Positions 1 through 64,000 of a stretch of DNA of 64,000 nt are shown piece by piece. The DNA is taken from the NCBI GenBank assembly GCA_031263195.1, contig JAISGD010000010.1, positions 96,075 through 160,074 on the forward strand, in the 5' to 3' direction. How positions within the stretch are numbered: position 1 is the stretch's first letter; each line of letters starts with the position of its first letter. The notes beneath the pieces are model-generated. The model was given only the letters and a program-made list of their open reading frames with translations. It ran no database searches and had not been told where the DNA came from. Source of the stretch: Campylobacteraceae bacterium. GTDB lineage: Bacteria > Campylobacterota > Campylobacteria > Campylobacterales > Campylobacteraceae. Made by a program: the position numbers and the translations under genes.

Positions 1-783
1 ACATCAAATGATGGCAATAAAATCTATGCACTCATATATAAAGAGCGTATATTTTGTTTAAAAGATGATGATTTTAAAGGCATGAAAGTAAAACCTGTCA
101 ATACGAGGCAGCGTTTTTTTATGAAAGCGATTTTGTCTAATCTATATAATATTTTAGTCATCGACGCTAAAGCCGGAAGTGGTAAAACTCTAATTGCCGT
201 AGCTTCCGCTATGCGATTGATAGACAAAGGATTATATGACAAAATTGTATATGTGAGAAATTCTATAGAAAGTTTGGATAAAGGCGCTGATGTGGGCTTT
301 TTGTCAGGAAATGATGAAAAATTCAGGATTTATAATATGGCGCTTTACGACACGTTGGAGTTTATCGCCAAAAGAGTTCTAAAAAAGACAGAAAATAAAG
401 AGAGCATAGAGTCTATTAACTCTAAAATCACTGAAATGGTAGAAAAATACCGCATAGAAAAATTATGGCCGGGAGAAGCCAGAGGCAGAACATTGAGCGA
501 CGCGGTAGTAATATTGGACGAGTGGCAAAACAGTTCCGAAAATACAACGCAACTTATTCTCTCAAGACTCGATAACTCCTGCATCGCTATAATCATAGGC
601 TCAAACAGGCAGATAGATAATCTCTACCTCAATAAATACAACAACGGACTTACCAGTCTTTTAAAATTGACACTGCAAGAACATGAAGAGCTTAATATGT
701 TTGCAATTGACCTGCAAAAAGCGGTTCGCGGCAAATTCGCCGAGTTTAGCGAGCGGGTTTACGAAAATAAAAAGCAACGGTAA
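1..783 (+). CDS. PhoH-family ATPase (5' end outside window)
   Basis: Reading frame is open to base 1; Walker A AKAGSGKT and Walker B VVILDEWQN; PhoH-like C-terminus. Confidence 0.85.
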   Translation, partial: TSNDGNKIYALIYKERIFCLKDDDFKGMKVKPVNTRQRFFMKAILSNLYNILVIDAKAGSGKTLIAVASAMRLIDKGLYDKIVYVRNSIESLDKGADVGFLSGNDEKFRIYNMALYDTLEFIAKRVLKKTENKESIESINSKITEMVEKYRIEKLWPGEARGRTLSDAVVILDEWQNSSENTTQLILSRLDNSCIAIIIGSNRQIDNLYLNKYNNGLTSLLKLTLQEHEELNMFAIDLQKAVRGKFAEFSERVYENKKQR

Positions 784-785
784 TT

Positions 786-1661
786 ATGAGAATAGAAAAG
801 GAGTGCAAAGAGTGTATACTTGCACAAGCTGTGCGCGTGGGAGAAATTTTAAATCTTGACTTGGCACAAAAAAAGGCAGTAATTGCACTTGCTGAAAAAC
901 ACGTAAAAAGTTTTGATTATGCCCTCACCCCTCCTCAAAATGCTTATAAACTATACGAAGAGATAGCCTCATTTTTAAATACGGAAGATATTTACAAAGA
1001 GATAAAAGCCACCTCAACAAAAAAAGCCGAAGAGCTTTTGCCTGAATGTGAAAAACTTTTGCGAAACGCTTCTGATATACTTTTAAGCGCAGCAAAAATC
1101 GCTGTTGCCGGAAACGTAATGGATCTGGCTTCAAGAGTTCAATACGGTTTAAAAGAAGAATTGAAAAATATCACTAATCTGAAATTTGAGATAGACGATT
1201 TTTATATTTTAAAAGACGCCCTTGCAAGCGCGCGCGAAATAGTCTATATCTGTGACAATGCCGGCGAAGAAGTGTTTGATAAACTATTTATAAGAACGAT
1301 AAAAAGATTCTACCCTTTAAATCATATATACTATTTTACGCGCGGAAAACCTATCATAAATGATATAACTTACAAAGATGCTATAAATTCTGGTTTAAAT
1401 GAGTACGCCGAAGTGATAGACAGCGGCGTGCCGACTCCAGGATTTGTATACTCTATGGCGTCGCATGAAGCACAGGAAAAATTTAAACGCGCTGATATAA
1501 TTATTGCTAAAGGAATGGGCAATTTTGAGTGTATGAGCGAGAATGAACAAACAAATATATTTTATCTTTTTAAAGTAAAATGCGCTCCTGTAGGCAGATT
1601 TGCACAGGCAAAACTTGGTTCCATCGTGTGTAAAAACGCTTGTTCGACTAAAAAATTTTAA
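786..1661 (+). CDS. DUF89/ARMT1-like damage-control phosphatase
   Basis: N-terminal CKECILAQA and YICDNAGEEVFD motifs typical of DUF89. Confidence 0.75.
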   Translation: MRIEKECKECILAQAVRVGEILNLDLAQKKAVIALAEKHVKSFDYALTPPQNAYKLYEEIASFLNTEDIYKEIKATSTKKAEELLPECEKLLRNASDILLSAAKIAVAGNVMDLASRVQYGLKEELKNITNLKFEIDDFYILKDALASAREIVYICDNAGEEVFDKLFIRTIKRFYPLNHIYYFTRGKPIINDITYKDAINSGLNEYAEVIDSGVPTPGFVYSMASHEAQEKFKRADIIIAKGMGNFECMSENEQTNIFYLFKVKCAPVGRFAQAKLGSIVCKNACSTKKF

Positions 1662-2683
1662 TTCATATCCGGTTTTGGAGTCTTATCCGTACTTCGCGGT
1701 AACATCGGATAAATGATTGCAGGTTTTCTGCCCGTCAATACTTGCATAAACTCCACCATACTATCGGCCTCTTTATTTGAGATTTTGATACCAAGCTGGA
1801 TACTTCCCATATCTACTATAGCCTGTTTCAAACTCCAAACCTGTCCATTATGAAAATACGGATAAGTTTCGGCTACATTTCTTAAAGTCGGGGTTTTTAC
1901 CATACCGTTTTCATTACCTTTGAAGTTTCCTATCTCTATAAATTTATATTTCGCCGCAACCTGAAAAGGTTGTACTGTGCCTCCAAGAGCTATACCGTAA
2001 TGACATTTCGTGCAGCCTTTCTCCAAAAATAACTCAAATCCCTCTTTTTGGATTTTATTTAAAGCCTTTTCATTACCGTTTAAAAAATCATCATAAGCTG
2101 ATGGAGTAACAAGCGTACGCTCAAATACACCGATAACACCGGCAATCTTTTCAAATGTGATATTTATATCATTGCCGTAAGCTTTTTTAAATTCAGCCAC
2201 ATACTCTGGAATCGACGTTATACGCTCTACCACAAGTTCATTAGAAGCTGCCATCTCTGCTTCGGACTGTATAGGTGCTTGGGCTTGAATTTCAAGATGG
2301 GATATTCTGCCGTCCCAAAGCTGCACTCTATTAAAAACAGAGTTATAAACCGTAGGCGCGTTCAAATGGTTCGGATTCATAGTCCATTTATGTCCTATCG
2401 AAGTTTCTACACCATCAACACCGCCCATACCGAGATTATGACATGTATTGCAACTGATAAGTCCACTTTTAGATATGCGCGGGTCAAAATAGAGTTTTTT
2501 ACCAAGCTCAACTTTCTCATCGCTTATTGGATCATTTGCGTCGTTTATGTAGGAAAAAAGTGTTTTTGCATCTGACGGTATAGGCTCTAAACGCTGCTTA
2601 AACGCTCGTTGCTGTAAAGATTCTACTGCGCTTAAAATACTAACGCTGACAATCAGCGATAAAAATATTTTCACCCCATTCAT
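1658..2683 (-). CDS. Di-haem cytochrome c peroxidase
   Basis: Two CxxCH motifs (CNTCH, CTKCH), signal peptide, CCP-family layout. Confidence 0.9.
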   Translation of the reverse strand: MNGVKIFLSLIVSVSILSAVESLQQRAFKQRLEPIPSDAKTLFSYINDANDPISDEKVELGKKLYFDPRISKSGLISCNTCHNLGMGGVDGVETSIGHKWTMNPNHLNAPTVYNSVFNRVQLWDGRISHLEIQAQAPIQSEAEMAASNELVVERITSIPEYVAEFKKAYGNDINITFEKIAGVIGVFERTLVTPSAYDDFLNGNEKALNKIQKEGFELFLEKGCTKCHYGIALGGTVQPFQVAAKYKFIEIGNFKGNENGMVKTPTLRNVAETYPYFHNGQVWSLKQAIVDMGSIQLGIKISNKEADSMVEFMQVLTGRKPAIIYPMLPRSTDKTPKPDMN

Positions 2684-2824
2684 TGAATTTCTCCAAAATA
2701 AAATATTAGATAAATGATAATGGTTATTTGCTTATTAACGGCTTTATGCAATGGAAAATCTTATATACTTTAAAACAATTAAGTAGCGTTTTGCTACAAT
2801 ATGCCTCAAATTTAGGGAGTATTT

Positions 2825-3658
2825 ATGAGCCAATATATTTTAAAAATTGACTGTCAAGATGAAAAGGGATTGATATACAGAATTTCAGACGCCGTGTTTA
2901 AACACAGGCTCAATATCGTAAAAAACGATGAATTTGTAGACAAAGAGCACGGCAAATTTTTTATGAGAGCTGAACTTAGCGGCGAAATAAATAAAGATGA
3001 ATTTTTAGGAACGCTTGAAGCTATATTGCCAAACAGAGCGAATATTTACGTGGGTTTGAAAGATAAAAAAAATATCGTTTTAATGGCTACAAAAGAGTCA
3101 CATGTATTAGGCGATATACTTTTAAAACATTACAGAAACGAGTTAAACGCCAATATTCTTGCCGTTATCAGCAACTATGACGATTTAAAACAGCTTGTGG
3201 AGAAGTTTGAGATACCGTTTTTTCATATCGCGCATGAGGCTGTTTCACGCGAAGAGCACGAGGAGAAAATACTGTCAAAACTTCAAGAATTGAAACCTGA
3301 TTTTATTGTTTTGGCGAAATATATGAGGATACTCTCAAGTAATTTTGTAGAGAATTATAAAGAGACAATCATCAATATTCATCATTCGTTTTTGCCGGCG
3401 TTCATCGGCGCCAATCCTTATAAACAAGCTTATGAGAGAGGCGTTAAAATCATCGGCGCGACGGCTCATTTTGTGAATAATAATTTGGACGAGGGACCCA
3501 TTATTGCTCAAGACGTTATCACGGTAAATCACGAGTTTGACTGGAAAGATATGCAGCGCGCGGGACGAAATGTGGAAAAAGTGGTTTTATCTACCGCGCT
3601 TGATCTAGCACTTGAAGATAGAATTTTTGTGCATAAAAATAAAACCGTGATTTTTTGA
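2825..3658 (+). CDS. purU: Formyltetrahydrofolate deformylase
   Basis: N-terminal ACT-like domain plus formyltransferase core NIHHSFLPAFIGANPYKQAYERGVKIIGATAHFV. Confidence 0.93.
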   Translation: MSQYILKIDCQDEKGLIYRISDAVFKHRLNIVKNDEFVDKEHGKFFMRAELSGEINKDEFLGTLEAILPNRANIYVGLKDKKNIVLMATKESHVLGDILLKHYRNELNANILAVISNYDDLKQLVEKFEIPFFHIAHEAVSREEHEEKILSKLQELKPDFIVLAKYMRILSSNFVENYKETIINIHHSFLPAFIGANPYKQAYERGVKIIGATAHFVNNNLDEGPIIAQDVITVNHEFDWKDMQRAGRNVEKVVLSTALDLALEDRIFVHKNKTVIF

Positions 3659-4119
3659 TGTTCAACGTAGTTTTATTGTGTCCGCAAATCCCGCAAAATA
3701 CAGGCAGTATCGGCAGACTTTGCGTAAATACCAATTGTAAGCTGCATATAATAAAGCCTACTTGTTTTGAGATTAGCGACAAGATGGTCAAAAGAGCGGG
3801 GCTTGATTATTGGAAGTTTTTGGATTTGAAAATATGGGAAAGTTTAGACGAATTTTTATCCGTATATGTAAAAGATTTGAAACGTTTTTTCTTTGCGACC
3901 ACAAAAAGCGAAAAGCCGTATTTTAAAGCGCGTTATAAAAAGGGCGATTTTCTATTTTTCGGAGGAGAATCAACCGGGCTTCCGATGGAATTTATGAAAA
4001 AAAATTGGGATAACGCCGTAACTATCCCAATGGGTAAAAACGGAAGAAGTTTAAATCAAGCGATGGCTGTCGGTATAGTTTTGTACGACGCTATCAGGCA
4101 AAATTTTGAGGAGTTTTAG
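3658..4119 (+). CDS. trmL: tRNA (cytidine(34)-2'-O)-methyltransferase (SPOUT)
   Basis: NVVLLCPQIPQNTGSIGRLC and FGGESTGLP motifs; ATG overlaps the purU stop. Confidence 0.9.
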   Translation: MFNVVLLCPQIPQNTGSIGRLCVNTNCKLHIIKPTCFEISDKMVKRAGLDYWKFLDLKIWESLDEFLSVYVKDLKRFFFATTKSEKPYFKARYKKGDFLFFGGESTGLPMEFMKKNWDNAVTIPMGKNGRSLNQAMAVGIVLYDAIRQNFEEF

Positions 4120-4887
4120 ATGAATAGAGTTAAAGGAAAATGCGCGCTTATAACGGGTGCGAGCTCAGGAATAGGCGAAGCGAGTGCGAATACGCTGGCT
4201 TCAAAGGGATGCGATTTGATTTTAACGGCAAGACGAGAAGAGAGGCTTGAAGCTTTAGCTCAAAAACTTAGAGAAAAATATAACGCTAAAGTAGATATTT
4301 ATCCTGTGGACGTGCGCATAAACGAGAGCGTTGAACAGTTGCTTGAAAATGTAAAATCGGCAAAAACCATACCGGATTTTTTGATAAATAACGCCGGTCT
4401 TGCTTTGGGACTTGAAAATGTGCAGGAAGGCTTTATCCATAAATGGGACACTATGATAGATACCAATTTAAAAGGACTTTTATACGTTACAAGGGCATTT
4501 TTACCGTTTATGATACAAAAAGGCGAAGGACATATAATAAATATAGGTTCAACTGCCGGTTGGCAGACTTATCCCAGAGGAAATGTTTATAACGCGACGA
4601 AATTTGGCGTAAGAGCGTTAAGCGACGCTATGAGTTTGGATCTTGTGGATACGGATATAAAAGTCTCTTGCGTGGCTCCTGGAAATTGCGAGACCGATTT
4701 TTCACTTGTTCGTTTTGAAGGCGATAAAGATAGAGCGGCTAGAGTTTACGCAAGATATAAAGCGCTTGAGGCGAAAGATGTAGCCGACGCTATTTTATAT
4801 ATATTAAATACGCCCTCACATGTAAACATACCTTATCTTCGTATCATGCCAAAAGCGCAGAGAAACGTATATGTTTTCAAAAGATAA
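4120..4887 (+). CDS. SDR-family oxidoreductase (YdfG-like)
   Basis: TGASSGIGEA, NNAG, YNATKFGVRAL motifs. Confidence 0.88.
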   Translation: MNRVKGKCALITGASSGIGEASANTLASKGCDLILTARREERLEALAQKLREKYNAKVDIYPVDVRINESVEQLLENVKSAKTIPDFLINNAGLALGLENVQEGFIHKWDTMIDTNLKGLLYVTRAFLPFMIQKGEGHIINIGSTAGWQTYPRGNVYNATKFGVRALSDAMSLDLVDTDIKVSCVAPGNCETDFSLVRFEGDKDRAARVYARYKALEAKDVADAILYILNTPSHVNIPYLRIMPKAQRNVYVFKR

Positions 4888-4892
4888 AAGCT

Positions 4893-6032
4893 ATAAAAAC
4901 TGATATTTTAGTCATTGGAGCGGGAGCGAGCGCGCTAATGTTTGGGGCGCACAAAAAAGAGCGGCTTTTGTTTGTGGACGCGAATTTGGATATCGGCGCT
5001 AAAATTAAGATTTCCGGCGGCGGCAAATGCAATCTTACAAACGAACATGTAAGTGCCATAAATTATCTTGGAAACGAATCGTTTATAAAAGAAAATATGG
5101 ATAGTTTTAATTCCAATGATACGCTTGATTTTTTTGCCAAATACGGCGTTTTTCCAACGCAAAAAGATAACGGACAATATTTTTGCAACAGTTCAAAAGA
5201 GGTTTTATTGGCATTTTCCAAAGCGAATTGTTCTCATAAATTTTTATTTGGAAACAAAGTTTGCGACGTGGAATTTGACAAAGAGGGATTTATCACTTAT
5301 CTTGAAAATGAGAGCGTAATATCAAAAAAACTTATAGTGGCAAGCGGCGGGATTAGTTATTCCAAATTAAACGCAAGTGATATAGGTTATAAAATAGCCG
5401 AAAAATTCGCCCATAAAATCAAAACGCCAAAACCGGCTCTCGTTGGACTTACTTTGCAAAAAGAGCAGTTTTGGATGAGAGAACTTAGCGGAATATCGCT
5501 ACATGTAAGAGTAAATTATGAAGATTTTACTTACGAAGGAGATATGCTTTTTTCACATTTTGGTATTAGCGGTCCTGTTATTTTAAATACCTCTTTAAGA
5601 TGGGAAAAGGGTAAAATAGAGATAGATTTTTTGCCTTTTTTGGATTTTAATATGCGTAGTTTTATATGGAATGAAAAGAGGCAATTAACTTCCATTATTG
5701 ACGCGCCGAAGAGATTTGTAAAGGCTTTTTTAAACTCTTTCGAAATCGCCGACAAACCTATGAAATCTTACTCAAATTATGAAAAAGAAAAAATAATTTT
5801 ATTGAAAAAATACGTAATGCCTATAGCCGGCACGTTTGGGTTAAACAGAGCTGAAGTTACAAAAGGCGGAGTTGATACGGAAGAGATAAGTTCAAAAACT
5901 TTTGAAAGCAAAATGCAAAAAGGACTTTACTTCATAGGCGAAGTTTTAGACGTAAGCGGAGAGCTTGGCGGATATAATTTGCAATGGGCATTTAGTTCCG
6001 GTGCTAACGCGGCGAAAAACTTCAGCTTTTAA
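4893..6032 (+). CDS. HI0933-like NAD(P)/FAD-dependent flavoprotein; start codon uncertain
   Basis: Frame upstream of the ORF-track ATG (4938) encodes the dinucleotide-binding motif TDILVIGAGASALMFGA, so the true start lies upstream; C-terminal GEVLDVSGELGGYNLQWAFSSG. Confidence 0.75.
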   Translation: MKTDILVIGAGASALMFGAHKKERLLFVDANLDIGAKIKISGGGKCNLTNEHVSAINYLGNESFIKENMDSFNSNDTLDFFAKYGVFPTQKDNGQYFCNSSKEVLLAFSKANCSHKFLFGNKVCDVEFDKEGFITYLENESVISKKLIVASGGISYSKLNASDIGYKIAEKFAHKIKTPKPALVGLTLQKEQFWMRELSGISLHVRVNYEDFTYEGDMLFSHFGISGPVILNTSLRWEKGKIEIDFLPFLDFNMRSFIWNEKRQLTSIIDAPKRFVKAFLNSFEIADKPMKSYSNYEKEKIILLKKYVMPIAGTFGLNRAEVTKGGVDTEEISSKTFESKMQKGLYFIGEVLDVSGELGGYNLQWAFSSGANAAKNFSF

Positions 6033-6076
6033 ATTTCTGTATGTTAAAATATGAAATTTTCACAAAAGGACTTAAA

Positions 6077-6688
6077 ATGAAAAAACTTTTTTTCATATGC
6101 GTGTTGATTTTTAACGGTTGGATTTTAGCGGATTCTCCTTTAACTTCCGCCGATATTTATTTGAGTTATGAGCAATACGACGATATAGAAAAGGTGTTAA
6201 AAGACGGTAAACTTACGGACGAATGGAAAGATTATCTCATATCGCCTGAAAACCGTTTTGATATGAAGATTGCTGTTGTAAACGCGATAGGATATGAAAA
6301 TATAAATTCAAAAGAGTTTTTCACATATTTGCGAAAAAAGGAGAGATATAAAAGTTTTAATGATTTTTTAGATAAAGCGGACGGACAAATGCTTATAATT
6401 GTCGCGTATTTGATGGCTATGGAAAATTATTTAGACGATAAAATTGTGACTAAAGCTTTAAATATAGCCGAAAAAGGAAAAAATAAACTTCCGAAAAGCT
6501 ATACGGCAAATATCATATATGTTCTCATTAAAGCTCAAAAGGTATTGAATGGCGATTGGTGCGAAGCATATACCGCAGCCAATGACGTTAGAAACGACAA
6601 ATCTTTAGAGCAAGATATGTCAAGTGGCGCTATTGAGGATATATTTTACTATATGGAGATGTACGCAGATAGTTGCCATGTCGATTGA
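6077..6688 (+). CDS. Hypothetical exported protein
   Basis: Signal peptide MKKLFFICVLIFNGWILA; AAAGGA RBS before ATG. Confidence 0.6.
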   Translation: MKKLFFICVLIFNGWILADSPLTSADIYLSYEQYDDIEKVLKDGKLTDEWKDYLISPENRFDMKIAVVNAIGYENINSKEFFTYLRKKERYKSFNDFLDKADGQMLIIVAYLMAMENYLDDKIVTKALNIAEKGKNKLPKSYTANIIYVLIKAQKVLNGDWCEAYTAANDVRNDKSLEQDMSSGAIEDIFYYMEMYADSCHVD

Positions 6689-6720
6689 TAATTTTTTTTA
6701 TATTTCACAAAAGGCGGAAA

Positions 6721-7362
6721 ATGGATATAAATACTCTCATCAGCGGCTTTGAACGCTTTCGTGAAGCGAAATTCAAAAAAAATACGAATAAATTTTTGGA
6801 TTTAGTGGAAAATGGGCAACATCCAAGAGTACTTTTTATAGCTTGCAGTGATTCAAGGGTAGATCCGTCTTTGATTACAGATTCAAAACCAGGAGAACTT
6901 TTTGTCATTAGAAATATTGGAAATATGGTCGCTCCTTTCGCGCCCGATAATGATTATCACGCTACGGCGGCAGGCATAGAATACGCCGTTTCCATTCTAC
7001 ATGTAAGCGAGATTATTGTTTGCGGGCATTCGCATTGCGGAGCGATAGACGGAGTTTACGATGTGCCTACGGCTAAAAACCTCATACATGTAAAGAAATG
7101 GTTGGAACTTGCGAATGAAGCTAAAAAATATGTAAATGAAAATTCGCCCGATGATTTGGACCTAAGCAGAAGACTTGAGCTTACTGAAAAAGTATCCGTT
7201 TTGTTTCAACTAAATCATCTTTTGAGTTATCCCGAAGTAAAACGAAAAGTGGAAGAGGGCGAGCTTTCGTTGAGAGGTTGGTATTATAAGATACAAACGT
7301 GCGAACTTGAATATTATGACGATGAAAAAAAGCAATTTTTGCCTATGGAGGTAAAAGGTTGA
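6721..7362 (+). CDS. Beta-carbonic anhydrase
   Basis: ACSDSRVDPSLI and CGHSHCGAIDGV zinc-site motifs. Confidence 0.92.
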   Translation: MDINTLISGFERFREAKFKKNTNKFLDLVENGQHPRVLFIACSDSRVDPSLITDSKPGELFVIRNIGNMVAPFAPDNDYHATAAGIEYAVSILHVSEIIVCGHSHCGAIDGVYDVPTAKNLIHVKKWLELANEAKKYVNENSPDDLDLSRRLELTEKVSVLFQLNHLLSYPEVKRKVEEGELSLRGWYYKIQTCELEYYDDEKKQFLPMEVKG

Positions 7363-8216
7363 GACTATTTATCTTGATTTTTTTATTCGTATTGTCGCTG
7401 TGCTCGGAAGAGTTTTGCATAGCGACTTATAATGTTGAAAATTTATTTGACGCAAAAAAAGACGGTACGGAGTATAAAGAGTTCATTCCGTCAAAGTACG
7501 GTTGGAGCGAAGAGGAGGCGGAAAATAAGTTGAAAAATACGCTTATGGTTTTAAAGGAGCTAAAAAGCGATATCATAGCTTTGCAAGAGGTTGAGAACGA
7601 AGCTTTGATAGAGCGGTTGAAAGATGAGCTCGGATTTTCTTATCACGCTTTTGGTAAAAATAAAAATGCCGCCGTTGGACTTGGGATTGTCTCAAAATAC
7701 GAGATAATAAAAACGCAAAGTTTTTCGCTCACTGGATATGATAGGTTTAGACCTATTTTGCATGTAAAGATAAAAATAGACGACGAGATTTTTAGCATTT
7801 TTGTAAATCACTTTCCTTCTCTTAATAATCCAAACTCCACAAGAGAGGCGTATTCAAACGCGTTAAATCATTACATGTTAAACGGTGGTGAAAATAAAAG
7901 CGTGTTGCTTGGCGATTTTAATATGGTAAATTATGAAAATTCGCCTCTTGAAGAAGCTTTAGGCGAAGAGGTTTACGACTTGTGGAACGAGCTTTCCAAA
8001 AAGAGCAGATGGAACTATGTATACAAAAAAGAACGCAACGCGCTTGATAGGATTTTACTCTCAAAATCGCTTTTGGAAGATACGGGATTGAAGTATGTAA
8101 AAAAAAGTTTTTTAGTATTTAAAGAGAAGTATTTGCTTAATTCCAAAAACGAACCCAAAGGCAATTTTAGAGGTTTTTCAGACCATTTACCTTTGAAAGC
8201 TTGTTTTGATAATTAA
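7359..8216 (+). CDS. Endonuclease/exonuclease/phosphatase-family protein
   Basis: IATYNVENLFD, ALQEVEN, LLGDFN, SDHLPL motifs; signal peptide. Confidence 0.85.
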   Translation: MRLFILIFLFVLSLCSEEFCIATYNVENLFDAKKDGTEYKEFIPSKYGWSEEEAENKLKNTLMVLKELKSDIIALQEVENEALIERLKDELGFSYHAFGKNKNAAVGLGIVSKYEIIKTQSFSLTGYDRFRPILHVKIKIDDEIFSIFVNHFPSLNNPNSTREAYSNALNHYMLNGGENKSVLLGDFNMVNYENSPLEEALGEEVYDLWNELSKKSRWNYVYKKERNALDRILLSKSLLEDTGLKYVKKSFLVFKEKYLLNSKNEPKGNFRGFSDHLPLKACFDN

Positions 8217-8219
8217 ACT

Positions 8220-8238
8220 AAAGAGCTTAACGCTCTTT
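8220..8238. terminator. Bidirectional intrinsic terminator between convergent genes
   Basis: AAAGAGC-TTAAC-GCTCTTT hairpin. Confidence 0.7.
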
Positions 8239-8248
8239 GTTTAATCTT

Positions 8249-8941
8249 TTATTTTGTATAGTATGAGACATTCACCCTAATAGATATCTGCTTGCTTGGC
8301 AGATGGGCATTAGCATATTCCATATCATAAGCGCTATCCACTGAAATATTGTATATATCGCTCAAAATGCTGTTTGAACGTTCAGCGATTTTCTGCGCAG
8401 CAGCCCTAGCATTGGCTAAAGCCTCATCTATCAAATCCTGCTCATAAGAGATGTCATAGATATATTTAAAATATGATTCGTCTCTGTAGTGGTATTTCAA
8501 CACAACACCTCTCTTCAGAAGTTCGGACATTTTATTTTGAGCAGCTTTGATAGCTTTTATATTTGAAGTTTGTATAAGTACGTTTTGCACAGATGAAAGG
8601 TCGCCACTCGAATGCGAATCGTCGTAATACGCGTTATTAGTTTCTATTTGTAACTCTTCAAAACTAATATCATTTTCACTGATTCCCGCGTTTATAAAAA
8701 ACTCTTTAAGCGCCTCTTTATCTTTTTCGCTTTTTTCCAAGATTTTATTCAGGTTGTTGCCCGAATTGACAATTTCAAGAGACCAAAACAGACCGCTTGC
8801 CTCAACTATTTTACTTGCCGAACCGGTTACGCTTATGTAACTGTTTTGTCCATATTGGTATTCGCTTTTAATAGTAAAACCAAGAATGGAAAGCCCAACC
8901 ACAAAAAACACGCCTATAATTACCGCGACACTTTTTTGCAT
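8249..8941 (-). CDS. SIMPL-domain (DUF541) periplasmic protein
   Basis: N-terminal TM, ISVTGSASKIVEASGLFWSLEIV and ALANARAAAQKIAE. Confidence 0.75.
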   Translation of the reverse strand: MQKSVAVIIGVFFVVGLSILGFTIKSEYQYGQNSYISVTGSASKIVEASGLFWSLEIVNSGNNLNKILEKSEKDKEALKEFFINAGISENDISFEELQIETNNAYYDDSHSSGDLSSVQNVLIQTSNIKAIKAAQNKMSELLKRGVVLKYHYRDESYFKYIYDISYEQDLIDEALANARAAAQKIAERSNSILSDIYNISVDSAYDMEYANAHLPSKQISIRVNVSYYTK

Positions 8942-9099
8942 ACTATATCTCCTTTGAAAAATTATAAATTGTACTACAGTTAATCTTAAACTATTTAAAC
9001 GTAAAGTAGCCCATTGAGGTTTTAAATTTTAAAATTCACCGCAGGATAAATTTTAAGTTTTTTATGGTTAAAATAACAAGTTTTTGATAAGGGGAGAAC

Positions 9100-9891
9100 T
9101 TGAAACAATATCTTGATTTAATGCGACATGTAAGACAAAATGGGACTTTTAAAGAAGACAGAACGGGTACCGGGACTTATTCTGTTTTTGGTTACCAGAT
9201 GAGATTTGATTTAAATGACGGGTTTCCTTTGGTTACTACCAAAAAATGCCATCTAAAATCTATCATATACGAACTATTGTGGTTTTTAAAAGGCGATACG
9301 AATATAAAATATTTGAATGATAACGGTGTAAAAATTTGGGATGAGTGGGCTGATAAAGAGGGTAATTTGGGGTCTATTTACGGAGCGCAGTGGAGAAGTT
9401 GGAAGGGCGCTGAAAAAACAGTTGATCAGATAAGAGAAACAGTAAAACAGTTAAAATTAAATCCTGCAAGCCGTCGTCTTATCGTAAGCGCTTGGAATGT
9501 CGCGGAACTTGATAATATGGCACTTGCTCCGTGTCACGCGTTTTTTCAATTTTACGTGGCTGATAATAAACTCTCATGCCAATTATATCAAAGGAGCGCC
9601 GATATATTTTTGGGAGTTCCGTTTAATATCGCCTCATACGCGCTTTTAACAATGATGATAGCGCAAGTTTGCGGACTTAAACTTGGTGAGTTTGTCCATA
9701 CTTTCGGCGACGCGCATCTTTACAGCAATCATTTGGAGCAGGCTGATTTACAGCTTGGACGCGAACCTTTTAAATTGCCCAAAATGAAGATAAATCCAAA
9801 TGTGAAAGATGTATTTGATTTTAAATTTGAGGATTTTGAACTTTTAAATTATGAGGCGCATCCGCATATAAAAGCTAAGGTCGCCGTATGA
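9100..9891 (+). CDS. thyA: Thymidylate synthase (TTG start)
   Basis: [50 protein letters not shown]. Confidence 0.97.
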
Positions 9892-10394
9892 GAGTGTCTA
9901 TTATCGTGGCTGTAGGGAAAGCTTGGCAGATAGGGCTTGACAATAAACTTTTGTGGCATATTCCGGAGGATTTGAAACTTTTTAAAGAACTTACTACGGG
10001 TCATCATTTGATAATGGGCAGAAAAACTTATCAATCTATAGGAAAACCGCTGCCAAATCGCACCTCTGTAGTTTTGTCAAAAAATGATTTTAACGCTGAG
10101 GGCGTCTTTACATGTGAAAGTTTGCAAAAAGCGATTGAACTTTGCGAGAATAGAGGTGAAGATGAGAGTTTTGTGGTTGGAGGAGGCGAAATTTATAAAG
10201 AAGCGCTTCCATACGCCGATAGGCTATATCTTACTACGGTTGATTATAGCGGAAAAGCCGACACTTTTTTTCCTCCGATAAATTTTAGAAATTGGCAATT
10301 GATAGATGAAAAAAAATATAAAGAAAGCATAGGAAAAAACGCTGATATAATTCCCGCTTGGCAGCATTTTATTTTGCAAAAAATACCAAAATAA
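9888..10394 (+). CDS. folA: Dihydrofolate reductase
   Basis: [22 protein letters not shown] and [16 protein letters not shown]; overlaps thyA. Confidence 0.95.
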
Positions 10395-10483
10395 TTACCC
10401 CGCCTTAAATTTAAACTCGCAACATATCACAATTAAGCCAACTATAGATATAATTTTTCAAAATATATTAAAGAAGGTTAACG

Positions 10484-11566
10484 ATGAGAATATTTTTTAT
10501 ATCGGTTTTTAGCTTATTTTTAACCGCGTCGACTCTTATGTCAAGTGCGCCGAATACCACAAAAGAATTAGATATGTTTATAGATAAAATAGCGCTGCAA
10601 AACGCTCAAAATATGTTTGGAACGGCACTTGACTTGTATTATGCGAACAAAACGGATGAGATGATAAACGTATATAATATTTTTATAAGCGAATTTGGAA
10701 ATTCGACAAACGAAGAGATTAAAGTTATGGTAGCTCAGTCTATGTTTAATTTAGCTCTGGACTGTAACGATACAAAAATCGAAAAAGATTTGTACGAACA
10801 GATAGTTTTAAAATTTATAGATTCTGATAATAAAGATATAGAGTTTATAGTGGCAAACTCTCTTTTTAATCAAGGAGCTATCGCCTATAACACGAACGAC
10901 ACAAAAGGCGAGATAGAAATTTATCAAAAATTTCTTGACAAGTTTAAAAATACAAAAAATGAAAAAATTATTATACTTGAAGCAAGCATTATGACGATTT
11001 TGGGACATATATACAGTAGAACGGACGATAAGAGTAAGGCTATAGATATTTACAAGGAATTAATAGACAAATTTGAAAATTCTCAAGATGAATATGTGCA
11101 AAATTTAATTGTCGGAAGTTTTTTAAATCTTGGCGTAAATTATATAAGTTTAGGCAATCTGAAAGAGGGATTGTCATCATATAAAGAGATTATAGAGAGA
11201 TTTAAAAACTCTACAAATCCGGATGTAGTTAAAGTAGTCGGAGCGACGGTAACAAATAAAATAGAGCTTGAGATTTGCAATGGTCTTGAACCCTCTTTTA
11301 GCGATGAAAATGAGGAATTAGCCGATAAAAGCGAATATTCTACCTTTATGTACGAGTTTTTGCAAATTCTATATGCGGCGACTAAAGAACAACAAATAGA
11401 GAGATTGGATTTGTGGCAAAATAAATATTCGCATTTTAATTTTAAAGATTCCAATATAGATTTTGATTTTTCCGATTTAAATAGATTTGTAAAAAAACTT
11501 GAAAGTCCTAAGAAAGATTGGGCAGAAGAGTGTGTCGACATCTTAAAAGAGTTTGCTGATAAATAG
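10484..11566 (+). CDS. TPR-like repeat exported protein
   Basis: Signal peptide; repeated ~40-aa helical units (IYQKFLDKFKN / IYKELIDKFEN / SYKEIIERFKN). Confidence 0.65.
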   Translation: MRIFFISVFSLFLTASTLMSSAPNTTKELDMFIDKIALQNAQNMFGTALDLYYANKTDEMINVYNIFISEFGNSTNEEIKVMVAQSMFNLALDCNDTKIEKDLYEQIVLKFIDSDNKDIEFIVANSLFNQGAIAYNTNDTKGEIEIYQKFLDKFKNTKNEKIIILEASIMTILGHIYSRTDDKSKAIDIYKELIDKFENSQDEYVQNLIVGSFLNLGVNYISLGNLKEGLSSYKEIIERFKNSTNPDVVKVVGATVTNKIELEICNGLEPSFSDENEELADKSEYSTFMYEFLQILYAATKEQQIERLDLWQNKYSHFNFKDSNIDFDFSDLNRFVKKLESPKKDWAEECVDILKEFADK

Positions 11567-11613
11567 AGTTTTATTAAGTATTGTCGTAGCGAATTTGATA
11601 TATAATTCACATT

Positions 11614-11935
11614 GCAAGGCACGACAGGCGGCTGCTGAAGTCTAGCTTTAGAGGAAAGTCCGGGCTGCAATGAGACATGGTTCCATCTAACAGATGGCTG
11701 GGGTAACCCAAGGGAAAGTGCAACAGAAATTAAACTACCGCGAAAGCGGAAAAGGTGAAACGGCGGGGCAAGAGCCCACCAGCGTTTTTAGCAATAAAGA
11801 CGGCTTTGTAAACCCAACTTGCAGCAAGAAGAGATGGTTTAGTCTCATATTTTTACTCTTCGCTTGAGCGGCGCTGTGAAGCGTTGCCTAGATAAATAGT
11901 CGCCCACGACAGAACCCGGCTTACGGCGCGCCTTG
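11614..11935 (+). ncRNA. rnpB: RNase P RNA (bacterial class A)
   Basis: GAGGAAAGTCCGGGC core, ACAGAAA, AAGGTGAAACGG.GGGGCAAGAGCCCACC, CCACGACAGAACCCGGCTTA; P1 helix GCAAGGC/GCCTTGC at the ends. Confidence 0.95.
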
Positions 11936-11988
11936 CGCTTAAGATTTTACCGTTTGCTAGACTTCTCAAAATTACTTTTATTGCAATT

Positions 11989-13068
11989 TTATCCAACTTT
12001 TTTCTTAAATAAAACAAACGCCGCAGTAAGAGATACAACACCCAATAAAAACATTTTAACAAGTAAAGGCAGAGCAGTATGAAACTCCATGCCTCTCAAA
12101 AAAACGCCTTTAATAAATATAATGTAATATTTTAAAGGGATAATATCAGACAGCGGTTGTAGCCATGAAGGTATATTTTCAACCGGAGTTGTAAAGCCTG
12201 AGAGTAAAAATGAAGGCAGTAAAAAAATAAAAGAACCTAAAACAGCCTGTTGTTGTGTTTTGCAAACAGCAGAGATAAAAAGCCCTACTCCGGAGATAGT
12301 AAATAAAAATATCACAACACCGGCATATAGCAGTGTTAATGAACCTAAAAACGGTACTTTATAAATAAAAATAGCCAAACACAAAATCACAGATGAAACC
12401 AAAACACTGATGATGAGTCCGGGGATTAGTTTTCCAAGCAGTATCTCATACGAATTTAACGGCGAAACCAAAATTTGTTCGTAAGTACCGAGCTCTTTCT
12501 CGCGCGTTATGGACAACGCACATAAAATGATAGCCAGCAACATAGTGATAGAGCCAAAAAGATTCGGCACTATCCACCAAAAGTTATTTAGATTTTGATT
12601 GTAAAGATAGTGCAGATGAAGTTCCAAAGGATTATCTTCTTTTGATTGCAACTTCATCAATATCTGCGATATATAACCCTCTACAACTTGTGCGGTATTT
12701 GAGCGGCGCCCATCAAGTATAAGCTGTATTTTTGAATCCTGCGTACCCAAATGTGTTGAAAAATTATCCGGTATAACTATAAACGCGATGATTTTTTTTG
12801 TATCTATCATTTTTTCCGCTGTTTCATAGTTTTGCACATTTATTAAATTCCTCACATACTTTGAACCTTTAACCTCTTGTATAAACTCTCTGCTTTGATA
12901 ACTTCCGTCTTGGTCAAAAACGGCTAAATCCATATGTTTTACTTCTGTCGTCGCTGCGAATGAGAAAATCAAAATCTGTATCAACGGCAACGCAATAATG
13001 ACAAACATACTCTTTTTATCGCTCCTGATGGCCAGAAACTCTTTTTTTATAAGCGCGAGCAGTCTCAT
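11989..13068 (-). CDS. ABC-2 type permease
   Basis: N-terminal cytoplasmic helix plus TM, large periplasmic loop, REKELGTYEQILVSPL. Confidence 0.88.
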   Translation of the reverse strand: MRLLALIKKEFLAIRSDKKSMFVIIALPLIQILIFSFAATTEVKHMDLAVFDQDGSYQSREFIQEVKGSKYVRNLINVQNYETAEKMIDTKKIIAFIVIPDNFSTHLGTQDSKIQLILDGRRSNTAQVVEGYISQILMKLQSKEDNPLELHLHYLYNQNLNNFWWIVPNLFGSITMLLAIILCALSITREKELGTYEQILVSPLNSYEILLGKLIPGLIISVLVSSVILCLAIFIYKVPFLGSLTLLYAGVVIFLFTISGVGLFISAVCKTQQQAVLGSFIFLLPSFLLSGFTTPVENIPSWLQPLSDIIPLKYYIIFIKGVFLRGMEFHTALPLLVKMFLLGVVSLTAAFVLFKKKVG

Positions 13069-14156
13069 TTTAGACCTTTTCTGGAATTTACCAAAACCAA
13101 TACAAATAAAATCGTTCCGATGATTACTATTCCGGTCAAACTTGCCAAAAATATCTCATAAACATTACCCGCTAAAAACAGTGTCTGAATGGAATTAACA
13201 AAATACCGTGCCGGTATGACATATGTTAATGCTTGGATTACAATCGGCATATTTTGTATTTCAAATAAAAATCCTGACAGCAAAAATGCAGGCAAAAATG
13301 AAGCCACAAGCGATATTTGAGCAGCTAAAAATTGATTTTTTGTAAGTACTGAGATTAAAAGTCCTGTAGTGAGAGCCGGAAAAAGATATATCGCTCCCAT
13401 TAAAAACAATATGAGCAAGCTGCCCCGAAATGGTATCTCATACCAAAAATAAGCCAGTAAAAAACACATTACTAAAGATCCCATAGCTAAAACAAAATAT
13501 GGGATTATCTTACCGATAATTATCTCCGGCATAGACGACGGAGTAGACATCATAACTTCCATAGTACCCATCTCCCATTCTTTTGCTATAACAAGCGACG
13601 TTAAAAGCGTACCTATCATTGTCATAATGATAACAATTGAGCCGGGAATTAAAAAGTATCTGCTTGTAATGGGGGGATTAAACCAATATCTGGACTCTAT
13701 TTTTGTATTATATGATGCCGTAATACCATTTTGTTTTGCCCAATCCGATACTACGCTACTTACATATTTGTTTATAAAGCCCGCTACATTTGGATTTGAC
13801 GCGTCTATCAAAAATTGGATTTTATAACTTCCCTCTTTACCGAAATCATCGCTTATCTCCAAAACAGATTTTATCTTTCCTTCATGGAGCATATCCATAA
13901 AAAGCGTCTTATCCTTACCTTCGGTCAAAATAAAATATTTTGAGCCTCTAAATGCCTCTGTAAGAGTTCTGGCATGGGCACTTTCGCTTTTCGAGACAAT
14001 ACCCAGTGTTACATTTCTAATATCCAGTGAAACAGCATATCCCATTAAAAAAAGCAACAAAAGCGGCAAAACCAAGACTATTAAAATAGTGCTCGGATCT
14101 CGTATAATCTGTAAATTCTCTTTTTTTATGAGAGCTTTGAGGCGTCTTATATTCAT
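13065..14156 (-). CDS. ABC-2 type permease
   Basis: KEWEMGTMEVMMSTP motif; overlaps neighbouring operon genes. Confidence 0.88.
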   Translation of the reverse strand: MNIRRLKALIKKENLQIIRDPSTILIVLVLPLLLLFLMGYAVSLDIRNVTLGIVSKSESAHARTLTEAFRGSKYFILTEGKDKTLFMDMLHEGKIKSVLEISDDFGKEGSYKIQFLIDASNPNVAGFINKYVSSVVSDWAKQNGITASYNTKIESRYWFNPPITSRYFLIPGSIVIIMTMIGTLLTSLVIAKEWEMGTMEVMMSTPSSMPEIIIGKIIPYFVLAMGSLVMCFLLAYFWYEIPFRGSLLILFLMGAIYLFPALTTGLLISVLTKNQFLAAQISLVASFLPAFLLSGFLFEIQNMPIVIQALTYVIPARYFVNSIQTLFLAGNVYEIFLASLTGIVIIGTILFVLVLVNSRKGLK

Positions 14157-15841
14157 TTGCTATGCTCTTCGTCATACATTTTTACAAGATGTATAAAAGC
14201 ATCTTCCATAGAAGCATCAGCGACAGATACGCGCGCTTTCAACTCATCCGGTGTTCCAACGGCTATCGCTTTTCCTTTATATACCAGCATTATTTTATCA
14301 CAATACTCCGCCTCATCCATAAAATGGGTGGTTATCATTACGGAAACACCTTTTTTGGCTATATTATTTATATGCGTCCAAAACTCTTTTCTTGTTATAA
14401 TATCAACGCCTGAAGTTGGTTCATCCAAAAATAAAATACGCGATTGATGCATTAAGGCACAAGCAAGCGACAATCGTTGTTTTATGCCTAGAGGAAGTTT
14501 ATTTGCACGCATATTCAGATACTTTCTAAAGTCAAAAATATCTATCATCATATCTATCTTTTTTTTAACGTCCTCTACTTCGTACAGTCTCGCGAAAAAA
14601 TCGAGGTTATCTTTCAATCTCAAATCGCCGTAAAGTGAGAATTTTTGCGCCATATAACCTATATTTTGTCTAATATGTCTCTTTTTCAAACTACCGCCAA
14701 GTACTTTAATATCGCCGGAAGTTGGAGTCAAAAGTCCGCAAAGCATTTTAAAAGTAGTGGATTTTCCAGCCCCGTTTGGTCCCAAAAGCCCAAAAATCTC
14801 ACCAGAATTTACCGTAAAATTTATATTTTTTACGGCTGCAAATTTACCGAATTTTTTGTTTAAATTGCGTACTGTTATAAGGTTTTCTTGTTCTGGCAAT
14901 TGCGGCATTACATTCGCCAAAATAGAGTGTGCTTTTGTTTTCACGCCCAATATTCCCAAAAATGCATCTTCAAAACTCGGTTCTATTTTTGAAACTTTTA
15001 TATTATTGCCGATTGTTTTCAAAATCTCTTCCGGAAATGCATTCCCATCTTTTGTCATAGCTTTTATATGAGAGCCGATAAGTGCGGCGTCAAGTAACTC
15101 TTCACACTCCAAAATAGAACTTACCGCATCTCTTTTATTAAAAAAATCGCCCTCTATTTTAAATACTCTTCCTTTTAGGCTATCCATCAACTCTTTAGGG
15201 CAACCGTGATATAAAATACTTCCTTCATTAAGCAAAATCACATTATCGCACATTTGCGCTTCATTTAGATACGATGTACTCCAAACGACAGCTATATCAT
15301 CTTCCAAAAGCGAATGCACCATCTCCCATAAGTCTTGCCTAGATATCGGATCAACGCCCGTGCTCGGCTCATCCAAAAGTAAAACTTTTGGCTTTTTTAT
15401 AACAGCACAGGCAAGCGCTAATTTTTGCTTCATACCGCCTGAAAGATTAGCCGCACGCCTTGTTTTAAAGGATTTTAATTTGGTAAATTCAAGCAATTTA
15501 TTTATCCGTGCAGGAGCATTTTCTATACCTTGCAAAGAGGCGTGCAAATTCAAATTTTCAATAACGCTCAAATCCTCATAAAGTCCGAATTTTTGCGGCA
15601 TATATCCGATTTGTTCTAAAAAAGAGCTGCTTTTATCAGGCATTTTTCTGCCCAAAACCTCAAGCTCTCCATTATTAAAGTCCATAAGTCCGGTCAAAAG
15701 CCTCACAAGCGTTGTCTTTCCTGCCCCATCAGGTCCGACTATACCTGTTATTTCACCGCTTTTTGCACTAAAGCTTATATTGCTGAGCGCAGCATAATTT
15801 TTAAAATATTTTGTGATATTTAATGCGCTGATTACTGTCAT
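14153..15841 (-). CDS. Tandem-NBD ABC transporter ATPase (RbbA-like)
   Basis: Two Walker A motifs (GPDGAGKTT, GPNGAGKST) and two Walker B regions. Confidence 0.92.
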   Translation of the reverse strand: MTVISALNITKYFKNYAALSNISFSAKSGEITGIVGPDGAGKTTLVRLLTGLMDFNNGELEVLGRKMPDKSSSFLEQIGYMPQKFGLYEDLSVIENLNLHASLQGIENAPARINKLLEFTKLKSFKTRRAANLSGGMKQKLALACAVIKKPKVLLLDEPSTGVDPISRQDLWEMVHSLLEDDIAVVWSTSYLNEAQMCDNVILLNEGSILYHGCPKELMDSLKGRVFKIEGDFFNKRDAVSSILECEELLDAALIGSHIKAMTKDGNAFPEEILKTIGNNIKVSKIEPSFEDAFLGILGVKTKAHSILANVMPQLPEQENLITVRNLNKKFGKFAAVKNINFTVNSGEIFGLLGPNGAGKSTTFKMLCGLLTPTSGDIKVLGGSLKKRHIRQNIGYMAQKFSLYGDLRLKDNLDFFARLYEVEDVKKKIDMMIDIFDFRKYLNMRANKLPLGIKQRLSLACALMHQSRILFLDEPTSGVDIITRKEFWTHINNIAKKGVSVMITTHFMDEAEYCDKIMLVYKGKAIAVGTPDELKARVSVADASMEDAFIHLVKMYDEEHSK

Positions 15842-16815
15842 TTTTTCAGTTTTATAGTTACCGGCATACCCTGCTTTATTTTTTTATCTGGATCTTTCAG
15901 TAAAACTCTAAATCTATAGACAAGATCAGACCTCAATTCTATCGTTTCAATGTTTTTAGGGGTAAACTCCGCTATCGGCGATATATTTCCAATAACACCG
16001 ATATATGGTTCCTTGCGTACATCCGCATATACCAAAACCTCATCGCCCTGCGAAATCGCGCCAAGATGAGGCTCGTCCACATAAGCTTTTACCCAAAACT
16101 CGTCTTGTCTTGAAAGTTCCAAAATCCTCTCACCCGGATTTACAATAGCGCCATCTTCTTTAAGCCTTGTTAGAATAATGCCGTCAAACGGCGATTTGAT
16201 AACACTATCTTCCAAATCTTGTAAGGCCGCCTTTAAAGCCGCTTCTAAAGATGCTACAAGCGCCATTTGAGCCCTTATGTCCTCTTCTTCATATCCTTTT
16301 TTGCGCATTTCGTAAAGCGCTTCAGCTTTTTTTAGGGTGCCCTCTGCCGCTTCGTATTTATATCTCGCGTTAATATAAGCCTCTCGCGAAGTCGCGTTTT
16401 TTTCAACAAGTCTCTCTTGTCTTTTAAGTACATCTTCAAGTAATTTTAAATTTGCTAAAGCGGCTTCAAGTTCACCTTTAGCTTCTTCAATATCTTCTTT
16501 TCTAAAACCTTTTTTAAGTTTAGTAAGTTTTATATTCTCTGCGTTAAGTCTCTCTTTTACTTCATTGATATTATTTTGAAGGTTTTTACTATCTAAACTT
16601 GCCAGAATATCGCCCTTAACTACGCTATCACCCTCATCTTTATTTATCTTCTCTATTTTACCTAAAAAGCGAAATCCGAGATTTACCGTTCTTGTGTCTA
16701 TATTTCCCGAAAACGACAACTCTTTATTGTTCGAATCTTTATAAATATATAAAAACGCCACTACGATTATTGCCGTCACAACTAAAAGAAGTACATAACC
16801 AAAAACTTTTTTCAC
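15838..16815 (-). CDS. HlyD-family periplasmic adaptor
   Basis: N-terminal TM, coiled coil, SPFDGIILTRLKEDGAIVNPGERILEL. Confidence 0.9.
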   Translation of the reverse strand: MKKVFGYVLLLVVTAIIVVAFLYIYKDSNNKELSFSGNIDTRTVNLGFRFLGKIEKINKDEGDSVVKGDILASLDSKNLQNNINEVKERLNAENIKLTKLKKGFRKEDIEEAKGELEAALANLKLLEDVLKRQERLVEKNATSREAYINARYKYEAAEGTLKKAEALYEMRKKGYEEEDIRAQMALVASLEAALKAALQDLEDSVIKSPFDGIILTRLKEDGAIVNPGERILELSRQDEFWVKAYVDEPHLGAISQGDEVLVYADVRKEPYIGVIGNISPIAEFTPKNIETIELRSDLVYRFRVLLKDPDKKIKQGMPVTIKLKK

Positions 16816-16849
16816 TGGACTTTTCCCCTTAATTTATTTAAAAACGGTA

Positions 16850-16891
16850 TAATAGCGAAATTTACTTAAATAATAGCGAAATTTACTTAAA
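16850..16891. repeat. Perfect 21-bp tandem duplication in divergent promoter region
   Basis: TAATAGCGAAATTTACTTAAA occurs twice head to tail. Confidence 0.95.
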
Positions 16892-16930
16892 TTATGTTTT
16901 CAATTAATAAAATAAGGTATTATAGTTATT

Positions 16931-17308
16931 ATGATAGGAATTGATATAGTAAAAATTAAGCGATTTGAGATTTTTTTGGAGCGTCACGGTAAAAAAGCTC
17001 TCGAAAAATATCTCGATAAAGATGAGATAAAACTTGTCAAAAGTGCCCAAAATGCAGCTGGATTTTTCGCAGCCAAAGAAGCCGTATCAAAAGCTTTAGG
17101 GCTTGGTATATCAAAAGAGTGCGGCTTTAATGATATAAAGATATATAAGCTTCCAAACAAAGCGCCGGCTTTCACGCTCTCATCTCATCTTGTAAAAATT
17201 TATAAAATCACATCTTTATCGCTTTCTATATCGCATGACGGGGGTTTTGCAATAGCTGTAGCGGCAATAGAGGGCGAACCGCCTCAAAAACAAGAGTTAA
17301 ATCACTAG
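16931..17308 (+). CDS. acpS: Holo-[acyl-carrier-protein] synthase
   Basis: MIGIDIVKIKRF, FFAAKEAVSKALG, SISHDGGFAIA. Confidence 0.95.
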   Translation: MIGIDIVKIKRFEIFLERHGKKALEKYLDKDEIKLVKSAQNAAGFFAAKEAVSKALGLGISKECGFNDIKIYKLPNKAPAFTLSSHLVKIYKITSLSLSISHDGGFAIAVAAIEGEPPQKQELNH

Positions 17309-17329
17309 CTTTTATTATTAATAAAAATA

Positions 17330-17905
17330 TTATAATAAACTATTTTGAGGAAATATGTGCTCAACCAAAATTTTTACTCCTATTGCGATAAGCACAACTC
17401 CTCCTATAAGTTCAGCTTTTGATTTAAATTTTATACCAAATATATTACCCACTATTATGCCGCACATTGATATGAAAAATGTTATTACTCCTATTATTAA
17501 TGCAGCTTTGTATATATTGACCTCAAAAAAAGAGAATGTTATACCGACAACCAATGCGTCTATACTGGTTGCGACGGCTAAAATCAGTATTTTTATATAT
17601 CCAAATGAATTTTTATCTATACTATTTTTTACATTTTCTTTTGACAATCCATCTATTATCATTTTTCCGCCGATAAGTCCAAGTAAAATAAACGCTATCC
17701 AATGATCAGAATCTTGAATTTTACCAGTAAAATAAATACCTGCAAAATACCCCAATACAGGCATAAAAGTTTGAAAAAAGCCAAAATACATGCTTGGAAT
17801 TATCACATGTTTTGGATTTTTTGCGGATAAACCCAGCACTATTGATACAGCAAACGCATCCATTGCCAATCCAATGCCAATCAAAACAATCTCTATTAAA
17901 CCCAC
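17330..17905 (-). CDS. mntP: MntP-family manganese efflux pump (GTG start)
   Basis: GIGLAMDAFAVSI and ATSIDALVVGITF repeated halves. Confidence 0.88.
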   Translation of the reverse strand: MGLIEIVLIGIGLAMDAFAVSIVLGLSAKNPKHVIIPSMYFGFFQTFMPVLGYFAGIYFTGKIQDSDHWIAFILLGLIGGKMIIDGLSKENVKNSIDKNSFGYIKILILAVATSIDALVVGITFSFFEVNIYKAALIIGVITFFISMCGIIVGNIFGIKFKSKAELIGGVVLIAIGVKILVEHIFPQNSLL

Positions 17906-18454
17906 TGGGTCCGCCTTTATTTTTTTAGTAATTTAAAGCTTGTATCTTATCAAAATATATTTAACTGTAAACATGCGACTTCTTTTCCATGTTATCCTAA
18001 TATAACACTTATTTCGGCAAACATTATATATACGGCATTTTTGATTAGGTTATAAATAATTGCGATACAAATTTAACTGATATTTTAGTGTGCATTGCCG
18101 TATCAATTAAAATGTCTTTTTATTTTGTCAATAGTCCTGTTTTTATACATCATAATTATTGCTCCCCCTGCCCTCTCTATTTGTTTTTATAATCTTATCA
18201 ATATTTTTACAGGCTCTTTTTATAAACTATACTATTGCTTTATAAAGTTCATCGTAAATTATTTTATTAATTTTAGCCTGATCCTTTTCAACAAGTGCAA
18301 TTACGCCAATTCCTTTATTAATTAAAAATCTTTAGACATTCGACAAAATGCAGTAAATTACAAATCAATACATGGTTTGTTCTACTGCTGTAATCATACA
18401 ATTACCTCAAATAATTTTTTATCTATATTTTACAATCACACTATACAATTTGCT

Positions 18455-19024
18455 TTAATAATTTAGACAAAATTTATGTTTTCCTGTAAATGTTTCTACT
18501 TCCATTTTATAAACATTTACAGATTTCAATTGATCTTTGGGATATTGATATTTTATATCTTTTCCCGTTTGATGTTTCATTAATTGATCCAGTCCATAAC
18601 TTTTTTCCTCGTCTGTTTCAAGAAATATTATTTTCCCGAAACCTATAATGCTTTCAAACGCAAAACTATATTTCGACGGTTCATTTGCCTCAATCAAGGC
18701 ATGATTACAATCAATTTCAAAACAAACTCTATTATTTTTTTTCAGTATATCAATTTTCATTCCCTGATAAGCACTATGAAAGTATAAAGTCAAAATATCA
18801 TTTTTATAAACATACCCAAAATTTAAGGGAATAACATATGGTTGATTATCATCAGCCATTGCAAGTCTGCATACTTTACATTTATCAATAATATTAATTT
18901 TTTCATTAATATCTACAACTTCTTTATCTTTTCTTCTCATTTGCTCTGCTTTCATTTTGTCCTCTGAAAATCGCTTAATGTCCTGCATCATCATTTCAAA
19001 TATCAAACTACAATAACAATCCAT
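18455..19024 (-). CDS. Pyridoxamine 5'-phosphate oxidase-like flavin-binding protein (NimA-like)
   Basis: MRRKDKEVVDINEKINIIDKCKVCRLAMADDNQPYVIPLNFGY; true start probably the internal MRRKDKEV. Confidence 0.75.
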   Translation of the reverse strand: MDCYCSLIFEMMMQDIKRFSEDKMKAEQMRRKDKEVVDINEKINIIDKCKVCRLAMADDNQPYVIPLNFGYVYKNDILTLYFHSAYQGMKIDILKKNNRVCFEIDCNHALIEANEPSKYSFAFESIIGFGKIIFLETDEEKSYGLDQLMKHQTGKDIKYQYPKDQLKSVNVYKMEVETFTGKHKFCLNY

Positions 19025-19317
19025 TGCGGATTGTAATTAAAAAACGTTCTTTTATTACACGCTCTTTATTAAAAATCATTATACTATTTAAATTTAGGTT
19101 TTTTTATTGCACAAATATGACATTTTACAAAGGATTTCATCAAAATATCTACATTATTCGTATTATTATGATATAAATTTTCAAAATTTTACCTGAAATA
19201 AAAACCAAGATTCAAACTTGTAGTAGATAGTATGTTTGCAAAATAAAACCATTTTTTGCAAAGTGTGATATTGTATTTTTTTTAATAAACCGGTATACTT
19301 ATTGTTATACTAAAATC

Positions 19318-19335
19318 TATATAGTGTACTATATA
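19318..19335. promoter_or_regulatory. Operator-like palindrome upstream of HTH gene
   Basis: TATATAGT-GT-ACTATATA, perfect 8-bp arms, about 20 bp before the ATG at 19356. Confidence 0.45.
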
Positions 19336-19355
19336 TGTATATGAGGAGTTTATAT

Positions 19356-19565
19356 ATGCGAATAAAAAGAAATGAAAAAATTAATAATATCCCTTTAGTG
19401 AAAATTAGAGATTATTTCAAAAAAATACGAGGTATTGGAATTTCAAAAATGCATATAAGAAATCATTTTAATCTTAATGCGGATGAGATTAATTCATTGA
19501 TAAAAGAATTACTTCAGAACGATTTTGTTGAAAAAAGCCATGATAATGAAAAAAATATCAATTGA
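19356..19565 (+). CDS. Small winged-helix/HTH protein, probably N-terminal half of a split wHTH-nucleotidyltransferase
   Basis: GAGG RBS before ATG; ISKMHIRNHFNLNADEINSLIKELLQNDFVEK. Confidence 0.6.
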   Translation: MRIKRNEKINNIPLVKIRDYFKKIRGIGISKMHIRNHFNLNADEINSLIKELLQNDFVEKSHDNEKNIN

Positions 19566-20017
19566 CTAGCAATGGACAGGCTCTTTGCGTTGCACGTTCA
19601 ACTCCTCCGCTTAATAAAGCAAAAGCAGATAAAATTTTTAATGAATTTATGGAACGTGTTGAAGAAATTAATAATAGCAACTATTATTTATATAAAGTTA
19701 AAAAGTTATTGCTATTTGGTAGTTATTTAAATTCTGATAAAGAGGATTTTGGAGATATTGATATCGCTCTTGATTTAAAAAGAAAGATAGATAACCTTGA
19801 TGACCATAAAAAAGCTAGAGAAGAACGTATTCAAGAAGTGAAACAGAAAGGCAAATATTTTTCAAACTATATGAAAGAAATACTTTATCCTGAAAGTGAA
19901 GTAATGTTTAAATTAAAAAATAAATGTCGATATATTAATTTACACTCGATTGAAGATGAAATATTAAAAACCGCAAAATTTAAACAGATTTATCCGGTCG
20001 GATTTGAGAAGTTATAG
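19562..20017 (+). CDS. Pol-beta/MNT-superfamily nucleotidyltransferase, probably C-terminal half of a split gene
   Basis: KKLLLFGSYLNSDKEDFGDIDIALDL matches GSx10DxD; overlaps upstream ORF; no ATG start in frame. Confidence 0.7.
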   Translation: MTSNGQALCVARSTPPLNKAKADKIFNEFMERVEEINNSNYYLYKVKKLLLFGSYLNSDKEDFGDIDIALDLKRKIDNLDDHKKAREERIQEVKQKGKYFSNYMKEILYPESEVMFKLKNKCRYINLHSIEDEILKTAKFKQIYPVGFEKL

Positions 20018-20043
20018 CTTCGGTGCAGTCTTGGCTGTATTGT

Positions 20044-20159
20044 GTCTAACGTCCCAATTGTTTACAACCGATGATTTTTGCAAAGCAAAGACCATTATCA
20101 ATAAAAATGTAGTGGGATTTGCTGTTGGAATTGAGCGTAGCGAAACGACCTAGTTAAGC
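20044..20159. other. attC-like (integron cassette recombination site) candidate, block 1
   Basis: Ends GTCTAAC...GTTAAGC match RYYYAAC/GTTRRRY core sites; internal hairpins; shares an aligned core with block 2. Confidence 0.45.
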
Positions 20160-20326
20160 TGGAACTTGAATAACCATAAAACATACAAACTATAATCCTT
20201 CTGCCATATAGAGTGCCCATCACTTTGTCCATATTTATTGTTTTTTCATTCTTGCTGATTATGTATCCTAATTGTTTTATTTTTTCTATTGTTGCTTATT
20301 GTGGCGATACTATATTTTCTTTATTG

Positions 20327-21193
20327 TTATTTATTACGCACAAAATCATCGGCATCAGTAGAATAAGCCAACTCTTTTTGCGCTTCTAATTCCGCCAGTC
20401 TTGACGTTAGGGCTGCTTTTATATCCTCATAAGCGTCGCTGCCTAATACTAAACGCAATGGACCGTTTCTATCGTCTGCACGCTGAATAATAGCTTTTGC
20501 CATTTTTTGCGGATCGCCTGGGATAGAATCCTGACCCATAATTTCTTTTGCATGTATGTTTTGATAAAATCTTTTGAAATTTCTTGCGGGTTGATCGTCG
20601 TATGCCTCTAATTCTTGCCCAAATACGCCGCTATTAGCAAAAAATCCCGTACGAATTCCGCCCGGTTCTACCAATGTGAGCTTTATATTAAACGGAGCTG
20701 CTTCTTTCGATAGTGTTTCAAACACTCCCTCAACTGCCCATTTAGAAGCGCTGTATAGTCCTTGACCGGGATTGGAGAGATGTCCTACTTCGCTGGAAAT
20801 TTGAACAATATGCCCTTTGCCTTTTGATCTAAAATATGGTATAAAAGCGCGCGCGACTCGCAATGAGCCAAAAAAATTCGTTTGAAACAGATGTTCAATT
20901 TGCTCATCACTCGCTTCTTCCACAGCACCAAATAGTCCATATCCCGCATTATTTACCAATACGTCAATGGTACCGAACTTTTCTATCGCTTGGCTTACTG
21001 TTTGCTTGATGGCATAAGAATCTGTTAAATCAAGATTTGTTCGCCATAGATTTGAGCCATACCTTTTTTGCAATTCATTAAGCGCTTGTGGTTTTCGCAC
21101 AGTGGCGGCAACACGATCGCCTCTCTCAAGCAACATTTTAAGCATTGGATACGCCAATCCGCCGTTTGCGCCCGTAATAAACCACGTTTTCAT
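20327..21193 (-). CDS. SDR-family oxidoreductase
   Basis: TGANGGLAYPML, NNAGYGLFGAVEE, YSASKWAVEG. Confidence 0.9.
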   Translation of the reverse strand: MKTWFITGANGGLAYPMLKMLLERGDRVAATVRKPQALNELQKRYGSNLWRTNLDLTDSYAIKQTVSQAIEKFGTIDVLVNNAGYGLFGAVEEASDEQIEHLFQTNFFGSLRVARAFIPYFRSKGKGHIVQISSEVGHLSNPGQGLYSASKWAVEGVFETLSKEAAPFNIKLTLVEPGGIRTGFFANSGVFGQELEAYDDQPARNFKRFYQNIHAKEIMGQDSIPGDPQKMAKAIIQRADDRNGPLRLVLGSDAYEDIKAALTSRLAELEAQKELAYSTDADDFVRNK

Positions 21194-21284
21194 AAGAAAT
21201 CCTCCGTATTTATATTTTTTGGTAAAAAAAATTACCTAATTTAGAGTGTATTATATATAATCTCTAAATCATCTATCTTATTTT

Positions 21285-22037
21285 TTAATCCCACAGGTTC
21301 AAAAAATACTTACCAAACAGCTCAAAACCTTTTTGCGCCCTTCCTGCGATTATCTCAGTATCATATTTTACATCATGATAATAGACATAACGGCGTAGAA
21401 ATAGATATTTTTCCGATCCTTTTTTGTCAAGCTCCGAATCGTCTGAAATACATTCTGCAAAACCTGATTCTAAGTTGTTATACACATAGTTAATGCGTTT
21501 GTTTTCAAGGTTCTTTTCATATGGATTTTTTATACCCCATTTTTTGCAAAATTTATCACGCTGTTTTTCATCGTTATAGTTTTCATAATATATTTTCCAT
21601 TCAAAAGCAAAAATCATCTCTTGCAGTATTTCATCCCATGCGTCTGCACCGCCACCCAAATGCTTTTCTGATTTTATTGCTTTGTCATATTGTTCTTTAC
21701 TTGTCCATTCATTCTCATTATATTCAGAAAAAATACCTGGATACCCATATCTTTTTTCCTCTACAAAAATGTTAAGACGGGGATAAATCCATTTCGCCAT
21801 AGTTAAGTCTAGATTCCACAATTCCATGTCTGATAGATGGTTTGGACGGAAAATCCGCTGCATCATATATTTTATTGAATAATATATATCTTTTACGCGC
21901 CAAAGAATAAAATACAATAACCCATACAACCATTTTTTATCACTTAATTCACCATCGTTGATTAAAAAAGAGGATGTTTCTTCCTCTAAAGTATTTTCCA
22001 ATGCTTTTTCTTGCTTTTTTGTTAGACGCTTTTTCAT
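21285..22037 (-). CDS. Uncharacterised protein resembling phage hypothetical proteins
   Basis: WNLDLTMAKWIYPRLN...GYPG...AWDEILQEMIFAFEW pattern seen in phage orphans. Confidence 0.5.
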   Translation of the reverse strand: MKKRLTKKQEKALENTLEEETSSFLINDGELSDKKWLYGLLYFILWRVKDIYYSIKYMMQRIFRPNHLSDMELWNLDLTMAKWIYPRLNIFVEEKRYGYPGIFSEYNENEWTSKEQYDKAIKSEKHLGGGADAWDEILQEMIFAFEWKIYYENYNDEKQRDKFCKKWGIKNPYEKNLENKRINYVYNNLESGFAECISDDSELDKKGSEKYLFLRRYVYYHDVKYDTEIIAGRAQKGFELFGKYFLNLWD

Positions 22038-22196
22038 GTTGTTACCATCCTTTGAGTTGGTTTGTCGTATTTATTATTTTGCTTGCGTATCTTCAAAATA
22101 TGCTATACACAGTTTTGTTATATATAGTACGTTCTACTTAACTCTAGTAATTTTCTACCACTATTACTGCCAAGTCGCTTTATTTAAAATCGTCTA

Positions 22197-22230
22197 TTTT
22201 GTCGTTAATTATATCAAATATATTTTAAAT
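22197..22230. repeat. 34-bp direct repeat, copy 1
   Basis: TTTTGTCGTTAATTATATCAAAT-ATA-TTTTAAAT; 31/34 identical to 25573-25606. Confidence 0.9.
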
Positions 22231-22263
22231 AGTAACGTTGGAACGTCTGAATGAGTGTATTGT

Positions 22264-22413
22264 ACATAACGTTTTGGCAGCCCGGATAAGTGTTTTGCGT
22301 AGTAAAAACAAGAACGCCGTAAAATGTGGCTGAGGTTTGCCGTGGGAATGAAGCTATGTGAACAGAACCCCGAGCCGCCTACTGGCGGCGAAGCGTAAAC
22401 AGTCCTGTTATAC
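22264..22413. other. attC-like candidate, block 2
   Basis: ACATAAC...GTTATAC ends, GCCGCC-TACT-GGCGGC hairpin, core similar to block 1; the stop codon of the 22408 gene lies in the terminal core. Confidence 0.45.
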
Positions 22414-23163
22414 GACGTTTGTCCTGTTTTTATTTTTTCTTGTACTTCTTAATCCGTGATTTATTATCCATATCGTTTCTTTTGTCGAATTGTCGTTATT
22501 CCATTCTTTTATTATCTCATTTGCCTTTTCGGGATATTCTTTATACAAATCGTTTAAATTATTTCCCACACTTTTTTGCACAAATTTTGATTTATCATTC
22601 TTTAAATTTGTCAATATTATTTTGTAATTTTCAAATTCGGCTATTGCCGTATATAATTTTTTAGACCAGGGTAAAGCTATTCTTACACCTTCGCTCGCCA
22701 GCCGTCTTACATGTACATTTTCGTCCTTGCTCCATTTTATTAGTGTTTTTATTGTCTCTTTCGTTTTATGTTCCAGCAACGGTCTTATGGCATATTCTCC
22801 TGTAAATCTTTTTGTCAGCTCTTTTATGAATTTTAATGAAACCTTTATATTTTTTATTCCGTGTTTTTCAACATACCTTCCAATAGGCCATAGCCACCAT
22901 CTTTCAGAAAACATTCCTGTTTCTTGTTTTAATTCTGGTCCCAATATATTGTCAAAGATTTTTATATTTTGCTCATAACTACTTGGCAAGTATAATTCAA
23001 AAATGTCGACAAAAATATCCATTCGTCCAGAAAATTCTTTGTCTGATACATTTTTTTCCACATGATTTATAAATTGCTTTCCGTTAAAATCCGGGAATAT
23101 TGTTTTTATTTTATCCGCCAATAATTTCACGCAATCACCGTTATAATAATCTTTAAATTTCAT
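22408..23163 (-). CDS. DNA alkylation repair-like HEAT protein
   Basis: ERWWLWPIGRYVEKHG...HVRRLASEGVRIALPW...FVQKSVGNNLNDL. Confidence 0.75.
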   Translation of the reverse strand: MKFKDYYNGDCVKLLADKIKTIFPDFNGKQFINHVEKNVSDKEFSGRMDIFVDIFELYLPSSYEQNIKIFDNILGPELKQETGMFSERWWLWPIGRYVEKHGIKNIKVSLKFIKELTKRFTGEYAIRPLLEHKTKETIKTLIKWSKDENVHVRRLASEGVRIALPWSKKLYTAIAEFENYKIILTNLKNDKSKFVQKSVGNNLNDLYKEYPEKANEIIKEWNNDNSTKETIWIINHGLRSTRKNKNRTNVV

Positions 23164-23714
23164 GATTTTAACTTTATCTCATTATTTATATTTTGAGGCA
23201 TAATCTCCATTTTCTGTTTGAGATAAAACTTCCTATAACAGCTTGTAGAAATTTCATGAGGATAAGACATTAGCCATAATTTCAAAAACTTTTCACCTTC
23301 GTGGTAAGCCGGCTGATAATGTTTGATGGTATTGTCCTTAAATCCAAGCTTTCGATAAAACTGTTGTCTTTTTTGAGAAGTTTCATCTATTGCAGGCTCT
23401 ATTTCCAATAAAACAGGCAAGGCGTTTTGATTGATCCATTCGGATAAAAACAAGCTCCCATATCCTTGTGAACGGCAAGATTGATGAATAGCATAATGCT
23501 CAACAAAACGCAATTCTTCACAATTCCACCAACCTATAAATCCCAATACCGTTTCGTTTTTTATCCATACGTCTAAAAAATAAGTTTCGTTGGTAAATAT
23601 ACGAATCTGCTCTTCCAATGACCGCCGTTCACAAAACGGAAAGGCAGACTTGTATATCTCCCAAAAAGCTTGGAAAAACAGATCTTTTTCATTTTTTATT
23701 CGGATAGTTCGCAT
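23160..23714 (-). CDS. GNAT-family N-acetyltransferase
   Basis: VEHYAIHQSCRSQGYGSLFLSEWI acetyl-CoA loop. Confidence 0.88.
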   Translation of the reverse strand: MRTIRIKNEKDLFFQAFWEIYKSAFPFCERRSLEEQIRIFTNETYFLDVWIKNETVLGFIGWWNCEELRFVEHYAIHQSCRSQGYGSLFLSEWINQNALPVLLEIEPAIDETSQKRQQFYRKLGFKDNTIKHYQPAYHEGEKFLKLWLMSYPHEISTSCYRKFYLKQKMEIMPQNINNEIKLKS

Positions 23715-23733
23715 ATTGTTCTCGCCGCTATAG

Positions 23734-24366
23734 CTATTTCTTGCTTTTATTGGTAACTATTTCAATCTCATTACCGTCAACGATGATGGCTTGATTGTTG
23801 CTAATAGGGCGTAAATCCAATTTGTCAGAATATAAATTTATTATTTTTTCCGCCGCCTTTTTAAATGGAAAATTTTTATAATGAGGCACTATGTAAAAGT
23901 CAACGATACAAAGTGCTGAAAAATCATTATTTAATTTTGGCGCGGCGGTATCAACATCCATGTATTTTACATATTCTATATCTTTTGAGACAATCATTGA
24001 CCCGGCTGACGCTCCAATATATAGCTTTCCTTTTTCTACATGTTCTTTAATCAGTTTATCAGCACCCGTGCGTTTCATTTCCTGCAACAAAAAGAATGTG
24101 TTGCCTCCTTCCACAAAAATATAATCTGCTTCGGATATCTTACTTTTTATTTCATCCTGCGAAGCTTTTGAAATCTCAAGTTCGTCGATAATTAACCCAA
24201 GTTTTTCCAGTGTTTTTTTGTCAGCTTCGACATAAAATGTTACTTTCTCAACAATACTTGCCGTCGGTATAAAAACCACTTTTTTGCCTGAGCAACTGTT
24301 TTGGGTAAATTCCGGAAATAATTTAGCCACACCCGTAAAATACGATGTCAAGAATAGTTTTCTCAT
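23734..24366 (-). CDS. Peptidase E (S51) family protein
   Basis: YIFVEGGNTFFLLQEM and YIGASAGSMI catalytic-Ser motif. Confidence 0.88.
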   Translation of the reverse strand: MRKLFLTSYFTGVAKLFPEFTQNSCSGKKVVFIPTASIVEKVTFYVEADKKTLEKLGLIIDELEISKASQDEIKSKISEADYIFVEGGNTFFLLQEMKRTGADKLIKEHVEKGKLYIGASAGSMIVSKDIEYVKYMDVDTAAPKLNNDFSALCIVDFYIVPHYKNFPFKKAAEKIINLYSDKLDLRPISNNQAIIVDGNEIEIVTNKSKK

Positions 24367-24483
24367 TTGATTTTTCCTTTACATAATCATTTTATTTGAG
24401 TAATTTATTTTATCAACTGTTTTTTAATATATTTCAACAATTTTAGCTTACATGTACATAGTATTTTAATTACATGTAGCGTT

Positions 24484-25119
24484 TTAGCGGCGTGAATTAT
24501 TATTTATAAATTTACTTGCCAATTTATATATTTTTTCTATCTCTTTTGTATCCAGTTTCCAACCGTTCAATTCTTCTTTTATCAAGTCAGGATAAGTTTT
24601 ACTTATATCTTTTAATGCGTTTCCAACCGATTTTCGCACGTATTCGCTTTCATCGGTTTTATATTCTGATAATATTTTTATCGCTATGTTTGGATTATCC
24701 TTAAAATAAGGTCTTTTTGTCCAGTTCCTTAATCCTTCGGTAACAGCACGTCTGACATTTTTGCGCTTATCTTTTAGCCATTCGTTTATTGTTTCCAGTG
24801 ATTTTTCATAACCGTTCTTTTTACAGCAATTGTCAAATGCCATCGCCATAAATTCTTGAACTTGCCATGAGGGATTTTTGCTTACGGTATTTTTCAGAAA
24901 GTCCAACGCCTCTTGATTTCCAATTAATCCGACGATATAAACTCCCAGCATTTGTATATAATACAATTCGTTCTCATAGCACTCCATCGCGATTTCCCAG
25001 CTTTTTTCCATGGAGCTATTTTTATAAATATTTTCAGCTTCTTTTAATATTAAACTATATCGTTCTTTTCCGCTCTCTTTATTGAAAAAAAGTTCAATAT
25101 AATGTTTTACATCTATCAC
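24484..25119 (-). CDS. AlkD-like DNA alkylation repair HEAT protein
   Basis: NVRRAVTEGLRNWTKRPYF...YVRKSVGNALKDISKTYPDL. Confidence 0.75.
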   Translation of the reverse strand: MIDVKHYIELFFNKESGKERYSLILKEAENIYKNSSMEKSWEIAMECYENELYYIQMLGVYIVGLIGNQEALDFLKNTVSKNPSWQVQEFMAMAFDNCCKKNGYEKSLETINEWLKDKRKNVRRAVTEGLRNWTKRPYFKDNPNIAIKILSEYKTDESEYVRKSVGNALKDISKTYPDLIKEELNGWKLDTKEIEKIYKLASKFINNNSRR

Positions 25120-25124
25120 AATAT

Positions 25125-25556
25125 TTAATTTACATTATCTATTGTGAAATCTTCCGAATGAAAATCACTGTAATATCTGCCAGCTTCAGCGGTAAATTTT
25201 AGTATTATAAAATCTCCGCCATCCATTCCGCCCGTATAATACATTGAAAATTCATCTTTCCATAACTCTTTTTTGATTTCCTCACTCTCCAATACTTCCA
25301 TTGTTCCTATCAGCATTACTGCGCGAAAAAACCGTTTGTCATAAAAATATACGCAAGCTTTCGGATTTTTCCTGTAGTGCTTTATCTTCATTGACGGGCT
25401 GTTCGTGTGCCAATAAAATGTTTTTATGCCCTCTCTTTTAACGGGTGCTAACATCGCTTTTGTATTGGGATATCCGTTTTCGTCAATGGAACTTATAAAG
25501 CTTACGCTTTGCTTGTCGATTAGATTGCCAATCGTCTGTTCGGGTTTTCGCATCAT
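25125..25556 (-). CDS. Pyridoxamine 5'-phosphate oxidase-family protein
   Basis: SFISSIDENGYPNTKAMLAPV...KNPKACVYFYD. Confidence 0.8.
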   Translation of the reverse strand: MMRKPEQTIGNLIDKQSVSFISSIDENGYPNTKAMLAPVKREGIKTFYWHTNSPSMKIKHYRKNPKACVYFYDKRFFRAVMLIGTMEVLESEEIKKELWKDEFSMYYTGGMDGGDFIILKFTAEAGRYYSDFHSEDFTIDNVN

Positions 25557-25572
25557 TTTAAATCCTTCGTTT

Positions 25573-25606
25573 TTTTGTCGTTAATTATATCAAATGGGTT
25601 TTAAAT
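25573..25606. repeat. 34-bp direct repeat, copy 2
   Basis: TTTTGTCGTTAATTATATCAAAT-GGG-TTTTAAAT. Confidence 0.9.
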
Positions 25607-25701
25607 TGACGCGAACAGCTATATAGCGCAACGGCTCTTTTTGCTTTTGTAAATTTTATTTTAAAGGTATGGAGAGAATACATGTTGGAGTTAGATATGT
25701 A

Positions 25702-25899
25702 TTATCCGCCGCCGACAAAGCGCAAAAGCTCAACGTCGTCGTTATCGTTTAGCTCATGCGTTTCCCAATTTTCTTGCTTTATGACGTTCATATTTACTGC
25801 TGCTGCCATAACTTGTTTTTCTATTTGAAGTTCTTTTATCAACTCTTTGATTGTTTTCGCATCCGTTTTTAACTCTTGTCCGTTTACATGTAAAGTCAT
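25702..25899 (-). CDS. thiS: Sulfur carrier protein ThiS
   Basis: MTLHVNGQEL start, ...VELLRFVGGG C-terminus. Confidence 0.88.
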   Translation of the reverse strand: MTLHVNGQELKTDAKTIKELIKELQIEKQVMAAAVNMNVIKQENWETHELNDNDDVELLRFVGGG

Positions 25900-25901
25900 T
25901 T

Positions 25902-26927
25902 TTATACCTTTTGAAATCTTATCATATTGAAACGCTCGCCCAAAAATGACGGGTCAATAAGCTGTATGGCTTTGCCAAGCTCCATTCTGTACTCATTTTC
26001 TTTGACGCTGTTTCTTAAAATTTCCAACAAATCAATCATCCCAAAATCAACAAGCGCTTTAGCTTGCGTGCAAAACGCACGCTCTTTAAACCCGCTGTTT
26101 TCAAAAGCGTCTTTTAAATGTGAAAAGTTTACGTCGTACGTCAAATCGCTTTTTTTATATAAAGATTTTAAACTCAAATCTTTAGTATATTCGGTTTTTG
26201 CGTAATCCGTAAGAGAGAAAAACGGATACGTTTTATGAGCGCTGTAAATACGCAGTGAGATATCGCCGCGCGGCTCTTTTTGTCCATAATCAAACGTGAT
26301 AAATTCACACTTTTGCACGGAATTTGAGAGCTTACATGTAAACTCTTCATAACCTTTGGCGATTTCGCCTTTTACTATATTATAACGAGCGCATAATTTC
26401 GCCGTTTTTTCATCCATTTTGTTAAAAATCGGCTTATTGTCCGACATGTAAAGCATTTGCCCATCTTTTACCACTTCACATGTAAACGCGTCAAACAGTT
26501 CATTGGCGACGACAAAAGCCTCTTTTGTCTTAAACTCTTTTAAATCTTTAAACCAATGAAATTTTACCGCTTCGCCGAATGATTCTTTAAGATACTTCTC
26601 TTGCACCGTTTTTATTTTTTCCTGCGGTTCGATAATGACAAATGTCAAAGTGTTTAAAAGAGCAGGTTTTAGAGTGTAGATAAATTGCGCTATATCGGCA
26701 ATCATATATCCGTAATGCGCTCCTATCTCCACGACCGCGCAAGTTTCGGACAAAAAGCCGTTTTCTATAACGCTTATCAATCTTTTGGCGATAGCGCCTC
26801 CAAAAAACATAGAAGTCGTAACGGAAGTCGCGAAATCGCCTTTTTTGCCAATATCTGGCATAGACGCGTAGTATCCGTTTTCCGAATACAACCACTCGTT
26901 CATATATTCGCTAAACGGTAATATCAT
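25902..26927 (-). CDS. NDUFAF7/MidA-like SAM-dependent methyltransferase
   Basis: VVEIGAHYGYMIADIAQFI, FVVANELFDAF. Confidence 0.75.
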   Translation of the reverse strand: MILPFSEYMNEWLYSENGYYASMPDIGKKGDFATSVTTSMFFGGAIAKRLISVIENGFLSETCAVVEIGAHYGYMIADIAQFIYTLKPALLNTLTFVIIEPQEKIKTVQEKYLKESFGEAVKFHWFKDLKEFKTKEAFVVANELFDAFTCEVVKDGQMLYMSDNKPIFNKMDEKTAKLCARYNIVKGEIAKGYEEFTCKLSNSVQKCEFITFDYGQKEPRGDISLRIYSAHKTYPFFSLTDYAKTEYTKDLSLKSLYKKSDLTYDVNFSHLKDAFENSGFKERAFCTQAKALVDFGMIDLLEILRNSVKENEYRMELGKAIQLIDPSFLGERFNMIRFQKV

Positions 26928-28111
26928 TTGAGTTTATCAAGCGCCTTTTCAAATCTGGCAAACCCTTCGTTAATCTCGTCTTTTGTGATGGTAAGAGGCG
27001 GCAAAAATCTAATCGTGTTTCGTCCGGCTTTTAACACCAAAAGTCCTTCGTCAAAAGATGCTTTTATTGTTTTTGAGACTATGTCGCCCTCTTTGCACTG
27101 TATACCGCGCATTAGTCCAAGTCCGGTTTTATTCAAAAAAAGATTAGGGTGATTTTCTACTATCTTTTTTAGTTTATCGTCAAAATAATCAATGCTGTTT
27201 CTCAAAAACCCATCTTTATAAAAATCTTCTAAAATATCCAACACTTCAAGTCCCGCTCGTGTACTTAAGAAATTTCCCCCAAATGTGCTTCCGTGATCGC
27301 CGTAAGTAAATATATCTTTGTGTTTTGTCATAACGGCGCCGATTGGAACGCCGCCAGCCAATCCTTTAGCAAGAGTTATTATGTCCGGTTCTATATCGTA
27401 AAATTTGGAAGCTAAAAATTCGCCGCTTCTAAAAACGCCCGTTTGCACCTCGTCTACCATAAACAGAAGGTCGTTTTTTTGTAAAAACGCGGCAAGCTCT
27501 TCAATCTCTTTTTTATCAAACGCTTGAACCCCGCCCTCGCCTTGCACAAGCTCTATCATAACGCCGACCGTCTCATCGTCTATAGCTGAATATATATCTT
27601 TTATCTGATTTTTGTACGCGAAGCCTTCGGGATACGGACTAAAGGCGTTTTGGTGAAAGCTCTCCTGTCCCGTCGCTTTTAACGTTGTTATAGTTCTTCC
27701 GTGGAATGAATACTCAAGCGTCAAAACCTTATAGCGTTTATTCTTAAATCTGTTTTGTCCGTATTTTCTCGCTATTTTTATCGCGCCTTCGTTTGCTTCC
27801 GCGCCGCTGTTGGCAAAAAATACAGCCATATCAAAACCGCTAAGCTCTACCATTTTTTTAGCCAATTTTGCTTGCGGTTCTATTAAAAATATATTTGAAA
27901 TATGCGTTATGTTTCGCACTTGATTATAGATAGCGTCGGCTACTCTGCCGTTCCCGTGTCCTACGCTAACAACGCCTATACCGCTTGTAAAATCTATAAA
28001 ATCTTTTCCGTTTTCATCAAACAAAGTCGCGTTTTGACCGCTTTTAAAATTGACATAATTTCTATTGTACGTTTGTAAAACGTACTGTTTATCCATCTCT
28101 TCTAACGTCAT
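26924..28111 (-). CDS. argD: Acetylornithine aminotransferase (class III)
   Basis: FANSGAEANEGAIKIARKYG, MVDEVQTGVFRSG, ITLAKGLAGGVPIGA. Confidence 0.88.
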   Translation of the reverse strand: MTLEEMDKQYVLQTYNRNYVNFKSGQNATLFDENGKDFIDFTSGIGVVSVGHGNGRVADAIYNQVRNITHISNIFLIEPQAKLAKKMVELSGFDMAVFFANSGAEANEGAIKIARKYGQNRFKNKRYKVLTLEYSFHGRTITTLKATGQESFHQNAFSPYPEGFAYKNQIKDIYSAIDDETVGVMIELVQGEGGVQAFDKKEIEELAAFLQKNDLLFMVDEVQTGVFRSGEFLASKFYDIEPDIITLAKGLAGGVPIGAVMTKHKDIFTYGDHGSTFGGNFLSTRAGLEVLDILEDFYKDGFLRNSIDYFDDKLKKIVENHPNLFLNKTGLGLMRGIQCKEGDIVSKTIKASFDEGLLVLKAGRNTIRFLPPLTITKDEINEGFARFEKALDKLK

Positions 28112-28120
28112 TTTTTATCC

Positions 28121-28732
28121 TTAACTAATTGTTGGTAATTTCCATTTTCTATAATACGCCAAAAGACGCAAAGCCACTCCGATAACAAATATTACTACCG
28201 TGCTAAAAAAATTTAAAATCTCAAACTCGTTTAGCGCATACATGCTAAGCGACACAATGATAGCGATAGTGGCGTAAAAATCGCTTGTTAAAAAAAACGG
28301 TATTTTATTTAACACTATATCTCTAAGACAACTTCCGCCTACAGCTGTTATAAGGCTTAACATCACAATACCAAACACGTTAAAACCCGCTTCAAATCCC
28401 ACAAGAGTACCTGCTATCGCAAATGAAACAAGTCCTAATGTGTCGCTTAAAATAAAGATTTTTGTCTGCTCAAATTTATCGTGCTTATTTAATTTTAGCA
28501 AAATTGCTATCACAACTACGCCTATAACTAAAAATGTAGGCATTAAATGCGTAAAAGTAAACGGCATTTTACCGGCTATCGTATCTCTTGTGATACCGCC
28601 TCCAAGAGCCGTTAAAAAAGCCAGTATAAAAATACCGAGTAAATCCAGTTTTTCTCTGACCGCCATATAAAATCCGCTAAAAGCGAACGCGATAATTCCA
28701 AAAATTTCAGCTACTTCAAATAAATAGTTCAC
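28121..28732 (-). CDS. Trimeric intracellular cation channel (YadS/TRIC) family protein
   Basis: Two GGG.TRD / GGSCLRD repeats in a polytopic membrane protein. Confidence 0.85.
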   Translation of the reverse strand: MNYLFEVAEIFGIIAFAFSGFYMAVREKLDLLGIFILAFLTALGGGITRDTIAGKMPFTFTHLMPTFLVIGVVVIAILLKLNKHDKFEQTKIFILSDTLGLVSFAIAGTLVGFEAGFNVFGIVMLSLITAVGGSCLRDIVLNKIPFFLTSDFYATIAIIVSLSMYALNEFEILNFFSTVVIFVIGVALRLLAYYRKWKLPTIS

Positions 28733-28852
28733 TTGATTTGCCTTTGTTTATCCGTTAGGAGTGGGATTATATCAATTTTTTTCTTTTAAAAGAGCGATTT
28801 TGCTCTATTTTCAGTATAATTATAAAATTATTTTTGATTAAGGATGTGGTTT

Positions 28853-29992
28853 ATGAAACCTTTTAGTTACTACAATCCGGTCAGAGTTTTGTTTGGTGAC
28901 AAACAAAAATATATAGCAAATATCTTAAAAGCAGACAGGCATTCGGAAATTCTGCTTGTTTACGGTAAAAACTCTATCAAAAAGAGCGGACTTTATGATG
29001 AAATTTGCAAAATATTAAAAGACGCCGATATTAAATTTATAGAGCATGGCGGTGTAAGTTCAAATCCAACACTTTCGCACACAAGAGAAGGTGTGCAAAA
29101 AGCGAAAAATGTAACAGCTATCCTCGCCATAGGCGGCGGTAGCGTTATAGATGAGAGTAAAGCTATAGCGGCAGCTGCGGCTTCAGAATGTGATGTGTGG
29201 GAATTTTATGATGGTAAAAAACCAACAGATGCATTGGATTTATATGTAATATTAACAATTTCAGCCACCGGAAGTGAAATGAACTCGGGCACTGTTTTAA
29301 CAAATGAAGAGACAAAAGAAAAGCTCTCTTTTAATTCCGCGCTTGTATATCCGAAAGTTTCTATTATTAACCCTGCTATCACACTTACTCTTCCCAAAGA
29401 GTATCTTGTTTATTCCGCCGTTGATATCATAACTCATGTATTGGAAGTCTATTTTACAGCCGAGGATCACCCTAAAATCCAAAATAGATTTTGCGAGAAT
29501 ATCGTAAAAAGCGTTATACAAACAACAAATAAACTTCTGAAAAATCCGAATAATATCAATGCAAGAGGCGAATTTGCTTTGTGCGCTACTTGGGCGTTAA
29601 ATAGTCTAACATCTTTGGGTGTCGGGGAATACTCATTTCCAAATCATATGATAGAGCACTCTTTAAGCGCATTATATAACGTACCTCACGGAGCCGGACT
29701 TGCCGTAGTATTGCCGGCATGGCTAAAGTATTCTTACGTCAATAATAAAAATTCGCAGTTTGATCGATTTGCGAAAAAAATATTTTCGAAAAACAGTGCA
29801 AAAGGCGGCATATATGCTTTTAAAAAGTGGCTGCAAAAGATAGGTGCGCCTATAACTTTAAAAGAGCTTGGTATAGCAAACGAGGATATTGAAAAAATAG
29901 CTAAAAATATAGATTCTGTTTCTCACAGATGGGGTTTAAAGCAAAAATATCCGTATGAGAGCATTAAAGAAATACTAAAATTAGCAAAATAG
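28853..29992 (+). CDS. Iron-containing alcohol dehydrogenase
   Basis: AIGGGSVIDESKAIAAAA, HMIEHSLSALYNVPHGAGLAVVLPAWLKY; AAGGA before ATG 28853. Confidence 0.92.
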   Translation: MKPFSYYNPVRVLFGDKQKYIANILKADRHSEILLVYGKNSIKKSGLYDEICKILKDADIKFIEHGGVSSNPTLSHTREGVQKAKNVTAILAIGGGSVIDESKAIAAAAASECDVWEFYDGKKPTDALDLYVILTISATGSEMNSGTVLTNEETKEKLSFNSALVYPKVSIINPAITLTLPKEYLVYSAVDIITHVLEVYFTAEDHPKIQNRFCENIVKSVIQTTNKLLKNPNNINARGEFALCATWALNSLTSLGVGEYSFPNHMIEHSLSALYNVPHGAGLAVVLPAWLKYSYVNNKNSQFDRFAKKIFSKNSAKGGIYAFKKWLQKIGAPITLKELGIANEDIEKIAKNIDSVSHRWGLKQKYPYESIKEILKLAK

Positions 29993-30104
29993 CAGCAAAA
30001 TATGAGAAAATATTGATTTTTCAGTTTAAAACAACTCTTTTTAAAAAAAATTTTTATATAATACTCCATTTAGAATTTGCTTTTAAGGTTAAAGGGGCAT
30101 AAAA

Positions 30105-31487
30105 ATGAAAAGAATTTTGCTATCGCTTGCGGCATGCGCTGTAGTTGCCGTTGCAGGAGTCAATGAGGTAACGCCTATTGTTGGCGGTGTGCATCCGCTG
30201 GAATCGGATAAGTTTGATGAACATCTTACTTATGGTATAAGAATTGGTCTTGGGTTAAATAAAATCATAGATCAGTTAGAGTTCGCTTATGATTACTCGC
30301 CTAATGTGGAATATGGAAACACAGATAAGAGTACGCATATAAATAGAGTTTACTTAAATGCCATAAAAGACTTCAAACTTACGGATAATACTGTTCTTTA
30401 TGGAATTGCCGGAATAGGATACGAAGATGTCGCAAATAAAGAACTGGAAGATGATGGTGGAACTTTCGGACAATATGGCGCCGGTTTAAGATACTATTTT
30501 AATAAAAATATAGCTTTAAGAGCCGAAGTAAGACATGCTCTGAAATTTAAAAGCGAAGCCACCGATAATATATTTTATACACTAGGACTTACCATTCCGT
30601 TCGGCAATAAACAAGAACCTGTTGTGATTGAACAAAGACCGCCGTCTTTAATAGAGATATATATTGAAGATAAGCAGCCCGAAGATGAGCCCGTCATAGA
30701 ACAAACGGAAGAACAGATTCCGGAATTGCAACAACCGGTAGCGGAAGAACAAAGAAGCGCGATGGAAGAAGCTATATTAAAAGCTATGGCGCTTAGCATC
30801 CCCGGCTTTGACTCAAGTTTATCCGGTATGCACAGATATTATAATTTTAATTTTAATAATGTGGATATTTTAGAAAAAGATAAGGACGTTGCGGACACTA
30901 TAGCTAAAGATTTGGGACAATTTGATGGCGTAAGACTGAGAGCTGAAGGACACACTGACGCTATCGGCAGCAAATGGTACAATCTCAAACTATCACAAAA
31001 AAGAGCTAATGTTGTCAAAAATGAGTTAATTAAGAGCGGTATCGTTCCAAATCAAATTGAAACCGAAGGTTATGGGTTTGATTATCCTATCGCACCAAAT
31101 ACTACAGAAGAGGGAAGAGCCACTAATAGAAGAGTTGAGGTGCTATTTGCCGCTACCGTGGCATACTTTGACTTTAACAGCGCCGTACTGCCTGAAGAGG
31201 GAGATAAAGCGGTCAAATTGATAGCCGACAAACTTGAAGGTTTTGATGATGTTAAGGTAAGAGCCGAAGGACACGCTGATTCTGCAGGAAGCAAATGGTA
31301 TAACCTCAAACTATCACAAAATAGAGCTATCGCTGTTAAAAACAAACTTGTTGAATATGGTGTAGATGCCGATAGAGTCGAGGCTAAAGGCTTTAGCAAT
31401 GATAAACCTCTTAAAACAAATGCTACAGAAGAAGGAAGAGCCGCCAACAGAAGAGTTGATGTACTTTTTGTCAACCCTAATAGATAA
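30105..31487 (+). CDS. OmpA-family porin with two tandem C-terminal OmpA domains
   Basis: Signal peptide, beta-barrel, acidic linker, then EGHTDAIGSKWYNLKLSQKRA and EGHADSAGSKWYNLKLSQNRA. Confidence 0.92.
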   Translation: MKRILLSLAACAVVAVAGVNEVTPIVGGVHPLESDKFDEHLTYGIRIGLGLNKIIDQLEFAYDYSPNVEYGNTDKSTHINRVYLNAIKDFKLTDNTVLYGIAGIGYEDVANKELEDDGGTFGQYGAGLRYYFNKNIALRAEVRHALKFKSEATDNIFYTLGLTIPFGNKQEPVVIEQRPPSLIEIYIEDKQPEDEPVIEQTEEQIPELQQPVAEEQRSAMEEAILKAMALSIPGFDSSLSGMHRYYNFNFNNVDILEKDKDVADTIAKDLGQFDGVRLRAEGHTDAIGSKWYNLKLSQKRANVVKNELIKSGIVPNQIETEGYGFDYPIAPNTTEEGRATNRRVEVLFAATVAYFDFNSAVLPEEGDKAVKLIADKLEGFDDVKVRAEGHADSAGSKWYNLKLSQNRAIAVKNKLVEYGVDADRVEAKGFSNDKPLKTNATEEGRAANRRVDVLFVNPNR

Positions 31488-31494
31488 ACTTCGC

Positions 31495-31523
31495 TTGAGT
31501 GCGCTTAAAACCGGCGCACTCAA
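31495..31523. other. Perfect 10-bp intergenic hairpin without U-tract
   Basis: TTGAGTGCGC-TTAAAACCG-GCGCACTCAA. Confidence 0.8.
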
Positions 31524-31569
31524 ATATCTAATACTCACAAATCTCAATAAAACCTTAAAGGATACAACC

Positions 31570-32583
31570 ATGAGTAACGGTGAAATGAAAACTAAAGAGC
31601 CACCTGTTCTTTTTGACAAAACGCAAGCTATCATACAAGAGTTATCAACTATCTTTAATGCTCCTATTATCACTTATTGGAACAGTTATAGAGGTGGTGT
31701 TTGCCACAATGATGTTATCGTACTTTACGATATATTGGAAAAAATCGGAAAACAAGAAAAGATTTATCTTTTCATTAATAGCGGCGGCGGAAACGGCAGC
31801 TCAAGCTCCAGAATCATAAATCTTCTCAGACAATATACTAAAAATATCACAGCTCTTGTTCCACTTGAGTGCGCTTCTGCAGCAACTATGCTTGCTATTG
31901 GCGCAGATGAGATACAGATGGGTCCTTTAGCGTTTTTAACGGCTGTAGATACTTCGCTTACACATGATCTTTCTCCGTTAGATAGAGATAATAACCGCGT
32001 AAGTGTAAGTTTGGACGAGTTAAATAGAATAGTCAAACTCTGGGAAGAACACGCGACAAAAAATGATGCCAACGATAATCCGTATCAGCACCTTTTTGAA
32101 CATATACACCCGCTTGTTATAGGTGCCGTAGATAGAGCAGAAAGTCTATCTATAATGCTTTGTGAAGAGATTTTAACAACACATATGGACAACAAAGAGA
32201 AAATTCAAAAAATAGCCAATACATTAAACTCAAAATATCCATCTCATGCCTATCCTATTATGTATGATGAGGCAAAAAATATAGGCTTAAATGTAACAAG
32301 AATGACAAAAGATGTGAATACATTGCTTTTGGATTTACATAGAACGTATTCGGAAATGGGACAGAAAGCTACTGTAGATTATGATGAAAAAAACTCTCAT
32401 TCAAACGAGATTTTAAATATCCATGAGAGTGAAGGTAAACAGATATTCTACCAAAATGACAAAGATTGGTTTTACAGAGCCGAAGAGAGAAGATGGATAA
32501 CTCTAAACGACAACTCAAGCTGGCGAAAAATAGAAAAAGATGCAAAAGGCAAATTGATAAAGAGTATTTTGCACCTTGAATAA
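31570..32583 (+). CDS. SDH-type Clp-fold serine protease-like protein
   Basis: IYLFINSGGGNGSSSSRIINLL, ALVPLECASAATMLAIGADEIQMGPLAFLTAVD; ATG 31570 preferred over ORF-track start inside the OmpA gene. Confidence 0.75.
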   Translation: MSNGEMKTKEPPVLFDKTQAIIQELSTIFNAPIITYWNSYRGGVCHNDVIVLYDILEKIGKQEKIYLFINSGGGNGSSSSRIINLLRQYTKNITALVPLECASAATMLAIGADEIQMGPLAFLTAVDTSLTHDLSPLDRDNNRVSVSLDELNRIVKLWEEHATKNDANDNPYQHLFEHIHPLVIGAVDRAESLSIMLCEEILTTHMDNKEKIQKIANTLNSKYPSHAYPIMYDEAKNIGLNVTRMTKDVNTLLLDLHRTYSEMGQKATVDYDEKNSHSNEILNIHESEGKQIFYQNDKDWFYRAEERRWITLNDNSSWRKIEKDAKGKLIKSILHLE

Positions 32584-32666
32584 TTAAATATTATTTAATA
32601 TTATCAAAAGAGTAAATAAAGCTTCTTTTGATATAATTTTTACATTTTTTAAAAAGGGAGATAAAT

Positions 32667-33680
32667 ATGAAAAAAATTGCATTGGCGGTTGCAGCAAGCG
32701 CGGTTTTGGTGTGTGCAGGCAATAGCGAAATAACAGCTGTATTTGGCGGGGTACACCAATCAGATTCAAGTAAATACGACGACCATGTAACTTATGGCGT
32801 CAGAATAGGCGCAGGGATAGAAGATGCTTTGATTGACCAGTTAGAGGTAGGATATGACTACTCAAACAGTGTCAAATACAAACGAGAAACACCTCTTTTA
32901 GAAGATGAGAGTGGTATACATCGTATTTATTTGAACGCTATTAAAGAATTTGATATTGCCGAATCAGCAAAACTTTACGCTCTTTTAGGTGTCGGATACA
33001 CAAAATATTCGAAAGATCTGCCTACTGAAGAGAATAGTGCGTTCGGACAATACGGCGTAGGATTAAAGTACTATTTTACCGACAATATAGCCCTTAGAGG
33101 CGAAGTAAGACATGCTATAAGAATTGAAACACCTCACAAATACGGTCTGTTTTATTCTCTTGGTTTAGCATATGCATTCGGCGAAAAGAAAGAAGCTGCA
33201 CCTATAGTAGTAACTACAGTGCAACAGCCGCCTGTAATACCCGTAGTGGTAGAAGAACAGTCTAAAAAGAAACCTGCTGCAGAAGAGCCTGCAATAACAA
33301 AAGATGGCGAGATTAAAGGTACTGTTGTAAAAACTATATCTTTGACTCAACAAGATTTTACTTTCGCTACAAACAGTGCGGTTATTCCTGCTAGCGGAGG
33401 AAGTGTTCTTAAAACTATAGCTGACGAATTAGCAACAAAAGAGAATGCAAATATCAAAGTGTTGATAGAAGGCCACACCGATTCGACTGGAAGTGACAGT
33501 TATAATTTGCAATTATCTCAAAAAAGAGCTGATGCCATTAAAAATAACTTGATCAACAATGGTGTAGCAAAGGATAGAATCATCTCTAAAGGCTATGGCG
33601 AAACCAAACCTGTTCAGCCAAATAAAACAGCAGAAGGAAGAGCGGCAAACAGAAGAGTTGAAGTTATTTTCGTTCAGTAA
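32667..33680 (+). CDS. OmpA-family outer membrane protein
   Basis: N-terminal barrel paralogous to 30105; VLIEGHTDSTGSDSYNLQLSQKRADAIKNNL. Confidence 0.92.
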   Translation: MKKIALAVAASAVLVCAGNSEITAVFGGVHQSDSSKYDDHVTYGVRIGAGIEDALIDQLEVGYDYSNSVKYKRETPLLEDESGIHRIYLNAIKEFDIAESAKLYALLGVGYTKYSKDLPTEENSAFGQYGVGLKYYFTDNIALRGEVRHAIRIETPHKYGLFYSLGLAYAFGEKKEAAPIVVTTVQQPPVIPVVVEEQSKKKPAAEEPAITKDGEIKGTVVKTISLTQQDFTFATNSAVIPASGGSVLKTIADELATKENANIKVLIEGHTDSTGSDSYNLQLSQKRADAIKNNLINNGVAKDRIISKGYGETKPVQPNKTAEGRAANRRVEVIFVQ

Positions 33681-33688
33681 AACAACCA

Positions 33689-33716
33689 AAGTGTACAAAT
33701 TCAATTTTGTACACTT
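33689..33716 (+). terminator. Intrinsic terminator
   Basis: AAGTGTACAAA-TTCAAT-TTTGTACACTT followed by T-rich DNA. Confidence 0.85.
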
Positions 33717-33815
33717 CTCCTTTTTATTCAGCAATTATTAATAACAAATTCAGTATAGTTTGCATTATTTAATCAAACTTTGCAATTTTGATTATTCTTT
33801 CTTAAGGAGATAGGT

Positions 33816-34880
33816 ATGAAAAGAGTCGTTTTAGGGGTGGCGGCAAGTATGGTATTGGCTTATGCCGGTAGCAGTGAGGTAGCAGTTGTAGTTGGTGAAG
33901 TTGATCCAATCCATTCACACAGGTACAACGAGCATACAACATATGGCGTAAGAGCTGGAGTAGGATTGGAGACTGCTCTCATTGACCAAATAGAGTTAGG
34001 TTATGACTACTCTTCAAACGTCGAATATAGACCAAAAGATCAATACTTAAAAGATGAGAGTCCATTGCATCGTGTCTATTTGAATGCCATTAAAGAGTTT
34101 GAAGTGTTGAAGTCGTTGAAACTTTATGTTCTTGCAGGTGTAGGATATGAAATGTTTCAAGAAGACTTGCCGCAAAGATCACGCGCGTTCGGACAATACG
34201 GCGCAGGCTTAAAATACTACTTTACCAATAATATAGCCCTTAGAGGCGAAGTAAGACAAGGAGTGGAATTCAAGTCTCCGAATAGAGATAGTTTATTCTA
34301 TACTATTGGATTTGTCTATTCATTTGGCAGCAAACAACAAGAGGCGGCACCGGTAACACAAATTGAACAACTGTTAGCCGAAATCGAACAAGCTCCGATA
34401 CAGCAAGAGGAATTTGAGGAAGAATCTATTCAAGAACAAATTCCAGCACAAGAGGCAGAAGCTATAGAAGATGATGAGTCTGCACAGCCTAAACTCGCGC
34501 TTATTATAGAAAGTTATGATAATGACGCCGTAGATATACCTTTATTAACTCAAAAAAATATTAACTTTGAAATCGACAGCGCGCAAATTCAAGATGGCAC
34601 CAAGAGTGTTCTTCAAATCATAGCGAGTGACTTACAACTTGAAGAATACCTAAACGTTAAAGTTCTGGTCAAAGGACACACAGACTCAACGGGAAGCGAT
34701 AGTTATAATTTGCAATTATCTCAAAAAAGAGCTGATGCAGTTAAAGTAGAATTGACAGAAAAAGGTGTTGCCGAAGATAGAATCGCAGCAAAAGGCTATG
34801 GTGAAATAGAGCCAATAGAACCAAACCACACCAAAGAAGGAAGAGCGGCCAACAGAAGAGCCGAGATTATTTTTCAATAA
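33816..34880 (+). CDS. OmpA-family outer membrane protein
   Basis: Paralogous barrel; VLVKGHTDSTGSDSYNLQLSQKRADAVKVEL. Confidence 0.92.
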   Translation: MKRVVLGVAASMVLAYAGSSEVAVVVGEVDPIHSHRYNEHTTYGVRAGVGLETALIDQIELGYDYSSNVEYRPKDQYLKDESPLHRVYLNAIKEFEVLKSLKLYVLAGVGYEMFQEDLPQRSRAFGQYGAGLKYYFTNNIALRGEVRQGVEFKSPNRDSLFYTIGFVYSFGSKQQEAAPVTQIEQLLAEIEQAPIQQEEFEEESIQEQIPAQEAEAIEDDESAQPKLALIIESYDNDAVDIPLLTQKNINFEIDSAQIQDGTKSVLQIIASDLQLEEYLNVKVLVKGHTDSTGSDSYNLQLSQKRADAVKVELTEKGVAEDRIAAKGYGEIEPIEPNHTKEGRAANRRAEIIFQ

Positions 34881-34886
34881 TCAATT

Positions 34887-34914
34887 GAGGTGTGTAAGCA
34901 ATGTTGCACACCTC
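34887..34914 (+). terminator. Intrinsic terminator
   Basis: GAGGTGTG...CACACCTC stem followed by TTTT. Confidence 0.8.
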
Positions 34915-35000
34915 TTTTAATTTAATTTTACTTTAAAGTCTCTTTTATAAGATTGCCGTGATATAATTTCATTCTTTTAAAAAATCAATATAGGATTTAT

Positions 35001-36299
35001 ATGTACCGTTTTGCGCCATCTCCGACCGGAGATATGCATATAGGCAATTTAAGAGCCGCTATTTTTAATTTTATCTGCGCAAGACAAAGCGGCAAAGGCT
35101 TTTACATACGCATAGAAGATACCGACACGGCGCGCAATATAGACGGCAAAGACAAAGATATTTTAGAGATACTGAAAGCTTTTAATATCACCTACGAGAA
35201 CATTTATTATCAAAGTAAAAATTTAAGATTTCATCAGCAACTTGCGATGCGCTTAGTTACCGAAAAAAAGGCTTTTATGTGCTTTTGCACGGAAGAAGAG
35301 ATAGAGGCAAAAAGAGAAGAAGCCAAGAAAAACGGCGCTGCGTATAGATACGATAACGCTTGTTTGAATTTAAGCGATGAAGAGATTTTGACAAACAACA
35401 AACCCTTTGTCGTTCGCTTAAAGCAACCAACGCAACCCATAACTTTTACAGATGACATAAAAGGAGTTTTAACGTTTGAGCCAAAAGATATCGACAGTTT
35501 TGTAATTTTGCGACAAAATAAAACTCCCATGTATAATTTCGCTTGCGCGGTTGACGATATGTTGGAAAATACTACCGATATTATAAGGGGCGAAGACCAC
35601 GTGTCAAACACCCCAAAACAAGAGCATATAAGAGCGTCTTTAGGATACACACAAAAGGTAAATTATGCTCATCTTCCTATCATTTTAAATCATGAAGGCA
35701 AAAAGATGAGCAAAAGGGATGACGCTTCAAGTGTGAAATGGCTTTTGGAGCAAGGGTTTTTGCCAAGCGCTATAGCTAATTATCTTATCCTTTTGGGCAA
35801 TAAAACTCCGTGCGAGATTTTTACGATGGAAGAAGCAGTAGAGTGGTTTAATATAAAAAATGTCTCCAAATCTCCCGCGAAATTTGATATAGATAAATTA
35901 AGACAGATAAACAGAGAACATTTAAGACGCTTAAGCGATAAAGAGTTTGCGAATCTTGTGGGTTTTGAAGATGAGAATATCGGTAAAATCGGCAAGTTGT
36001 ACACAGAAGAAGGAAGCGTTATAAAAGAGATAGAGCCGAAAATTAAAGCCATTTTTACGCCAAAGAGTGCTCCTGTTGGATTTGAAAAAGAGTTTGATAT
36101 GTTAAAATTGATTTTGAAAGACGCTCCGTATTTTGAAGAATTTGATGATTTTAAGAGTTATTTGCTTGAAAAATCGAGCTTAAAAAGTAAAGCGTTTTTT
36201 AAACCGTTGCGCGCTCTTTTGACAAACTCCGAGCATGGACCGGAACTTGCGACGTTATATCCTGTGATAAAAACATACATAAAGGAAATTATTAAATGA
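35001..36299 (+). CDS. gltX: Glutamyl-tRNA synthetase
   Basis: [32 protein letters not shown]. Confidence 0.95.
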
Positions 36300-36565
36300 G
36301 CAATATCTCTATAGCGTTTTTTGAAACGATACAGATTGTCATAAATATCTATATATGGATTATAATCATTTCCGCACTCATTTCGTGGGTGCGTCCAGAC
36401 CCATACAATCCGATAGTACGTACTTTGCACTCGCTCACCGAACCTGTTTATAATACTATCAGAAAGGTTGTACCGACAACTTTTGGAATGATAGACATCA
36501 CGCCTATGATAGTGATTTTTATTTTGATATTTCTAAGTAACTTAATAGCCCGCTATGCATTTTAA
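36296..36565 (+). CDS. YggT-family membrane protein
   Basis: [31 protein letters not shown]. Confidence 0.88.
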
Positions 36566-38201
36566 ATTTTTCCTTCTATTGTTCTTTTTTTGCGTATCGA
36601 CGCTTTTCGGAGCAGTTTTGAATTATCATGAATTAAAAGCAAAACCAAAAAGTATCGCTAAAGATTATTATATTTACAGGCTTTTACTTGAAGGGAATGT
36701 CTCTAAAAAGGAAGTTAGCGACCTCTACATTCAAATCAGCCGCCTAAATTCAAATCTAAAAAATCAATTTGCTAAAAAGATTGATATCAATTCCAACCAA
36801 ACCTGTAAACAATTTACTAAAAATAATGTACTCAAAAGCGACCAAGAGTGTCTTGTTGAACTCTTAACCCCTCAATTCGTAGAATCATTGAACACTTCCA
36901 TGAAAGTAGCTCTGGCAGAAAAAGTTCAACAAAAGAGTAATTTTACGGCAAGCTGGATAACTGCACTAAAAAACAAAGATCCTTTTCGTACAATGCAACA
37001 GAAACTTTTGGCCGAAGAATTTTTAAAGATATTTAACCAAATGCCCAAATCCTACAAGCAAAAATTAAATTTCCCACTTGAAAAAAACTTTCTATATCAA
37101 ATGGAATCACTGCCCTACTCTTATGAAACATTTGTAAAACATATTATCTTTAATGCCGATGATTTTCAAAATCCATCGCAATCACTTCTGTATCTCCCTA
37201 AAAGCGGCAAACTAACACATCAAACACTGTTTTATCTTGGTATTAACGCTCTTAAAGCAAACAATACGACCTTGGCTTCAACACTTTTTGAAAAAGCAGC
37301 GAAACAAGCGTATTTTAGATCGGATATGGATAAAGCGCTTTTTTTTTACTATTTATCAAGCAGCGAAAAAGATATACTTAACAAGATTGGCGACAGTTTT
37401 GATATAAATATCTACTCTTTATATGCGCGCGAAACACTAAATACCACGACAAAAAATATGGATTTTTTATCTCCTTCACGCGAAAAAGCAACGCATAAAT
37501 TTAATATGCAAGACCCTTTTGAGTGGCGGCTTTTATTGAATAAAATACAGGATATGAATAAAGATGAAATGGAGCTTTTAGCTGTTGGTTTTGATGCACC
37601 TGACACACTCCCCGTTTATGCCTTTTTGCTGGAAAGAAGTGTAAATTATAAACACCACTATTTTATCATTCCCTATGAAGAGTATTTACAGGATTTTGAC
37701 ACTAAACGAAAAGCATTGATACTTGCCATTGCCAGACAAGAGAGCGGTTTTGTAACTTCAGCCATATCAGCATCATATGCGCTTGGCATGATGCAATTTT
37801 TACCAAGCGTCGCTTCGGATATAGCAGCACAACAAAAAATAAAAGATTTTGACTGGGATAATATGTTTGAACCTAAAACGGCTTATAGTTTTGCCAATAC
37901 TCATCTTAGCTATCTCAATAAATATCTATATCACCCGCTTTTTGTTGCATACGCGTACAACGGTGGCATAGGCTATACGAGAAAAATGCTCTCGGAGGGA
38001 AAGTTATTTAATAGCGGTAAATATGAGCCGTTTTTGAGTATTGAATTATTGCAAGGCGAAGAGAGTAGAGAGTATGGTAAAAAAGTTTTGGCTAACTATA
38101 TCATTTACATGGATCATTTGGGCGAAAAAATAACCGTCAAAGAGCTCTTGGAAATCTTAACAGAACCTGCTCAAACGGATAAATTTCGACAAAAAGATTG
38201 A
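36555..38201 (+). CDS. slt: Soluble lytic murein transglycosylase
   Basis: ILAIARQESGFVTSAISASYALGMMQFLPSVA, FVAYAYNGGIGYTRKML. Confidence 0.9.
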   Translation: MHFKFFLLLFFFCVSTLFGAVLNYHELKAKPKSIAKDYYIYRLLLEGNVSKKEVSDLYIQISRLNSNLKNQFAKKIDINSNQTCKQFTKNNVLKSDQECLVELLTPQFVESLNTSMKVALAEKVQQKSNFTASWITALKNKDPFRTMQQKLLAEEFLKIFNQMPKSYKQKLNFPLEKNFLYQMESLPYSYETFVKHIIFNADDFQNPSQSLLYLPKSGKLTHQTLFYLGINALKANNTTLASTLFEKAAKQAYFRSDMDKALFFYYLSSSEKDILNKIGDSFDINIYSLYARETLNTTTKNMDFLSPSREKATHKFNMQDPFEWRLLLNKIQDMNKDEMELLAVGFDAPDTLPVYAFLLERSVNYKHHYFIIPYEEYLQDFDTKRKALILAIARQESGFVTSAISASYALGMMQFLPSVASDIAAQQKIKDFDWDNMFEPKTAYSFANTHLSYLNKYLYHPLFVAYAYNGGIGYTRKMLSEGKLFNSGKYEPFLSIELLQGEESREYGKKVLANYIIYMDHLGEKITVKELLEILTEPAQTDKFRQKD

Positions 38202-38607
38202 TATAATCATCTTCGTTAGACTTTGGCGCGCTCACAAGGAAGTATTTATTCCATGCGACGCGAAAAGGCAAATATTCAATTATCTCATTGTCTTCTGAGA
38301 GTTTTGTCGGTATTGCGGCTCTCTGCCCGATCATGATTTTCGGTTCGCCAAGTTGCTCAATATCACCTTTTTTTGAGTAATAAAAGCTTATCGCTATTGT
38401 ATCAAACTCATTTTTAGAATACTTTTTTATATTATTTAAATATGTCGCACTGATGAGTAAAGTAGAGTTATCCTCAATCACAAGGCGTGCTTTTTGAGTA
38501 TTGATAATCGCCTGTTCAATGCTCATACTCCCACCTTTTTCTTTTGCGGCGCAGCCGAACAAAAATATACAACTAATCGCATACAGTAAAACATATAAGC
38601 TTTTCAG
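38137..38607 (-). CDS. Small lipoprotein, apparent CTG start, 3' end overlaps slt
   Basis: AAAGGA-TTTTT-CTG then KSLYVLLYAISCIFLFGC lipobox; ORF track begins only at FGC. Confidence 0.6.
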   Translation of the reverse strand: MKSLYVLLYAISCIFLFGCAAKEKGGSMSIEQAIINTQKARLVIEDNSTLLISATYLNNIKKYSKNEFDTIAISFYYSKKGDIEQLGEPKIMIGQRAAIPTKLSEDNEIIEYLPFRVAWNKYFLVSAPKSNEDDYINLFVEIYPFEQVLLRFPRAL

Positions 38608-38718
38608 AAAAATCCTTTATCTCTATTGGGCACAATTTTACGCTAAATGGCTTAATAAACTCATTAAAAGATAAATCTTTTTTTGCTATAATCAACCCTT
38701 ATCTAAAAAGAGGAATAT

Positions 38719-39561
38719 ATGAAAGAGATAATAGACGCAATAAGCCGCGCGGCGGTGCGTATCAAAAGAGAGATAGAGTTCGGTGATACAAGCTATAGCG
38801 ACCATATAAACAAAACAGGCGATACACAGTTAAAACTTGATATCGCGAGCGATTTAATCATAGAAGAAGAGTTCAAAAAAATCCCATGCGTCAAAGCCAT
38901 CATAAGCGAGGAAAAAGAGACTGCTCAAACTCTCAATAAAGATGGAAAATATATAATAGGTTATGACCCGCTTGACGGTTCTAGTTTGATAGATGTTAAT
39001 TTGGCAGTCGGTTCAATATTTGCTATTTACGAAAAAGAGGTGAATGCAAAGTCTATTGTTGCAGCGATTTATGTCGTTTACGGACCGCGTACCGAAATGG
39101 TCGTGGCAAAAGACGATGTAAGACTGTACAGGCTTAATGAGAGTGGCGAATTTAAAGAGATAAAGACGATTAAGCTAAATCAAAAAGGCAAATTAAATGC
39201 CACAGGCGCAACTCAAAAAGGATGGTCGGCATACCACAAAAAACTGATTGAGGATATATTCGCTGACGGTTATCGCTTAAGATATTCGGGCGGTATGGTT
39301 CCGGATCTGCATCAAATACTTTTAAAAGGCGGCGGACTGTTTTCATATCCCGCTACTACGGATACACCAAATGGTAAATTAAGACTATTATTTGAAGTAT
39401 TTCCGTTCGCATTTGTATTTGAAAAAGCAGGCGGCGCGGCTATAGACGGCAAGAAAAGACTTTTGGAGTTAAAGGCTTCACATATTCACGATACGAGTCC
39501 TTGCTTTTTTGGTTCAAACGAAGAGATAGACAGGGTTTTAAATGAATACGCAAAACACTGA
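38719..39561 (+). CDS. fbp: Fructose-1,6-bisphosphatase class I
   Basis: [23 protein letters not shown]. Confidence 0.93.
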
Positions 39562-39751
39562 AAATAAACCTGATATCTATAAAATAAATTTAAAAAAAGA
39601 GAGTCAAATTTTACTGGAGTGTCAAAAAAAACGTAATTTAAATAGCTGTTTTGAGTGCGAAAATCTTATAGGCTGCAATAACAGAAAAAGTTATGTTAGA
39701 GCGGTTTATGATAGCATGTCGCAAGGAGAGAGCGGAGGGTTTGAGTTTTGA
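39542..39751 (+). CDS. Small four-cysteine protein
   Basis: [25 protein letters not shown]; overlaps fbp end, upstream of metG. Confidence 0.6.
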
Positions 39752-39802
39752 TCAAAAAAAGAGCGGCTGCTTTTGCCGGCATTTAACAATAAAAGGGATT
39801 GA

Positions 39803-41698
39803 ATGGATAAAAAATATATTACGACACCGATTTATTATGTAAACGATGTACCGCATATCGGACATGCTTATACGACTATTATCGCCGATTCGTTGGCTCG
39901 TTTTTACAGATTGAAAGGTTATGAGACATTTTTTTTGACCGGCACTGACGAACATGGGCAAAAGATAGAACAAGCCGCTATTTCACGGGGTAAAAACCCG
40001 AAAGAGTATGCCGATACAGTCAGTGCGAAATTCCGTTCTTTATGGGATGAATTTGAGATAAGTTATGACTATTTTATCAGAACTACCGATGAAAATCACA
40101 AAAAAGGAGCGCAAAAAGCTTTTGAAACCATGCTTCAAAAAGGTGATATTTATAAAGGCGAATATGAGGGGCACTATTGCGTAAGCTGTGAAACTTTCTT
40201 TACCGATATGCAGCTTATAAACGGTGAAGTATGTCCCGACTGCGGCAGAACAACAACGCTCGTCAAAGAAGAGAGTTATTTTTTCCGCTTAAGTGCATAT
40301 CAAGACAAACTCTTAAAATGGTATCAAAACGTGGATGATTGCGTGATACCAAAAGCTAAAAAAAATGAAGTTATAAGTTTCGTAAAGCAAGGGCTTCGCG
40401 ACCTGTCCATCACAAGGACAAGCTTTGACTGGGGTATAAAACTTCCATCCTCTTTAGGCGATTCTAAACATGTGCTTTATGTGTGGCTTGACGCTTTGGT
40501 AAATTATATAAGCGCACTTGGATACGGCACAGACGAGAAAAACTTTTCTTATTGGCCTGCTTCGTTTCATCTCGTGGGAAAAGATATTTTACGTTTCCAC
40601 AGCGTCTATTGGCCCGCTTTTTTGATGAGTTTAAATCTTCCTTTGCCAAAACATATAGCCGCTCATGGCTGGTGGACAAGAAACGGCGAAAAGATGAGCA
40701 AATCAAAAGGAAATGTCGTAAATCCGCGCGAAGTAGCCGAAGCTTATGGACTTGAAAATTTTAGATATTTCCTATTGAGAGAAGTTCCGTTCGGACAAGA
40801 TGGCGATTTTAGTCAAAAAGCTTTAATAGACAGAATAAATTCCGATCTTGGAAACGAACTTGGAAATCTTTTAAACAGAATTATCGGTATGAGCAGTAAA
40901 TATGCTGATTTTAAACTTGACTCTATTGATGTTTTAAAATATTATAAAAAAGAGATAGATACTGCAGACATGATTTTAGAAGAGGCGCAAAATTACATGG
41001 AGGAGCTTTGCACAAATAAATATCTTGAAGAGCTTTGGAAAGTCTTGACTATCGCCAATCAATCCATAGCGTTATATGAGCCGTGGAGCAGGATTAAAGA
41101 GGGTAAAAAAGATGAGGCTTTGGCTCTTGTGGCTTTGAGCGCTAATTTACTGGCCAAAACTACTGTACTGTTATCGCCGATTATGCCACAAACAGCGAAC
41201 AAAATCGCAAATGCTTTAGGCTTTCAAATAGATACTAACGCCTACAATAAACTGATAATAGAAAAAAAGCTTTTAGATAAATCAATACTAACACCAACAG
41301 AACCGTTATTTCCTAAAGTGGAAAAAGAGCTTATGGAATCTGTAATACCAACTAAAGATCAGAATAAAAAAGAGTTCATAAATATCGATAAATTCTTTGC
41401 CTGCGAAATTAAAATCGGTACAGTTATTAAAGCTGAAGCGGTTGAAAAAAGCGATAAATTACTAAAATTATCGGTAGATTTGGGTGAAGCAAAACCACGC
41501 CAAATAATAAGCGGCATCAAAGCCTATTACGAACCAGCCGCACTTATCGGAACACAAGTATGCGTATTGGCAAACCTGAAACCGGCAAAGATTATGGGAA
41601 TGGAGTCTGAAGGTATGATTTTAACGGCAGAAGATAAAAACGGACTCTCTTTGATACGACCTGAAAATGCCAAAATAAAAGGTGCGTTTATAAAATGA
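39803..41698 (+). CDS. metG: Methionyl-tRNA synthetase
   Basis: TTPIYYVNDVPHIGHAYTTI, CPDCG, EKMSKSKGNVV, C-terminal tRNA-binding domain. Confidence 0.97.
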   Translation: MDKKYITTPIYYVNDVPHIGHAYTTIIADSLARFYRLKGYETFFLTGTDEHGQKIEQAAISRGKNPKEYADTVSAKFRSLWDEFEISYDYFIRTTDENHKKGAQKAFETMLQKGDIYKGEYEGHYCVSCETFFTDMQLINGEVCPDCGRTTTLVKEESYFFRLSAYQDKLLKWYQNVDDCVIPKAKKNEVISFVKQGLRDLSITRTSFDWGIKLPSSLGDSKHVLYVWLDALVNYISALGYGTDEKNFSYWPASFHLVGKDILRFHSVYWPAFLMSLNLPLPKHIAAHGWWTRNGEKMSKSKGNVVNPREVAEAYGLENFRYFLLREVPFGQDGDFSQKALIDRINSDLGNELGNLLNRIIGMSSKYADFKLDSIDVLKYYKKEIDTADMILEEAQNYMEELCTNKYLEELWKVLTIANQSIALYEPWSRIKEGKKDEALALVALSANLLAKTTVLLSPIMPQTANKIANALGFQIDTNAYNKLIIEKKLLDKSILTPTEPLFPKVEKELMESVIPTKDQNKKEFINIDKFFACEIKIGTVIKAEAVEKSDKLLKLSVDLGEAKPRQIISGIKAYYEPAALIGTQVCVLANLKPAKIMGMESEGMILTAEDKNGLSLIRPENAKIKGAFIK

Positions 41699-42684
41699 TG
41701 CTAGAAAACCTCGCTGCTGTCTGTGCCGGAGAGTTATTGAAAAAACCTTCCGTTACAGCCGTTACAAGCTTTACTGCGGAACCGCAAAAAGTTACGAGAG
41801 GAGCAGCATTTTTCTCATATGGCGGCAGAAGCGAGGATATATCTGAAGCTCTTTCGCGCGGAGCGTATGCTATCATTCACGAGCAAAATATTCAAACTGA
41901 CGATAACGAAATAGCTTGGATAAAAGTGGATAATATAGAAAGGGCGATGATTCGCTTTATGCGTTTTTTAATTGAAACCAGAACCTTAAATGCCATTCTC
42001 CTGGATAAACTTCAATTCGATATGCTGCGTCTATTTAAATTGCAGTTTGACGCAAAATTTATCCCAACAAACATTAAAGAGATATTTTCACAACTTATTG
42101 TCAGTGAAGAAACAGGTTATCTCTTTTGTACCGACAAAGGGCTTTTAGAGCAAATAGCTCCACAGTTTGAAAGTATAAAAAAAAGCGCTGAAGCCACTAT
42201 ACTGCAATCACACTCTATATTCAAAACATCCTTTGTAAGCGGTGAAAACTATTTCAAAGATTTCTTTTTACCTTCTCTGTTTGTGGGCGAGTTTGCCGCT
42301 TTAATAGAATTTTTGGATAAAAAAAAGCTCCCGTTTAAAGTCGATGCTATAGAAAAGACAGGACATTTTGAACCAATCTTTGTCAATACCATTCTTGAAG
42401 CACGCCCTTTCGGCACAACAAATCAAGCCATTATCATAGAGACGAATGAAAAGCTTTTTGAGTGTGAGATAGATTGGATAAAGAATTATGTATCTGATGA
42501 GTATCTGCTCATTTTGGCACCACACAATGCAAAAATCACTGCACAATGCAAAAGATACACTTCGACAAAATCACTTCAAGCCATATCTATAAAATCGCTG
42601 CGATACATTTTAGTTCTTGGCGATAGAGAACAAATCATAGAGGCTCTCGAAGAACCAAAACAGTTACAGGGCACGCTTTTTTAG
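41695..42684 (+). CDS. Mur ligase N-domain-like protein without recognisable P-loop
   Basis: [44 protein letters not shown]; no GxxGKT. Confidence 0.6.
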
Positions 42685-43349
42685 GTCAATTGGGCGTACG
42701 GTATTTTATCTCGCGCGTTCGCGTTTTCAAATCCTCGCAATCTAAGTCTGCAACTATCGCAAATTCCGCAAGCTTTATCCTCATTGGTGTAGCAACTCCA
42801 CGTAAATTCAAGCGGTACGCCAAGCAAAAGCGCCTCTTTTACGATATCCGCTTTTGTCATATGAATTAACGGCGCGCATATTTTTATATTTGTCTCTTTT
42901 TTCGTACCCTCATTTGCGGCGGCTTCAATTTTTTTGATAAACGCTTCCGTGCAATCCGGATATCCGCTGCTATCCTCCTCCATAACGCCAAGATAGAGAC
43001 TTTGTGCGTTCTCTTTTTCCGCCAAAGACGCCGCTATGGAGATAAATATCCCGTTTCTGTAAGGCACATAAGTATTAGGCACACCGTTTCCCAAACCGTT
43101 TGTTCTTACATATAAAGAGGTGTCCGTTAGTGATGATGAGCCTATCTCTTTGATAAAAGACGCGTCTAAAATCACTTGTTTAGCCTCGAGCGCGTCGGCG
43201 ATTTTTCTAAAACACTCCAACTCTTTTTCTTGCGTTCTTTGTCCGTAGTTAAAGTGCAAAGCTATTATCTCTTTACCCTCTTTTTTAGCGATAAAGGCAG
43301 CCAGAGCGCTATCCATACCGCCGCTTATAATACACACCGCTTTTTTCAA
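42681..43349 (-). CDS. queC: 7-cyano-7-deazaguanine synthase
   Basis: [37 protein letters not shown]. Confidence 0.96.
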
Positions 43350-43425
43350 ATATTATCCTTTGTTTTTTGTGATTATAACAAAATTAGACGCTTAAAATTG
43401 CTATAATTGCCAAAAGGTTTTTTAC

Positions 43426-43851
43426 ATGTTAATAATTGAAAATAATACGAAATATACCGTAAATTCGCTTTTGCTTGAAAAAATAGCTTCAAGGTTAAGC
43501 GAAAAAGAGATAGAGTGCGTGTTTATAAACTCCGAAGATATGCGGCAGTTAAATTTAAAAGAGAGGAAAAAAGACGAGACTACCGACGTTTTGAGTTTTC
43601 CTTTGGAAGATTTGCCTTATGCGCCGCTTGGAAGCATCGTCATAAACGCGGAGCTTGCCGCTTTGGGAGCGAATGAGTTCAAGCACGATATTGACGATGA
43701 GATAGCGCTTTTGTTTATACACGGGCTTTTGCACCTTTTAGGGTATGATCACGAATGCGATAACGGACAAATGAGAGCGAAAGAGGAAGAGTTGATAGAA
43801 TATTTCTGCCTGCCTGAGAGTCTTATTATCAGAACTGAAAATATAAAATAG
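43426..43851 (+). CDS. ybeY: rRNA maturation RNase YbeY
   Basis: TDVLSFPLED, FIHGLLHLLGYDHE. Confidence 0.95.
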   Translation: MLIIENNTKYTVNSLLLEKIASRLSEKEIECVFINSEDMRQLNLKERKKDETTDVLSFPLEDLPYAPLGSIVINAELAALGANEFKHDIDDEIALLFIHGLLHLLGYDHECDNGQMRAKEEELIEYFCLPESLIIRTENIK

Positions 43852-44027
43852 AAGTCTAAAACTACCAAAACTGCAAATTTTATCGCATAATCAAAGCAAA
43901 GTTTTTATGTAGACCAAGCCTGCACTTCTCCTGCTTTTTGAGTTTTACACCGCAGACATTGCCGTTAATCAGATAAAAGTCCCCCATCATACGAGGGACT
44001 ATATAAGACGTTTTAAACTGATAACTT

Positions 44028-45569
44028 TTAATTTGTCTCCCAGTAGAGTGTAGGATACAAATAACTGCCGTATGCACTCCAAACCCAAGGATTGTCATCG
44101 TCATTTCCAAAAGCCCAGCCTAAACCTTCCGAATAGGTCTCCTGCGTAGCTAATTCCGCCGCTGTTTTACTTGTACCGTGATTTGCCGCATTAGTACCTT
44201 GCGTAAAACTTCCACTCATAGTATCTAATGCAAAATTGTTTGAAACGCCGCCGACATAGCCGCTAACTACACGGTTTTTATAATTATTTCCACTTCCTAT
44301 AACAGATGGATTTACAGCAGCATTTTTTTGAACCGCGGCATTATTTGTATATATTCTACCTACAATACCACCTACATAAGTTGTTCCGTTGACAGTTCCT
44401 AATGAGTAACTGTTTTTAACAGAAGCACTGCTGCTGTAAGTATATCCTGCTATGCCGCCTGTATTTGCCCCGTAGCTGATGACATCGGCATTAGAGTAAC
44501 TGTTCAATACCGAAGATCCGGTACGAACCTGTCCTGCTATGCCACCCACATTGCCGCCAACTCCTCCAACAATTCCTGAAGAGTAGCTATTTTTGATGCT
44601 TGAACCTGCGCCTGTTATATAACCTGCTATACCGCCGACATCAGAATCCAATCCAATGACAATTCCGGTAAAGCAGCTATTTTTGACAATTGAAGCACCT
44701 TCAGCATATCCCACAATACCTCCGACATACTGATCTCCGTTAACGCTTCCTTCAAAGCAGCTATTTGTAATAGTTGAAGTGCCTGCAATCTGCCCAACAA
44801 TACCGCCTGCATAATTGTCTGCCGCGGTAATATTTCCTGTCACATGAACATTTAAGATAGTTGAACCTGTAGCATATCCTGCAACAGCACCGACATGGTT
44901 GTCGTTTCCTCTTATCGCCTTGCCCGCAGGTATTTCAATATTCAAGTTTTCAATATGAGCATTGGTTATATAACTGAAAAGTCCGAAATAGTCGTCACCG
45001 CCTGATGCTATATTGATCCACAAACCGCTGATTGTATGTCCGTTTCCATTAAGCCTGCCGCTGAAGCGATTAGCTGCGTTATTGCCTGCTCCGATTTTCT
45101 GCCAACCATTAGCGTCAAAACCCGCACCATCAGGATCAAGATCAATATCATCTGTCAAAATATATCTGCCGTTTAGACCTGTTCTGATAGCATTTAATCC
45201 CTCTTGGCTAGATATCTCTTTAATACCTGCAACAGTATAAAAGCTGATATCCTGCGTTAAATTATACGCCTCATATTCAAGATTGCCTCTAACAAGCACA
45301 TCGTTTGCCGCATATATAGGACCTGTTAGTCCACCTTCATCTGCAACGGCAGAAATATTAACATTGCCGCTTTGCTTGCTAACCGTATAAGCAACCTCAA
45401 GATCACCATTTAAAAATGAGATTTGATAAAAATGAGTATTAGTAGGATTTGGTGGGGGATTGTCACTACCACCTCCGCTTCCGCAGCCAATCAGTAAAAA
45501 TCCGAACAAGAGAGAGAGAGAGAGTAACTTAAATAAAGTTAAACTTCTGTTACCAAAAAAAATAGACAT
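44028..45569 (-). CDS. GLUG-repeat surface lipoprotein
   Basis: Lipobox LLIGC; tandem GGIVG/GGIAGY repeats with NSYSxG. Confidence 0.88.
   Translation of the reverse strand: MSIFFGNRSLTLFKLLSLSLLFGFLLIGCGSGGGSDNPPPNPTNTHFYQISFLNGDLEVAYTVSKQSGNVNISAVADEGGLTGPIYAANDVLVRGNLEYEAYNLTQDISFYTVAGIKEISSQEGLNAIRTGLNGRYILTDDIDLDPDGAGFDANGWQKIGAGNNAANRFSGRLNGNGHTISGLWINIASGGDDYFGLFSYITNAHIENLNIEIPAGKAIRGNDNHVGAVAGYATGSTILNVHVTGNITAADNYAGGIVGQIAGTSTITNSCFEGSVNGDQYVGGIVGYAEGASIVKNSCFTGIVIGLDSDVGGIAGYITGAGSSIKNSYSSGIVGGVGGNVGGIAGQVRTGSSVLNSYSNADVISYGANTGGIAGYTYSSSASVKNSYSLGTVNGTTYVGGIVGRIYTNNAAVQKNAAVNPSVIGSGNNYKNRVVSGYVGGVSNNFALDTMSGSFTQGTNAANHGTSKTAAELATQETYSEGLGWAFGNDDDNPWVWSAYGSYLYPTLYWETN
45509..45524. 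repeat. (AG)8 / (CT)8 dinucleotide repeat within the GLUG lipoprotein signal sequence
   Basis: Direct count: eight AG units. Confidence 0.97.
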
Positions 45570-45901
45570 TGCTACCCCTTTGAATTTTAGTTCAATTTGC
45601 TAATGCAAATTTGACAGCATTATAGCAAAAGTTTAGTGTAAAATAGTCTTTAACAAATATATTTTTAATATAAATGCCTATTTTTAACATATTTGTTGAC
45701 AATTTTTCTCTTTTATAATGTTAATTCGTAAAAATGATATAGGCAATAAATGAATTAATGAGTATTTTAAATACAAATATAGAATAGTTAAAAAACTTCA
45801 AATCTTGTCGATAAGCATTCATTGGCAAAACAGTGACGGCATACGATTCATAAAAAATGCAAAAACTTCCGTCAATACTATATTGATTGACAAAAAACGA
45901 T

Positions 45902-45992
45902 ACCAATGACGGGATTTAAATATAGATAGGACAAAAACAGTTTACTCCCGCTGAGTAAAAATTCACTTGGCAGTTGTATTGTCGTCATTGGT
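45902..45992. repeat. Nested inverted repeats in intergenic region
   Basis: Outer ACCAATGACG/CGTCATTGGT; inner TTTACTC-CCGCT-GAGTAAA. Confidence 0.8.
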
Positions 45993-46243
45993 TAAAACGA
46001 TAGCAGCGTCTCATTAACGCAGACAATCTTTTCGTTAGTTAGTTCTTTATCGCTTCGAGAGTAAATAAAATAACTCCGTTTCCTTTTAGCAAGAAGTTGC
46101 AAAAGCTGCCGTATAGCAAAATAAGCAATACTATTATTGTTTGAAATAATAGAATATATTGGGATACAAAAATAACAAAAGACTTCCTGAATACCGATAG
46201 TAATCTGCAAATATTTTAAATCTAAAATACTAAAGACGGCAGG

Positions 46244-46942
46244 TTACGCGCAAATCATAGGTGAAGAGACAGTAGTTTCTCCTGGCTTAAAACAGACTGT
46301 ACAATTCATTCCTTGCGCTAGTTGTTCTATTATGCGCTCTCTGGTAACATCCCTTTTATCGCCCTCTATACTAAGCAAAAACATGGGATATCTTTTGTCA
46401 TTAAATTTTAGATATTCGCCTGTCTTCACAGCAAGTTTTGTTGTGATAGACGCCGCGTTTCGGTAACTATCAAATATCTTGCTCACAAGCTGTGTAAATT
46501 TTTCTATCTGTAGTTTTAACTCCGGAAATGTCGGGTCAAAATCCTTTTTAAAAATTATTTTGCGGCTTACGGAAGCGGCACTTATGCATAAATCCAAAAG
46601 TGAATATATATTGATAAATTCGCCGTTTTCATTAAGAGAAGTAAATCTTTTAACAGGAGTTTTATAGAGTTTGATACCTATATGTGTATCGTCCATATAG
46701 CCAACTGTTATACCGTAATACAAACTCTCGCCGAAACGAAAATCAAAAAGCGTGGTTTTAAAACCAAAAGTTACATTAGCATATGCACTGGCCATATCAA
46801 AAAGCTCTTTAGCAAAAACTTGAGAGAGCAGATACTGCGCCTCTTGGTTTATCATCACTATTTTACCGTTTAAATCAAAAAGCACAAATGGATTGTAGTC
46901 GTTATCCAGCCATTGTTCGTAAAATTGTGTCAAGTGTTTCAA
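46244..46942 (-). CDS. Hypothetical PAS-like protein
   Basis: NPFVLFDLNGKIVMINQEAQYLL; overlaps the sigma-4 protein gene. Confidence 0.6.
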   Translation of the reverse strand: MKHLTQFYEQWLDNDYNPFVLFDLNGKIVMINQEAQYLLSQVFAKELFDMASAYANVTFGFKTTLFDFRFGESLYYGITVGYMDDTHIGIKLYKTPVKRFTSLNENGEFINIYSLLDLCISAASVSRKIIFKKDFDPTFPELKLQIEKFTQLVSKIFDSYRNAASITTKLAVKTGEYLKFNDKRYPMFLLSIEGDKRDVTRERIIEQLAQGMNCTVCFKPGETTVSSPMICA

Positions 46943-47223
46943 CCTTTATAATACTCTATAAGAAGCCTTCCGATTCTTGGATTTTTTAATTTTTTGATAG
47001 CTGTATTTTCTATCTGTCTTACGCGTTCCCTTGTGGTATTTAATATAATCGATACCTCTTCAAGCGTCATATCACCCAAACAGTAATCGCCATAAACAAC
47101 TCTTGCCAAAGCTATATAATATTTCGCCGTATCTTGCATATACATCTCTTCTATGACACGTATTTTAGCTTTTTGTTCATTATTTAAGCGTAAATTATCT
47201 ACTTTATTTGTTTTTCTTCTCAT
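46939..47223 (-). CDS. Stand-alone sigma-70 region 4-like protein
   Basis: [37 protein letters not shown] aligns with the RpoD C-terminus. Confidence 0.85.
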   Translation of the reverse strand: MRRKTNKVDNLRLNNEQKAKIRVIEEMYMQDTAKYYIALARVVYGDYCLGDMTLEEVSIILNTTRERVRQIENTAIKKLKNPRIGRLLIEYYKG

Positions 47224-47271
47224 ATCTACATCTTCTTCGATAATAGAGCTTTCATGATGATGCTAAAAGGT

Positions 47272-49134
47272 TTAGCTTTCCATATAGCTTTTCAACTTTT
47301 TACCTACTTTCGGATGTTTCAGTTTTTTGATGGCTGAGCTTTCTATCTGTCTTACGCGTTCTCTTGTAACATTAAGCTCTTTGCCTATCTCCTCAAGAGT
47401 TCTGTCACTCTCATCTTCCAAAAGTCCGAAACGCATTCTAATGACAGCTTTTTCGCGTTCGTTAAGCTGTTCTAAAACTTCGTCTATTTGAGCTTTTAAA
47501 TCACTTTTTAGTATATGCTCTATAGGCAAAAGGGTATTTTTATCTTCCACAAAATCGCCGAATTTCCCGTCGTCTTCATTTCCTATCGGAGCCTCTAAGG
47601 AGATGGGCTCTTTTGTGATTTTTATCACATTGCGTACTTTGTCAGGAGTTAATCCGACCTCTTTAGCTATAGTATCAACATCAGGCTCTTTGCCGTGTTC
47701 TTGCAAATGTTTTCGCACAACTTTATTGATTCTGTTTATTGTCTCTATCATATGTATAGGTATTCTTATAGTTCTTGCCTGATCTGCTATAGCACGGCTT
47801 ATCGCTTGTCTTATCCACCATGTAGCATATGTTGAAAATTTAAAGCCTTTTTTATACTCAAATTTATCAACCGCTTTCATAAGTCCGATATTGCCCTCTT
47901 GTATAAGATCTAAAAACGGCAAACCTCTATTGGTATATCTTTTCGCGATGGAAACAACAAGGCGGAGGTTTGATTTGGACATTCTTTCTTTTGCTTTATC
48001 TGTTATCTTTTTACCGCGTTTAATCTGCTCTAAAATCTCTTTTAAAACTTCAGGTTCAAGGCTGAAAGATTTTTTAGAAGCTTCTTTGGTTTGAAAAAGT
48101 TTTTTTATCTCGGTGTATGTTGAAATCATAGTAGCTTCAGGCACCATAGAGATAATCTCATCTTTACTGAGCTCTGTTATTTTGGATAAAATCTTTTTGT
48201 GATTATCTTTTAGCGTATCATTAAAAAGAGATAACTTATACTCCAATCTTTTTAACTCTTTCTCAAATTCCGAATCACCCTTTAACGCTCCCTCAATAGC
48301 ACGTACAAGCTCATTTATAAGTTTACTTGTAGGTCCCAAATCCATCAATTTTTCTTTTAAGATTCTTTTTTTATAAGCTACGGTGAGATTGTACTCTAAA
48401 GACTCATCCTTATTTTTATTCTCATTTATTTTCGCCGTAAATTTCATCCACTCTTTTTTGGCTTTTTCCAAAGCCTTGAAGCTCTCTATAACATTTTCGG
48501 AACGCTTAAGTTCTTTTTTTGTCGGAGCTCTCTTACCTTCTCCATTCTCATCCAAATCCACTTCTTCATCATCTTCCAAATCGCTCTCTTCTTCATCTTC
48601 AAGTTCATCATCAAAACTTTTAAATAACTCTTTTACCCTTCGCTCTCTATTTACAAGAGCCTCTTTATATTCAAGGATAAAATCTATAAGATACGGTACG
48701 GAACAAAAAGCGTCTATAATAATATCTTCGCCAAGCTCAATTTTTTTGCTGATATAAATCTCTTCATCTTTTGTCAAGAGAGATATTTGTCCCATCTCGC
48801 GCAGATACATACGAACCGGGCTGTCACTTCTCGACCACTCTAAAAGCTCTTTTTCATTCGCCAAATCAAACTCATCTTCAAGCGTTTCATCTTGAAATTT
48901 TTGTCTCTCTTGCTCTCGTTTTTTAGCCTCTTCCAAATTGCGCATTTTAGATATTTCAGCTGAAGTCAAAAGAGTTATGTGATGTTTTTTTAAAAGTACA
49001 TCTATTTTTTTTATGACAACAGATGTAGGTTGTTTCGGGAAAAATTCTATCAGCTCATCGTAAGTAACATACCCTTTTTCATTTTTCTTTAAAAATTCTT
49101 CTAAAGCGATAAATACATCTTTTGATGTTAACAT
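47272..49134 (-). CDS. rpoD: RNA polymerase primary sigma factor
   Basis: [46 protein letters not shown]. Confidence 0.98.
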
Positions 49135-49308
49135 AGGTGTTACTCCTTGTAGAGTTATGAAAGTTGAAAAAAGGGATGTATTATATCATAACTTTTTTAA
49201 ACCTCATTGATATCTGCTAAAAAACTGTATCAAACTCTTTTTGAAAAAGTCGTTTTAAAATCATTTTGTAAGTTTACAATTTCATAAATTTTTTATAAGG
49301 AGACAACA

Positions 49309-50751
49309 ATGTCTTTTCGTATAGAACACGATCTAATTGGTGATAAAGAGATCTCTAACGATTGTTACTACGGTGTGCAAACAGCACGAGCGCAAGAGAA
49401 CTTTCATATAACGGGCGTAAAACTTTCAAGTTTTCCGGTTTTCATAAAATCATTAGCTTTTGTAAAAAAAGCCGCCGCTTTGGCGAACTATGAATTAAAA
49501 CTACTCACCGAAGCTAAGAAAAACGCTATTTGCGAAGCTTGTGATGAGATAATAAACGGAAAATATCATGACCAATTTGTAGTGGATATGATTCAAGGCG
49601 GAGCGGGAACTTCAACAAATATGAACGCGAACGAAGTTATCGCCAATATTGGACTTGAACTTATGGGACACAAAAAAGGCGAGTACAAATACCTTCATCC
49701 AAACAATGACGTAAATTTGTCTCAATCTACAAACGATGCGTATCCTACGGCTTTGCGTATAGCTATTTATGAGAGGTTAGGGGGCTTAATAGAGTCTATG
49801 AATATCATAAAAGACTCGTTTTCAAAAAAAGCTTTAGAGTTCAAAGACGTAATAAAAATGGGAAGAACGCAACTTCAAGACGCTGTTCCGATGACTTTGG
49901 AACAGGAATTTAGAACTTATTCCATTATGATTGGCGAAGATATTCAAAGAGTGGACGAGGCAAGACAGTTGGTAAGAGAGATGAATCTTGGAGCGACCGC
50001 TATAGGAACCGGCATTAACTCGCATCCCGATTATTCAAGATTAGTAGAGAGTAAACTTCAAGAAGTAACCGGTCGCCCGTTTGTAACGGCAAAAGATTTG
50101 ATTGAAGCTACCCAAGATACGGGAGCTTATGTGCAAATATCAGGCGTTTTAAAAAGAGTCGCTACTAAAATGTCAAAAATCTGCAATGATTTGAGACTTT
50201 TAAGCTCAGGTCCAAGGACGGGATTTAACGAGATAAATCTTCCGGCTATGCAGCCCGGAAGTTCGATAATGCCGGGTAAAGTAAATCCTGTAATCCCGGA
50301 AGTCGTAAATCAGGTTTGTTTTCAAGTTATAGGTTCGGATATTACCGTTACTTTAGCGAGCGAAGGCGGACAGTTGCAGCTTAACGTTTTTGAGCCCGTT
50401 ATCGCTTATAATCTTTTTAATTCAACAAATATGATGAGTAACGCGTTTAAAACACTTGCTTGCACTTGCGTGGACGGCATTGCGGCAAATAGACAAAGAT
50501 GTAAAGATTTGGTATTAAACAGTATAGGTTTGGTAACGGCTTTAAATCCTTTTATAGGATATGAAAACTCAACTTCCGTAGCGAAAGAGGCTTTGGAGAC
50601 CGGAGGTTCGGTATATAACATAGTGCTTGAGAGAGGTCTTTTGGCAAAAGAAGAACTTGACGATATTATAAGACCTGAAAATATGATTAAGCCTCGCAAT
50701 TTCGGATTATCCGAAAAACATAAAATAGATGGTAAGACCATTAAAAAATAA
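49309..50751 (+). CDS. aspA: Aspartate ammonia-lyase
   Basis: GSSIMPGKVNPVIPEVVNQV, GRTQLQDAVPMTLEQEF. Confidence 0.92.
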   Translation: MSFRIEHDLIGDKEISNDCYYGVQTARAQENFHITGVKLSSFPVFIKSLAFVKKAAALANYELKLLTEAKKNAICEACDEIINGKYHDQFVVDMIQGGAGTSTNMNANEVIANIGLELMGHKKGEYKYLHPNNDVNLSQSTNDAYPTALRIAIYERLGGLIESMNIIKDSFSKKALEFKDVIKMGRTQLQDAVPMTLEQEFRTYSIMIGEDIQRVDEARQLVREMNLGATAIGTGINSHPDYSRLVESKLQEVTGRPFVTAKDLIEATQDTGAYVQISGVLKRVATKMSKICNDLRLLSSGPRTGFNEINLPAMQPGSSIMPGKVNPVIPEVVNQVCFQVIGSDITVTLASEGGQLQLNVFEPVIAYNLFNSTNMMSNAFKTLACTCVDGIAANRQRCKDLVLNSIGLVTALNPFIGYENSTSVAKEALETGGSVYNIVLERGLLAKEELDDIIRPENMIKPRNFGLSEKHKIDGKTIKK

Positions 50752-50763
50752 AGGAGTAAAGCA

Positions 50764-52122
50764 ATGTTAAGTGCTTTTTTAAGTCCTGAAATACTCTTAA
50801 TACTACAAGTAATTGTAGTATTGGGAGCTATTTTTATAGGTGTTCGTTTAGGCGGCATAGCGATAGGTTATGCCGGAGGCATAGGTTTAGTAATCCTGTG
50901 TTTGTTTCTCGGATTAAATCCGGGCGGTATTACGGGAGATAAAGTTTTTATTCCCATAGATGTTATTTTGATAATTATGTCTGTTATTTCGGCTATCGCG
51001 GCTATGCAAGTTGCCGGCGGACTTGATTATTTGGTGCATTTAGCGGAAAAACTTTTGAGAAAAAACCCAAAATATATAACATTTTTGGGACCTACCGTAA
51101 CGTACTTTTTAACGATATTCGCAGGTACGGGACACACGGCGTTTTCAGCGCTTCCGGTTATCGCCGAAGTCTCCAAAGAACAGGGTATTAAACCATCTAT
51201 TCCTTTAAGCGTATCGGTCGTATCGTCGCAAATCGCTATCACAGCTTCGCCTGTTTCGGCTGCCGTTATTTTTATGAGCAGCGAAAACGCGTTAGGGGGT
51301 CTTGGAGTAGGATATCTTACGATTTTAGCTATTTGTATCCCAACGACATTTATAGCTTGTATGATAACTGCATTTATTTGCAACCTTTTTAACACAGATC
51401 TTAGCAAAGACGCTGTTTATCAAGAGAGATTAAAAGAGGGTCTAATCAAGTTCAAAGGTCAGAGCGAATTTGTCGCTAAAAAAGGCGCTAAACTGTCCGT
51501 TATACTATTTTTAGTCGGCATTTTGGCGATCATTTTATACGCAAGTGCAATTAGCGATGCTCTTAAATGGATAGAAAAACCGATTGTAGGGCGGGATGCC
51601 GCTATCATAATGTTTATGCTCACAATCGCTACTCTTATCGCGTTTTTTTGCAAGATAGACACGGGCAATGTTTTAAACGCTTCAACGTTCAAATCGGGTA
51701 TGACCGCTTGTATTTGCGTTCTTGGCGTCGCGTGGTTGGGTACTACTTTTGTAAAAGGCAATGAAGCAGGTATTCAAAATATCGCGGGCGATTTATTAAA
51801 TCACTATCCTTGGATGTTGGCGGTAGTACTGTTTTTCGCAAGTACGCTTTTATATTCTCAGGCGGCAACCGCAAAAGCTCTTATACCAACCGCTATTTTA
51901 TTGGGCGTTGAACCGACGACAATGGTAGCCTCTTTCGCGGCTGTAAGCGCGCTGTTTGTATTGCCTACGTATCCTACTCTTTTGGCTGCCGTTCAAATGG
52001 ATGATACGGGAAGTACGAGAATAGGAAAATATGTCTTTAACCATCCGTTTTTATTCCCGGGAGTATTGGCTATAGGAATAGCGGTAGCGTTAGGATTTTT
52101 AATAGCTCCGATACTAATTTAA
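50764..52122 (+). CDS. Anaerobic C4-dicarboxylate transporter (Dcu family)
   Basis: Polytopic; FAGTGHTAFSALPVIAEVSKEQGIKPSIPLSVSVVSSQIAI. Confidence 0.93.
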   Translation: MLSAFLSPEILLILQVIVVLGAIFIGVRLGGIAIGYAGGIGLVILCLFLGLNPGGITGDKVFIPIDVILIIMSVISAIAAMQVAGGLDYLVHLAEKLLRKNPKYITFLGPTVTYFLTIFAGTGHTAFSALPVIAEVSKEQGIKPSIPLSVSVVSSQIAITASPVSAAVIFMSSENALGGLGVGYLTILAICIPTTFIACMITAFICNLFNTDLSKDAVYQERLKEGLIKFKGQSEFVAKKGAKLSVILFLVGILAIILYASAISDALKWIEKPIVGRDAAIIMFMLTIATLIAFFCKIDTGNVLNASTFKSGMTACICVLGVAWLGTTFVKGNEAGIQNIAGDLLNHYPWMLAVVLFFASTLLYSQAATAKALIPTAILLGVEPTTMVASFAAVSALFVLPTYPTLLAAVQMDDTGSTRIGKYVFNHPFLFPGVLAIGIAVALGFLIAPILI

Positions 52123-52209
52123 AAACTTCCAAAGTTTTTTAAAGGAGATTGATAGAGCGTTTATATGTTACATGTAAGCGTTCTATCCTTACTTAAAGTA
52201 GATTTGTAA

Positions 52210-53286
<1,077 letters not shown>

Positions 53287-53303
53287 AATAATTCGTATTC
53301 TCA

Positions 53304-53348
53304 TCTTTCCTTGTTATTTTAAAAAGATAACAGGGAAAGAAACTTTTT
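53304..53348 (+). terminator. Intrinsic terminator after asparaginase gene
   Basis: TCTTTCC..GTTAT...ATAAC..GGAAAGA then CTTTTTTT. Confidence 0.8.
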
Positions 53349-53387
53349 TTCGCTAAAATACCGTATATTTTTGGGTGTGTGAGTATA

Positions 53388-55220
53388 ATGAAGTTTTTCA
53401 TAAAAATTTTTATTTTATTGTTAATGGCAAATTACGTTTTTGCCGAAGATAAACAAGTGCTTGTCATTAACTCGTATCATCGCGGTTTTCAATGGAGCGA
53501 CGATGTGATAAAAGGCTTGGAGAGCGTCTTATCTCAGCATATAGATATAACTATCAACATTTTGTATATGGATTCAAAAAGAATCAACTCGCAAGAATAC
53601 TACGAAAAATTATTAGAACTTTATAAACTTCAATTGCAAAATCGCAAATATGACTTGATCGTCGTGATTGACAAGTTTGCTTACGATTTTATACTTCAAT
53701 ACTATCACGAACTTTTTACAAACGAACCGATTCTTTTTTCGGGGCTCGAGAGAAACTCTCTTGAGGAGATAAAAGAGAGCAAGCTTGAGGATAAAATTTT
53801 TGGAGTATATGAAAGAAGAGCTATTGGCGAAATTATCGTTATGATTTCAAAAATGATTCCGAATTTAAAAAAGCTTTATATTATTAACGATCAAAGTGAA
53901 AACGGCGACGATACGAACCCTTTTATACTTGAAGCGATAAAAAATAATGAGAAAGATATTGATATAGAGTACATAAGAGCGTCTACATTGGATGAAATTG
54001 AAGAGAGATTCTCCTCATATAAAAACGACGAAGCGATTTTTTACGTAAGATTTTATAACGACAAATACGGCAATTTTTATAGAAATAACCAGATAGCCAC
54101 AACGCTTGAAAAACTTAAATTGCCCGTTTTTGTTACCGACACTCTTTTTATGGGCAAAGGCGCGCTTGGCGGTAAACTTGTGCTTATTGACGAACTTGGG
54201 CAAGAGACGGGAAAAGTCGCGATTGATATTTTAGAAGGTAAATTAAAGCCGCTTTTTACCACAACGCTTGAGAAATACTCTTTTCAATTTGACCTGAATA
54301 AGTTAAAAGAGTTTAATTTGCAGCCAAGTCTCGCGGTGAAGGATTATACGATTATAAATATGCCACAAACGTTTTTTGACAAATACAGAGAGTTTATAAA
54401 TTTTGTTTTTATTATCTCGCCGCTTTTGGTTTTTTTGATTTTGGGGCTTTTGCATAATATTTATATGAGAGTTAAAAATGAGAAAAAATTACGTCTTGCC
54501 GAACTTGAAAAAAACAAACACAGACAATTTGTTATTCAACAGTCAAAATTAGCGGAAATTGGCGAAGTATTTTCCTCTATCGCGCATCAGTGGAAAAATC
54601 CTTTGGTGGAGATAGCGACCATAGCCCAAGAGCACGCTTTTAAAGAGCGTGACAAAAACAGTCAATTCGTAAAAGACATTATGGTTCAAATACGCTATAT
54701 GACCGATACTATAAGCGATTTTCAAAAATTTATATCTCCTTCTGCCGTTAAAGTATCTTTCAATGTGGAAGAGGCTATAAAATCTATGATGAAGATTATA
54801 AATCATACGATTAAATACAATTATATAGACATCATTATAAACAAAAACAAGGCGGAGTGGCTAACTGTTTACGGTTATAAAAACGAGTTTATGCAAATAC
54901 TTTTAAATATCGTAAATAACGCTAAAGATCAGATAACGGAACTTAGAAGCAAAAGAGCGATAAAAAGAGGGCAGATAGAGTTTTTTATATACAATAAAAA
55001 AGAACTTGTCGTTATAGAGATAAGCGATAATGCGGGCGGTATAAGAGACGATATATTTCCGCATATATTTGACGCTTACTATACGACCAAAAAAAACGGA
55101 CACGGCATAGGACTTTACATGTCAAAACTTATAATTGAAAATAAGATGGGCGGAAAAATAGAGGCTTTCAATAAAAAAGACGGCGCTTGTTTTAAAATAT
55201 CGCTGGAGGCTGTAAAATGA
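53388..55220 (+). CDS. Sensor histidine kinase with ABC substrate-binding-like periplasmic domain
   Basis: IAHQWKNPLVEIA H-box, NIVNNAKDQI, DNAGGI, GHGIGLYMSK; N-terminal VINSYHRGFQWSDDVIKGLE. Confidence 0.9.
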   Translation: MKFFIKIFILLLMANYVFAEDKQVLVINSYHRGFQWSDDVIKGLESVLSQHIDITINILYMDSKRINSQEYYEKLLELYKLQLQNRKYDLIVVIDKFAYDFILQYYHELFTNEPILFSGLERNSLEEIKESKLEDKIFGVYERRAIGEIIVMISKMIPNLKKLYIINDQSENGDDTNPFILEAIKNNEKDIDIEYIRASTLDEIEERFSSYKNDEAIFYVRFYNDKYGNFYRNNQIATTLEKLKLPVFVTDTLFMGKGALGGKLVLIDELGQETGKVAIDILEGKLKPLFTTTLEKYSFQFDLNKLKEFNLQPSLAVKDYTIINMPQTFFDKYREFINFVFIISPLLVFLILGLLHNIYMRVKNEKKLRLAELEKNKHRQFVIQQSKLAEIGEVFSSIAHQWKNPLVEIATIAQEHAFKERDKNSQFVKDIMVQIRYMTDTISDFQKFISPSAVKVSFNVEEAIKSMMKIINHTIKYNYIDIIINKNKAEWLTVYGYKNEFMQILLNIVNNAKDQITELRSKRAIKRGQIEFFIYNKKELVVIEISDNAGGIRDDIFPHIFDAYYTTKKNGHGIGLYMSKLIIENKMGGKIEAFNKKDGACFKISLEAVK

Positions 55221-55861
55221 AAATCTTAGTTTTGGAAGACAATGAGAGATTGGCGAATTTGATAAAAGTCACTTTGGAGCAAGAAGACTTTAAAACGGAT
55301 GTTTTTTACGATGGAGAAGAGGCGTTAAATGCCATAAATAACGGCTATCACTGCTATGTTTTAGATATAAACGTGCCTTCGGTTGACGGTATAAGCATAC
55401 TTGATACGATAAGGATGTATCACAAAAATGTGCCCGTTATTATCATTAGCTCAAATCACGAATTGGATAATATTCAAAAAGCTTATGAGATTGGGGCTGA
55501 TGATTATTTGAAAAAGCCGTTTTTCAATTATGAGCTTGTGCAAAAAATCAAAAAATTTTGCAGATCTTCAACAATTTCGGTTATAAATCTAACGAGCGGA
55601 TATGTGTTTAATTATGAAAACAGCAGATTGTACGACGATAAAGGCAAAGAGATACCGCTCGCGAAAAAAGAGATACTCTTTTTTGAGCTTTTTGTAAAAA
55701 ATCGTCAGCGTATTGTCACATTTAACGAGATGGAGGAGTACATATGGGAAGGAGAGGATACTTCCATATTAAATATAAGAGCGCTCATTAAGAGGTTGCG
55801 TAAAAAACTTCCCGAAAACGCCATAAAAATAGTCAAAGAGATAGGTTACGCGCTAAATTAA
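55217..55861 (+). CDS. OmpR-type response regulator
   Basis: LEDNERL, VLDINVPSVDGIS, KKPF; winged-helix C-terminus. Confidence 0.93.
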   Translation: MKILVLEDNERLANLIKVTLEQEDFKTDVFYDGEEALNAINNGYHCYVLDINVPSVDGISILDTIRMYHKNVPVIIISSNHELDNIQKAYEIGADDYLKKPFFNYELVQKIKKFCRSSTISVINLTSGYVFNYENSRLYDDKGKEIPLAKKEILFFELFVKNRQRIVTFNEMEEYIWEGEDTSILNIRALIKRLRKKLPENAIKIVKEIGYALN

Positions 55862-56202
55862 GGCTGTTTTGTTACATACTCGTACAGACTCTCCATTTCT
55901 TCGTTTGTTAAAGAGTATTTGGGCATAACTGTTTTTGGATTATCTAGGGCTTTAAAAAAATTGGCTTTTGTTATATTACTTATAGGCGGTGCGATAAGTT
56001 TTCTGATTTCACCTTTTTGTCTGAAAGAGGCTATAACTTTTCCTTTAGCGTCATTGCCGTGACACTTATCACAACCTATACCGCGCGGGTTTAAATAAAG
56101 AAGTTCGGCATACTCCATTCTTGTTATAAAATCATCTGCCAAAAGAGATGAAATCAATGTCAACAGTGCAAATATCAGACGCATTTTATTCTTTTTTGCC
56201 AA
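55858..56202 (-). CDS. Cytochrome c
   Basis: CDKCH with downstream Met-containing MPKYSLTNEEMESLYEYV. Confidence 0.88.
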   Translation of the reverse strand: MAKKNKMRLIFALLTLISSLLADDFITRMEYAELLYLNPRGIGCDKCHGNDAKGKVIASFRQKGEIRKLIAPPISNITKANFFKALDNPKTVMPKYSLTNEEMESLYEYVTKQP

Positions 56203-56253
56203 ATTTTAATAGTTAAATGGTATCATACCAAAACATTTTTTAAAAGGCTATTT

Positions 56254-57099
56254 ATGACGCTTTTAGATGGAAAAACTCTATCGCAGCTAATACAAAAAGA
56301 GATACAAAAAGAGACTGAAGAACTTAAAAAAAATGGTGTAACGGTAGGTCTTGCCGTCATTTTGGTGGGCGATGACGCCGCCAGCCACTTGTATGTGAAG
56401 ATGAAAGAAAAAGCATGCGAGAACGCCGGTATCTACTCTGTCGTTCATAAAATGCCCTCCTCTATCTCTGAAGAGAATATTCTCGAAACAATAGCGCTAA
56501 TGAATAAAAATGCCAATATTGACGGTATTCTGGTTCAGCTTCCGTTGCCGCGCCATATAAATCAGACTAAAATCATTGAAGCTATCGACACCGCGAAAGA
56601 TGTGGACGGTTTTCATCCGTTTAACGTAGGACGTCTTGTCGCAGGACTTGATGGTTTTGTGCCGTGTACTCCTCTTGGCGTAATGAGGCTTTTGGAACAT
56701 TACAAGATTGACGTCAAGGGTCTAAACGCATGCGTAGTTGGAGCCAGCAATATAGTAGGAAAACCTATGATGAACCTTTTGTTGAACACTTTTGCTACTG
56801 TTGATATTTGCCATATCTATACTAAAGATTTGGCGTCTCATACAAAAAAAGCCGACCTTTTGATAGTAGGTGTGGGAAAAGCCGGACTTATAACAAAAGA
56901 TATGGTGAAAGAGAACGCTATAGTTATAGATATAGGCGTGAACCACGTAAACGGTAAACTCACAGGGGATGTTGATTTTGAAAATGTCGCTCCCAAATGC
57001 TCTTTTATAACTCCGGTGCCGGGAGGCGTTGGTCCTATGACTATAGCGATGCTTTTATCAAACACTATCAGAGCGGCAAAGAGCGAGAGAAGACTATGA
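56254..57099 (+). CDS. folD: Methylenetetrahydrofolate dehydrogenase/cyclohydrolase
   Basis: DGILVQLPLPRHI, PVPGGVGPMTIAMLL. Confidence 0.97.
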   Translation: MTLLDGKTLSQLIQKEIQKETEELKKNGVTVGLAVILVGDDAASHLYVKMKEKACENAGIYSVVHKMPSSISEENILETIALMNKNANIDGILVQLPLPRHINQTKIIEAIDTAKDVDGFHPFNVGRLVAGLDGFVPCTPLGVMRLLEHYKIDVKGLNACVVGASNIVGKPMMNLLLNTFATVDICHIYTKDLASHTKKADLLIVGVGKAGLITKDMVKENAIVIDIGVNHVNGKLTGDVDFENVAPKCSFITPVPGGVGPMTIAMLLSNTIRAAKSERRL

Positions 57100-58022
57100 A
57101 AAGATTTTTTATCAAACTTTACAATTTTGCGAGTAGTTGGACCGGCACGATAATCATAGTTTTTGCTATTATCTTTTTTGTAGCACAGGCTTTTATCATT
57201 CCAAGCGCATCTATGCAAAATTCGCTTCTAATAGGCGATTTTCTGTTTGCTAAAAAATTCTCTTACGGTGTAGCGATACCAAGAATTCCGCTTAGCAATA
57301 CCCCCGTTTTTCCTGATATTTTTAATAACGGCCATATTATTGAAGGTGAAAAACCACAAAGAGGCGATATAGTCATTTTCTTAAATCCTTTAAATGATAA
57401 AGAAAATTTTGTAAAAAGATGTTTCGCCGTAGGCGGCGATGAAGTCATTTATAAAGACGATGCTTTTTATTTGCATCATAATGAGGGTGACGAGTATATC
57501 AAAAAAAATTATCCGGCAGATGAAATAACAGAAATTTCAGGCAAACTTTGGGTCAAAAATCCATATGTAGAAATATATCCCGGTATCAACTATGGACTTG
57601 ATGCAAATACGATGATGAATATGATAGCGTGGGAAAACAACCCGTGGCATAGAGGGCGCAGAATCGCGATGGATAAGATATCAACAAATGAATTGGAACC
57701 GTTTGATTACGCACTTAGAAGGATAAGCATACCCTACCCCAATCCATATAATGAAAATGAAATTCGAACTGTCATAGTAGATATCCCGAATTTCAACGCG
57801 TTTTATGTGAAAATTCCGCAAGATGAATTTTTTATGATAGGCGATAATCGCGACAATTCGCAAGACAGCAGATTTTTTGGAAGCATACCCTATAAACTTA
57901 TTATCGGAAAACCTTGGTTTATCTACTTTTCGTGGGATTCAAATAAAGTTCCGCGATGGGATAGGATAGGTAAATTCGTATCCACGCTTGAAAAAACAGA
58001 GCATAAAAACATAAGATACTGA
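57096..58022 (+). CDS. lepB: Signal peptidase I
   Basis: IPSASMQNSLLIGDFLFAKKFSYG, GDNRDNSQDSRFFG. Confidence 0.95.
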   Translation: MKRFFIKLYNFASSWTGTIIIVFAIIFFVAQAFIIPSASMQNSLLIGDFLFAKKFSYGVAIPRIPLSNTPVFPDIFNNGHIIEGEKPQRGDIVIFLNPLNDKENFVKRCFAVGGDEVIYKDDAFYLHHNEGDEYIKKNYPADEITEISGKLWVKNPYVEIYPGINYGLDANTMMNMIAWENNPWHRGRRIAMDKISTNELEPFDYALRRISIPYPNPYNENEIRTVIVDIPNFNAFYVKIPQDEFFMIGDNRDNSQDSRFFGSIPYKLIIGKPWFIYFSWDSNKVPRWDRIGKFVSTLEKTEHKNIRY

Positions 58023-58309
58023 AAAGTTTTTTTGGTATCTTTCAATTAGTTACATGTAAGGCTATTTAACAACATAATTTGTATCGTTGTGGCAATGAAA
58101 TAAAAAACATTTGCCGTAATTATTTTTTATTTATTGCGATGAATGAAAGACAATAAATAATCTACCTCTCTTTTTCGTCTAAAATAGCCTCGCTCAAGCT
58201 TGCTCTTTTAAAAAGATATTCTTATCTTGCCATTGTTAGAAATGCCATATCCTTCATTTATCATTAAAAGGGGCTCACAACATACAATCCAAAATAAAAA
58301 CGCTTAATT

Positions 58310-59557
58310 TCAACTGCTCTTTAACTCCTTGCTAAGTTTGTAAGCCAAAAAGACTAAAAACGCAACCCCCAAAACCAAAGCTATCCAAATCGCCCATTCC
58401 GGCACTCTATTTTTCTCTTCTATTTTTGTCTCGAGCGCTTTTTCTTCGCCAAGTTTTACAAAATTTCCCGTATTAACTATCGGTATATCGTCGATATCGA
58501 TACCGCTCAAAAAATCAGACTCTGGCAAACCAAGCGCTTTAGCTCCAAAAGAGCCGTAAGCTAAAACAAACGGAGCATTGTTAGCACTGTTAAAAACAAT
58601 ATCTATCCTTTTTCTATATACTGTAAACTGTGGAATATTATTAAAGCCGCCATTAGTTTTTAGCATAAATTCTTTGGCAAAAACAGTCTTTTGAAGTTTT
58701 ATGTCAGCATCCTCATTTACAATGCGTCCGTCAAACTTTACCCATTTATCTTTGCTGCTGTCTTTATAAAAAAGCGTCAACGGCAGTATTAAATTGCTTT
58801 GCCTCAAATTAATAAATACGCTCTCTACAGGTTGAATTGACTGAAATTCATATACTATGCTATTGTTTATCGTTTCTTTATACTCCGCGTCTAGCGCAAC
58901 AAACGATTGGTCTATATATTGCTCCTTTGTATAAGCTTCAACTGATGTAATTTTCGGTATTTCCACATCTGAAGTTATAACAAGCTGCCAACCTTTGATA
59001 TTGGAGTAATAGCTATAATCTCTCAGCACTATTTCGCTTATCCTTAAACTGCTCTCATCCGATACGTCTTTTAGTTCAGCTAATAAAACACCGTTCGCCG
59101 CGCTTATATTACCGCTGTTTGATAATTGAATATTAATATTCGCTTTCGCTTCCCAATTGTAATCCGAACTCTCCCAGTTAAGATTGAAAAATGACGGATA
59201 TTCCGTTTTGTTTGACAACTCTATAAAATATGTATAAGTATACATACTTTCATTGTTTGCGGTATTGCTGTTTTTTTTATTTATAAAATACAAAGTTGCT
59301 GGTATCTCTTGCGTGATATCTTTCGCCCTTTTTGTACCGATAAATGAAAAAGCGACCGCTTGATCGTTTTTATTAAAAATTGCCACATCCTCAAGCGAAG
59401 GCGAAAGAGTTCGCAAATAAACATCGTTGGGAATATTTACTCTGCTTAGCGTATCTCTTCCGTCCGCGTTAATCTCTAATCCGTAAGCATAATCATACGA
59501 ACTTTGCGCGACAAGACAAGACGTGAGCACTAAGATGGATATAATTTTTTTGTACAT
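58310..59557 (-). CDS. DUF3999-like protein
   Basis: Signal peptide, C-terminal TM; adjacent to DUF2339-like gene. Confidence 0.7.
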   Translation of the reverse strand: MYKKIISILVLTSCLVAQSSYDYAYGLEINADGRDTLSRVNIPNDVYLRTLSPSLEDVAIFNKNDQAVAFSFIGTKRAKDITQEIPATLYFINKKNSNTANNESMYTYTYFIELSNKTEYPSFFNLNWESSDYNWEAKANINIQLSNSGNISAANGVLLAELKDVSDESSLRISEIVLRDYSYYSNIKGWQLVITSDVEIPKITSVEAYTKEQYIDQSFVALDAEYKETINNSIVYEFQSIQPVESVFINLRQSNLILPLTLFYKDSSKDKWVKFDGRIVNEDADIKLQKTVFAKEFMLKTNGGFNNIPQFTVYRKRIDIVFNSANNAPFVLAYGSFGAKALGLPESDFLSGIDIDDIPIVNTGNFVKLGEEKALETKIEEKNRVPEWAIWIALVLGVAFLVFLAYKLSKELKSS

Positions 59558-59560
59558 CTT

Positions 59561-62194
59561 TTAATCCTTTTTTATATCTATATTTTCTTTTGGAGGTATA
59601 GGCGCTAAAAATCCGATAACAAGCATCAGTAATGCGACGCCTATAAAAACCGAGGCTCTGAACAATCCTTCTAATTTTACGCTGTCATGCAATACGAGTT
59701 TTATCACAACGATAACCAATAAAGCCATACCGATAAACCATATTTTTCTATTTTTGCTTTTATTCGCAAAAATTATCAAAAATAGAGCTAAAAACGTCCA
59801 GATAATAGAAAATACGCTTTGTGCTATCTCGCTGTTCCATAAAAGATAATACGACCAAGGTATATCAAAAAAGCAGCTTACAGCTCTTAAGACTATGCTG
59901 TTGAATTCCAAAAAGCAGATAAAAGCAAACAACATGTATGTAAAAAATACAACTCTTTTTTGTCTATTTTGAACCGCATTATCAATATAAAATTTCAATA
60001 CTATAAGTACAAAAATAACGCTCTCTTCTAAAGGATTTAGGATCGGGATATATTGCAAACCAAATTGGTATCCTATAGCAAGCGCTGATAAAAGTTTGAT
60101 AATAAGAAAAAATGCCACGGGAGCTAACCCTATATATCGATATATCGACACAAATCTATTGAACGGAAACAGATCTCTTTTTTGAAAAATCATAACAATC
60201 AAAATAACGGCGGCAAAAACAACGCCAAACAATGACCACTCCAAATACTCTTGATAATACCACAATATAAAAGTATCTGCGAATAATTGAAGTTTATCGT
60301 ATATCCAAAGCAAAATCGCCCAAAACAAAGATACATGTAAAACAGCTTCCATATTTTTATAAAGCCGCTTAAAAAACGAACCTTTGTAAAGATAAAAATA
60401 AGCGCTCGCAAAAGCTAACAGATAACTTATATCGTAAAAAAATGAGTTCTCTTCCGTATCATGATAGAGCATCGTGAAAAAAATAGAGGGCCAAAGAGAT
60501 ATCAAGGCGCACTCTAAAATCTCCCATTTTACCGATCTTCCGACAAAATACCAAAACCAACTTAAAAACACAAAAGCAAGCGCGAAATACATGTAGCTGA
60601 AATTATTGTAATCATAAAAATAGTAGTACGATATCTCCGACAACCCGCTTATCCAGTATATCCATGAGAGAGACGAGAGCAAAAGCATAACGTAACTTGA
60701 AATCTTTAAACTCTTATCCAAACTTTGAAATCGATAAAAAAGACACGCGTTAAAAAACAAAACCGTATTCATAACAACAGAGGTATCAAACGTGTAGTTT
60801 AACCGATTGTTTTGATATATGAATAAAACAGCTCCAAACAAAGTTATAAGAAGTCCAAAGTAACTTAACTTATATTGATTGTTCTTTATGGCTATCCATG
60901 TTATAGCGCTTCCCTCAAAAAGCCATATTAAAGAGGCGGCATCATTATCAAATGCCAAAGGAACGGCAAGAGTGGCAAATCCAATGCCAATTCCAAGCAT
61001 ATACAAAGAAGTTCTTTTGCCCGCATCTTTGAATCTTTTCAATATAACAAATGAACCCGTTAAATAAAAAAGCCCGAAACCCAAAGCGGCAAAAGCCGAA
61101 GCAAATTCCAAACGCGGCAATATATGATATTCCAAAGCATAGCTTAAAATAGGCGTGCCAAACAAAAACGCGATATCTACGGCGTTATGATACGTACTTT
61201 CTCTCTCATGCCTTACAAAAAGCAAAACGGCAAGTATTCCGAAAATCAATAAATTCGCTATGACAAAAGCTTGAGTTTCAGGGTAAAATTCTACATTGTA
61301 AGATTTTATATACCACAAACTCGTAACTGCGATGGTAAATATAAATCCTATCAAGTTTAAAACGCGCCATGAGCGCCATCGGCTGATAACGACAAGCGCT
61401 AAAGAGATTATCGTATAATAGCTAAAAAGCACTATATGCTCACCTTCGCTGCTTGACAATAAAACAGGCGACAAATAAGCGCCGACAAACGCCAATATCG
61501 CCAAACTAATAGCGTTTTGCAAAACGGCAAAGTAAACGCTAAGCGCGCATATGACGACAAGTAACGCAAACGCGACGCTAACGGGAATAAAAGCGTATAT
61601 TTTAAACGCGGCAAAAATCGTAAGATACAAAACTCCTATTCCTCCGCCTTCAAGTATAAGAGCGTAAATATTTTTAAAATTTCTAAGCCGCCAACCTGTA
61701 CCAAATAATGTAAATCCCAATATCAAGCTTCCCAAAACTCTTATTTGAGGAGATAACATGCCATGCTCAATACTATATTTAAGCAAAAACGAGATACCGA
61801 AAAACAAAATAACAATGGCGATTTTAGCGATAAAATTTTCTCCAAGCCATTTTATAAATCTCTCTTTTAATTTATCAAATTGAGTATCCGTATGCGGCAG
61901 TGAAATTTTTCTGTCTATCTTTTGCAAACGAGGTCTCACGCCACTGTTTTGAACCGAGTCAAATGAGCGTGCCGGAGCTATTGTTTGAGTGATTGGATCT
62001 GTTTTTGGTTTTAAAATCACAGAATCGTTCTCTTTTGAAGGAGAGTTATATGAAGTTTCAAGTTTTTTTTCTAAATATTTGACCCTTTGCTTTAAGTTAT
62101 TTATCATAACGATGACTATTATCGGAAATGCGAATATAGCGATAACACATAAACCTATTATGATTTCAATTATGCCAATAAACCCTATAAACAT
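59561..62194 (-). CDS. DUF2339-like polytopic membrane protein
   Basis: WLGENFIAKIAIVILFFGISFLLKY followed by many TM helices. Confidence 0.82.
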   Translation of the reverse strand: MFIGFIGIIEIIIGLCVIAIFAFPIIVIVMINNLKQRVKYLEKKLETSYNSPSKENDSVILKPKTDPITQTIAPARSFDSVQNSGVRPRLQKIDRKISLPHTDTQFDKLKERFIKWLGENFIAKIAIVILFFGISFLLKYSIEHGMLSPQIRVLGSLILGFTLFGTGWRLRNFKNIYALILEGGGIGVLYLTIFAAFKIYAFIPVSVAFALLVVICALSVYFAVLQNAISLAILAFVGAYLSPVLLSSSEGEHIVLFSYYTIISLALVVISRWRSWRVLNLIGFIFTIAVTSLWYIKSYNVEFYPETQAFVIANLLIFGILAVLLFVRHERESTYHNAVDIAFLFGTPILSYALEYHILPRLEFASAFAALGFGLFYLTGSFVILKRFKDAGKRTSLYMLGIGIGFATLAVPLAFDNDAASLIWLFEGSAITWIAIKNNQYKLSYFGLLITLFGAVLFIYQNNRLNYTFDTSVVMNTVLFFNACLFYRFQSLDKSLKISSYVMLLLSSLSWIYWISGLSEISYYYFYDYNNFSYMYFALAFVFLSWFWYFVGRSVKWEILECALISLWPSIFFTMLYHDTEENSFFYDISYLLAFASAYFYLYKGSFFKRLYKNMEAVLHVSLFWAILLWIYDKLQLFADTFILWYYQEYLEWSLFGVVFAAVILIVMIFQKRDLFPFNRFVSIYRYIGLAPVAFFLIIKLLSALAIGYQFGLQYIPILNPLEESVIFVLIVLKFYIDNAVQNRQKRVVFFTYMLFAFICFLEFNSIVLRAVSCFFDIPWSYYLLWNSEIAQSVFSIIWTFLALFLIIFANKSKNRKIWFIGMALLVIVVIKLVLHDSVKLEGLFRASVFIGVALLMLVIGFLAPIPPKENIDIKKD

Positions 62195-62330
62195 AAAATA
62201 TCCTCTCTAATATTTTATTTTATGAATATTAGCTAATAAAAGCTGAAAAATGTATATTTTGAATATTAAAAAATAACTGTCTCTTAATTATCCATATGGT
62301 ATAATCGCTATTTTTCAAAAAGGGAAAAAA

Positions 62331-62771
62331 GTGAAATTTTACGTCGCGAACGACCATGCCGGATTTAGCATAAAATCCGACGTTATAAAAATACTAAAAG
62401 AAAAAGATTGCGAAATTGTCGATCTTGGAGCGACAAGCTGTGAGAGAGTGGATTATCCGGATTTCGCGCATACCCTTTGCGAAGCGGTACTGAAAGATAA
62501 CGAAAGTTTTGGAATACTTATATGCGGTTCGGGTATTGGTATGAGCATGGCGGCAAACAGACACAAAGGTATACGAGCCGCGCTTTGCCACGACGCATAT
62601 ACGGCAAAAATGGCGCGCGCGCATAATAACGCAAATGTTTTGTGTTTTGGGGAGAGAATATCGGGACTTGGCGTTATAGAATCAATGATCGACGCATGGA
62701 TAAACGAGTCGTTTGAGGGCGGCAGACACGCCGCGCGAGTAAAAAAAATAGAAATACGGGACGGTTGTTAG
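62331..62771 (+). CDS. rpiB: Ribose 5-phosphate isomerase B
   Basis: [32 protein letters not shown]. Confidence 0.95.
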
Positions 62772-63328
62772 TGGTTGTTTTAAACGAAAAGGAAAAAGAG
62801 TATATATCAAGCAAAATAAGAGATGTGCATGATTTCCCAAAACCAGGAATTATCTTTAAAGATATAACCACGCTTTTAAACGACAAAGAGGCTTTTAATT
62901 TTTTGATAGAGCATTTAACGCAAAGATACAAATCGTTTGATTTTGAATTTATAACGGGAATTGAGAGTAGAGGATTTATATTAGCAGGCGCGCTCGCTGC
63001 GACGTTAAACAAAGCCTTCGTCCCTATAAGAAAACCAAAAAAACTCCCTTACACAACTATCAGTGAAAAATATTCGCTTGAATACGGCATAGACGAGATA
63101 GAGATACATATAGACGCTTTTGACAAATCTTCGCAACGCCCGCCCAAAGTTTTACTCATTGATGATTTGATAGCCACGGGCGGTACGGCAAAAGCAGCGA
63201 TAAGACTTTTAAAAAAAATACATGTAGAGTGTGTAGAAGCCTGTTTCTTAATAAACTTAAAATTTTTAAAAGGCGATGTTGAGATAGCTCAAAGCACGCC
63301 CATATATTCCGTTTTAGAGATTTTCTGA
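62765..63328 (+). CDS. apt: Adenine phosphoribosyltransferase
   Basis: [31 protein letters not shown]. Confidence 0.95.
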
Positions 63329-64000
63329 TGTATATTCCAAAACCATCAATTTTTGACCCAAACGATTTAGGACACTTTGGCATATACGGCGGTCGATTTG
63401 TGCCCGAAACTCTTATGCCTGTTTTACAAGAACTTGAAGAAGAGTATAAAAAAGTGCGTTTCGATAAAGAGTTTTGGAGTGAAGTTAATAAATATTTTCA
63501 AGATTATGCCGGGCGACCTTCGCCTCTTTATTTCGCACAAAACCTCTCAAATGAGATTGGAGCGAAAATATATCTGAAAAGAGAAGATTTAAATCACACA
63601 GGTTCGCATAAAATAAACAATACCATCGCGCAAGGACTTCTCGCGAAAAAGATGGGTAAAAAAAAGATTATTGCCGAAACGGGAGCGGGACAACACGGAG
63701 TTGCAAGCGCTACGGTAGCGGCTCTTTTAGGGCTTGAGTGCGAGATATTTATGGGCGAAAAAGATATCCAAAGACAAGAGCTTAACGTATTTCGTATGAA
63801 ACTTTTAGGCGCTAAAGTACATAGTGTAAAAAGCGGCAGTAAAACGTTAAAAGACGCCATGAACGACGCTATAAGACATTGGGTGACAAATGCCAGAGAC
63901 ACTTTTTATGTTATCGGCACAGTCGCCGGTCCGCACCCATATCCTATGATGGTTAGAGATTTTCAAGCTATTATCGGCGCTGAGGCAAGAGAGCAAATTT
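63328..64000 (+). CDS. trpB: Tryptophan synthase beta chain (3' end outside window)
   Basis: [33 protein letters not shown] overlaps apt stop. Confidence 0.95.

Follow-up and report, generated by a model that had tools for sequence, protein, structure and literature searches.

Does the CT repeat in the signal-peptide codons of a GLUG-repeat lipoprotein gene act as an on/off switch? This question is raised by a gene in a stretch of 64,000 nucleotides from a Campylobacteraceae bacterium, the whole of which is called here the window. In the hop genes of Helicobacter pylori and the opa genes of Neisseria, switching of this kind is generally attributed to slipped-strand mispairing (PMC10564699, PMC3960876, PMC3960869). 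The H. pylori genes oipA/hopH, hopZ, and babA carry CT repeats in the 5' coding region, and those of oipA lie in the signal-peptide codons (PMC10564699, PMC3960876). Our analysis indicates, with a probability of about 0.85, that the window gene is a contingency locus turned on and off by CT slippage, and that it belongs to a genus-wide set of similar leaders which are attached to different bodies and independently switched.

The CT tract precedes the lipobox of a GLUG-repeat lipoprotein

The window gene lies on the minus strand at 44028-45569 and encodes an open reading frame of 513 aa, which is in frame (ON) in this assembly. It starts with ATG at 45569, followed by TCT ATT TTT TTT GGT, and its leader continues with the codons AAG TTA CTC TCT CTC TCT CTC TTG TTC GGA TTT TTA CTG ATT GGC TGC. 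As the first-pass annotation had described, these signal-peptide codons hold a perfect (CT)8 tract (45509-45524, minus strand), the proposed switch, ahead of the lipobox LLIGC. The tract begins 45 nt from the first base of the start codon and is directly followed by codons for LFGFLLIGC, which include the lipobox. By translation, the lipobox comprises residues 25-29 (45483-45497, minus strand). Its Cys29, encoded at 45483-45485, was unchanged in 12 aligned relatives. The protein thus has the signal peptide and the Cys-terminated lipobox of a bacterial lipoprotein, and it is probably exposed on the cell surface. A likely ribosome-binding site, AAGGGG, lies five bases upstream of the ATG (45575-45580, minus strand) and resembles those of the other leaders of the set. 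A TATAAT picked by eye at 45619-45624 on the same strand may be a -10 promoter element. The T8 tract directly 3' of the start codon (45555-45562, minus strand), to which the same annotation had drawn attention, is real but not notable in DNA as rich in A+T as this. The window contains 29 A/T runs of at least 8, and this one lies outside the leader common to the paralogs. It is probably background, and a second switch at this position was ruled out on that frequency.

The Pfam Glug model (PF07581) matched the protein in five stretches at 55.8 bits, above its curated cut-off of 20.5, which makes it a GLUG-repeat protein. The Glug match and the predicted strands place the repeat region at approximately 44220-44900 on the minus strand. 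The AF2 model had a mean pLDDT of 87.7 and abundant short, regular beta strands. Its best PDB matches were a putative IgA1 protease of B. ovatus (3n6z) and other IgA1 proteases, at low TM-scores of 0.3-0.4 that indicate likeness of the local fold only. GLUG repeats above the Pfam cut-off are a feature that the window protein has in common with M26 IgA1 proteases and Bacteroides GLUG proteins (PDB 3n6z). Unlike the M26 proteases, it had no peptidase domain detectable by Pfam scan in its 513 aa, and the M26 N-terminal model reached 18.3 bits, below the cut-off of 27.7. Identity as an M26 IgA1 protease was rejected on these two grounds. Membership of the Helicobacter Hop family was also rejected, as the Pfam scan returned only Glug and the weak M26 N-terminal match. 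Since no peptidase domain was found, a binding or display role seems likeliest, and the lipoprotein may be adhesin-like or antigenic.

CT arrays exceed the chance expectation, and a one-unit change shifts the reading frame

The claim that a change of one repeat unit puts the rest of the gene out of frame was borne out by translation. Gain or loss of one CT unit led to a stop 10 or 18 codons past the start of the array. The chance expectation was calculated with a first-order Markov model of the window, scaled to the 1.79 Mb genome, and arrays were counted genome-wide by pattern searches and reading of the loci. The model predicts 0.12 CT arrays of at least 12 nt and 0.0003 of at least 16 nt per genome, and the numbers observed were 11 and 10, respectively. 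A pattern search of the genome found (AC)6 0 times. The (CT)8 of the window gene is therefore a perfect coding repeat beyond chance, with a unit that is not a multiple of three.

Six of the 11 arrays lie in lipoprotein leaders, three of them in frame (ON) and three out of frame (OFF). Subject to possible miscounting of repeats in draft assemblies, the tract was 16 nt in the window gene (ON), 19 nt on contig C2 at 38 kb (OFF), 23 nt on C27 at 116 kb (OFF), 25 nt at the C10 contig end (OFF), 27 nt at the C13 contig end (ON), and 21 nt at the C30 contig start (ON). None of the other five is as short as the window tract, which may therefore switch less often. Four further arrays are intergenic. 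Three of these precede other lipoprotein genes at a distance of 209-280 nt, and for the one on C1 a search of 600 nt found no candidate gene. The remaining array lies inside a TetR-like gene. The MutS_I mismatch-recognition domain was not detected in this genome and was present in 11 of 14 control genomes; its absence would favour unstable repeats.

Related genomes carry a mixture of ON and OFF genes

The survey applied two boundary patterns to 14 congeneric genomes and added loci from a protein search. It yielded 35 lipoprotein genes with a CT array of 12-31 nt downstream of the start codon and ahead of the lipobox, nearly all of them from this genus; one (L071) came from another family of the order. 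Frame calls were limited to the 33 genes with an ATG and a Shine-Dalgarno-like sequence. Nine of these were ON and 24 OFF, which fits one third (p 0.58) and is consistent with random slippage, where one third would be expected. In most OFF genes the body was still a long open frame of up to 628 codons. T-start arrays occurred in 9 of 10 congeners versus 7 of 71 genomes from the other genera of the family, so the arrays are concentrated in this genus. One congener (G001) had 54 GLUG matches genome-wide, including a long series of GLUG genes over ~16 kb of one contig (C46).

The window gene is accessory. It occupies a variable insertion site (43852-46243) that has a YbeY-like gene on one side and the rpoD cluster on the other; this site is empty in G003, has no GLUG gene in G008, and holds a different GLUG gene beside YbeY in G001. 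Because a same-site comparison in relatives was therefore impossible, tract lengths were compared at a sister locus. The genes on G007:C106 and G008:C17, from two species, are syntenic orthologs with flanks ~80% identical. Their tracts are uninterrupted and measure 17 nt (OFF) and 25 nt (ON), so that related copies, intact in both the ON and the OFF form, differ in repeat number. The bodies showed a dN of 0.19 and a dS of 0.36 over 404 codons (dN/dS ~0.5). A fixed repeat number or an interrupted tract would have spoken against the proposal of slipped-strand switching in the first-pass annotation, and neither was seen at this locus. Together with the 35 genes, the 9 of 33 in frame, and the long OFF bodies, this difference between orthologs supports the proposal at the level of comparative sequence.

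Similar leaders are attached to unrelated bodies

Bodies of the GLUG and RCC1-repeat types, an Ig-like body, and a body with a Listeria-Bacteroides repeat stand behind the leader MLSSMTNFKALSLFKFKAFSLSLS... and its relatives, as do several bodies without any Pfam match. The layout consists of a ribosome-binding site, a short N-terminus often containing FKFKAF, (CT)n, a hydrophobic stretch, and the lipobox. Some leaders lack a long CT array. One of these, on C3, has only TCTCTCTC, and four belong to a C24 cluster of tandem lipoprotein genes with a similar leader and no CT array (L168, G000:C24:74000-80000). Such copies show that the leader can do without the tract, and that export does not require it. 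What goes beyond the earlier annotation is that the switch sits in a leader common to unrelated bodies, and that other surface genes carry similar arrays. A phage-borne leader was considered and set aside, because IMG/VR gave no exact match for one leader-plus-array pattern.

In the mechanism that we propose, the CT tract in the signal-peptide codons would lengthen or shorten in whole units through slipped-strand mispairing. The full GLUG lipoprotein would be made in one of the three frames, and the other two would stop within ~20 codons of the tract start. Similar leaders attached to many different bodies would each be switched independently, so that cells would differ in the lipoproteins that they display. 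Such random flipping probably lets one population show many surfaces.

In two assemblies, contigs end precisely at the array, which suggests that leaders and bodies may also recombine. The C10 and C13 contig ends are identical over exactly 119 nt (94 of leader and 25 of array), and the bodies beyond have no blastp similarity to each other. The same 94-nt leader occurs in the 61-kb contig C30, where the body starts as it does in C27; the first 118 nt of C30 are common to both. In G008, contigs C5 and C14 have exactly 119 nt of body and array in common, with tracts of 25 and 23 nt, and their leaders diverge further upstream. At a site flanked by a metallo-hydrolase-like gene, the body that follows the leader is 211 residues long in G007 and of the GLUG type in G008. 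In our interpretation, a de Bruijn assembler whose k-mer was close to 119 would have cut the contigs at such points, where one leader joins several bodies or vice versa. A strain mixture or recent duplication could give the same pattern, so recombination between leader and body, in addition to on/off switching, is suggested only. In a fuller reading, the CT leader would serve as a recombination handle as well as an on/off switch, and within a population the same leader could stand before alternative, unrelated bodies. We put this forward tentatively, at somewhat less than even odds. If it is true, both the display and the identity of the protein would vary, through a genus-wide module that works across folds.

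Alternative explanations for the arrays

The leader and array might instead serve as a recombination site, with gene conversion or rearrangement as the main source of variation and CT slippage as a secondary one. The observations just described fit this explanation: the 119 nt common to C10 and C13, whose 94-nt leader recurs in C30 with a third body start; the G008 contigs with 119 nt of body and array in common behind different leaders; and the syntenic site where G007 and G008 have similar leaders and different bodies. However, the overlaps at contig ends could also reflect strain mixture or recent duplicates, and the sister-locus pair in G007 and G008 altered its tract length while retaining its body. 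Slippage and recombination are also compatible and may operate together. We regard recombination as the main source as unlikely, and slippage as the leading reading.

The CT tract could also be a by-product, arising because the hydrophobic signal peptide is rich in Leu and Ser, with a length that is fixed in life. It does encode LSLSL of the hydrophobic segment, and the window gene is in frame. But CTC is rare, at 5.7% of leucine codons, so that LSLSL written wholly in CTC and TCT (p ~7e-6) does not follow codon habit. Array-free leaders are written in mixed codons, the lengths range from 12 to 31 nt, and arrays are kept in out-of-frame genes, where coding is not read through; a by-product is thus very improbable. 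It is improbable, too, that the out-of-frame copies are decaying pseudogenes rather than genes in a switched-off state. Such copies make up roughly three quarters of the total, and the OFF paralog on C2 at 38 kb, which has a second frame break, may indeed be a pseudogene. Nevertheless, OFF bodies are mostly otherwise intact, the ON/OFF proportion fits random thirds, and the OFF/ON ortholog pair has the dN/dS of ~0.5 given above. Sequencing or assembly errors in tract length, and hence in the ON/OFF calls, would be conceivable in draft assemblies, some contigs of which end at arrays. Yet the window tract lies well within a 184-kb contig, the existence and recurrence of the arrays are independent of exact counts, and errors would not restrict arrays to one genus. 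We therefore consider this explanation the most improbable of all.

Comparison with known phase-variable systems

Like the H. pylori hop genes, which probably belong to the same phylum, the window gene would combine a CT repeat in the 5' coding region with ON/OFF frameshifting of a surface protein. The products differ, being lipoproteins with GLUG, RCC1, or Ig-like bodies here and Hop outer-membrane proteins there, and here similar switch leaders serve unrelated bodies. The opa genes of Neisseria carry CTCTT repeats in the leader and undergo antigenic variation by recombination (PMC3960869). By analogy, the present genes would resemble opa as a multi-gene set with the repeat in leader-peptide codons and independent switching. 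They differ from opa in the CT unit, in bodies that are not alleles of one family, and in encoding lipoproteins rather than Opa porin-like proteins, and recombination is only suggested here. Our literature search found no paper linking GLUG with phase variation, and nothing of this type on phase-variable lipoproteins with RCC1 or dinucleotide repeats. What is new relative to hop and opa is the lipoprotein class, the switch leaders common to different folds, and the genus-wide scale.

On this reading, repeat-driven phase variation would reach beyond the Hop proteins of H. pylori to a large repertoire of lipoproteins in an uncharacterised genus related to Campylobacter and Helicobacter. With GLUG, RCC1, Ig-like, and unknown bodies under similar leaders, the switch would act as a portable part and not as a feature of one family. 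The ON/OFF state of surface genes could be predicted from sequence, and the genus could serve as a system for measuring the interplay between repeat slippage and leader-body recombination.

Arrays at other genes

Dinucleotide arrays were also seen outside lipoprotein leaders in the survey. In a TetR-like gene, an AG array coding for (ER)n is conserved across four species, with a length of 16 or 19 nt (L046, L122, L123, L137). As this difference of 3 nt keeps the frame, the array is probably not a switch. At L005, L083, L084, L074, L098, L110, L140, and L141, intergenic (AG)n arrays precede other lipoprotein genes by 190-370 nt. A conserved motif like CTTAA-N6/7-CTTAA usually follows these upstream arrays, which are possibly promoter-type repeat switches. 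In three congener loci (L118, L120, and L129, from G013, G002, and G013), (AG)n stands right behind the ATG, before a signal-peptide-like sequence and a TonB-receptor-like ORF. This ORF was apparently out of frame in 3 of 3 and is a candidate phase-variable surface gene. At L096, L128, L098, L103, L132, L133, and L138, the intergenic (AG)n adjoins TGATANNNNTATCA-like palindromes that appear to resemble Fur boxes.
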